A DNA stretch of 47,416 nucleotides from Clostridiales bacterium (lineage in GTDB: Bacteria > Bacillota > Clostridia > Lachnospirales > Lachnospiraceae): assembly GCA_012837605.1 (NCBI GenBank), contig DUQV01000043.1, positions 1 through 47,416 on the forward strand. Reading direction: 5' to 3'. Below are positions 1 through 47,416 of this stretch, piece after piece. The notes beneath the pieces were generated by a model, which was not told where the DNA came from, searched no databases, and was given only the letters and a program-made list of their open reading frames with translations. Numbering within the stretch: the stretch's first letter is position 1; the number at the start of each line of letters is the position of its first letter. Made by a program: the position numbers and the translations under genes.

Positions 1-374
1 CCATATATACTCCTATCAATGGCAAAAGGTTTGATTTCCTTAAAATTCTCAATTTCTATTAACACCAGATAACGCTTACCTCCCCACCTTTTTATCTGGT
101 TAGGTGTAAGACATAGCTTCGTCTGATTATCCTCAATAAGCTTATTAGATTCCTGTTCTGATAGCTTATCAGAGTTAAATACATTCTTAACTGTGGCACT
201 GCTTTTCACCATACCGTCACCGTTGTTTTCGATAAACCATAAGACTTCGCCGGAATATACTCGTCCATGTGGGAACTTTCTTCCTGCCGTCCCTCTGATA
301 ATCATTGTTTTTTCGCCGCTAACGAGTTTATTCAGTTCCTTTTCCTTTGCATCAAGGTATACAACATGATCCAT
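1..374 (-). CDS. Partial CDS running off the left edge; possible ASCH/PUA-like small domain protein
   Basis: Open on the minus strand from ATG at 374 to the window edge with no stop (MDHVVYLDAKEKELNKLVSGEKTMIIRGTAGRKFPHGRVYSGEVLWFIENNGDG...). AGGAGG SD just upstream. Not in the ORF track because it has no stop. Family assignment is weak. Confidence 0.6.
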   Translation of the reverse strand, partial: MDHVVYLDAKEKELNKLVSGEKTMIIRGTAGRKFPHGRVYSGEVLWFIENNGDGMVKSSATVKNVFNSDKLSEQESNKLIEDNQTKLCLTPNQIKRWGGKRYLVLIEIENFKEIKPFAIDRSIY

Positions 375-601
375 TATTTTAATCCTCCTCTTAATGTCCT
401 TTCATTATTCTTAATCTTATCTTTATAATCTGTAGGTAACAGAAAAGCTATAGACAATATAAGTAATGTAAATTTGTCAAGGGGACGTCCAAATTGGTTA
501 AGCCTTTTTATAGAAAGTTGGAGTAACATTCTAGGAATGATTATTGAGAAAAGGTTTTGATTTCCAAGCAGTTGTTCCCTTTTATCCCACGGTATATACA
601 A
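374..601 (-). CDS. Hypothetical 75-aa protein
   Basis: ORF track; its stop overlaps the start of the following minus-strand ORF (TAATGG). No recognisable family. Confidence 0.25.
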   Translation of the reverse strand: MYIPWDKREQLLGNQNLFSIIIPRMLLQLSIKRLNQFGRPLDKFTLLILSIAFLLPTDYKDKIKNNERTLRGGLK

Positions 602-674
602 AAAAAGGTTATAATTAATTTAAATTATTATTAAGCCCATTGTCAAATAAAATCAATTTTTGTACATAAAAAAG

Positions 675-702
675 CAGGAAGAAGTATGAATTCTTCTTCC
701 TG
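675..702 (-). terminator. Rho-independent terminator for the DegV gene
   Basis: Minus strand: CAGGAAGAAG-AATTCATA-CTTCTTCCTG followed by CTTTTTT; lies just after the DegV stop codon. Confidence 0.8.
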
Positions 703-735
703 TTAATATTTCTTAAACATAGAACTAAATTTCTC

Positions 736-1605
736 CTACCGCTTTTCCCCCATAAAGCATAACCCGATTGCACCCGGTCCGGAGTGTGCACCGATGCTTG
801 GACTTACATAATTTATAACGATCTGTTTATGGGGAAGGGCTTCCTTTACAAGGTTGGCTAAATAATTGGCATCATCTACGGCATCGCCATGGGCTATACA
901 TACAATATCATGCTCATCCCTAAACTTGCCCATGCTTTCGAACATATCATTGACGATAGTTGAAAGAGATTTTTTTCTGCCTCTTGCTGTAGAAAGAGAA
1001 ACAAGCTTGCCTTCTTCATTGACATACAGGATAGGCTTTACGTTCATTAATGAACCAATAACTGCTGAGGTCTTGGATATCCTACCGCCTCTTTGCAGAT
1101 GGAATAAATCATCTACGGTAAACCGTACACAAAATTCCATCTTATGTTCTTCAAGCCAAGAGCTGATCTCATCTATAGTCTTGCCTTCTTCCTTCATCTG
1201 GACAGCCTTCATGACAAACATGCCTTCACCAAGTGATACATTAAGTGTATCTACTATAATAATCTTAGCATAGGGATTCTCTTCGCAAAGCTCTCTTGCA
1301 CCTGCCATTACATTATTGCAGCCGCCGCTTAGAGCAGATGAAAAGCTGATATGAAGGATATCAAGACCTTGATCGATATAACTTTGGAAGGTTTCTCTGA
1401 TGACTTCAGGATTACTTGCCATAGTAGTAGGCATATGACCTGCTCTCATCTTGTCATAGAATTCCTTTGGCTCAAGGTTTATTTCATCTCCGTAGGTTGT
1501 TCCTTCCAAATCATAATAATGTGGAATAATTCCAATGTTCTTCTCTTTTATGTAATCATTAAGCAGGTCGCAGTTTGAATCAGCAGTAATAACAAAATCT
1601 TTCAT
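736..1605 (-). CDS. DegV family fatty-acid-binding protein
   Basis: ORF 736..1617; MKDFVITADSNCDLLND..., HISFSSALSGGCNNVMAGA, LQRGGRISKTSA, SPSIGAHSGPGAIGL are DegV motifs. Start could be 1605 or 1617. Confidence 0.9.
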   Translation of the reverse strand: MKDFVITADSNCDLLNDYIKEKNIGIIPHYYDLEGTTYGDEINLEPKEFYDKMRAGHMPTTMASNPEVIRETFQSYIDQGLDILHISFSSALSGGCNNVMAGARELCEENPYAKIIIVDTLNVSLGEGMFVMKAVQMKEEGKTIDEISSWLEEHKMEFCVRFTVDDLFHLQRGGRISKTSAVIGSLMNVKPILYVNEEGKLVSLSTARGRKKSLSTIVNDMFESMGKFRDEHDIVCIAHGDAVDDANYLANLVKEALPHKQIVINYVSPSIGAHSGPGAIGLCFMGEKR

Positions 1606-1857
1606 TTTATTTACCATGCCTTTCTCATAGCCTGCATACTTCTGCAGGGTATTTTATCGTGTGAAGATTTATTATACACATTATCATACACACTTTCACC
1701 ATACATCTGTATACATATTTATTCTACTAAATAATCAATAATTAAGCAATATAATATTTATAAATATTTTAGGATATATTTATAATTTATTAATAATATG
1801 GCAGTGTCAAGAAGGTGGCATACTAATAATTATGAAACTTAATTATGAAGCTGTTAT

Positions 1858-2682
1858 TTACCTTGTGTACTTATTTTCATAGTAAAATAACAGCTTATAT
1901 AGGCCTGTGGCAACAATGCAAAGGATTACTATACTCATAATAACGAGGTCCAAGCGAAAGACCTGGCTGCCATATATAATCAGATAACCAAGGCCTGCCT
2001 TGGCAGCTAAGAATTCACCGATTATTACACCTACTAAGGACAAGCCGATATTTACCTTCATAAGGCTTATCATGGATGGAATATTGCCGGGTAGGATGAC
2101 CTTAAACAGTACATCCTTCTTTTTTCCTCCCAAAGTGTATATCAGCTTTATTTTGTCTTCTTCAACTGACTTAAAATCAGAGTACAGTGTTATGATGGAA
2201 CCAAATAACGAGACCGAGACAGCAGCAACGATAATGGTTTTTATATTGGCACCAAGCCAAACGATGAATACCGGCGCAAGAGCTGATTTGGGAAGACTGT
2301 TAAGAACAATCAGATATGGTTCCATAACCTTTGATATGCTGTCATTCCACCACAGTATTACAGCCGCAATTAAACCGATTAAATTGACTAAAGCGAAGCT
2401 TATCAGTGTTTCAAACAATGTTATACCGATATGATAGAATAATTGACCGCAGGCTGTCATTTCCACAATGGTTTTTACAACCCGTGTCGGACTGGAAAAG
2501 ATAAAAGAATCCACAATACCGATACGTGTGCTGATTTCCCAGAAAGCAACAGATCCTATTAATATTAATAATTGATATAATCTTATTCTGCGAATCCGCA
2601 GTAAATGCTTTCTGATATAGGCCTTCTGAGCAGCTGAAACGCTTAAGCTTTCGCTTAGAACATTTCTATTTTTCCTGCTCAT
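1858..2682 (-). CDS. ABC transporter permease, SsuC/TauC-like (nitrate/sulfonate/taurine family)
   Basis: SVAFWEISTRIGIVDSFIFSSPTRVVKTI; EAA-like loop PGNIPSMISLMKVNIGLSLVGVIIGEFLAAKAGLGYLI. Confidence 0.88.
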   Translation of the reverse strand: MSRKNRNVLSESLSVSAAQKAYIRKHLLRIRRIRLYQLLILIGSVAFWEISTRIGIVDSFIFSSPTRVVKTIVEMTACGQLFYHIGITLFETLISFALVNLIGLIAAVILWWNDSISKVMEPYLIVLNSLPKSALAPVFIVWLGANIKTIIVAAVSVSLFGSIITLYSDFKSVEEDKIKLIYTLGGKKKDVLFKVILPGNIPSMISLMKVNIGLSLVGVIIGEFLAAKAGLGYLIIYGSQVFRLDLVIMSIVILCIVATGLYKLLFYYENKYTR

Positions 2683-3442
2683 TGTGATTTAGCTCCTTCC
2701 ATATAGAATTAAAATAATCCTTGAATTCGGGAGCACTTCTTGCTGCAAAGGGAGTCCGGTCCGGTATGGAAAGCCTGATGTCAAATATCCGCTTTACGGT
2801 TCCGGGGCGGTTCGTCATTACAATAACCCGGTCCGACATACTGATCGCCTCCGAGATATCGTGTGTAATCAGGATAGCTGTCTTTTTTTCTTTGCGGATT
2901 ATGCTCCAGATGTCATCCGCCACTTCGAGTCTTGTTTGGTAATCCAATGCCGAAAACGGCTCATCTAAAAGTAAAATATCCGGTTCTAACAAAAGGGTTC
3001 GTATAAGTGCTGCCCTTTGGCGCATTCCACCGGATAATTCTGAAGGGAAGGATTCTTTGAATGCAATAAGTCCATAAGTATTCAGCATTTCGTTAATCTG
3101 AATGTAGCTGTTATCGGAAAGCTTATGCTGAATCTCCATTCCCAGAGTAACATTTTTTAAGGTGTTTCTCCAATCCAGCAAATGGTCCTTCTGAAGCATA
3201 TATCCGATGTTTTTACCGGAAGATTTGATATCCTTGCCGTTAATATATATTGAACCGGAGCTTGGGGTAAGCAAGCCCGCGATGAGAGAAAGCAGAGTAG
3301 ATTTGCCACAGCCGCTCGGTCCGACGATACCTAAGAATTCGCCGTCATTAACCTGAAAAGAAACATCCATTAATGCCGGTGTTTCTCCTTCAAGGCTATG
3401 GTAGGTATAACTTATATGATCAATACGCAGAAGTTCGCTCAT
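2666..3442 (-). CDS. ABC transporter ATP-binding protein (SsuB/TauB-like)
   Basis: Walker A GPSGCGKST, signature LSGGMRQRAALIR, Walker B ILLLDEPFSALD. Overlaps the permease gene. Confidence 0.93.
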   Translation of the reverse strand: MSELLRIDHISYTYHSLEGETPALMDVSFQVNDGEFLGIVGPSGCGKSTLLSLIAGLLTPSSGSIYINGKDIKSSGKNIGYMLQKDHLLDWRNTLKNVTLGMEIQHKLSDNSYIQINEMLNTYGLIAFKESFPSELSGGMRQRAALIRTLLLEPDILLLDEPFSALDYQTRLEVADDIWSIIRKEKKTAILITHDISEAISMSDRVIVMTNRPGTVKRIFDIRLSIPDRTPFAARSAPEFKDYFNSIWKELNHNEQEK

Positions 3443-3470
3443 ATAGTGCCTCCCTATTTGTTTATACTGT

Positions 3471-3499
3471 ATTATATGTAACCAAAAATGATAGGTTAC
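3471..3499 (-). promoter_or_regulatory. Candidate promoter/operator of the ABC transporter operon
   Basis: Minus-strand TATAAT (complement of 3471-3476) preceded by an inverted repeat GTAACC-N10-GGTTAC (3478-3499) spanning the would-be -35 and spacer. Confidence 0.4.
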
Positions 3500-3540
3500 C
3501 CGGCGTTATGTAACATTATCACATAAAAGCTTCCGAGTTG

Positions 3541-3569
3541 TTGACTTTGCATAATGCAAAGAATATAAT
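3541..3569 (+). promoter_or_regulatory. gcv operon promoter with a palindromic operator in the spacer
   Basis: TTGACT (3541-3546), 17-nt spacer, TATAAT (3564-3569). CTTTGCATAATGCAAAG (3545-3561) is a perfect 8-1-8 palindrome. Confidence 0.75.
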
Positions 3570-3718
3570 TACCTTACAAATATGTCATATATTTCTATGA
3601 TTCTGATATGATTATGAAATTGCTGCGTATGAGATATCCTCCGACGTACTGCATTGCATTTATCGATCTGCAGGTACGCTGGGACATACTTTAACATTAT
3701 GAGAAGGAGGAAACATTT

Positions 3719-4801
3719 ATGGAGATAAAAACACCTCTTTATGACTGCCATATTGAGGCAGGGGGGAAAATTGTACCTTTTGCAGGATATTTGCTTCCGG
3801 TACAATATAAGTCCGGTGTTATAGCAGAACATATGGCAGTCAGAAAAGCAGCAGGGCTTTTTGATGTGTCCCATATGGGAGAGGTTATTATTAGGGGAAA
3901 GGATGCTTTAGACAATATTCAGATGCTGGTAACCAACGATTGTGGCCGTATGATTGATGGACAGGTCAGATACAGTCCTATGTGCAATGGGGAAGGCGGT
4001 GTTATAGATGACCTACTTATCTACAGAATCGACAGTGAGGAGTATCTGATTGTTGTAAATGCATCTAACCGGCATAAGGATGTACATTGGATGAAATCTC
4101 ATTTGCAAGGTGATGCGGAGCTGGTTGATATTTCTGATGAAACAGCACTTGTGGCTCTGCAGGGGCCTTTAGCTGAGAGTATTCTAAGTAAGCTTGCGGA
4201 TGCCTCCAAGCTGCCGAAAAAGTATTATAAATTTAAATATAATGTGGATGTGGCAGGTACAAGCTGTATGGTGTCCAAGACAGGCTATACTGGAGAAGAA
4301 GGATATGAGATATGCTGTAAGAATGAGGATGCGGTTAGGTTATGGGAGCTGCTGCTTAAGGCGGGAAAAGACGACGGATTAATTCCCTGCGGTCTTGGGG
4401 CGAGAGATACTCTTCGTCTGGAAGCAGGCATGCCTCTTTACGGTCATGAGATGGATGAGGAAGTATCCCCGATAGAAGCCGGTTTGGGATTTGCAGTTAA
4501 GCTTAAAAAAGAGAATTTTATTGGGAAAAAGGGCATTATAGACAGAGGAACCCCGACAAGAACCCGTGTCGGACTGAAGATAACGGGAAGAGGTATTGCC
4601 AGAGAGAATTGCCCTGTGTTTTACAATGATAAAGAAATCGGCAGAACAACTTCCGGAACGCATTCTCCGTATCTGGGCTATCCAATAGCCATGGCATTGG
4701 TAGACGTGAATGTAAGCAGTGTTCATACTGAGCTTGAGGTAGATGTCAGGGGAAGAAGAATTGCGGCAGAGATAGTGGAGCTTCCCTTTTATAAAAGGTA
4801 G
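3719..4801 (+). CDS. gcvT: Glycine cleavage system T protein (aminomethyltransferase)
   Basis: MEIKTPLYDCHIEAGGKIVPFAGYLLPVQY; AGLFDVSHMGEV; LGARDTLRLEAGMPLYGHEM. SD GAAGGAGG. Confidence 0.97.
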   Translation: MEIKTPLYDCHIEAGGKIVPFAGYLLPVQYKSGVIAEHMAVRKAAGLFDVSHMGEVIIRGKDALDNIQMLVTNDCGRMIDGQVRYSPMCNGEGGVIDDLLIYRIDSEEYLIVVNASNRHKDVHWMKSHLQGDAELVDISDETALVALQGPLAESILSKLADASKLPKKYYKFKYNVDVAGTSCMVSKTGYTGEEGYEICCKNEDAVRLWELLLKAGKDDGLIPCGLGARDTLRLEAGMPLYGHEMDEEVSPIEAGLGFAVKLKKENFIGKKGIIDRGTPTRTRVGLKITGRGIARENCPVFYNDKEIGRTTSGTHSPYLGYPIAMALVDVNVSSVHTELEVDVRGRRIAAEIVELPFYKR

Positions 4802-4867
4802 TATGGGTTTCTATATAACAAATCATTTATATTTACAAATTGTTAATTAGTATAAGGAGGTCAAATT

Positions 4868-5236
4868 ATGAGCAAGGAGTTTTTATTTACCAAAACCCAT
4901 GAATGGGTACAGTTCTTAGATGATACTACAGCAAGAATAGGTATTTCGGATTATGCACAAAGCGAATTGGGTGATTTGGTATTCATTAATCTTCCCGAGG
5001 AAGGCGACGAAGTGATAGTTGGAGAGTCTTTTGCGGATGTAGAATCTGTGAAGGCTGTTTCCAATGTTTACAGCCCTGTAACCGGAACAGTTAAGTCTAT
5101 AAATAAAAACCTTCTTGACCAGCCGGAGCTTGTCAATATGGATGCCATGGATGCTTGGTTTGTCGAGGTCGAGGGTATTAGCGACAAAGGAGATCTCTTA
5201 TCAGAAGAGGAGTATAAAAAGCTTATTGCCGAGTAG
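4868..5236 (+). CDS. gcvH: Glycine cleavage system H protein
   Basis: KTHEWVQ...GISDYAQSELGDLVFINLPEEG; lipoyl-Lys motif VESVKAVSNVYSPVTG. Confidence 0.97.
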   Translation: MSKEFLFTKTHEWVQFLDDTTARIGISDYAQSELGDLVFINLPEEGDEVIVGESFADVESVKAVSNVYSPVTGTVKSINKNLLDQPELVNMDAMDAWFVEVEGISDKGDLLSEEEYKKLIAE

Positions 5237-5316
5237 TCGGTTATCGTATTGTTTAGATTATATAAGGTGATATACTTTTTCTGTTTTTATGTGTATCCCA
5301 GAACAGGAGGACATAT

Positions 5317-6645
5317 ATGGGTACTTATGTTCCGAATACTACGACGGAGCAGCAAAAGATGCTTAATGCAATAGGGTTAAGCACCATGGATGAGCTGTTT
5401 GATGTTATACCCAATGATGTTAAGCTGAATGCTCCTTTAGATATTCCAAAGGGCATGTCCGAGATGGAAGTGTCCTATAAAATGAAAAAAATCGCAGGAA
5501 AGAATAAGGTTTACGATACTATTTTCAGAGGCTGCGGTGCCTACCGTCATTATATACCTGCCATTGTAAAGCAGGTTACATCAAAGGAAGAATTTATAAC
5601 AGCTTATACTCCATATCAAGCCGAGATAAGTCAAGGGATTCTTCAGTCAATCTTCGAATACCAGACCATGATTTGCGAGCTTACCGGAATGCAGGTTTCG
5701 AATGCATCGGTTTACGATGGTTCGACCGCTGCGGCAGAAGCGGTTATCATGAGTAAGGATAGAAAGAGGAACAAGGCACTTGTTAGTGCTTCAGTAAATC
5801 CTATGACAATTGAGACAATCCGAACATACATCGCTGGCACGGACATAGAAATGGAGATAATACCCGAAAAGGATGGACTTACTGATATAGAGAGCCTGAA
5901 GAAAATGTTGGGCGATGATACAGCATGTGTACTTATTCAGCAGCCAAATTTTTATGGGTTATTAGAAGACGGTGACACCATAGGCGGTATTATGGCCAAT
6001 ACGGATATCAAATATATCATGAGCTGTAATCCCATTTCCTTAGGGATTTTGAAGGCACCGGCAGAATACGGTGTGGATATTGCTGTGGGAGAAGGTCAGC
6101 CTCTGGGTATTGGTCTGTCATTTGGAGGTCCTTATCTTGGTTTTATGGCGACCACCGATAAGCTGATGAGAAGACTTCCGGGAAGGATAGTTGGAGAAAC
6201 TAGGGATTCAAAAGGAAGAAGGGCTTTTGTACTGACACTGCAGGCCAGAGAACAGCATATCCGAAGAGAAAAGGCCTCCAGTAATATCTGCTCCAATCAG
6301 GCACTGTGTGCCATGACGGCGGCTGTCTATCTTGCAGCAATGGGAAGGGAAGGATTGGCACAAGCAGCCAAGCTTTCCATGTCAAAGGCTCATTATCTGG
6401 CTGAGCGGTTATGTGAGATTGACGGATATGAATTGGTGTACAAGGGAGAGTTTTTCAATGAATTTGTCACCACTGTGAATACGGACGCGGATAGGGTACT
6501 GAGTGTTCTTTCAGAACATGAAATACTTGGAGGTTATCCGCTTAAAGGGCAAAAACATAAGGGTCATCTTCTATGGTGTGCAACGGAGGTTAATACCAAG
6601 GAAGAGATAGATACCATGATTCAGATTCTTAAAGATATAAAGTAA
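5317..6645 (+). CDS. gcvPA: Glycine dehydrogenase (decarboxylating) subunit 1
   Basis: MGTYVPNTTTEQQKMLNAIG; GCGAYRHYIPAIVKQV; GEGQPLGIGLSFGGPYLGFMA. Confidence 0.97.
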   Translation: MGTYVPNTTTEQQKMLNAIGLSTMDELFDVIPNDVKLNAPLDIPKGMSEMEVSYKMKKIAGKNKVYDTIFRGCGAYRHYIPAIVKQVTSKEEFITAYTPYQAEISQGILQSIFEYQTMICELTGMQVSNASVYDGSTAAAEAVIMSKDRKRNKALVSASVNPMTIETIRTYIAGTDIEMEIIPEKDGLTDIESLKKMLGDDTACVLIQQPNFYGLLEDGDTIGGIMANTDIKYIMSCNPISLGILKAPAEYGVDIAVGEGQPLGIGLSFGGPYLGFMATTDKLMRRLPGRIVGETRDSKGRRAFVLTLQAREQHIRREKASSNICSNQALCAMTAAVYLAAMGREGLAQAAKLSMSKAHYLAERLCEIDGYELVYKGEFFNEFVTTVNTDADRVLSVLSEHEILGGYPLKGQKHKGHLLWCATEVNTKEEIDTMIQILKDIK

Positions 6646-6702
6646 TAATATCAGATATGTCGAAATCTTTTACGGTTATAATAAAAAACGTATAAGATTA
6701 TT

Positions 6703-8181
6703 ATGGAGAACCTTTTCCTATATAAATGGAGAAATGAGAGGTATATTATGAAACTGATATTTGAGAAGGGAAATATAAACCGCAGATTGGATCTGATGCC
6801 TGAATGTGATGTGCCGGTTGTTGATGTGGATGAAAGATATAAAAGAAAGAAGGAGATTAGGCTTCCCAATGTATCAGAAACAGAAATCAGCAGGCACTAC
6901 ACCAAGCTGTCTAAGCGTACATTTGGTGTAAATAACGGTTTCTACCCGCTCGGATCATGTACCATGAAATATAATCCCAAGATAAATGATGAAATCGCAA
7001 AACTGCCGGGCTTTTCAGATGTTCATCCGCTGCAGCCTGAGCATACTGTGCAGGGCTGCCTTGAAGTATATAAGCTGGCAGAAGAATATCTGTGCGAAAT
7101 AACAGGAATGGATGCCATGGATTTTCAGCCGGCAGCAGGTGCTCACGGTGAATTTACAGGGCTTAAGCTTATCCGGGCATATCACAGGGACAGAAATGAT
7201 ACCAAGCGTGACAAGATAATTGTTCCCGATTCTGCGCACGGAACCAATCCGGCCAGTGCGGCTATGGCAGGCTTTACTGTTATCAATCTTCCTTCAACCG
7301 AAGAAGGATTCGTAGATGTTGATGCTCTTAGGAAGGTGGTAGGAGAGGATACGGCAGGATTTATGCTTACCAATCCTAATACCATTGGTCTTTTTGAGGA
7401 GCACATACTTGAGATTACAAGCATAATACATGAAGCAGGCGGTCTGAATTATTATGATGGGGCTAATCTCAATGCCATAATGGGTATTGCAAGACCGGGA
7501 GATATGGGCTTTGATGTGGTTCATCTGAATCTTCACAAGACATTCTCCACGCCTCATGGTGGAGGAGGTCCCGGAAGCGGTCCGGTTGGCTGTAAGATGC
7601 ATTTGACACAATACCTTCCGACACCAAGAATAGCAGAAAAAGACGGCATGCTTACCTTTGAAGAAAAAAATGGAAAAAGTATAGGACGTGTTAAAGACTT
7701 CTATGGTAACTTCCTTGTGGTGGTAAGGGCACTCACCTATATGATGACCTTGGGCAGCGAAGGGCTAAAGAACGCATCTGAAAATGCTGTCCTAAATGCC
7801 AATTATATGCTGCATATGTTAAAGGACACCTTTGATATCCCATTTGGGAAGGGACGCTGCATGCATGAATTCGTCATTTCCTTAGAGAAACTTAAGAAGG
7901 AAAAATCCGTATCGGCACTTGATTTTGCCAAATCACTTCTTGATTATGAAATCCATCCACCGACGATGTATTTTCCGCTTATCGTGCATGAAGCCCTGAT
8001 GGTTGAGCCCACCGAGACAGAAACCAAGGAAACTCTCGACGAAGTAATTGCTATATATAAAGAGCTCTACGATAAAGCATACACTGACCCGGATTCTATG
8101 CATAACAGTCCTGCAACCACCCCTGTGGGACGTCCTGATGAGGTAGCTGCAGCAAGAAATCCGATACTGAGATTTTTTTAA
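6703..8181 (+). CDS. gcvPB: Glycine dehydrogenase (decarboxylating) subunit 2 (start probably at 6748)
   Basis: PLGSCTMKYNPKIND; PLP-Lys motif DVVHLNLHKTFSTPHGGGGPGSGPVG. SD precedes the internal Met (MKLIFEKGNINRR). Confidence 0.96.
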   Translation: MENLFLYKWRNERYIMKLIFEKGNINRRLDLMPECDVPVVDVDERYKRKKEIRLPNVSETEISRHYTKLSKRTFGVNNGFYPLGSCTMKYNPKINDEIAKLPGFSDVHPLQPEHTVQGCLEVYKLAEEYLCEITGMDAMDFQPAAGAHGEFTGLKLIRAYHRDRNDTKRDKIIVPDSAHGTNPASAAMAGFTVINLPSTEEGFVDVDALRKVVGEDTAGFMLTNPNTIGLFEEHILEITSIIHEAGGLNYYDGANLNAIMGIARPGDMGFDVVHLNLHKTFSTPHGGGGPGSGPVGCKMHLTQYLPTPRIAEKDGMLTFEEKNGKSIGRVKDFYGNFLVVVRALTYMMTLGSEGLKNASENAVLNANYMLHMLKDTFDIPFGKGRCMHEFVISLEKLKKEKSVSALDFAKSLLDYEIHPPTMYFPLIVHEALMVEPTETETKETLDEVIAIYKELYDKAYTDPDSMHNSPATTPVGRPDEVAAARNPILRFF

Positions 8182-8250
8182 CAGTGACAGGCACCATTAC
8201 AGATTTGTTAACTCATGTAATATTTTTGTAATGGTGACAGGCACCATTAA
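8179..8250. repeat. Dispersed paired-hairpin intergenic repeat, copy 1
   Basis: Two GTGACAGGCACCATTA units about 50 nt apart; the second is TAATGGTG-ACAGG-CACCATTA (8-bp stem, 8229-8249). Inverted relative to the homologous copy at 40095-40166. Confidence 0.8.
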
Positions 8251-8259
8251 GAAGAGAGA

Positions 8260-9258
8260 GTGATGACTATAAGACGGTTAAGATATTACATTTCAAATGA
8301 AACCGATCCGTATAGGAACCTGGCTCTTGAGGAATATCTTTTGCATAATGTAACGGAGGATGAGTGCATTCTTTATCTGTGGCAGAACGAAAAAACCGTT
8401 GTAATAGGAATAAATCAAAATCCATGGAAAGAATGCAAGGTTAAGGAGCTTAATGAAGATGGGGGCAGGCTTGTAAGAAGGTTGTCCGGTGGAGGAGCGG
8501 TATATCATGATTTGGGCAATCTTAATTTTACATTTATTATGACGAAGGATAACTATGATGTTGAGAGGCAGCTTGAGGTTATTATTAAGGCTGTGAACAG
8601 TTTAGGTATAAGGGCTGTCAAGTCGGGAAGAAATGATATTACTGTTGATGGAAGAAAGTTTTCAGGGAATGCATTTTATTCCATAGGAGGCAAATGCTAT
8701 CATCATGGAACTATTCTGGTAGATGTGGATATGCCAAGTCTTTCAAAGTATCTGAATGTATCAAAGACTAAACTTATATCAAAGGGTGTGGATTCCGTAA
8801 GAAAAAGGGTAACCAATCTTAAGGAATACAGACCGGAGCTTAGTATGGATATGCTTAAGAATGAGCTTCTGCAGGCCTTCAGGAAAACCTACGGATTGGA
8901 GCTTGCCCGTATAGAAGATGCGGAGTTTTCGCAGGATACGATTAAAGCGGGAATAGAGAAATTCTCCTCATGGGAATGGAATTTCGGAAGAAAGATAGAG
9001 TTTAGCGATAGCCTTGAAAGGAGATTTGATTGGGGAGATATTGAGTTACAGATGGTAGTTGAGAGCGGTATCATAAAGGATTGCCGGGTATATTCGGACG
9101 CTCTTGATACAGAGATTTTTGAGATACTTCCAAAGCTTCTGATCGGATGCAGGTTTTCTGCCGGGGAAATGGAAGAGGTCTTAAGGGAAATTGATGCGGA
9201 AGATAATAAGATCCGGATGATTGAGGATATAATTACGCTTATTCGTGAGGAAATATAA
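8260..9258 (+). CDS. lplA: Lipoate--protein ligase
   Basis: NLALEEYLL, LYLWQNEKTVVIGINQNPWKECK, GGRLVRRLSGGGAVYHDLGNLNFTFI. GTG 8260 or ATG 8263 start. Confidence 0.95.
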   Translation: MMTIRRLRYYISNETDPYRNLALEEYLLHNVTEDECILYLWQNEKTVVIGINQNPWKECKVKELNEDGGRLVRRLSGGGAVYHDLGNLNFTFIMTKDNYDVERQLEVIIKAVNSLGIRAVKSGRNDITVDGRKFSGNAFYSIGGKCYHHGTILVDVDMPSLSKYLNVSKTKLISKGVDSVRKRVTNLKEYRPELSMDMLKNELLQAFRKTYGLELARIEDAEFSQDTIKAGIEKFSSWEWNFGRKIEFSDSLERRFDWGDIELQMVVESGIIKDCRVYSDALDTEIFEILPKLLIGCRFSAGEMEEVLREIDAEDNKIRMIEDIITLIREEI

Positions 9259-9303
9259 TGGAAATCCTTTCTTATGACAGTATGATACTCAGGAGGAAAT
9301 ATA

Positions 9304-10737
9304 ATGGAAAGTTATGATTTGATAGTGATAGGCTCCGGTCCCGGAGGTTATGTGGCGGCCATAAAGGCGGCAAAGCTTGGGAAAAGGACAGCCGTTATAG
9401 AAAAAGGAAAGATTGGCGGTACCTGCCTTAACCGGGGATGCATACCGACAAAGACATTGATGCACAGCACTCATTTTCTTGCAGAGGCAAGGAATATGGA
9501 GAAAACAGGCATAGCATTTACAGATTTAAGCATTGATTACAGCAGGCTTATGGGAAGAAAGGATGAGGTGGTTGATAAGATTCGAAACGGTATTGAATCT
9601 CTTTTCAAAGCAAATGGCATCAAGGTTTATAATGGAACAGCCACAATAACATCTCACAGTACTGTAAGAGTTAAGTTCCAAAACAAAACAGTGCCTCAAA
9701 GCGAGCCGGATGCAATTGATTTGGAAGCAAAAAACATCCTGATTGCAACAGGCTCAGTACCTGTTATTCCAAAAATTGAAGGAGCTAACCTTGAAAATGT
9801 AATAACAAGTGATGAGCTGCTGGACGGAGAGGGAAGGCTTTATGATAAGCTTCTAATAATAGGCGGCGGTGTAATAGGTATAGAGATGGCCACTATTTAT
9901 AATGAACTTGGCTGCGAAGTGGAAATTATTGAGGCTTTGGACAGGATATTACCCGGTATGGACAAAGAAATTTCCCAAAGTATTGCCATGGGTCTGAAGA
10001 AGAAGGGTATAAAAATTCACACAGGAGCCAAGGTGGTTAAGATCTCGGAGGGCGGCTTAGGCGGACTGATATGTGAATATATTGAAAAGGATAATATTAA
10101 ATCGACTGAAGCAGAGGGTATTCTGCTGTCTGTGGGAAGACGTTCATATACGGAAGGATTATTCAGTGAAGATGTGACTCCTGAGATGGACGGAGCGCAT
10201 ATTAAGGTTAATGCTGATTTTGAAACAAGTATTCCCGGTCTATATGCAATAGGAGATGTGATTCGGGGGAAACAGCTTGCCCATGCGGCCTCATCACAGG
10301 GTATAGCTGCAGTGGAAAGAATATGCGGACTTAATCCTTCCATTGATTTAGATGTAATTCCGTCATGCATCTATACGATACCGGAGGTTGCTTCTGTGGG
10401 GATGAGTGAAACGGAAGCTAAAGACTTGGGCTATGAGGTGAAGATCGGCAAATACCCTATGCTTGGAAACAGTAAGACGCTGCTGTCCATGGGAGAGCGG
10501 GGCTTTATAAAGCTGGTATGTGATGCCGATACAGGAAGACTCTTAGGGGCACAGCTTCTGTGCGACAGAGCGACTGATATTGTTGGTGAACTGGCTTTGG
10601 CAATATCTAAGAAGCTAACCTATAAGGATTTGGAGTCGATTATTCGCCCGCATCCTACTTATGAAGAGGCCATAACTGAGGCTGCGGGTGATATAGATAA
10701 TATGGCTGTTCACGTTATGCCCAGAAGGACATTATAG
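9304..10737 (+). CDS. lpdA: Dihydrolipoyl dehydrogenase
   Basis: DLIVIGSGPGGYVAAIKAAKLG, redox motif GGTCLNRGCIPTK, C-terminal HPTYEEAITEAA. Confidence 0.96.
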   Translation: MESYDLIVIGSGPGGYVAAIKAAKLGKRTAVIEKGKIGGTCLNRGCIPTKTLMHSTHFLAEARNMEKTGIAFTDLSIDYSRLMGRKDEVVDKIRNGIESLFKANGIKVYNGTATITSHSTVRVKFQNKTVPQSEPDAIDLEAKNILIATGSVPVIPKIEGANLENVITSDELLDGEGRLYDKLLIIGGGVIGIEMATIYNELGCEVEIIEALDRILPGMDKEISQSIAMGLKKKGIKIHTGAKVVKISEGGLGGLICEYIEKDNIKSTEAEGILLSVGRRSYTEGLFSEDVTPEMDGAHIKVNADFETSIPGLYAIGDVIRGKQLAHAASSQGIAAVERICGLNPSIDLDVIPSCIYTIPEVASVGMSETEAKDLGYEVKIGKYPMLGNSKTLLSMGERGFIKLVCDADTGRLLGAQLLCDRATDIVGELALAISKKLTYKDLESIIRPHPTYEEAITEAAGDIDNMAVHVMPRRTL

Positions 10738-10747
10738 GGCATTATTC

Positions 10748-10817
10748 AGAACAATTGTTTGTATTTTATATTGACTTGTTCCTTCTGATTTGTTATAATG
10801 AATTAGAACAAATGTTT
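10748..10817 (+). promoter_or_regulatory. Promoter with two LexA-like SOS boxes
   Basis: Box 1 GAACAATTGTTT (10749-10760); TTGACT (10771-10776)-N17-TATAAT (10794-10799); box 2 GAACAAATGTTT (10806-10817). Confidence 0.75.
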
Positions 10818-10835
10818 GCTTTGCAGGAGGAACAT

Positions 10836-12353
10836 ATGATTATTCAAGAAGGTATGTCAATCCAAAGGAAATTGGAGATTCTGTCCGATGCTGCGAAATT
10901 TGATGTAGCCTGTACTTCCAGCGGTGTAGACCGTAAGGGCAATCAAACAGGTATCGGAAACAGTCTTGCCTGCGGTATTTGCCATACCTTTTCTGCTGAC
11001 GGAAGATGCATATCATTGCTAAAGATATTGTTTACAAATGAATGTATATTTGATTGCAAATACTGCATTAACCGCTCATCTAATGATGTGGTTCGGGCTT
11101 CATTTACCCCGAAAGAGTTATGTGAGCTGACCATAGAGTTTTACCGGAGAAATTATATTGAAGGGTTATTCTTAAGCTCCGGAATAAAGGTGAGTCCAAA
11201 TCATACTATGGAGCTGATTTTTGAAACATTAAGAATGCTTAGGGAAGAGTATCATTTTAACGGATATATTCATTGTAAGGCTATTCCGGGTTCTGATCCT
11301 GTGTTAATCGAGGCTATAGGATGGTATGCAGACAGAATGAGTGTTAATCTGGAGTTTCCGACAGCCGAGAGCCTTAAGCAATTAGCTCCGCATAAGAACA
11401 GAAAGAATATTCTTAAGCCTATGCGTCAGATACAGCTTAGAAGAGAAAGTAATAATGAATATTTAGGGATACACGATAATAAACAACCGCATTATAATGC
11501 TCCGGTACTAAGGGACGATGTTTTCGGTATGGATTCTATATATAATAAAGGACCAAGCAACGATAACAGTCTTCTGAAGATTGACGATGTGAATTATAAA
11601 GGCGGCATTTCTTTATATAAGAGACCATCCATAAAAAGGGATAAGTTCGTCCCTGCAGGGCAGAGCACTCAGATGATTATCGGAGCTACTGAAGAAAGTG
11701 ATTATCAGATAATGTCAGTCTCTCAGTCTTTATATGATAATTTCAACTTAAAGCGAGTATTCTATTCGGCATTTGTAAATGTTAATGATGACAGTAATTT
11801 GCCGTCCACACAAGACGGTCCGCCTTTGCTGCGTGAGCATCGCTTATATCAGGCGGATTGGTTAATCAGGTTTTATGGCTTTAGGATTTCTGAGCTTCTG
11901 ACTGAGAAGAACCCTAATTTTAATGTATTTCTTGATCCGAAATGTGATTGGGCTATCAGACATTTGGAGATGTTTCCGGTGGAAGTTAACAAGGCGGATT
12001 ATCGAACTTTACTTAGAGTTCCCGGTATTGGTGTAAATTCCGCACGAAGAATAATTGCGGCACGTAAAACTGCTGTGCTTGGTTTTAAAGATTTAAAAGC
12101 AATGGGTATCGTACTGAAAAGAGCTGTATACTTCATAACCTGTAACGGCAGGATGATGTACCCGATAAAACTGAATGAGGATTTTATCACCAGAGAGCTT
12201 CTGACCGCTAATGACAGACTTCCATATGGAATTGACAGAGATATTACCTACAAACAGCTGTCATTATTTGATGATATAAGCTTTAAGTCTGATTATAAGC
12301 AGGATGCCAAGACGGACATCAAGCTTGTGCCGCAGAGATATTCACCGATTTAG
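10836..12353 (+). CDS. Putative DNA modification/repair radical SAM protein (TIGR03916-like) with C-terminal helix-hairpin-helix
   Basis: Cluster motif CIFDCKYCINR; LLRVPGIGVNSARRIIAAR HhH. ATG at 10836 after GCAGGAGG; the ORF-track start at 10755 lies in the promoter. Confidence 0.92.
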   Translation: MIIQEGMSIQRKLEILSDAAKFDVACTSSGVDRKGNQTGIGNSLACGICHTFSADGRCISLLKILFTNECIFDCKYCINRSSNDVVRASFTPKELCELTIEFYRRNYIEGLFLSSGIKVSPNHTMELIFETLRMLREEYHFNGYIHCKAIPGSDPVLIEAIGWYADRMSVNLEFPTAESLKQLAPHKNRKNILKPMRQIQLRRESNNEYLGIHDNKQPHYNAPVLRDDVFGMDSIYNKGPSNDNSLLKIDDVNYKGGISLYKRPSIKRDKFVPAGQSTQMIIGATEESDYQIMSVSQSLYDNFNLKRVFYSAFVNVNDDSNLPSTQDGPPLLREHRLYQADWLIRFYGFRISELLTEKNPNFNVFLDPKCDWAIRHLEMFPVEVNKADYRTLLRVPGIGVNSARRIIAARKTAVLGFKDLKAMGIVLKRAVYFITCNGRMMYPIKLNEDFITRELLTANDRLPYGIDRDITYKQLSLFDDISFKSDYKQDAKTDIKLVPQRYSPI

Positions 12354-12418
12354 TTCGTATGACAGACTTATACCACAGAGATTTTTGTTGGCTTAATCCG
12401 ATCATTTGGAGGTTTATT

Positions 12419-13213
12419 ATGGATAACACCAAAATATTCGTTTGTGAGAACAGCATTGACGGGATCTTTACTGCGATTTATCAGGCTTGGAGTTCAGGCT
12501 ATGGACATGCTAACGTAAAGATTGAAGAACAATGCGACAAGAATAATTATTCAAATATGGAGCTGTTCTCAGAATATATTATTGTAAAGACTGATTTTGA
12601 TAAGGCATTGAAGGTCTCTAAGTCTGTTAAGAATAAGATTTCCCAAGAGGCTTTTGATATGGTTTGTCGGGCTGCTTTGTCCGACTATCAGGGAAAGGGA
12701 GATTTGATATACAGATTCCTGATTCTTGGTTTTCATATGGGAGGCAAGATAGTAAACCATTTAAGTCATGAGGTGGTTAACCGGATATTTAAGCTGAACA
12801 GATATGTTAATTATGAGGTGCATCATCTGCTTGGATTTATCCGATTCTCCGAACAGGACAACAGGATACTGACATCCATAATTCACCCCAAGAATAATGT
12901 GCTTTCATTGGTGACACCGCATTTTGCGGATAGGCTACCTAATGAAAAATTTGTTATATTTGACGGAAACAGGAATATCTGCTCACTCCATGTGCCGGGC
13001 AAATCTTGGATTATTGCTGAGATACCCGGAATTGAAAAAAATGACTGTCGGGATATTGTTGATGATGAATATGGTAATCTGTGGAAAGCGTTTTTTGATA
13101 ACATTGCTATCAAAGAGAGAGTTAATCCCAAGCTTCAGAGAAACAATCTTCCTTTACGATTTAGAAAGGATATGACCGAATTTATTACAGGAAATGCAAT
13201 CTCTACGCTTTAG
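12419..13213 (+). CDS. TIGR03915-like DNA-metabolism protein, partner of the radical SAM protein
   Basis: MDNTKIFVCENSIDGIFTAIYQAW...; KINRY-like segment (FKLNRYVNYEVHHLLGFIRF), SPLVTPHFADRLPNE-like segment; immediately downstream of the radical SAM gene. Confidence 0.87.
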   Translation: MDNTKIFVCENSIDGIFTAIYQAWSSGYGHANVKIEEQCDKNNYSNMELFSEYIIVKTDFDKALKVSKSVKNKISQEAFDMVCRAALSDYQGKGDLIYRFLILGFHMGGKIVNHLSHEVVNRIFKLNRYVNYEVHHLLGFIRFSEQDNRILTSIIHPKNNVLSLVTPHFADRLPNEKFVIFDGNRNICSLHVPGKSWIIAEIPGIEKNDCRDIVDDEYGNLWKAFFDNIAIKERVNPKLQRNNLPLRFRKDMTEFITGNAISTL

Positions 13214-13293
13214 TAAGTGAATGTGCATAATTCATTTTTCATTGAGGAATACTAAGCGAGTAAACAATATCAAGAATTTAAGGAGGAGTACTC

Positions 13294-13656
13294 ATGAAAA
13301 AGAGAATGGGCATATTCATTGCCTTATGCTGTGTTATAATGATTGCATTTTCGGCATGTGCTGCAAATGAGCAAGATAATACCAATCCTACACGAAGAAA
13401 TACTGACGGTACAAATAATAACAATACTACTAATAACTGGGATGGTGATGCAACTAACGGTTCTAACAGAGACAATAATGCAACGAGTGATTTTAACAAT
13501 ACACCCGGAGGTGGCGGCAATAGTAACACCACGGGAGGAACAACCGGAGGCACAAATAATAACACTACCGGCGGAACAACCGGTAATACTACAGGTGGGA
13601 CAACCGGTGGCATGAACGGCGGAGCCGGTACGGACACCAGATCTACCATTCCGTAG
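13294..13656 (+). CDS. Small putative lipoprotein with Asn/Thr/Gly low-complexity tail
   Basis: Lipobox-like signal MKKRMGIFIALCCVIMIAFSACAANE; tail TTGGTTGGTNNNTTGGTTGN...; AAGGAGG SD. Confidence 0.7.
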   Translation: MKKRMGIFIALCCVIMIAFSACAANEQDNTNPTRRNTDGTNNNNTTNNWDGDATNGSNRDNNATSDFNNTPGGGGNSNTTGGTTGGTNNNTTGGTTGNTTGGTTGGMNGGAGTDTRSTIP

Positions 13657-13696
13657 AGTTGTAAATATTAATGAGTGTTTTGAGAATGTTTAAAAT

Positions 13697-13733
13697 AAAA
13701 ATCCTTCAGGTTTATAGTGCCGGGAGGATTTTT
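13697..13733 (+). terminator. Rho-independent terminator after the small lipoprotein gene
   Basis: AAAAATCCT ... AGGATTTTT inverted repeat ending in a T run. Confidence 0.7.
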
Positions 13734-13755
13734 GCCATATTATAAATGTTTAGTT

Positions 13756-13843
13756 CAACTTGTCGAACCATTAGGTTCAACTTGTCTAACCAATTCGCAT
13801 GACTTGCCTAACCAATTCGCATGACTTGCCTAACCAATTTACG
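13756..13843. repeat. Four-copy 22-bp imperfect tandem repeat
   Basis: CAACTTGTCGAACCATTAGGTT / CAACTTGTCTAACCAATTCGCA / TGACTTGCCTAACCAATTCGCA / TGACTTGCCTAACCAATTTACG. Confidence 0.85.
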
Positions 13844-13871
13844 TTCATCCATGGAATCTTTGTCTATAATT

Positions 13872-14360
13872 TTATGGATCAATCCGATTACCTCGGATAT
13901 TTCTGCATAGTATTTTTTCAAATATGAGTCCGGTCAGAAACCATATCGGAGCATAATCAAATCTTATTACTCCCTTAATATTAAGTTTTGCTTTACTGTA
14001 ATCCCAAGGACACGCTCTGTATTTTTTCAAAAGGACTCCTGTAGAGAATTCTGTTAAATATATAATTACTGCATATACACCTCCTCTTAGCAGAGCACTC
14101 CTTTTCTCCAGTCTTGAACAAATGGGAGATAAACATGCTGCCATTCCATATATAGGAAACATCCATACAGAAGTCCGACATAAAAGAGTTCTGTCATTCT
14201 TTTTCCACTTTTTAATGGAACATAAGCCTGTCCAGAAGCATTCAAGGCACCATCCGCATAGACCGCAGAGTATGAAATTTTTCATAAAATTTTTCTTCAT
14301 AGATATAGTATCTGCTTTATGTGGTCTTCCTATGCTAAGATTGATAGATATTATTGTCAA
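13872..14360 (-). CDS. Putative ABC_trans_CmpB-type membrane protein (PF06541-like)
   Basis: FILCGLCGWCLECFWTGL, WDYSKAKLNIKGVIRFDYAPIWFLTGLIFE typical of this family. Start uncertain (probably an internal Met). Confidence 0.7.
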   Translation of the reverse strand: MTIISINLSIGRPHKADTISMKKNFMKNFILCGLCGWCLECFWTGLCSIKKWKKNDRTLLCRTSVWMFPIYGMAACLSPICSRLEKRSALLRGGVYAVIIYLTEFSTGVLLKKYRACPWDYSKAKLNIKGVIRFDYAPIWFLTGLIFEKILCRNIRGNRIDP

Positions 14361-14441
14361 ACACTGAAAGGATAGTAAGAGTAGAATTGATTATACAAGA
14401 ATAAGGAAAGTAAAGGATAAACACCGATTACAAAGGAGAAT

Positions 14442-14495
14442 ATGCAGAAGAATAAAAATGCTAAAAGACAATCCATAGAACACAATGATGTTTAA
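14442..14495 (+). CDS. Possible 17-aa small protein
   Basis: ATG...TAA reads MQKNKNAKRQSIEHNDV; AAAGGAG SD just upstream; terminator starts at the stop codon. Confidence 0.4.
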   Translation: MQKNKNAKRQSIEHNDV

Positions 14496-14528
14496 GCAAG
14501 CAAAAAAATTTTTGCTGGCTTTTTTTAT
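14494..14528 (+). terminator. Rho-independent terminator
   Basis: AAGCAAGCAAAAA-AA-TTTTTGCTGGCTT (one mismatch) followed by a T run. Confidence 0.8.
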
Positions 14529-14703
14529 ATATATGTCTTATAATAAAATTTATATAATTTTCAAGAAAATATGTCCGATCTTATATAGAAGATATATGTG
14601 GTGATGAGCATATTATCTTACTTCGACCGATACAAAATCGTCTTGCAGGTACATCAAGTTTACTTGAAATACAGAAATAAGTAAAGAAAAAGGGGTTCAG
14701 TAA

Positions 14704-15606
14704 ATGTCTGAAAATTATGAATACACCATTGTTAAAAAACTTAAACTTGCCGATGCAATATATCTTATGGATATAAAAGCACCCAGAGTGGCGGCTAATT
14801 GCTATCCGGGACAGTTTATAATACTTATTGTTGATGAAAAAGGTGAACGTATACCACTTACCATATGTGATTATGACAGAGCAGAGGGAACTGTGACTAT
14901 TGTTTTTCAGGCTCTGGGAAAATCTACGAAGTTATTGGCTGAATATGATGTGGGAGAGGCGGTTCGTGACTTTACCGGTCCTCTCGGTCAGGTCTCGGAG
15001 CTGGTGAAAATGCCAAGCGAGGAGTTAAAAAAGAAGAAGGTGCTTTTTGTTGCAGGCGGAGTGGGAGCAGCTCCTGTATATCCACAGATAAAGTGGATGA
15101 AGGAGAACGGATATGAAGCCGATTGCATTATAGGGGCAAGAAATAAGGAATTAGTCATTCTTGAGGATGAGATAAGAAAGTATGCTAAAAATGTCTATAT
15201 AACTACTGATGACGGCACATATGGAATGAAGGGAAATGTAAATGATGCAATTAAATATCTTGTAAATGAGAAGAAGAATATTTATGATATAATTGTAGCA
15301 ATTGGTCCTATGATTATGATGAAGTATGTATGTATTCTTACTAAAGAGCTTGAAATTAGGACTATAGTGAGCATGAACCCTATTATGGTTGATGGAACCG
15401 GTATGTGTGGAGCATGCAGATTAACTGTAGGTGATGAAGTTAAATTTGCCTGTGTGGACGGTCCGGAGTTTGACGGGCATCTGGTTAATTTTGATGAAGC
15501 CATGAAGCGTCTTTCAATGTACAAAACGGTTGAAGGCAGAAGTAAGCTCAGAGAGAAAGAGGGAGATACTCATCATCATAAGGGCTGTGAATGTCATAAT
15601 TCGTAA
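14704..15606 (+). CDS. nfnA: Ferredoxin:NADP oxidoreductase alpha subunit / sulfide dehydrogenase-like FAD/NAD-binding protein
   Basis: KKVLFVAGGVGAAPVYPQIKW; MCGACRLTVGDEVKFACVDGPEFDGHLVNFDE; adjacent to the GltA-like subunit. Confidence 0.9.
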   Translation: MSENYEYTIVKKLKLADAIYLMDIKAPRVAANCYPGQFIILIVDEKGERIPLTICDYDRAEGTVTIVFQALGKSTKLLAEYDVGEAVRDFTGPLGQVSELVKMPSEELKKKKVLFVAGGVGAAPVYPQIKWMKENGYEADCIIGARNKELVILEDEIRKYAKNVYITTDDGTYGMKGNVNDAIKYLVNEKKNIYDIIVAIGPMIMMKYVCILTKELEIRTIVSMNPIMVDGTGMCGACRLTVGDEVKFACVDGPEFDGHLVNFDEAMKRLSMYKTVEGRSKLREKEGDTHHHKGCECHNS

Positions 15607-15666
15607 TACAGAATAAATATTCATTAATTAAACACTGGACTTTATTGATAAGGAGATTAGACTATT

Positions 15667-17052
15667 GTGGATGTTTTAAAGAAAGTACCGATAAAAGAAC
15701 AGAATCCGGATGTCAGAATCAACAATTTTGATGAGGTTTGTCTTGGTTATAATATAGATGAAGCAGTGCTTGAGGCCGGCAGATGCATTCAGTGCAAGAA
15801 TCCAAGATGTGTTAAGGGATGCCCTGTATCAATTGATATTCCGGGCTTCATTAATGCAATTGTTCAGAAGGATATTGAAGAATCATATCGGATTATTAAT
15901 AAATATTCTGCATTGCCCGCTATATGCGGCAGAGTGTGTCCTCAGGAAACTCAATGTGAGCAGAATTGTATCCGAGGTATCAAGGGTGATCCGGTATCTA
16001 TAGGAAAGCTGGAGAGATTTACAGCTGATTGGGCCAGAGAGAATAATATAAAACCCAAAGCCCCTGAAAAGAAGAACGGAATAAAAGTTGCAGTCATAGG
16101 ATCCGGACCGGCAGGCTTGACCTGTGCTAAGGAAATGGCAGAACGGGGCTATGATGTAACTGTATTTGAAGCTCTCCATGAACCCGGAGGGGTATTGGTG
16201 TATGGTATTCCTGAGTTCAGACTTCCCAAGGAAGCTGTAGTGAAACCGGAAATCGAAAACATAAAGGCATTGGGTGTAAAAATTGAGACCAATGTTATTG
16301 TAGGAAAAAGCGTAACGATAGATGAACTTATGAATGAAGAAGGCTTTGAGGCGGTATTTATCGGCACAGGAGCAGGACTTCCCAAATTTATGGGTATACC
16401 TGGGGAGAATGCCAATGGTGTATTTTCCGCTAATGAATATCTTACAAGAAGCAATCTGATGAAAGCATTTGATAATAACTATGATACACCTATTATTACG
16501 GGAAAAAAGGTTGCTGTGGTCGGTGGTGGAAATGTGGCAATGGACGCAGCAAGGACTGCTAGAAGACTTGGTGCTGAAGTAATGATTGTATACAGAAGAA
16601 GTGAAGCAGAGCTTCCGGCAAGAGTTGAAGAGGTACATCATGCCAAGGAAGAGGGAATTAAATTTTATCTTTTGACCAATCCGAAGGAAATATTAGTTGA
16701 TGAAAACGGATGGGTTAAAGGAATGAGATGCGTTAAAATGGAGCTTGGAGATGAAGATAATTCGGGAAGAAGAAGACCCGTCGAGATTGAAGGCTCTGAT
16801 TTTACCCTAGAGCTGGATACGGTAATTATATCAATAGGAACAAGCCCCAATCCTCTTATTACATCTACGACAAAGGGGCTAAAGAGCAACAGGCACGGAT
16901 GCATAGTTGCCGATGAAGCAACCGGTGTGACATCTCGGGACGGAATATTTGCAGGTGGTGATGCTGTAACAGGTGCCGCCACGGTAATATTAGCCATGGG
17001 AGCCGGTAAAGCAGCTGCCGAGGCAATGGACAATTACTTAAGAAACAGATAA
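15667..17052 (+). CDS. nfnB: NADPH-dependent glutamate synthase small-subunit-like / NfnB
   Basis: CIQCKNPRCVKGCPVSIDIPGFI; GSGPAGLTCAKEMAERGYDVTVFEALHEPGGVLVYGIPEFRLPK; GGGNVAMDAARTARRLGA. Start codon at 15667 is GTG. Confidence 0.93.
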   Translation: MDVLKKVPIKEQNPDVRINNFDEVCLGYNIDEAVLEAGRCIQCKNPRCVKGCPVSIDIPGFINAIVQKDIEESYRIINKYSALPAICGRVCPQETQCEQNCIRGIKGDPVSIGKLERFTADWARENNIKPKAPEKKNGIKVAVIGSGPAGLTCAKEMAERGYDVTVFEALHEPGGVLVYGIPEFRLPKEAVVKPEIENIKALGVKIETNVIVGKSVTIDELMNEEGFEAVFIGTGAGLPKFMGIPGENANGVFSANEYLTRSNLMKAFDNNYDTPIITGKKVAVVGGGNVAMDAARTARRLGAEVMIVYRRSEAELPARVEEVHHAKEEGIKFYLLTNPKEILVDENGWVKGMRCVKMELGDEDNSGRRRPVEIEGSDFTLELDTVIISIGTSPNPLITSTTKGLKSNRHGCIVADEATGVTSRDGIFAGGDAVTGAATVILAMGAGKAAAEAMDNYLRNR

Positions 17053-17073
17053 AGATATTATTTTGGAGGAAAT

Positions 17074-18618
17074 ATGAACTACATTTTAAGCAATATGACA
17101 ATTTTGTTTTTAATAATAATTTCGTCATTTGCCCTACTGTTATTATTAGTATTTGTTTTCATCAGGATCGGCAGGTTAAGGAGAAGACTTGAAGAAGCAT
17201 ATCAGGATAATATGACTGTCAGTTCGGATTATAAGAAACTTGAGTCATTGTATCAGGATACCGTAGACGCATATAATAAGCTGACTGTCCGATACGATGA
17301 GCTTCATAAGAACAAGGAGAGCATCAAAAAGCTTGCTTACACGGATCATTTGACAGAGCTTCCCAATCGTATTGCATTTGTTGAAATGCTGGATAATATT
17401 ATGCTTACATTGCGCAGCGATGAAATTATAGGTGTTATGGATATTGATCTTGATAATTTTAAGAATATAAATGACACCTTGGGTCATTCATATGGAGATG
17501 AACTGCTTATTGATGTTACTCACAGATTAAAACAGGTAATGGATGAGAACGATTACCTGGCAAGAATAGGCGGAGATGAGTTTATTATTCTTACGCAGAA
17601 TCTTAAAGATACGGTATCCTATGAGGAAAAAATCAGAAAGGTAAGAAATGTATTTTCATATCCGTTTGAATTATCCTCTAAGGAGTATTTTGTTACAGTC
17701 AGTATAGGAATTGCCTTTGCACCAAAGGATGGGAAGACAGCTCAAACTATTATTAAAAATGTAGATACGGCAATGTATGTGGCTAAGGCAAATGGGAAGA
17801 ATACATATGCATATTATGAGTCTTCATTAAATCAGATACTGACCGATAAAATCGAGATTCTATCTGAGCTAAGAAAGGCTATCGAAAAGAAAGAGTTTGT
17901 TCTGTTTTATCAGGCTCAGATGGATCTTATGCATAGAAAAGTATTAGGCTTTGAGGCATTAGTACGCTGGAATCATCCAACCAAAGGGCTGTTACACCCG
18001 AGTGATTTTATTTATCTGGCTGAGGAATCAGGTCTGATTGTACCCATAGGAAAATGGGTATTAGAATCAGCATGTATTCAGCTGAAGAAATGGATGGATA
18101 CGGGATATAATGAAATAAGTATGGCTGTAAATCTGTCTGCAAGACAGTTTAAAGACAAGGATTTTGTTCAGACGGTGCTTGAGGTTATTGAAAACACAGG
18201 TATTGACCCTGCAAGACTTGAGCTTGAAATTACAGAATCAGTTGCATTGGAGGATCTGGATTATACAATAGCAACAATCAAGGAGTTAAAAGCCATAGGT
18301 GTGAGATTTTCATTAGATGATTTTGGAACAGGCTATTCATCCATGAGCTATCTGAAACGGCTGCCTGTAAGCAACCTAAAGATTGATAAGAGCTTTTTGG
18401 ATACTGTTATGGAGGATGTCTGTGACCAGAAAATAATACAGGCTATCATATCCTTAGCAAGAAATCTGGATCTTAATATTATTGCAGAAGGTGTTGAACG
18501 GTCTGAACAGGAGCAATTTCTGCAGGAATCCAACTGCAATATGGCACAGGGATTCTTATACAGTAAACCGCTTCCTAAGGAGATGGCAGAAGAGTTTCTT
18601 AAGAGTGTGAACTTCTAG
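17074..18618 (+). CDS. Membrane-anchored GGDEF-EAL protein
   Basis: N-terminal TM helix and coiled coil; [55 protein letters not shown]. Confidence 0.96.
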
Positions 18619-18627
18619 GAGATTAAA

Positions 18628-19350
18628 ATGAGGTGTCGAAGCTGTAAATATATATTTCTCATAATACAATTTATTATGTATGTGACATTTCTTTCATTAG
18701 ATATACTGGACACTAATATTGCATTGTCAAATAATATTAAATTTGCAGCAGTGGTTTTATGTTTTTTATATGTAATTTTCCGTAAGGAAAGACAAAATAC
18801 CAAAGACCATATCTGGCTATGCTGTGCCCTTGCGTTTACGGTGGTATCAGATATATTTATTCTGCTTACAGATTACTATTTTTATGGGGTTTTGACTTTT
18901 ATTATTGCACAGCAGCTTTATGGAATTCGTATAGATGAATTGTATGAGAGAGAAAAAAACAGTTCGGTAAGCCGGATAAAAAGTGTGATAATAAGGCTAT
19001 TATATCAAACAGCTCTTGGGTTTTCAGTATATATAATGCTGCTGCTGACGGATGTTAATTGCGATGCACTGTTGACGGTCAGCATTTTTTATTTTATCAG
19101 CATATGTTTTAATGTGGTACGAAGTCTGAAGCTTTCTGTGCATTACCGTGAAAGGAAGGATATTCGGATATTTGCTTACGGTATGCTGTTGTTCCTGTTA
19201 TGTGACATAAATGTTGGTTTGTTCAATATATCAGACTTTCTTCCTGTGGGTTCCGCATATACTATGATATATAACATTTCATCCATACTTATGTGGTTTT
19301 TTTATGCACCTTCACAGGTATTGATTGCTTTAAGCGGTGATACTTTATGA
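18628..19350 (+). CDS. Predicted multi-pass membrane protein
   Basis: Long ORF with repeated hydrophobic segments, 9 nt after the GGDEF-EAL stop. Confidence 0.7.
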   Translation: MRCRSCKYIFLIIQFIMYVTFLSLDILDTNIALSNNIKFAAVVLCFLYVIFRKERQNTKDHIWLCCALAFTVVSDIFILLTDYYFYGVLTFIIAQQLYGIRIDELYEREKNSSVSRIKSVIIRLLYQTALGFSVYIMLLLTDVNCDALLTVSIFYFISICFNVVRSLKLSVHYRERKDIRIFAYGMLLFLLCDINVGLFNISDFLPVGSAYTMIYNISSILMWFFYAPSQVLIALSGDTL

Positions 19351-19399
19351 CAAATATCACAAAAAACATTGAAATTATTATGTAAAAACATGTAAAACT

Positions 19400-19427
19400 A
19401 TGCTTGCATTTGGCAAGCATTTTTGTT
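19400..19427 (+). terminator. Rho-independent terminator
   Basis: ATGCTTGC-ATTTG-GCAAGCAT followed by TTTTGTT. Confidence 0.75.
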
Positions 19428-19554
19428 ATACTGTATATATCTTAATAGTGCTTCTGTCTTCGGCACTTTTGTTCACATTTTTTTCGTTTATTTTTCGTTT
19501 TAAAAAAATCGATTCAAATTCCAACAATCATTGTTTTGAAACTAACTGGAAGGA

Positions 19555-20493
19555 GTGATGTTTTTGCAGTACACAGTAAAAGAGGAATTACTGGATTATG
19601 CTTCGTTTGTAAACTTTATCAAGAGTGAAGTTAAAGAAAGAATGGGACAAGGCTATACCATAAAAATAATCAAGGTTATGAAGAATAATTCGCTAAAACA
19701 GGACAGTCTTGTTGTGCAAAAGGAAGAAGAAAATTATGCTCCTTTTGTATTTCTGGAAGGTTATTATGATTCTTATATATCAGGTACACCTTTAACGGAT
19801 ATTATTGACCGAATATGCCGAACCTACAAGGATTGTGCAATACCGTTTATGCGGGAGGATTTTGAAAATACGCTTGAGCATATGCAATCTTACATTTTCT
19901 TTCGGTTAATAAATTTTGAAAGGAATGAAAAACTGCTGGCACAGATTCCGTATGTGAAATTCTTAGATCTGGCTATTACGTTTCATTGTATGGTGCACAA
20001 CGATGAGAACAGTATACGTACCATTCGGATTACTAATGAGCATGTTGAGAAGTGGCAGACAACCTGCAGTGAGCTTCTGAAGCTGGCATTTAGTAATACC
20101 AGAAGACTCTTTCCGCCTGTTGTCCGGACTATGGAGGAATCTGTCAGGGAACTCGTATCAGATGATAACGTGTATAATGAGATGATTGATGATTGGCAAT
20201 ACAGAGGCCGAAACTCTATGTACATACTATCTAACGAAAAAGGAATACACGGAGCTTCCAGCCTGCTTTACATGGATGTTATCAGAGAGTTTGCAGAGCT
20301 TCTTAATTCCGATCTGTTCATTCTCCCAAGCAGTATACATGAAATAATCCTTATGCCGGTGAAAAACCCGAATGATAAAGAAAAGCTTCAAAGGATGGTT
20401 AAGGAGGTTAACGATATTCTGGTACCGTTGGAGGAAGTACTGTCGGATAATGTATATATTTATTCTTTAGAGATGGATCATATTGTTTTGTAA
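19555..20493 (+). CDS. DUF5688-like protein
   Basis: LDYASFVNFIKSEVKERMGQGYTIKIIKVMKNNSLKQDSLVV resembles DUF5688 proteins of Lachnospiraceae; AAGGAG SD. Confidence 0.72.
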   Translation: MMFLQYTVKEELLDYASFVNFIKSEVKERMGQGYTIKIIKVMKNNSLKQDSLVVQKEEENYAPFVFLEGYYDSYISGTPLTDIIDRICRTYKDCAIPFMREDFENTLEHMQSYIFFRLINFERNEKLLAQIPYVKFLDLAITFHCMVHNDENSIRTIRITNEHVEKWQTTCSELLKLAFSNTRRLFPPVVRTMEESVRELVSDDNVYNEMIDDWQYRGRNSMYILSNEKGIHGASSLLYMDVIREFAELLNSDLFILPSSIHEIILMPVKNPNDKEKLQRMVKEVNDILVPLEEVLSDNVYIYSLEMDHIVL

Positions 20494-20681
20494 TAAGTTT
20501 CTTATATATGATAATCTAAGCCATTGCTTATATGTTCAACTTTTAACGACAAATTTTATAGTACATTTTGATAAATATTATACTTTATTTCTTTTAATAT
20601 CTTCTATAATGTGTTATAATAATTAACCGATGGATAAAAACAAAATTATTTTTTTGCATTAAATATAAGGAGGACATTTCA

Positions 20682-23600
20682 ATGGCAAGGAAAAAGATGA
20701 CAATGGATGGAAATAATGCTGCCGCTCATGTTTCATACGCATTTACCGATGTTGCAGCAATCTATCCGATAACTCCTAGCTCAGTTATGGCTGAAGTAAC
20801 AGATGTATGGTCAGCACAAGGCAGGGAAAACATATTTGGGCAAGAGGTTAGAGTTGTTGAGATGCAGTCTGAAGCAGGTGCTGCAGGTACGGTACACGGT
20901 TCTTTGGCAGCCGGTGCTTTAACTACTACATATACTGCATCGCAGGGTTTATTATTGATGATACCGAATCTGTATAAAATCGCCGGTGAACTGCTTCCGG
21001 GTGTGTTTCATGTATCCGCCCGTGCAATAGCAAGTCATGCACTATCAATATTTGGTGATCATTCTGACGTATATGCATGCAGACAGACAGGTGCAGCCAT
21101 GCTTTGCAGCAGCAATCCCCAAGAAGTAATGGATTTAGGAGCTGTAGCTCATTTGGCGGCAATCAAGGGAAGATTACCTTTTATACATTTCTTTGACGGT
21201 TTTAGAACATCTCATGAGATACAGAAGATCGAAGCATGGGATTATGACGAACTAAAGGACTTAGTTGATATGGATGCTGTTGATGCATTCAGACGCAGGT
21301 CGTTAAATCCCGAGCGTCCGGTACTTCGTGGCTCAGCCCAGAATCCTGACGTATTCTTCCAGGCAAGAGAAGCATGTAATAAATATTATGATGCGATACC
21401 GGAAATCGTGGAAGAGTATATGGACAAGGTTAATGCTAAGATAGGTACGGATTATAAGCTGTTTAACTATTATGGTGCCAAGGATGCTGAACATATTATT
21501 ATAGCGATGGGGTCTGTTACTGATACAATTGAAGAAACCATTGATTATCTTAATTCCAATGGTCAAAAGGTTGGTCTTGTTAAGGTAAGACTATACAGAC
21601 CTTTCTGTGCGGATCGTTTAATCTCAGCTATTCCTGATACGGTTAAGAGGATTTCAGTTCTTGACAGAACCAAAGAGCCCGGCTCCATAGGAGAACCTTT
21701 ATATCTGGACGTTGTTACAGCACTTAAGGGTACAAAATTTGAAAATATTCCTGTATTCAACGGTCGTTATGGTCTTGGATCCAAGGATACAACCCCTGCA
21801 CAGATTATTGCAGTATATAATAATGACAAGAAGGAGACATTTACCATTGGTATCAAGGATGATGTTACCAATCTGTCTCTCGATTTAGAGGAGAATCCAA
21901 ACACAACACTTGAGGGTACAATCAGCTGTAAGTTCTGGGGTCTTGGTGCAGATGGTACAGTCGGAGCTAATAAGAACTCTATTAAGATTATCGGTGACCA
22001 TACCGACATGTATGTTCAGGCATACTTTGATTATGATTCTAAGAAATCAGGCGGCGTCACCATGTCTCACTTAAGATTTGGCAAGAAGCCTATAAAGTCT
22101 ACATATCTTATTTCAAAAGCGAATTTTGTGGCATGCCATAATCCGTCATATGTAAGAAAATACAATATGGTACAGGAGATTAAGGATGGAGGTACATTCC
22201 TCTTAAACTGCAGTTGGAATATGGAAGAATTGGAAGAGCATCTTCCCGGTCAGGTAAAACGCTATCTTGCTGAACATAATATTAAGTTCTATACTATTGA
22301 CGGTATAAGTATAGGTAAGGAGATCGGCCTTGGCGGACGCATAAATACGATTCTTCAAGCAGCATTCTTTAAGCTGGCCAATATTATTCCTACCGACGAA
22401 GCTGTAAAATACATGAAGGATGCAGCAACCGCTTCTTATGGCAAGAAGGGTGAGGCTGTTGTTAAGATGAATCATGATGCAATTGACCGCGGTATAGCTG
22501 ATGTTAAAGAAGTTAAAGTTCCTGAGCATTGGAAGGATGCTAAGGACGAGGAGCTTCATACTAAGGTTACGGAAGGCAGAAAAGAGTTAGTTGATTTTGT
22601 TAATAACATTCTTATTCCTGTGAATGCACAGCGTGGTAATGAGCTTCCGGTATCAGCATTTGTTGATAATGCGGACGGTACACTTCCACAGGGAAGCTCA
22701 GCATATGAGAAGCGTGGCATTGCTGTAGATGTTCCTAATTGGATTCCTGAGAATTGTATACAATGTAACTTCTGTTCCTATGTATGTCCTCATGCTGTTA
22801 TTCGTCCTGTTGCTATGACAAAGGATGAGGCTGATAAGGCTCCGGAAGGAATGAAGAAGACAAAGATGACAGGCATGCCTGATATGGAATTTGCTATTAC
22901 AGTATCTGTGCTTGACTGTACCGGTTGCGGTTCCTGCGCGAATGTTTGTCCGGGAAGAAAGGGCGAGAAAGCACTCGTTATGTCACCGTTGGAAGAGAAT
23001 CTTACAGAACAGAAGAGCTTTGATTATGGTTTTTCACTTGAGGATAAGCCTGAAGTCAGCGAGAAATTTAAGGATACTACGGTAAAGGGCAGTCAGTTCA
23101 AACAACCTCTGCTGCAGTTCTCGGGTGCATGTGCAGGCTGCGGTGAGACACCTTATGCCAAGCTGGTTACACAGTTGTTTGGTGAGAGAATGTTAATAGC
23201 TAATGCAACCGGATGTACATCCATCTGGGGTGGATCCATGCCTTCTACTCCTTATGCCGCATCAAAGAGCGGAAGAGGACCTGCATGGGCGAACTCTCTG
23301 TTTGAGGATAATGCTGAATACGGTTATGGTATGATGCTTGCTCAGAAAACCTTAAGAAACAGATTAAAGGTTAAGGTAGAGGAGCTTGCAGCATCAACCA
23401 CAAATGAGGATATTAAGGCTGCGGCAGAAAGATATCTTGACACATATGATAATGGTCGTGAGAATTCCGGAGCTGCCATGGCTCTTGTTAGGGCATTAGA
23501 ATCCTGTGAGTGCGATGCATGTAAGGATATCTTAAAGGATAAAGAATTCCTGTCCAAGAAATCACAGTGGATATTTGGCGGTGACGGATGGGCTTATGAT

Positions 23601-24230
23601 ATTGGATTTGGTGGTTTGGATCATGTTATAGCCAGCGGAGAGGATGTTAACATACTTGTATTTGATACAGAGGTATATTCTAATACGGGCGGACAATCCT
23701 CCAAATCAACCCCTACCGGTGCGATTGCACAATTTGCAGCTGCCGGTAAGGAAGTGAAGAAGAAGGATCTGGCACAGATTGCTATGAGCTATGGTTATGT
23801 ATATGTTGCACAGATCGCTATGGGTGCAGATTATAACCAGACTATAAAGGCACTTATTGAAGCAGAAAGCTATAACGGACCTTCTCTCATTATAGCTTAT
23901 TCTCCTTGTATCAATCATGGTATTAAGGGTGGAATGGGCAAGTCTCAGACCGAACAGAAAGAAGCTGTACTTTCAGGATATTGGTATAATTTCCGTTATG
24001 ATCCAAGACTGCTTATGGAAGGAAAGAATCCGTTCCAGCTAGACAGTAAGGCTCCGACAAACAGTTATCAGGATTTCATTAAAAACGAAGTACGTTACAG
24101 CGCACTTATAAGACAGAATCCCGAAAGGGCTAAGGAATTGTTCGAAAAAGCTGAAAAGCAGTCAGCTGATAAGTACAAACACCTTAAGAGGCTGGAAACA
24201 TTATATTCAGTAAATGAAGATACTGAATAA
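20682..24230 (+). CDS. nifJ: Pyruvate:ferredoxin (flavodoxin) oxidoreductase
   Basis: DGNNAAAHVSYAFTDVAAIYPITPSS; CIQCNFCSYVCPHAVIRP and CTGCGSCANVCPG ferredoxin motifs; SGACAGCGETPYAKL; YSNTGGQSSKSTP. Confidence 0.98.
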   Translation: MARKKMTMDGNNAAAHVSYAFTDVAAIYPITPSSVMAEVTDVWSAQGRENIFGQEVRVVEMQSEAGAAGTVHGSLAAGALTTTYTASQGLLLMIPNLYKIAGELLPGVFHVSARAIASHALSIFGDHSDVYACRQTGAAMLCSSNPQEVMDLGAVAHLAAIKGRLPFIHFFDGFRTSHEIQKIEAWDYDELKDLVDMDAVDAFRRRSLNPERPVLRGSAQNPDVFFQAREACNKYYDAIPEIVEEYMDKVNAKIGTDYKLFNYYGAKDAEHIIIAMGSVTDTIEETIDYLNSNGQKVGLVKVRLYRPFCADRLISAIPDTVKRISVLDRTKEPGSIGEPLYLDVVTALKGTKFENIPVFNGRYGLGSKDTTPAQIIAVYNNDKKETFTIGIKDDVTNLSLDLEENPNTTLEGTISCKFWGLGADGTVGANKNSIKIIGDHTDMYVQAYFDYDSKKSGGVTMSHLRFGKKPIKSTYLISKANFVACHNPSYVRKYNMVQEIKDGGTFLLNCSWNMEELEEHLPGQVKRYLAEHNIKFYTIDGISIGKEIGLGGRINTILQAAFFKLANIIPTDEAVKYMKDAATASYGKKGEAVVKMNHDAIDRGIADVKEVKVPEHWKDAKDEELHTKVTEGRKELVDFVNNILIPVNAQRGNELPVSAFVDNADGTLPQGSSAYEKRGIAVDVPNWIPENCIQCNFCSYVCPHAVIRPVAMTKDEADKAPEGMKKTKMTGMPDMEFAITVSVLDCTGCGSCANVCPGRKGEKALVMSPLEENLTEQKSFDYGFSLEDKPEVSEKFKDTTVKGSQFKQPLLQFSGACAGCGETPYAKLVTQLFGERMLIANATGCTSIWGGSMPSTPYAASKSGRGPAWANSLFEDNAEYGYGMMLAQKTLRNRLKVKVEELAASTTNEDIKAAAERYLDTYDNGRENSGAAMALVRALESCECDACKDILKDKEFLSKKSQWIFGGDGWAYDIGFGGLDHVIASGEDVNILVFDTEVYSNTGGQSSKSTPTGAIAQFAAAGKEVKKKDLAQIAMSYGYVYVAQIAMGADYNQTIKALIEAESYNGPSLIIAYSPCINHGIKGGMGKSQTEQKEAVLSGYWYNFRYDPRLLMEGKNPFQLDSKAPTNSYQDFIKNEVRYSALIRQNPERAKELFEKAEKQSADKYKHLKRLETLYSVNEDTE

Positions 24231-24292
24231 GAATAACAGACTCTAAAGATGTTACCGGAATAAAGAACAATTTGATAAAGCTATAATATTAT

Positions 24293-24336
24293 GGGTACTC
24301 GGCGTGTGAAGCTTCATGCCCGAGTGCCCTTTGTTT
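24293..24336 (+). terminator. nifJ terminator
   Basis: GGGTACTCGG...CCGAGTGCCC (one G-U pair) followed by TTTGTTTT. Confidence 0.85.
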
Positions 24337-24350
24337 TAAGGAGGCTTATT

Positions 24351-24725
24351 ATGAGGAGGATGGGATTATTCATATTAATGTTATTGATATTGTGCAGCAG
24401 TCTTACTGCCTGCATGTATATCAGTAATAGTGACAGCAGTGATGATGCAGATACAGATCTTCAGGTTTTTACAGCTGATGTAATAGAAGTGGAAGATGGC
24501 TTACTTATTACTCCGGATAAGGATAGTGCCGAAGCATTATCCTCAGACAAAATCAGAGTTGCAGCAGGAGAAGCTGAAATCATTGATGACAAAGGCAACA
24601 CAATAAAAATTGATGATCTTAAGCCGGGTGACAGAATAAGAATATCATATGACGGGTTAATTGCTGAATCATATCCTGCACAGATTACTGCTGATAAGAT
24701 TGAATTGACAGAACGCAATAAATAA
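24351..24725 (+). CDS. Small lipoprotein, possibly DUF3221-like
   Basis: MRRMGLFILMLLILCSSLTACMYIS lipobox; AAGGAGG SD. The ORF-track start at 24291 falls in the nifJ terminator. Confidence 0.7.
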   Translation: MRRMGLFILMLLILCSSLTACMYISNSDSSDDADTDLQVFTADVIEVEDGLLITPDKDSAEALSSDKIRVAAGEAEIIDDKGNTIKIDDLKPGDRIRISYDGLIAESYPAQITADKIELTERNK

Positions 24726-24734
24726 TATATATGA

Positions 24735-24807
24735 TGCACCTGACTGGATTCGAACCAGCGGCCTTTCGCTCCGGAGGCGAACGCTCTATCCACTGAGCTA
24801 CAGGTGC
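24735..24807 (-). tRNA. tRNA-Arg (anticodon CCG)
   Basis: Reverse complement GCACCTGTAGCTCAGTGGATAGAGCGTTCGCCTCCGGAGCGAAAGGCCGCTGGTTCGAATCCAGTCAGGTGCA folds as a cloverleaf; anticodon loop CTCCGGA; no encoded CCA. Confidence 0.95.
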
Positions 24808-25028
24808 ATAGAAAACTCTCGTGGTTCTTACCTGATAAACATAATAATCTTCTTACCCCGAACAGTATAAACCAATTACACTATAAAGTAAAGAATGTAA
24901 ATTGTTACAAATATGTTAAATGTGTTACATAAAAATTAAATAACATCTTGACTTATGATAAACAGTCTGCTACAATACGAATAACATAATAGGCGGTATT
25001 TTATGCATGAAAAGGAGTTATTCCTACT

Positions 25029-25808
25029 ATGAAACTAAGATATAAGAAAATTATACTGTTAACATCCCTAAGTACCATGGGTATAGGTCTGTTAACACTA
25101 TCGATAAGTCAAGGGAATCCCAAAGCAGAGAATAATATAAATACTACCAGTGGTATTGTAGCCGATGCACAAGTAAATGATGACAGTGATGATATAACAG
25201 CTATGTCTGCAATGGAATCAGCCCCTGAAGTTACAGAAGAGGCAGAAGTGACCCCCGTACCCACATTAACACCTACTCCGGTTCCGACACCAACACCGAT
25301 TCCGGTTTATCCGTTGGAAGAGATGGAGGGTATGGATGCATTTATTGAGGTCTTTTTCACAGCTAAGGCGTCCAGTGATGTTGAAAAGCTAAAATCTCTA
25401 TATCTTGACCCAAGCAAGGTAGAGACCAGAGAACAGCTCCAGAAGATGGTGCAGTATATTGAAGATTATAAGAATATAAAGACCTATTCGAAGAAGAGCT
25501 TTGAAGAAGGAGCATATATTGTGTATGCATATCATGAGATTAAGTTCTCAAGCATCAATACCTTAGCTCCCGGATTATCCAAGTTCTATGTAATTACTGA
25601 TGAAGAGGGCAATTTTAAAATTGTTAGCGATATGACTCCTGAAGTAGAGGAATACTTTAATGCACGGAACGAGGATGAAGATGTTATAGAATTAATTCAA
25701 GATACCAATTCTAAGGGAGAAGAAGCTAAAGCTAAGGACGAGGATTTGATGGTATTTTGGAACGGATTAGACGAATTGGCAAAAAACAATGAGGAACAAG
25801 GTGATTAA
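25029..25808 (+). CDS. Secreted/membrane-anchored protein with Pro/Thr-rich linker
   Basis: N-terminal hydrophobic segment; TPVPTLTPTPVPTPTPIPVYP linker; AAGGAG SD. Confidence 0.75.
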   Translation: MKLRYKKIILLTSLSTMGIGLLTLSISQGNPKAENNINTTSGIVADAQVNDDSDDITAMSAMESAPEVTEEAEVTPVPTLTPTPVPTPTPIPVYPLEEMEGMDAFIEVFFTAKASSDVEKLKSLYLDPSKVETREQLQKMVQYIEDYKNIKTYSKKSFEEGAYIVYAYHEIKFSSINTLAPGLSKFYVITDEEGNFKIVSDMTPEVEEYFNARNEDEDVIELIQDTNSKGEEAKAKDEDLMVFWNGLDELAKNNEEQGD

Positions 25809-25822
25809 CGAAACGTTTTTGC

Positions 25823-25985
25823 AAAATATAAGGAGTTCACAGGTGTAGTCTCACACACCGGTATAAATACAGGTACCCTATTTGTAAGTCTTATACGGAC
25901 TTGTGTCCGTAACGACTTTTACAAATATGGGTACCTGTATTTATAACGGTGCATTACGACTACACCTATATACTCCTTATATTTT
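25823..25985. repeat. 163-nt near-perfect long inverted repeat (fold-back element)
   Basis: Arms share AAAATATAAGGAGT, AGGTGTAGTC, TATAAATACAGGTACCC, TATTTGTA, AGTC, TACGGAC in order; TTGT loop at 25901-25904. Confidence 0.93.
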
Positions 25986-26144
25986 ATTAAGTTTTAGTGT
26001 ATCATATCTGTATTGTACTATTATTTTTACGAAACATGATAGCTTGTTTGTTTTTATAGTTTGTTTTTATAGTGGACTAGTGTGATGAAATAATATATAA
26101 TTACTTTCAAATTGGACAGGATGAATTAAGAGAGCAGGAGTAGT

Positions 26145-28940
<2,796 letters not shown>

Positions 28941-28941
<1 letters not shown>

Positions 28942-29597
28942 TGATTACATTTAAAGACATTAAGGATAACGAAACAATAAAATCATATATTATTCATGCT
29001 GATAAGATGCTTTCGGAGTTAGGATATACCGAACACAGTCTTGCACATGTTACGAAGGTGGCTGATGTTGCAAAATATATACTGGAAACTCTTAATTATT
29101 CCGACCAAGAGATCGAGTTGGCACAGATAGCATGCTATATGCATGATATCGGAAATATTGTTAATCGTGAGGGACATGCACAAAGCGGAGCGATGATGGC
29201 TTTTAGAATACTTGATCAACTTGGAGCAACGCCGGAAGAAATTGCAATGGTGATGGCAGCTATAGGCAATCATGACGAGAATACTGCAGTACCCGTAAGT
29301 GCAATTGCGGCAGCTCTTATTCTGGCTGATAAGACAGATGTAAGGCGAAGCCGTGTACGCAATCCGGACCTGCCCAGCTTTGATATTCATGACAGAGTAA
29401 ATTATGCTGTAGAAGAATCAAAGGTACAGATAATTAATAATGAAATTTTCAGGCTTGAGCTTATCATAGATACCACTATCAGTCCGGTTTTGGATTATTT
29501 TGAAATCTTTCTTGATCGAATGCTGCTGTGTAAAAGAGCAGCCAATAAGCTTAAGATGGAATTTGAATTAATAATTAATAATCAGAAGGTTTTATAA
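28941..29597 (+). CDS. HD-domain phosphohydrolase
   Basis: HSLAHVTKVADVAKYI; CYMHDIGNIVNREGHAQSGA HD motif. Confidence 0.88.
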
Positions 29598-29620
29598 CAT
29601 AAGAAGGATGGTGACAGCAG

Positions 29621-30526
29621 ATGCCGATTAAGGTACAAAATAATTTGCCTGCAAAAAAGATATTAGAGGATGAGAATATATTCATTATGGATGAACACAG
29701 GGCATTACATCAGGATATTCGTCCGCTTTTGATAGCAATTCTTAATCTGATGCCTAACAAAGAAGATACAGAGGTACAGCTGCTTCGTAGCCTCTCTAAT
29801 ACACCTCTGCAGGTTGATATAACATTTTTGACGACAGGTACCTATGTGGGAAAAAATACTCCCACCAGCCATCTGGATAAGTTTTATCTTACATACAACG
29901 ATGTATGTAACCGTAAGTTTGATGGACTGATAATTACAGGAGCACCGGTAGAACTGATGGAATTTGAAGAAGTGGCATATTGGGAGGAGCTTAAAAACAT
30001 AATGGAGTGGTCAAAAACTCATGTGACCTCGACATTGCATCTTTGCTGGGGAGCTCAAGCAGGATTGTATTATCATTATGGAATTCAAAAGAGACGGCTT
30101 GAGAAGAAAATGTTTGGAATATTTGAGCATAGGGTACTAAAACGCAGAACTCCGTTTGTCCGAGGATTTGATGATATATTCTATGCACCCCATTCCAGGC
30201 ATACTACCGTGTTAAAAGAGGATATATTAAAGCATGAAGAGCTGACCATTCTTGCAGAATCTGATGAGGCCGGTGTATTTATTGTAATGGCACAGGACGG
30301 TAAACAATTCTTCATCATGGGGCATCCGGAGTATGACAGGGTATCATTAGACCAGGAATACAAAAGAGATATCAGTAAAGGAATTGCCATTGATCTTCCG
30401 GTAAATTATTATCCGGCAGACAGTACTGAGAATCGTCCTAATCTGACATGGAGAGCCCATGCCAATGCCATGTATACCAACTGGCTTAATTACTACGTAT
30501 ATCAGGTAACGCCTTATATACTGTAA
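29621..30526 (+). CDS. metA: Homoserine O-acyltransferase MetA (acetyl-CoA type predicted)
   Basis: MPIKVQNNLPAKKILEDENIFIM; IRPLLIAILNLMPNKEDTEVQLLRSLSNTPLQV; TGAPVELMEFEEVAYW; LHLCWGAQAGLYYHYG. Confidence 0.96.
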   Translation: MPIKVQNNLPAKKILEDENIFIMDEHRALHQDIRPLLIAILNLMPNKEDTEVQLLRSLSNTPLQVDITFLTTGTYVGKNTPTSHLDKFYLTYNDVCNRKFDGLIITGAPVELMEFEEVAYWEELKNIMEWSKTHVTSTLHLCWGAQAGLYYHYGIQKRRLEKKMFGIFEHRVLKRRTPFVRGFDDIFYAPHSRHTTVLKEDILKHEELTILAESDEAGVFIVMAQDGKQFFIMGHPEYDRVSLDQEYKRDISKGIAIDLPVNYYPADSTENRPNLTWRAHANAMYTNWLNYYVYQVTPYIL

Positions 30527-30535
30527 TAAACGTTA

Positions 30536-32122
30536 TTATCTGAAATCCGATTTTGATATTGTATCGGTAATAATAAACAGAATCATGCATACAACGCAGA
30601 ACAGCAAGCAGAAGGACAGCAAAAATACCGCTTGATGTATCTGCGTAATTCTATGCATATATTCATAGATTCTTTTTAACAGAAAGCCTGACATTGCAAC
30701 GATTATTCCGGGTTTTAGCAGGCTGTTTACCGCATCAAAATCAAATCGGATATTTCTAATAATATATATTGTATCCATTATTGTTATTATCAGCTGTCCT
30801 ACAAGAAGTGCTGTAAGGTACCCGTTGATACCCTTATGCGGTATCATAAGAATAATGATAAGAATCTTGGCAACAGTCCCTAAAATTGAATTGATAAATG
30901 TAATGTGAGCCTTTCCGAGTCCGTTTATGATACTGCCTAATGTGGTTGGCAGATATATTAGAGGACATAGCCATGCCAGGATAATAAGGTAATTGCCTGC
31001 CTCATCACTATTAAATATACTGACACCGAGATATTTTCCAAACAATAAGAAAACACCTGTACTGAAAACACCTATAATTAAGCTGTATTTTATAGAGGTG
31101 GAGGTAGTCTTTCCTATCATGTCCTTATTATCCATAGCCTGTGCTTCTGACACTGTAGGAAGAAGCAGTACTGCCAATGAATTTATCAAGGCCGTAGGAA
31201 ACATAATAAACGGTATAGACATTCCTACCAGTGTTCCATATGTGCTTAATGCTTCACCGGTGCTTAGTCCGGACCTTCGCAGCATAGCAGGTATAAGAAT
31301 TGCTTCGATACTGTGCAGAATATTTATTAGCAGTCGGTTAGTGGATAAGGGAATACTCAGATGCAGGATGCTGTTTATAATATCCTTTCTCTTTAGGAGT
31401 CCTGCATTAGGATTTGGTTCGGGATACAGCATAGTCTTTGGAGATTTTGTTATGAATAGGGACAGAAAATTATATATGCCGGAAGCTATTTCCCCGATAA
31501 CAAGTCCGAGAACAGCCATTTCACAGATTACCTTAAAATCACCCTTTCCAACGGTGTAGGCAGATATATATACAACAATAACACGGATCATCTGCTCAAG
31601 CAGTTGGGTCGAAGCCGGTATTCCGGCTTTTTTTAATCCGTAATAATAGCCATTAATGCATGAGGTAATACCGCAAAATGGAAATACTACAGCCAGAATT
31701 CTTAAAGAGGAAGCACTTCTGGGTTCTAATAAGAAACGGAGTGCAACACTATCAGAGAATCTGAATAACAGAACAGAAAGAACCAATGCTGTGGAAACAG
31801 ACAGAAGCAGTCCAAGCCTGAGTATCCTTCCAATGTTTTTGTGGTTCTTTCTGCCTATTTCAGCTGCGACCAGTCTTGATATGGATGTTTGAATACCCGT
31901 GGCATATATAGTGAATGCTATACCATAGACAGGAAATACCAGCTGATATATTCCAAGCCACTCGGCACCCATTACCTTTGATAAAAAAATTTTGTACAAG
32001 AACCCAATGACTCTGGTGATGAAGCCGGCCAGTGTCAGAATTAGTGTTCCTCTAAGGATATTGCTTCTGCCAATATGCCTGCTTCCTGCTAAAGCGGCCT
32101 GCTTAACCTTCATATTTAACAC
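30536..32122 (-). CDS. MATE-like flippase, SpoVB/polysaccharide biosynthesis family
   Basis: GTLILTLAGFITRVIGFLYKIFLSKVMGAEWLGIYQLVFPVY; multi-TM; PTTLGSIINGLGK. Confidence 0.87.
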   Translation of the reverse strand: MLNMKVKQAALAGSRHIGRSNILRGTLILTLAGFITRVIGFLYKIFLSKVMGAEWLGIYQLVFPVYGIAFTIYATGIQTSISRLVAAEIGRKNHKNIGRILRLGLLLSVSTALVLSVLLFRFSDSVALRFLLEPRSASSLRILAVVFPFCGITSCINGYYYGLKKAGIPASTQLLEQMIRVIVVYISAYTVGKGDFKVICEMAVLGLVIGEIASGIYNFLSLFITKSPKTMLYPEPNPNAGLLKRKDIINSILHLSIPLSTNRLLINILHSIEAILIPAMLRRSGLSTGEALSTYGTLVGMSIPFIMFPTALINSLAVLLLPTVSEAQAMDNKDMIGKTTSTSIKYSLIIGVFSTGVFLLFGKYLGVSIFNSDEAGNYLIILAWLCPLIYLPTTLGSIINGLGKAHITFINSILGTVAKILIIILMIPHKGINGYLTALLVGQLIITIMDTIYIIRNIRFDFDAVNSLLKPGIIVAMSGFLLKRIYEYMHRITQIHQAVFLLSFCLLFCVVCMILFIITDTISKSDFR

Positions 32123-32281
32123 TCCGACAGTCAGGTTCTTTATTAATATATTTGTGCAGTTTATAACTTATGAATAAACTGCGAATTACCTAGGTGTAAT
32201 ATATGAAAATTAGCTTACTGAATTATTATCAAAATTTACTATAAATAGATTGTTTTTCTTTAGAGCTTAAAATATTTTTTA

Positions 32282-32340
32282 TTGACATTTATAAAATGTA
32301 GTGTTATATTTAATACCGAGTAATTTAATAGGGATTAAAT
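32282..32340 (+). promoter_or_regulatory. iscR promoter with possible Rrf2-type operator
   Basis: TTGACA (32282-32287)-N17-TATATT (32305-32310), followed by AATACCGAGTAATTTAATAGGGATTAAAT. Confidence 0.5.
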
Positions 32341-32416
32341 CAGTAGGATATAAGCAGGCCATAAACTGATTACTATAAGATGTATCAGAAGCTGATTAGT
32401 AGAATGGAGAATTAAT

Positions 32417-32887
32417 ATGAAACTAACCACAAGGGGAAGATATGGATTAAGAGCAGTTATTGACTTGGCGGTTAATAATGGGGATGAAGCAGTAGCCTTA
32501 AGTCAGATTGCCGAAAGACAGGGCATATCTGTGAACTATCTGGAGCAGCTTATTGCAAAGCTGAAAAAAGCAGGAATCGTTGACAGTATCCGTGGAGCAC
32601 AGGGCGGGTATGTTCTTGCCATGCCTTCGGAGGAGATATCCGTAGGTGATATTCTGCGTGCCTTGGAGGGTGACTTAAATCCCGTTGATTGCCATGAACT
32701 AAACAGTAATGAGACACCATGCAGCAACTCAGATATATGTGTAACAAAATATGTGTGGAAGCGTATAAGTGATAGTATAAACGATGCAGTGGATGGAATT
32801 ATGCTCTCCGACCTGGTGGCTGAAAGCAAGAGAGTTCAAGCGGAAGCAGGTATCACGCAGGCAAATCAGTCCAAACAGATTTGCTGA
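32417..32887 (+). CDS. iscR: Rrf2 family regulator, IscR-like
   Basis: MKLTTRGRYGLRAVIDLAVNNG; three Cys in CHELNSNETPCSNSDIC. Confidence 0.9.
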   Translation: MKLTTRGRYGLRAVIDLAVNNGDEAVALSQIAERQGISVNYLEQLIAKLKKAGIVDSIRGAQGGYVLAMPSEEISVGDILRALEGDLNPVDCHELNSNETPCSNSDICVTKYVWKRISDSINDAVDGIMLSDLVAESKRVQAEAGITQANQSKQIC

Positions 32888-32943
32888 TCCTTTAGAAATT
32901 TTCTAATCAGTTTATAAAATATATGATATTAGGAGATGACCAC

Positions 32944-34122
32944 ATGGAAAAGAAGATTTACCTTGATAATGCAGCTACTACAAAGACTAAGCCGGAGGTT
33001 GTAGAGGCTATGCTTCCTTACTTTAGTGAGCTGTATGGTAATCCATCCAGTGTATATGAATTTGCAGCACATAGTAAAAAAGCCATTGACGAAGCAAGAA
33101 CAATCATAGCTGATGCAATAGGCAGCGAAAGTACTGAGATATATTTTACCGGAGGCGGAACAGAAGCGGATAATTGGGCACTTATAGCAACTGCTGAAGC
33201 TTACGGGCAAAAAGGAAAGCACATTATAACATCAAAAATTGAGCATCATGCCATTTTGCATACCTGTGAATATCTGCAGAAGAGGGGCTTTGAAGTAACC
33301 TATATTGATGTGGATGAGAGCGGAATTATAAAGCTGGATCAATTAGAAAAGGCTATTCGTCCGACAACAATATTAATTTCTATCATGTTTGCCAATAATG
33401 AAATAGGGACAATCCAACCCATTAGGGAAATCGGAGAAATTGCAAGGAAGCATAATGTTTTATTCCATACAGATGCTGTACAGGCATTTGGTCAGCTTGA
33501 TATAAATGTGGATGAGCTTGGAATAGACATGCTCAGTGCCAGTGCCCATAAGCTTAACGGTCCAAAAGGTATAGGCTTTTTATATATAAGAAAAGGGATT
33601 AGAATCCGTTCCTTCATCCATGGCGGAGCACAGGAAAGAGGAAGACGTGCAGGAACTGAGAATGTTCCGTATGCGGTAGGTTTCGGGAAAGCTGTTGAAA
33701 TTGCCATGAAAACCATGAAGGAAAGAACAAAAAAAGAAATAGAGCTTCGCGACTATTTAATAAAGCGGATACTTAGCGAGATACCTTATACAAGGCTTAA
33801 CGGTCATAGAACCAGGAGACTTCCCAACAATGCCAATTTCAGCTTTCAGTTTATTGAAGGGGAATCTCTGCTGATAATGCTGGATATGAACAATATCTGT
33901 GCATCCAGCGGTTCGGCATGTACCTCGGGGTCTTTAGATCCGTCGCATGTTCTGCTGGCAATCGGGCTGCCGCATGAAATAGCCCATGGATCGCTTCGTC
34001 TTACATTAAGTGATGAGAATACATTTGAGGAAATGGATTATACGGTTGAAAAAATAAAAGAGACTGTAGATAAGCTGAGAAAGATGTCTCCGCTCTACGA
34101 AGATTTTGTTCGCACCAGATAA
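32944..34122 (+). CDS. iscS: Cysteine desulfurase (NifS/IscS)
   Basis: MEKKIYLDNAATTKTKPEVVEAMLPYF; HKLNGPKGIGFLYIRKG; SSGSACTSGSLDPSHVL. Confidence 0.96.
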   Translation: MEKKIYLDNAATTKTKPEVVEAMLPYFSELYGNPSSVYEFAAHSKKAIDEARTIIADAIGSESTEIYFTGGGTEADNWALIATAEAYGQKGKHIITSKIEHHAILHTCEYLQKRGFEVTYIDVDESGIIKLDQLEKAIRPTTILISIMFANNEIGTIQPIREIGEIARKHNVLFHTDAVQAFGQLDINVDELGIDMLSASAHKLNGPKGIGFLYIRKGIRIRSFIHGGAQERGRRAGTENVPYAVGFGKAVEIAMKTMKERTKKEIELRDYLIKRILSEIPYTRLNGHRTRRLPNNANFSFQFIEGESLLIMLDMNNICASSGSACTSGSLDPSHVLLAIGLPHEIAHGSLRLTLSDENTFEEMDYTVEKIKETVDKLRKMSPLYEDFVRTR

Positions 34123-34166
34123 GGATTGGTAAGTGCCAATACTATCAGATAAATGGAGGAATTATT

Positions 34167-34610
34167 ATGTACACTAAAAAAGTTATGGATCATTTTTTAA
34201 ATCCAAGAAACATGGGAGAAATTGAAAATCCCAGCTGTGTTGGCACGGTTGGAAATGCCAAATGTGGGGATATAATGAGAATGTATATGGATATTGATGA
34301 GAATGGAATTATTCATGATGTGAAATTTAAAACCTTTGGATGCGGTGCAGCAGTTGCAACCAGCAGCATTGCTACGGAGCTTGTAAAGGGAAAGACTGTT
34401 GAGGAAGCCCTTAAGGTTACAAATAAAGCGGTTGTGGATGCTCTTGACGGTTTGCCGCCGTTAAAGGTTCATTGTTCTTTGCTGGCGGAGGAAGCAATTC
34501 ATGCTGCCCTATGGGATTATGCAGAGAAAAATGGTATTAAAATAGAAGGACTAAAAAAACCAAAGTCCGATATTCATGATGAAGAGGAAATAAACAAGGT
34601 AAGTTATTAA
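34167..34610 (+). CDS. iscU: Fe-S cluster assembly scaffold IscU/NifU-like
   Basis: MYTKKVMDHFLNPRNMGEIENPSCVGTVGNAKCGDIMRMY; FGCGAAVATSS; LPPLKVHCSLLAEEAI. Confidence 0.95.
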   Translation: MYTKKVMDHFLNPRNMGEIENPSCVGTVGNAKCGDIMRMYMDIDENGIIHDVKFKTFGCGAAVATSSIATELVKGKTVEEALKVTNKAVVDALDGLPPLKVHCSLLAEEAIHAALWDYAEKNGIKIEGLKKPKSDIHDEEEINKVSY

Positions 34611-34626
34611 TTGATTGGAGATACCA

Positions 34627-35766
34627 ATGCAGAAAGTAGTAGTTGGAATGTCAGGAGGAGTGGATTCCTCCGTAGCAGCATACCTGTTAAAAAAGCAGGG
34701 ATATGATGTTATAGGTGTTACCATGCAGATTTGGCAGGATGAGGATGCATGCTCCATATCTGAAAATGGCGGCTGCTGCGGCTTAGGAGCGGTTGAGGAT
34801 TCCAGAAGAGTTGCTTCAGTCCTTGGCATCCCGCATTATGTAATGAATTTTAAGAAGGAATTCAAAGAGAGTGTCATAGATTATTTCGTATCGGAATATG
34901 TTATGGCCAGAACTCCGAATCCCTGTATCGCATGTAATAGATTTGTCAAGTGGGAATCGCTTCTTGCAAGAGCCTTATCTATAGGTGCTTCTTATATAGC
35001 GACAGGGCATTATGCAATTATAGACAGGCTTCCTAACGGAAGATATACTATTAAAAAATCGGCAACCTTGGCAAAGGATCAGACCTATGCGTTATATAAC
35101 CTTACGCAGTATCAGCTTAAGCATACACTTATGCCTGTGGGAGCTTATACTAAGGAAGAGATTAGGGCTATTGCAAATGATCTTAAGCTTCCTGTGGCTA
35201 ATAAGCCTGACAGTCAGGAGATATGCTTTGTTGCGAATAATGATTATGCAGGGTTTATTCAGGAATACCTGGAGGATGAAGATAACAAAAGGATAATCGA
35301 GAATAAGAAGGTTCTAAACATGAAGAATACGGAGGCTGCCGGTTATGGCTTTACTCCCGGTAATTTTGTTGACACTAAAGGAAATATTCTTGGAAAGCAC
35401 CGGGGACTGGCACATTATACAATTGGGCAAAGGAAGGGCTTAAATATTGCTTTAGGCAGACCTGTATTTGTTATGAAGCTGAATGCCGATACCAATGAGG
35501 TGGTTTTAGGTGAGGCACAGGATGTATATACAGACCGTTTTTATGTGAAAAATCTTAATTTCATGGCAATTGAGGATTTGCAGGATGATATGGTTGTAGA
35601 TACAAAAATCCGCTACAGTCATGAAGGTGCAAGAAGCACCATTAAAAGAACGGGAGCGGATAAAATACTATGCATTTTTGATGAGCCGCAGCGTGCGGTT
35701 ACACCCGGACAGGCAGCCGTATTCTACAAAGACGACTACGTGGTAGGAGGCGGCACCATACAGTAA
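34627..35766 (+). CDS. mnmA: tRNA-specific 2-thiouridylase MnmA
   Basis: VVVGMSGGVDSSVAAYLLKKQGYDVIGVTMQIW; NPCIACNRFVKW; DSQEICFV. Confidence 0.97.
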   Translation: MQKVVVGMSGGVDSSVAAYLLKKQGYDVIGVTMQIWQDEDACSISENGGCCGLGAVEDSRRVASVLGIPHYVMNFKKEFKESVIDYFVSEYVMARTPNPCIACNRFVKWESLLARALSIGASYIATGHYAIIDRLPNGRYTIKKSATLAKDQTYALYNLTQYQLKHTLMPVGAYTKEEIRAIANDLKLPVANKPDSQEICFVANNDYAGFIQEYLEDEDNKRIIENKKVLNMKNTEAAGYGFTPGNFVDTKGNILGKHRGLAHYTIGQRKGLNIALGRPVFVMKLNADTNEVVLGEAQDVYTDRFYVKNLNFMAIEDLQDDMVVDTKIRYSHEGARSTIKRTGADKILCIFDEPQRAVTPGQAAVFYKDDYVVGGGTIQ

Positions 35767-35806
35767 AAATAGTCGATCCTTTCAAACACTATAACTAAAA
35801 GTAAAA

Positions 35807-35850
35807 GGTATGTCAAAAAATTCTAAAGAATCAGAGCTTTCTGACATACC
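35807..35850. terminator. Probable bidirectional terminator between convergent mnmA and PHP gene
   Basis: GGTATGTCA ... TGACATACC, with T-rich tract on each outgoing strand. Confidence 0.65.
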
Positions 35851-35880
35851 GTTTGCTTTTCATGGTAGGCTCAATAATGT

Positions 35881-36696
35881 TTACAGTTTTATCATTACAG
35901 GCTTGCCATCTCTGAAGATGGTGTAGTAATTGAAGCCGCATTCTTTAAGAAGGCTTTCTGCTTTATCAAAGTCGTAGCATAGGTGCTCGGGTTTATGAGC
36001 ATCGGAGCCAATGGTGATGACTTCACCGCCCAGCTCTTTATAGCGTTTTATTATTTCGGTCTTGGGATGGGGATGTCCCAGACCGTATTTATATCCGGAA
36101 GTATTTACCTCTATTCCTTTTTGGTGCTTTATTACCGTCCTTAATATTTCATCAAGAACATCCTTATAATATGAATATGAGTATTCTTTATAGCTTGTCT
36201 TGGTGCTTGGAGCATAACGGATTATATAATCGATATGTCCGCAGACATGAAATTCCTGAAAGTTTTCACAGCTTTCTTTCACAGCTTTAAAGCATCTTAG
36301 TATGCCATCCTCTTCGGTGCGGTTTTCCCAGTACTCTTTAAAATATGGATCCATATTATCAACCACATGGACGGAACCTATTATAAAATCAAAGGGATAT
36401 TTGCTGACCAGAGCATCCAAACGATCTATAATATGTGGCTGTATTCCAAGCTCAATCCCGGTAAGGATCTCAATTCTTGATTTGTATCTTTCCTTCATTA
36501 TTTCAAGTTTCTTCAGATAATCATCAGTTTTTAGTTCAAAGGTATAATTGTATATGCTGGGATAGTCATAGTCTATATGATCTGTAAAGCATATTGTTTT
36601 AAGTCCTAATTTGATGCCCTGCTCAATCACGTCTTCCATAGCGGCTTTTCCGTCACTCGAAAACTCAGAATGTACATGTAAGTCAGCAGTAATCAT
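35881..36696 (-). CDS. hisJ: PHP-domain histidinol-phosphatase, HisJ-like
   Basis: DLHVHSEFSSDGKAAMEDVIEQGIKLGLKTICFTDHIDYDYP; IIGSVH; IGSDAHKPEHL. Confidence 0.88.
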   Translation of the reverse strand: MITADLHVHSEFSSDGKAAMEDVIEQGIKLGLKTICFTDHIDYDYPSIYNYTFELKTDDYLKKLEIMKERYKSRIEILTGIELGIQPHIIDRLDALVSKYPFDFIIGSVHVVDNMDPYFKEYWENRTEEDGILRCFKAVKESCENFQEFHVCGHIDYIIRYAPSTKTSYKEYSYSYYKDVLDEILRTVIKHQKGIEVNTSGYKYGLGHPHPKTEIIKRYKELGGEVITIGSDAHKPEHLCYDFDKAESLLKECGFNYYTIFRDGKPVMIKL

Positions 36697-36738
36697 ATTT
36701 TTTCCTCCAATAATTTCAAGTTATTTTTTCATCTGTAT

Positions 36739-38511
36739 CTAGTCATCAATCCTTTTGATGTCAGTTATGTCAGTGTTAACTACCATCGAATAGTTGGTAT
36801 TATAAATAACGAATCCGGGGGCTTTACCGCTTGGTTTTTTAATGTTTTTCCGCGTTGTATAGTCTATCTCAACCTTGTCAGCATTTTTTGCCCCACTATA
36901 GTATGCGGCCAGCTTTGCAGCCTCCTCAAAGGTTCTGTCCGGCGGCTCATTTTCACCGTCTGATTTAACAATAACATGAGAACCGGGAAGGTTCTTGGCA
37001 TGAAACCACCAGTCATTACCATTGGCCAGCTTAAAGGTAAGCTCTTCATTCTGATAGTTGTTTTTCCCTACATACATGTGATAACCGTCAGAAGAGATAT
37101 AGTGAAGGGGCTTGCCTTTTATATTTTTTCCTGTACGGTCCTTTGGTGTTGGTTTCTTAACTGCAGATTTCTTTTTGATATACCCGAATTCCATTAGCTC
37201 ACGCTTTAATTCGTTCAAATCATGCTCATCAGCAGCCATATCCAAGGAAATCTTAATGGATTCCAGATGCCTGATTTCATCCTCGGTTTCTTTAATCAAG
37301 TTTGATAAAGCCTCATATGTCCGTTTCAGCTTATTGTATTTTTCAAAATACCGTTTTGCATTTTCCATCGGCGTTAAAGTGGAGTCAAGAGGTATCCGGA
37401 TTTCCTCATTATTATTGTAATAATTTTGTGCAATCAGTTCTTTTGTACCCGGTTCCAATCCGTAGCCATATGCGGTGATAAGCTCTCCATATATCTTATA
37501 TTTATCTCTTTTCTCCGTATCTTTAAGCTGCTTCAGCTGCAAATCGTATTTTTTTGCAGTACGTTCAACAGCATTTGCAACCAGCTTACGAAGATCGGCG
37601 GATTTTTGACGTATTCGGGATGCGGCATTCTTCTGCGCATAATAGGTCTCAAGCATAGAAGATGCCGAAGAAAGCGGCTTTATATCATATCCTGAATAAC
37701 AGGTAAGTACAATACTCGAGAATTCGATTGGTCCCCGTTCTCCAATAATAATATTAGGAAAAAAATCTTTGTTCTTAACGAGTTCTAATATTCTTTCAAA
37801 ATTACGATACAGATGAAGCCCCAAATCTTCGTTAAGTGAAGAGGTTGATACATCTGAATCAATCGATGCTCTAAAGCAGATTTCATTTGCCAGAAGCGGG
37901 CTGATACCGGTTAGACCTGTGTATATTGCTTTCCCAATCGGCATTGCCTTGTTCAGAATATTTTCTTTAAAGGAATCATAGTCAGCAGTAAGAGGGTCAA
38001 GCTTTTTTGCTGTTTTGGGAATGAAGTATTCTCTTCCCGGCAGAACCTCACGAACTGAACTCATGAATTGGTTAACCCGCTTTATACTGTCAATAATAGT
38101 CCTAGAATCATCACAGAAGATAATATTACTGTGCTTTCCCATAAGCTCAATGATGATATATTTTGATTTTAGATCGCCAAGCTCATCCATATGTTCAATC
38201 TTTATGGATACAATCCTTTCCAGACCGGGCTGTGTAATGTTAAGAATTTTACCGTTTATAAGATGCTTACGAAGAAGCATACAAAAATTTGGAGCGGTTA
38301 TAGGGCTGGGCTTTGTATTTTCTGTCAGGTATATTAACGGCAATCCGGCACCTGCACTTAGGAATAATTTATATGCCTTTTTATCCTGTCCCTTTATGGT
38401 TAACAACAGCTCATCCTTCTCCGGTTGAGCAATCTTGTTTATTCTTCCTCCAAGCAGAGTACTATTTAATTCATGAACAATATTTGCAATTACAACTCCG
38501 TCCAGTGCCAT
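36739..38511 (-). CDS. rqcH: NFACT family protein (RqcH/Rqc2/FbpA-like)
   Basis: MALDGVVIANIVHELNSTLLGGRINKIAQPEKDELLLTI; C-terminal GNDWWFHAKNLPGSHVIVK. ATG at 38511 with GGAGG SD; the ORF-track extension to 38640 reads through the repeat element. Confidence 0.93.
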   Translation of the reverse strand: MALDGVVIANIVHELNSTLLGGRINKIAQPEKDELLLTIKGQDKKAYKLFLSAGAGLPLIYLTENTKPSPITAPNFCMLLRKHLINGKILNITQPGLERIVSIKIEHMDELGDLKSKYIIIELMGKHSNIIFCDDSRTIIDSIKRVNQFMSSVREVLPGREYFIPKTAKKLDPLTADYDSFKENILNKAMPIGKAIYTGLTGISPLLANEICFRASIDSDVSTSSLNEDLGLHLYRNFERILELVKNKDFFPNIIIGERGPIEFSSIVLTCYSGYDIKPLSSASSMLETYYAQKNAASRIRQKSADLRKLVANAVERTAKKYDLQLKQLKDTEKRDKYKIYGELITAYGYGLEPGTKELIAQNYYNNNEEIRIPLDSTLTPMENAKRYFEKYNKLKRTYEALSNLIKETEDEIRHLESIKISLDMAADEHDLNELKRELMEFGYIKKKSAVKKPTPKDRTGKNIKGKPLHYISSDGYHMYVGKNNYQNEELTFKLANGNDWWFHAKNLPGSHVIVKSDGENEPPDRTFEEAAKLAAYYSGAKNADKVEIDYTTRKNIKKPSGKAPGFVIYNTNYSMVVNTDITDIKRIDD

Positions 38512-38538
38512 AACAACCTCCAATGTAAGTCTTCCATG

Positions 38539-38826
38539 ACCTAATCTGCAGATAAGCAGATTAGGATAAGGTTCAGCTTTGCTGAACCTAATCACGTCTA
38601 CACTTATCCAAGCCAATCTGTTCATTTTACTATGACACATAAATGTGTCATATAAAATGCTCCGATTGCCTTGAACTAATTCTAGAGATAAGCAGATTAG
38701 GAGCTCAAAAACCTGCGGTTTTTTCGCTCACGTTACACTTATCCAAGCCAATCTGTTCATTTTACTATGACACATAAATGTGTCATATAAAATGACCAGA
38801 TTACCTTGGCCTAATCTGCTTATCGT
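38539..38826. repeat. Composite fold-back element: two tandem ~135-bp units with inverted ends and a 61-bp exact direct repeat
   Basis: 61-bp identical copies at 38599-38659 and 38734-38794; CCTAATCTGC at 38540-38549 and 38810-38819; GCAGATTAGG at 38556-38565 and 38692-38701; 37-nt hairpin CATTTTACTATGACACATAAATGTGTCATATAAAATG in each unit. Confidence 0.93.
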
Positions 38827-38867
38827 GGATATTATATCATAAATAGTTGGGTATATGAATCATGATA

Positions 38868-38938
38868 TATAAAACACGAAAAAAATATAAAACATGAAAA
38901 AACTATAAAACATAAATAAGCTATAAAACATGAAAAAA
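38868..38938. repeat. Four-copy ~18-bp A-rich tandem repeat
   Basis: TATAAAACACGAAAAAA / TATAAAACATGAAAAAAC / TATAAAACATAAATAAGC / TATAAAACATGAAAAAAC. Confidence 0.85.
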
Positions 38939-39033
38939 CTACCACATGCATTTCATGATGATATGTTGTATAATACTTTTGTAACATATTTAACATATTT
39001 GTAACAATTGAAACTGTAATTTGGGAGGCTAGT

Positions 39034-40092
39034 ATGACTAAAAGGATACGAAAATTTGCAGTGTGTTGTATGATAGGTTCGCTTACAATAGCTGGAGGAA
39101 CAAAAACAGCATATGCAGCAGGACAACCTATTGCAGGAATAACGCCAATATTAAATGATATCACTACAAATCCAAATATAACTGATATTGATATAAGCAA
39201 TATTATTGAGCCTATCATAGAATACCATGACTTAGCAATAGCAAATGTTTCTAATTATGTTAACATAAGAAGCGAGGCAAACACAAACAGTAAGATATTA
39301 GGTAAGCTTTACAGCAAGGGAACCGGTACAATACTGGCACAAGAGGGTGATTGGACTAAAGTTCAATCAGGAAATGTAAGCGGTTACATAATGTCAAAGT
39401 ATTTACATACCGGAAGTGAAGTATATGAGTTGGTTGATGATGTAAAGACCAAGCTGGCTACTGTCAAGGCTAATGTGTTGAATGTCAGGTCAAAGCCTAG
39501 TACCGGTTCTTCAGTTGTAACTCAGGTACCAAAGGGACTTGTTCTTGAGATACTTGAAGAGCAGCCGGATTGGATAAAGATATCTGTTGGCGAAAAGACC
39601 GGATATGTAGCTGCGGCTTATGTTGATATAGAGACCGGATTTAAACAGGCGGTTTCCGCAGAGGAAGAGCAGACTATAATAAACCTGGAAAAGAAAAGGA
39701 AAGAATCTCAGGCAAATAAAGCAGTTTCATCATTACGACAACAGATTGTGAGTTATGCACTTAGATTTAAGGGAAACCCATATGTATGGGGTGGAACAAG
39801 TCTGACAAGAGGAGCGGACTGCTCAGGCTTTACACAATCTGTACTAAAGAAATTCGGGATATATATTCCGAGAACCTCAAGAGCCCAATCAAGAGGCGGC
39901 AAAAGAGTATCAATGAACAATATTCAGCCCGGTGATTTAATATTCTATAGAAAAAACGGTGTAGTAAATCATGTAGCCATGTACATAGGCAACGGTAAAG
40001 TGATAGGAGCTGCCAGCAGAAAAGAAGGCATCACCATAAAGAATTATAACTATAGAACACCATATAAAGCAGTAAGCTACATATATCGCTAG
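39034..40092 (+). CDS. Secreted SH3(x2)-NlpC/P60 peptidoglycan endopeptidase
   Basis: Signal peptide; SH3_3-like ANVSNYVNIRSEAN... and KANVLNVRSKPST...; NPYVWGGTSLTRGADCSGFTQSVLKKFGI...HVAMYIGNGKVIGA. Confidence 0.95.
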   Translation: MTKRIRKFAVCCMIGSLTIAGGTKTAYAAGQPIAGITPILNDITTNPNITDIDISNIIEPIIEYHDLAIANVSNYVNIRSEANTNSKILGKLYSKGTGTILAQEGDWTKVQSGNVSGYIMSKYLHTGSEVYELVDDVKTKLATVKANVLNVRSKPSTGSSVVTQVPKGLVLEILEEQPDWIKISVGEKTGYVAAAYVDIETGFKQAVSAEEEQTIINLEKKRKESQANKAVSSLRQQIVSYALRFKGNPYVWGGTSLTRGADCSGFTQSVLKKFGIYIPRTSRAQSRGGKRVSMNNIQPGDLIFYRKNGVVNHVAMYIGNGKVIGAASRKEGITIKNYNYRTPYKAVSYIYR

Positions 40093-40094
40093 TA

Positions 40095-40166
40095 TTATGG
40101 TGCCTGACACCATTACAAAAATATTAAACATGTAACATTTTCTTAATGGTACCTGACACCGTTACA
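40095..40166. repeat. Dispersed paired-hairpin intergenic repeat, copy 2
   Basis: ATGGTGCCTGACACCATTACAAAAATATTAAACATGTAACATTTTCTTAATGGTACCTGACACCGTTACA matches the reverse complement of 8179-8250. Confidence 0.8.
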
Positions 40167-40279
40167 ATTATTTTTCTTTAATATTGATTCTGATTTTGGA
40201 AATGTTATAATAAATAATAGAAATTATATTATGGATTCCGGAGAATTTATATTAATCAAAAATAAGAAAGGGGTATTTC

Positions 40280-40471
40280 ATGGAACCTAAGAAATTGTAT
40301 CGTTCATCTACAAACAGGATGGTTTGTGGCGTATGTCAAGGTATTGCGGAGTACATTAATATCGATCCTACCATAGTACGTTTATTATGGGTAATATTTA
40401 GTATATGTGGTGTTGGTGTGCTTGTATATATAGCTGCGGCAATTATTATGCCTGTAAAAGAACAGTATTAA
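40280..40471 (+). CDS. PspC-domain membrane protein
   Basis: KKLYRSSTNRMVCGVCQGIAEYINIDPTIVRLLWVIFSICGVGVLVYIAAAIIMP. Confidence 0.93.
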   Translation: MEPKKLYRSSTNRMVCGVCQGIAEYINIDPTIVRLLWVIFSICGVGVLVYIAAAIIMPVKEQY

Positions 40472-40495
40472 TAAGGAATTTAAAAACAGAAAAAC

Positions 40496-40560
40496 AGAAT
40501 CGTTCCTGTCATGTGACATATCGGATAGATATATCCACTTAGACAGGGACGATTCTTTTT
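40496..40560 (+). terminator. Long-stem terminator after the PspC gene
   Basis: AGAATCGTTCCTGTC (40496-40510) pairs with GACAGGGACGATTCT (40542-40556), 15 bp with one G-U, then TTTT. Confidence 0.75.
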
Positions 40561-40616
40561 ATTATGTATATTGGGTACACCGGGCTAAATTCATGTTTAT
40601 AAGCATTGTAAGAACA

Positions 40617-40979
40617 TTATTGATTGATGACCCTTTCAATAATCTCAATGATTTGCTCTTCTTCGAAGGGTTTTGTTAAGAACTCTACAGCACCATGCTT
40701 GACAGCATCCACCATCTTGGTTTTTTGTCCTGCTGCTGTTACCATAACAACCCTGGCATCCTTATCTACTCCCATTATTTTTTTCAATGCTTCCAATCCG
40801 TCCATTACCGGCATAGTAATATCCATAGTGGTTATATCAGGTTTAAGTTCCTTGAATTTATCGACTGCTTCCTTGCCGTTAATGGCTTCTCCTATTACCG
40901 TATGACCATTAGCTTCAAGAATATTTTTTAGGATTCTTCTTGAAGTTTTTGAATCGTCTACTATAAGAATCTTTGCCAT
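40617..40979 (-). CDS. cheY: CheY-like response regulator
   Basis: ILIVDDSKTSRRILKNILEANGH; TTMDITMPVMDGLEAL; VMVTAAGQ; FLTKPF. Confidence 0.93.
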   Translation of the reverse strand: MAKILIVDDSKTSRRILKNILEANGHTVIGEAINGKEAVDKFKELKPDITTMDITMPVMDGLEALKKIMGVDKDARVVMVTAAGQKTKMVDAVKHGAVEFLTKPFEEEQIIEIIERVINQ

Positions 40980-40991
40980 ATCTATACCCTC

Positions 40992-41879
40992 CTAATTTAT
41001 TTCAACTTTATGGTCGACAACTACCAGTAGATCTGATTGCTTTCCGTCAATTATTATGGGGACAACATATAAATCTCCGTCAGATGTCAGAGTTTTGTTC
41101 TGATCATATTTGGGAGGTGTCATATCGATATGTATATCCTCTCTGCTTAGCTTTGAAGCATATAATCCGTTGCTGCAGTTTATAAATTCACATATTGAGT
41201 CAAAAGCATCTTCATCCATGCTTTCAAATTCTTCTCTAGCAAATGGGCTTGCTATATTCAATAACGCTTCATCTTCACCTGCAAAAGCTACGAATAATTC
41301 ATGGCTTCCGACAAGCTGCTGGTATGCAATTGAAGTGAAGGTATATTCTTTTGCTATGTATGATTCTTTTAACATAATATTATTATTAACAAAACGTACG
41401 ATATTTCTAATAGCCAATGCAATACATTCTCCGGCGAAAGGAATGCCGGTATCTACAAATACCGGAATAATCCGGTCGATATCGCCGGACTTTAGTGCGT
41501 CCAACTCTGCATCAGATAAACCATAATCCTTTTTAAATTCTTCAAGAGTTGTTTCAATTTGATCCATAGTCATAACATTATTTTCTGTAAGAGCCTGTAC
41601 AAATCTAATATAAGGATTTCCCTGAAGATTTAGTAAATATTCCACATCTTCCTTTTTCAAATACCCCTTCTCTATAGCAATGTCGCCAAAGCGGCTGTCT
41701 TTAAGCTTTTGAAGCTCATTTAGTTCATCGGCTTGTTTGGATGTCAATAATTTCTCGGCAACAGCAATTAATCCTAATTTTGCGCGAGAAGTGTGTTGTT
41801 GTTCCATAACATCCTCTAATAGCGAATGAGATATTTTTTTCTTTTTCAATAAGTAATCCCCAAAGTAAAGTCCGAACAT
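40992..41879 (-). CDS. CheX-like phosphatase-domain protein with N-terminal MshEN-like repeats
   Basis: C-terminal ExxN motif in FDSICEFINCSNGLYASKL; N-terminal repeats YFGDYLLKKKKISHSLLEDVMEQQ / KLGLIAVAEKLLTSKQADELNELQ / RFGDIAIEKGYLKKEDVEYLLNLQ. ATG at 41879 after AGGAGAAGC. Confidence 0.75.
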   Translation of the reverse strand: MFGLYFGDYLLKKKKISHSLLEDVMEQQHTSRAKLGLIAVAEKLLTSKQADELNELQKLKDSRFGDIAIEKGYLKKEDVEYLLNLQGNPYIRFVQALTENNVMTMDQIETTLEEFKKDYGLSDAELDALKSGDIDRIIPVFVDTGIPFAGECIALAIRNIVRFVNNNIMLKESYIAKEYTFTSIAYQQLVGSHELFVAFAGEDEALLNIASPFAREEFESMDEDAFDSICEFINCSNGLYASKLSREDIHIDMTPPKYDQNKTLTSDGDLYVVPIIIDGKQSDLLVVVDHKVEIN

Positions 41880-42257
41880 GATGCTTCTCCTTTCCCAATA
41901 ACGCATTATAGTAATGGATGATGTTATAAAATATGCTTTTTATTGCATATTAATATATGCTTGTAAAACATATATATATAATATACAACAAAAACAAAAA
42001 AAAAGACAGTATTTATTTAAAATTAAACAAAATTTTGGATATAAAATATAAATATACGACTTATTATGTAAAAATATGCATTGCATTAGAGCCGATACAT
42101 GTAAAAAAATCCAGTTTAAAGGTATAATATTTACATATTGTGCAATTTAAAGCGATTATGCATACTTATGTACAAAAATACATACAGAAAATCTTGATGA
42201 CATTTTTGCACTCCTATGTTAAAGTATTGATTAAGCTAAGAGATGTTGGAGGTTATC

Positions 42258-44030
42258 ATGAAGAAATTAATCGATTTATTATCAGAAGATGTTAAACAGG
42301 CATTTGTATCAAAGGGATATGAAGAAAGATTTGGGATAGTTACACTGTCAAACAGACCTGATCTATGTCAATATCAGTGTAATGGTGCCATGGCAGCTGC
42401 CAAGGCATATAAAAAGGCACCGATTAGTATTGCACAGGAAATTGTAGAAGTATTGCAGGATAACAGTAAAATAAAAGAAATCACCGCTATTATGCCCGGT
42501 TTTATTAATATAAACATAAGTGATGAGTTTTTGGCAGAGTATATTAATAATATGAGAAAGTCCAAAGACTTTGGGTGCGAGAAGGAAGCCGCACCGAAGA
42601 AAATAATAATTGATTATGGTGGTCCTAATATAGCAAAGCCTCTTCATGTTGGTCATATGCGCTCTGCTATAATCGGGGAAAGTCTTAAGCGTATCTTTAA
42701 ATATATGGGAAATGACGCAATCGGGGATGTGCATCTGGGTGACTGGGGTACTCCGATGGGTCTGGTAATAGCTGAGCTAAAGAGAAGAAAACCGGATTTA
42801 ATATATTTTGATGAAGGCTATACGGGAGAATATCCTAGTAAGGCTCCATTTACCATATCTGAGCTTGAGGAAATCTATCCTGCAGCCAGTGCATATTCCA
42901 AGGAAAATCCGGAATTTCTTGAGGAGGCCAAGAGGATTACCTTTCTTATGCAAAACGGGCATAGAGGTTATATGGCTCTTTGGAAGCATATGCAGGATGT
43001 ATCTGTTACTGACTTAAAGAAGATTTATGACAACTTGAATGTATCCTTCGAACTATGGAAAAAGGAAAGTGATGCACAGCCTTATATAAATGATATGGTA
43101 GAGTATTTGAAGAAGAATAATTATGCAAGAATAAGCGACGGAGCCTTAGTTGTAGATGTGAAGGAAGAAACCGATACCAAGGAGATACCTCCTTTCATGG
43201 TTTTAAAATCCGATGGTGCCACACTTTACAGCACGACTGATTTGGCTACCATCGTGGAAAGGATGGAGCTTTTTAATCCTGACCATATAATATATATTAC
43301 TGATAAGAGGCAGGAACTGCATTTTGAAGTCTTATTCCGCTGTGCCAAGAAGGCAAAGCTGGTGAATGAAGGAACAAAGCTTCAATTTATCGGCTTCGGT
43401 ACTATGAACGGTAAGGACGGTAAGCCCTTTAAAACCAGAGATGGGGGTGTGCTTCGTCTGGAATACCTGATAAAAATGGTAACTGATGAGGTATATCGTA
43501 AAATCATGGAAAACCGCAGTATAGATGAGGAAGAGGCAAAAGATATAGCTTCAAAGGTCGGTCTGGCTGCACTTAAATACGGAGATTTATCGAATCAGGC
43601 ATCTAAGGATTATGTTTTTGACTTAGAACGCTTTACATCATTTGAAGGAAATTCAGGACCGTATATCCTCTATACAATTGTAAGAATAAAATCCATATTG
43701 GAGAAGTTTGGGGATACCGGAAGGAGCATAAGTCCTGATATGAATATACTTCCGGCTTACACGCCGCTGGAGAGGGAGCTTATGCTGCAAATCACAAGAT
43801 TTAGTGATATGATTCATGCTGCCTATGAGGAGCAGGCTCCTCATAGAATATGTCAGTATATTTATGATTTGGCGGACAAGTTCAGCAGTTTTTACCATGA
43901 AACAAAGATTATATCCGATGACAACAGTGACGAAAGACAAGCATCACTAATCTGTATGATTACGATGGTACATGATATATTAAGGACATGTATTTATCTG
44001 CTGGGATTTGAAGCTCCCGACAGAATGTAA
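42258..44030 (+). CDS. argS: Arginyl-tRNA synthetase
   Basis: IDYGGPNIAKPLHVGHMRSAIIGESLKRIFKYMG; GFGTMNGKDGKPFKTRDGGVLRLEYLI; GNSGPYILYTIVRIKSIL. Confidence 0.95.
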   Translation: MKKLIDLLSEDVKQAFVSKGYEERFGIVTLSNRPDLCQYQCNGAMAAAKAYKKAPISIAQEIVEVLQDNSKIKEITAIMPGFININISDEFLAEYINNMRKSKDFGCEKEAAPKKIIIDYGGPNIAKPLHVGHMRSAIIGESLKRIFKYMGNDAIGDVHLGDWGTPMGLVIAELKRRKPDLIYFDEGYTGEYPSKAPFTISELEEIYPAASAYSKENPEFLEEAKRITFLMQNGHRGYMALWKHMQDVSVTDLKKIYDNLNVSFELWKKESDAQPYINDMVEYLKKNNYARISDGALVVDVKEETDTKEIPPFMVLKSDGATLYSTTDLATIVERMELFNPDHIIYITDKRQELHFEVLFRCAKKAKLVNEGTKLQFIGFGTMNGKDGKPFKTRDGGVLRLEYLIKMVTDEVYRKIMENRSIDEEEAKDIASKVGLAALKYGDLSNQASKDYVFDLERFTSFEGNSGPYILYTIVRIKSILEKFGDTGRSISPDMNILPAYTPLERELMLQITRFSDMIHAAYEEQAPHRICQYIYDLADKFSSFYHETKIISDDNSDERQASLICMITMVHDILRTCIYLLGFEAPDRM

Positions 44031-44158
44031 TTGCCTAAGTTAAGGCAGCACGTATCATCTTGAAGGTATCAATATTAAGGGTTCGATTGATGTCTTATAC
44101 GGTAAATGGCTGGTATTACTGGTTACTGTAAGAATCGTGTGGTAAGACGGAGGTAATT

Positions 44159-45493
44159 ATGTATAGGTTAATCTCAAAATTATCAGTATATAAGAACCTG
44201 GGTGAGGAAAATATTCTGGTCAAGCTATCCAATATCTTATATGAGATGGATTATCTTAAGGCAAAGAATCAATTGCAGCAGCTTGATGCGTTTGATAAGG
44301 AGAATTTTATATCCGGAATATATACACTTATAAATGAGCTGTTAGATGTTGCCACCAAGTATGGCTTTGATCAGAACCTTTGGCAGAATTATCTGGCGTT
44401 TACATTGGCAAGCATGGAGAGTCCATTTGCAATTACCTGCGAAAAGGTAGGTGCCAGGCAGGGTACGGTTAACCGGTTTGCAAAGGCGGATTTTAGAATA
44501 TTCCTGGATTTGTTTCATTATGATTTTAGTCGTATTGAACAGGAGCTTGGTATTAATTGTTTTTCGATTATTACAGACTATAAAGCTGTCAAAAAAAGCA
44601 CCGGAATGTATAATAAGAGTGTCAGCGATAAGGTAAGAGAGTTAAGTGCCTGTATTGCATCTGCAAAGGATGAGGAAGAGGTCTTTACAATCGTTACTGA
44701 TTTTTATAAAAAGCATGGTGTGGGAATGCTCGGACTGAACAAAGCATTTCGATTATCCAGAGAGCATGGCAGACTTGAGCTTGTTCCTATTACAAATACC
44801 TTGGACGTAAGGCTTTCGCATCTGGTCGGTTATGAGCTTCAAAAGAAGAAGCTTGTTGATAATACGAAAGCTTTTGTAGAAGGTAAAAAAGCCAATAATG
44901 TTCTGCTGTTTGGTGACAGTGGTACGGGCAAATCCACATCTGTAAAGGCAATCCTTAATGAATATTATGACAAAGGACTTCGTATGATAGAAATCTATAA
45001 GCATCAGTTCAATGACCTGTCTGCGGTTATATCGCTTATTAAGAACAGAAATTATAAGTTTATAATATTTATGGATGATTTATCATTTGAAGAATTTGAG
45101 ATAGAGTATAAATACCTCAAGGCAATTATTGAGGGGGGTCTGGAGATTAAGCCTGACAATGTGCTTATATATGCCACCTCTAATCGAAGACATTTGATAA
45201 GGGAGACATGGAATGACAGAACCGATATGGAAACTGACGGTGATATCCACCGCTCAGATACTATGGAAGAGAAACTTTCTTTGGTAGAACGTTTTGGAAT
45301 AACCATTAATTTTTCTTCTCCTACCCCAAAGGAATATCTTGAGATTGTTAAGCAGCTGGCTCACAGACATGGGATAAGTCATCTTTCAGAGGAAGAGCTT
45401 TATAACGAGGCGAGAAAATGGGAGCTTAGTCATGGAGGTCTTTCGGGTCGTACAGCCCAGCAGTTTATTAACTATCTGTTAGGGAAATTATAG
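44159..45493 (+). CDS. DUF815-family AAA ATPase
   Basis: Walker [20 protein letters not shown]; Walker [42 protein letters not shown]. Confidence 0.9.
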
Positions 45494-45580
45494 TATAATC
45501 CGGATTATTACGCTGTGATTTAGAATTTTGAATAGATGTATACTTTATATAAGTATAGATGCATATGGAGGGAATAGTCT

Positions 45581-46885
45581 TTGCTAACACTTATTAAAGG
45601 CGGATATGTTGTTGATCCGGGTTCAGGTATCGAAGGGAATTACGATATACTGATCAAGGATGAATATGTCTGTAAGGTATTACCCAAGTCGGATATAAAT
45701 GAAGCAGATATCAAGGCTGATAAAATCATCGATGCGTCAGGTATGACAGTGATGCCCGGATTAATTGATCTTCATGTCCACTTAAGAGAACCCGGATTTG
45801 AATATAAAGAGACTATACAGACAGGAGCAATGGCAGCTGCAGCCGGAGGCTTTACGACTATATGTGCGATGCCAAATACCAAGCCGGTGCTTGACAGGTC
45901 TGATACGATACAATTTGTTCTTGACAGGGCTAAGGAAGCTTTGGTTAATATTCATCCCATTGGGGCGGTTACCATCGGTCAGGAAGGAAAGGAGCTGACC
46001 GACATACCGGAATTAATTAAAGTCGGTGCTGTCGGTATAAGCGAAGACGGCAAATCCGTCATGGATACCGCCTTATATGCCAAGGCTATGATAGAGGCTG
46101 CCAAGCTTGATACGGTAGTATTTGCACATTGTGAGGATAAATATCTTGCCGCAGACGGAGTTATAAACGCAGGAGCTAAGGCAGAGAAGCTGAAGCTTGC
46201 CGGTATAAGCAATGCTGTGGAAGATATTATTGTTGCAAGGGATATTATATTGGCAAAGGAAACAGGCACAAGACTCCATCTATGCCACTGTTCTACAGGG
46301 GGCAGTGTTAAGATGCTTGGGATGGCGAAGGATAAGGGGCTTAAGGTAACAGGTGAAACATGTCCACATTACTTTACATTATCAGATGAGGATATTACGG
46401 GTGATGATGCAAACTATAAGATGAATCCTCCGCTTCGAAGCAGGGAAGATAAAGAAGCCATAAAGGATGCTCTAAAGAATGATGTGCTGGATGTGATAGC
46501 AACTGACCATGCCCCGCATTCGTATGAGGAAAAGATTAAGTCCATGACAGAAGCACCATTTGGAATAGTAGGGCTGGAAACAGCCTTGCCCATCACATAT
46601 ACCGAGCTTGTAAGGACGGGTATTCTAAGCCTAAGCAAGATGGTTGAGAAAATGAGTTTAAATCCTGCCGGGATACTTGGAATAGACAGGGGCTGCATAG
46701 GTGAGGGTAAGGTTGCGGACATAGTGATAATTGATCATAATAAGGAATACATCATAGATAAGAATAAGTTTTACTCTAAATCAAGCAACACGCCTTTTCA
46801 TGAAAGAAGGGTATACGGAAAGGTTATGTATACTTTGGTATCAGGAGAAATCAGATATGAAAGCGGTTCAGGAGGATTATCATGA
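45581..46885 (+). CDS. pyrC: Dihydroorotase
   Basis: GMTVMPGLIDLHVHLREPGFEYKETIQTGAMAAAAGGFTTICAMPNTKPV; DVIATDHAPHSYEEK. TTG start. Confidence 0.96.
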   Translation: MLTLIKGGYVVDPGSGIEGNYDILIKDEYVCKVLPKSDINEADIKADKIIDASGMTVMPGLIDLHVHLREPGFEYKETIQTGAMAAAAGGFTTICAMPNTKPVLDRSDTIQFVLDRAKEALVNIHPIGAVTIGQEGKELTDIPELIKVGAVGISEDGKSVMDTALYAKAMIEAAKLDTVVFAHCEDKYLAADGVINAGAKAEKLKLAGISNAVEDIIVARDIILAKETGTRLHLCHCSTGGSVKMLGMAKDKGLKVTGETCPHYFTLSDEDITGDDANYKMNPPLRSREDKEAIKDALKNDVLDVIATDHAPHSYEEKIKSMTEAPFGIVGLETALPITYTELVRTGILSLSKMVEKMSLNPAGILGIDRGCIGEGKVADIVIIDHNKEYIIDKNKFYSKSSNTPFHERRVYGKVMYTLVSGEIRYESGSGGLS

Positions 46886-47416
46886 TTAATAAACTTGTAG
46901 AAAGAATAATGGATCTGGAAGCTCCCATAGTGGTCGGACTTGACCCTATGCTGTCATATGTACCGGAGCATATACTTAGTGAGGCATATAAAAATAAGGG
47001 TGAGAACCTCGAAGGTGTTTCTGAAGCTATATGGCTGTATAATAAAGGAATTATTGATGCGGTCTATGATCTTGTACCTGCAGTTAAGCCGCAGATTGCC
47101 ATGTATGAGCAATTTGGCATAGAGGGAATGAAGGCTTATGTAAAGACCATAGATTATGCAAAGCAAAAAGGTTTGATTGTTATAGGTGATGTTAAGCGTG
47201 GAGATATCGGTTCGACATCAACCGCTTATGCAACCGGACATCTTGGCAGGATTAACATAAAAGGTAAGGATTTTAGAGGTTTTGATGAGGATTTTATTAC
47301 AGTAAATCCTTATTTGGGTTCGGATGGTATAATGCCGTTCATAGAGGTATGTAAGCAGGAGAGCAAAGGGTTGTTTATTCTTGTAAAGACTTCAAACCCC
47401 TCCAGCGGAGAGTTTC
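46882..47416 (+). CDS. pyrF: Orotidine 5'-phosphate decarboxylase, truncated by the window end
   Basis: MINKLVERIMDLEAPIVVGLDPML...; VIGDVKRGDIGSTSTAYATGHLG; ATGA overlap with pyrC; open to 47416. Confidence 0.94.
   Translation, partial: MINKLVERIMDLEAPIVVGLDPMLSYVPEHILSEAYKNKGENLEGVSEAIWLYNKGIIDAVYDLVPAVKPQIAMYEQFGIEGMKAYVKTIDYAKQKGLIVIGDVKRGDIGSTSTAYATGHLGRINIKGKDFRGFDEDFITVNPYLGSDGIMPFIEVCKQESKGLFILVKTSNPSSGEF

Follow-up and report, generated by a model that had tools for sequence, protein, structure and literature searches.

The window, a 47,416-nucleotide stretch from a Clostridiales bacterium of the Lachnospiraceae (GenBank assembly GCA_012837605.1, contig DUQV01000043.1; genome G000), carries rqcH on the minus strand (36739–38511), a gene with homologues in 32 of 34 genomes of the genus. 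Upstream of rqcH lies a 288-bp array (38539–38826) that was originally predicted to be a composite fold-back element of two tandem units. The 61-bp segment claimed to be repeated is identical at 38599–38659 and 38734–38794, and the repeat extends beyond this core to 82 nt at 93% identity with a spacing of 135. The proposed unit start, AGATAAGCAGATTAGG, occurs exactly at 38550 and 38686, but the sequence at 38810–38825 that was taken for its perfect inverse has one mismatch. Both of the differing hairpins assigned to a variable slot are found in the array, and the distance to the rqcH SD, put at 15–30 nt, is about 18 nt, given a start codon at 38511 (minus strand) and an SD near 38517–38521. 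None of 200 shuffles folds as well as the array on either strand (z = −15.3 for the plus strand and −14.5 for the minus strand). The functional sense of the array follows that of rqcH and is therefore the minus strand, which corrects the earlier description; the unit boundary is likewise moved, to CACG plus P1 at 38827–38824, directly 3′ of the TATAAT at 38836–38831.

Read in the rqcH sense, each unit of this non-coding element (approximately 120–160 nt) is a three-way junction composed of P1 (GATAAGCAGATTAG/CTAATCTGCTTATC), a long hairpin (P2), a junction segment (ATAAGTGCAACGTGA), a small hairpin (P3) and the closing strand P1′. All features of the array lie on the minus strand. An extended −10 promoter element, TGATATAAT (38831–38839), is situated just outside the element and is followed by the tetramer CACG (38824–38827), whose G (38824) is the first base of P1 and, from the usual −10 spacing, the inferred +1. 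Unit A (38687–38824) is a complete copy that matches the covariance model R1 with 138 bits and, folded alone, has a z of −11.2; it consists of the P1 5′ strand GATAAGCAGATTAGG (38810–38824), P2 (approximately 38745–38809), the conserved junction GGATAAGTGTAACGTGA (38728–38744), in which CGTG (38729–38732) pairs with CACG, P3 in its standard form GAGCGAAAAAACC..GGTTTTTGAGCTC (38701–38727), and the P1′ 3′ strand CTAATCTGCTTATC (38687–38700). Unit B (38551–38686; R1 match of 67–72 bits at 38551–38690) is the second tandem copy; its 5′ end is degenerate, its own −10 is absent, and the P3 slot is occupied by an exchanged hairpin, AGGTTCAGC..GCTGAACCT (38569–38591), a module that recurs in other copies. 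Between the element and a divergent SH3/NlpC-P60-type gene, the window also contains an AT-rich 18-bp tandem repeat of about four units (TATAAAACATGAAAAAAC, 38868–38939).

Dispersal, fold and flank pairing

The array matches 11 places in its own genome by BLAST, and R1, which was built from 24 copies, finds 13 (a lower bound). R1 detects the element in 25 of the 34 genomes of the genus, with 0 to 58 matches per genome (again lower bounds), and copies were found in a collection scan in Mobilisporobacter senegalensis, Mobilitalea sibirica, Herbinix sp., and Lachnospiraceae and Clostridiales MAGs. The predicted dispersed family is thus present in many copies in host and relatives alike, and the outcome that would have refuted it, a core confined to this locus with no empty sites among relatives, was not met. 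Elsewhere in the Lachnospiraceae, lone weak R1 matches (L128–L136) share this architecture but differ in P1 sequence; a broader second model (R2), which adds such family-level copies, detects members in 81 of the 396 Lachnospiraceae genomes (77 of 333 genera) and, on a class sample, in three further families of Clostridia. Comparison with Rfam 15 at E ≤ 1 gave only matches far below the gathering score for the window stretch and none for nine family-level loci. No account of this family in Lachnospiraceae was found in the literature, which was limited to open-licence papers, so that a prior description is not excluded. A phage origin was rejected on the absence of any match to the exact core pattern in a viral contig collection.

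Support for the fold comes from two alignments. Among 24 copies from the genus, compensatory change is found in 31 of 43 base pairs, and P1, which forms terminal inverted repeats of 14–15 bp, is nearly invariant together with the junction. Across the family, 92.5% of cells pair in an alignment of 19 copies, with both sides changed in 257 cells; none of 500 shuffles reaches the observed pairing, all slid controls collapse, and P1 itself covaries (7 of 9 pairs). Because the 19-copy alignment had been made to fit the R1 structure, its result leans towards that structure. A conserved structured core with covarying stems in leaders, as a riboswitch or other regulatory leader would have, is present. 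Six copies (L330, L339, L340, L343, L344, and L132) form a subfamily in which a GGGCGAAGCCC-type mini-hairpin is found within the junction and P1 mostly starts AATGAGC, and at L129 and L136 a complete copy is followed by arrays of repeated 3′ halves (junction, P3, P1′).

The hairpin slot does behave as the exchangeable module that had been inferred from the array, since the swapped hairpin is one of a set that recurs across copies. The hairpin GGTTCAGC..GCTGAACC occurs in 7 of 137 copies and at several further loci; it substitutes for P3 in unit B and L037, and is added before P3 in L003, L007, L192, L225, L237, L353–L355, and L363.

The tetramer immediately 5′ of P1 pairs and covaries with the junction (CACG/CGTG in 57 copies, CGCG/CGCG in 9, CATG/CATG in 3). 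Perfect Watson–Crick pairing between flank and junction is seen in 69 of 105 copies; 5000 shuffles averaged 44.5 and never exceeded 57. These shuffles leave shared ancestry in place, so the exact significance is uncertain. Inspection by eye adds the pairs CGTG/CACG and TTCG/CGAA in distant genomes, and shows that in the mini-hairpin subfamily the tetramer lies five bases further out with pairing kept. At promoter-type copies, a transcript starting at the G of CACG would leave most of the tetramer outside the RNA, and the pairing may therefore act in DNA rather than RNA.

Pairing between a flanking tetranucleotide (in the present element only a putative cleavage site) and an internal guide is a property shared with IS608 of the IS200/IS605 family, which recognises its tetranucleotide by base pairing (PMC5934647). 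The element could accordingly be imagined as belonging to the single-strand elements of IS200/IS605 or REP kind: a Y1 transposase would move it, the left tetramer would serve as cleavage or target site and the junction as guide, and its hairpin ends and the lack of a general target duplication (see below) would suit such a scheme. This is nevertheless very improbable: Y1_Tnp (PF01797) shows no correlation with copy number and is absent from G000, G030 (96% complete, 11 copies) and others, and a RAYT/Y1 transposase was rejected as the mover for that reason. To our knowledge, moreover, REP and IS605 hairpins are not three-way junctions, and the architecture of the present element differs from theirs. 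The original reading of a non-autonomous REP/MITE-like element is supported as regards mobility, given dispersed copies, element-free sites in most relatives and a derived insertion at a SpoU-type gene (see below), but its REP component is not.

Position beside genes

In 74 of 122 copies the upstream flank reads TATGnTATAAT-R-T-N followed by the tetramer at fixed spacing, with a weak TTG at the −35 position; by the usual spacing, +1 in these copies is inferred, without transcript data, to be the G that opens P1. At rqcH, P1 begins at the predicted transcription start directly after TATAAT, in agreement with the original placement of the element in the promoter or 5′ leader of that gene. Some copies without a −10 instead follow a gene whose stop codon is the TAA of GATAAG, and several in distant genomes come, as read by eye, after a hairpin and a T-run (L327, L328, L334, L335, and L342).

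The terminator-like sites upstream of these five copies resemble the site preference of group IIC introns, which insert after terminators and pair with their 5′ flank; unlike those introns, the present element has neither ribozyme domains nor a maturase, and RVT_1 is missing in several copy-rich genomes.

Copies are strongly oriented with respect to their neighbours: 103 copies share the strand of the first long ORF downstream and 14 are opposed to it (n = 117, p = 6e-18), and none of the 137 copies lies within a long ORF. The downstream genes, which were named from translations by eye and not by profile search, are varied housekeeping genes (rqcH, obgE, mutS2, gyrB, asnS, secA, greA, alaS, and others), among which no shared pathway or theme was found; nor was an expression platform seen near the SD. 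A metabolite riboswitch was rejected because the downstream genes have no common theme.

Copies beside homologous genes form 28 clusters, mostly across different species. In 21 orthologous pairs that were compared, P2 is altered, often wholly, yet still paired (the counts are approximate, as the alignment of base-pair ranks allowed no gaps). This turnover of P2 with pairing kept at orthologous loci indicates selection on the fold in place, although copies may instead have inserted more than once at a favoured site.

Insertion, retention and rival explanations

Three of 30 rqcH loci carry the element, with two units in G000, one in G032 and a degenerate copy in G009, and the other 27 have no full copy. 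At the gene for a SpoU-type methyltransferase, most species have an ordinary C-terminus (YVFTNQ-like) and no element, and in one clade the protein ends YEFTR* with the TAA provided by the element; in G000 and G019 apparently only a remnant of the element is left. The dnaN locus has the element only in G005, G014, and G032. Since it is absent at most orthologues of these three loci, the element is, as judged from sequence comparison, a derived insertion at each of them. rqcH loci without the element sometimes hold a few bases like its 5′ end (e.g., L149 and L157), and part of the presence/absence pattern there may therefore be loss. In one clade the last codons of dnaN (L261, L266, and L268, in G014, G009, and G000) read AATATTCAYG....GCAGATTAG and look like the element's 5′ end even where the remainder is missing; either a lost copy has left a scar in the coding sequence, or the target was element-like beforehand.

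Target-site duplication is not supported as a general property: 3 cases were found versus 0.6 expected at a match score of at least 11, a weak excess, and direct repeats near copies are limited to 17 bp at L105 and a few cases of 9–11 bp. At L105, L348, and L349 the extended −10 (TATGRTATAAT) is repeated just past the 3′ end (17 bp in L105), possibly as a target-site duplication of young insertions.

These distributions bear on whether the element is instead a fixed cis-regulatory RNA, a riboswitch-like or protein-bound leader placed on many housekeeping genes by vertical descent and ordinary duplication with no mobility mechanism. A range of 0 to 58 copies within one genus, the 27 rqcH loci without a full copy, and a SpoU C-terminus replaced by insertion are difficult to reconcile with it, as are the themeless downstream genes and the lack of a visible expression platform; the covarying fold with its conserved unpaired junction, the sense orientation, the +1 position, retention at orthologous loci and tandem copies are what such an RNA would show, and it remains a possible but unlikely explanation.

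Being short, non-coding and multicopy with terminal inverted repeats, the element has the form of a MITE, and to that extent this part of the original classification is supported. A passive MITE with an incidental RNA fold, mobilised when a DD(E/D)-type transposase acting in trans recognises the P1 inverted repeats, would explain why these repeats are nearly invariant in the genus and why the many copies are strictly intergenic. Less probable still than a fixed regulatory RNA, it leaves unexplained the compensatory changes in P2 and P3, covariation of P1 between genera, the conserved internal junction and the orientation bias, and it is not helped by the weak evidence for target duplication; flank pairing, start-site position and orthologous retention likewise make the element more than passive. 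No autonomous parent or larger element with the same ends was seen at 25 examined 5′-end sites (not an exhaustive set), which held only full, variant, contig-cut, and truncated copies.

A SINE-like retro-element, its transcript copied by a reverse transcriptase, would fit a transcript beginning at P1, the occasional direct repeats of 11–17 bp (as at L105), and the existence of solo 5′ ends. It is scarcely credible, because no RVT_1 gene is present in G000, G014, G001, G009, G013, G020, or G030, which hold 11 to 58 copies each (lower bounds), and reverse transcriptase was rejected as the mover because it, too, does not follow copy number.

A proposed mobile element as structured leader

The best reading is that of an apparently undescribed element family of Clostridia in which the conserved unit is one strand folded into a three-way junction, together with the pairing between flanking tetramer and junction. 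We favour, with a probability of roughly 0.6, a non-autonomous element, matching no Rfam family, that inserts into genomes and acts as a structured leader at mRNA 5′ ends or as an intercistronic RNA; transcript data are lacking, and the mover and the effect on expression are unknown. Under this reading, an unidentified enzyme that reads P1 and the junction would move the element, and the junction may help to choose or hold a CRCG-bearing, AT-rich target. After insertion the element would be transcribed in the sense direction, either at the very start of an mRNA or between two cistrons; to judge from this position, the structured 5′ end would most likely shield or insulate the message against RNase J and similar enzymes, and such shielding could account for the retention of many copies. 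At rqcH, two tandem copies would extend the leader of a transcript beginning at P1. Orthologous-site retention could in part reflect repeated insertion at a preferred target. A bolder and rather doubtful proposal is that the family represents a new mobile class: a structured single strand, moved by an unknown enzyme, that would choose where to land by base-pairing of its junction tetramer with a CRCG-type tetramer next to DNA that transcription has opened (a −10, terminator, or gene end) and would then become a 5′ structure of host mRNA.

Several repeat families are precedents for an influence on neighbouring transcripts (PMC3049150; PMC3446304; PMC2649163). BOX of Streptococcus pneumoniae is a composite, modular, dispersed repeat with a predicted RNA fold that can be transcribed and affects expression of its neighbours; where it overlaps gene 3′ ends, it encodes the stop codon in 36 reported cases (PMC3049150). 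The present element is likewise modular, dispersed, and RNA-folding, and can supply the stop codon of the upstream gene, but differs in its covarying three-way junction with flank pairing, fixed −10 position, and occurrence in many genera of Clostridia (behaviour and architecture were compared, not sequences). The bcr1–bcr18 repeats of the Bacillus cereus group are found in 5′ and 3′ UTRs and in operon gaps, about half are transcribed, and some are MITE-like and others predicted functional RNAs, in separate families (PMC3446304 and works cited there), whereas the present family joins both properties in one element (sequences were not compared). Correia Repeat Enclosed Elements of Neisseria are short inverted-repeat elements beside genes, able to give rise to promoters and to interact with RNase III (PMC2649163); their promoters arise at the element ends, whereas the present element has its −10 just beyond its end and folds as a three-way junction. 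Insertion, modularity, and transcription are thus already known together in BOX and bcr; the covarying junction, flank pairing, and promoter-adjacent site distinguish the present element.

Small dispersed repeats are usually classed as either selfish MITEs or regulatory RNAs, and this family combines features of the two in one defined structure, recurs in many genera of Clostridia, including Lachnospiraceae, and puts a structured RNA precisely where transcription of housekeeping genes is predicted to begin. How elements without a transposase pick promoter-adjacent sites, and whether bacteria gain ready-made mRNA 5′ structures by insertion, can now be tested. In one record assigned to an Anaerolineaceae MAG (MAG4; SHOH01000044, L110), the stretch with the element has a match identical to that of a contig from the genus member G014 (L038/L211), and the record is therefore probably a mis-binned contig.
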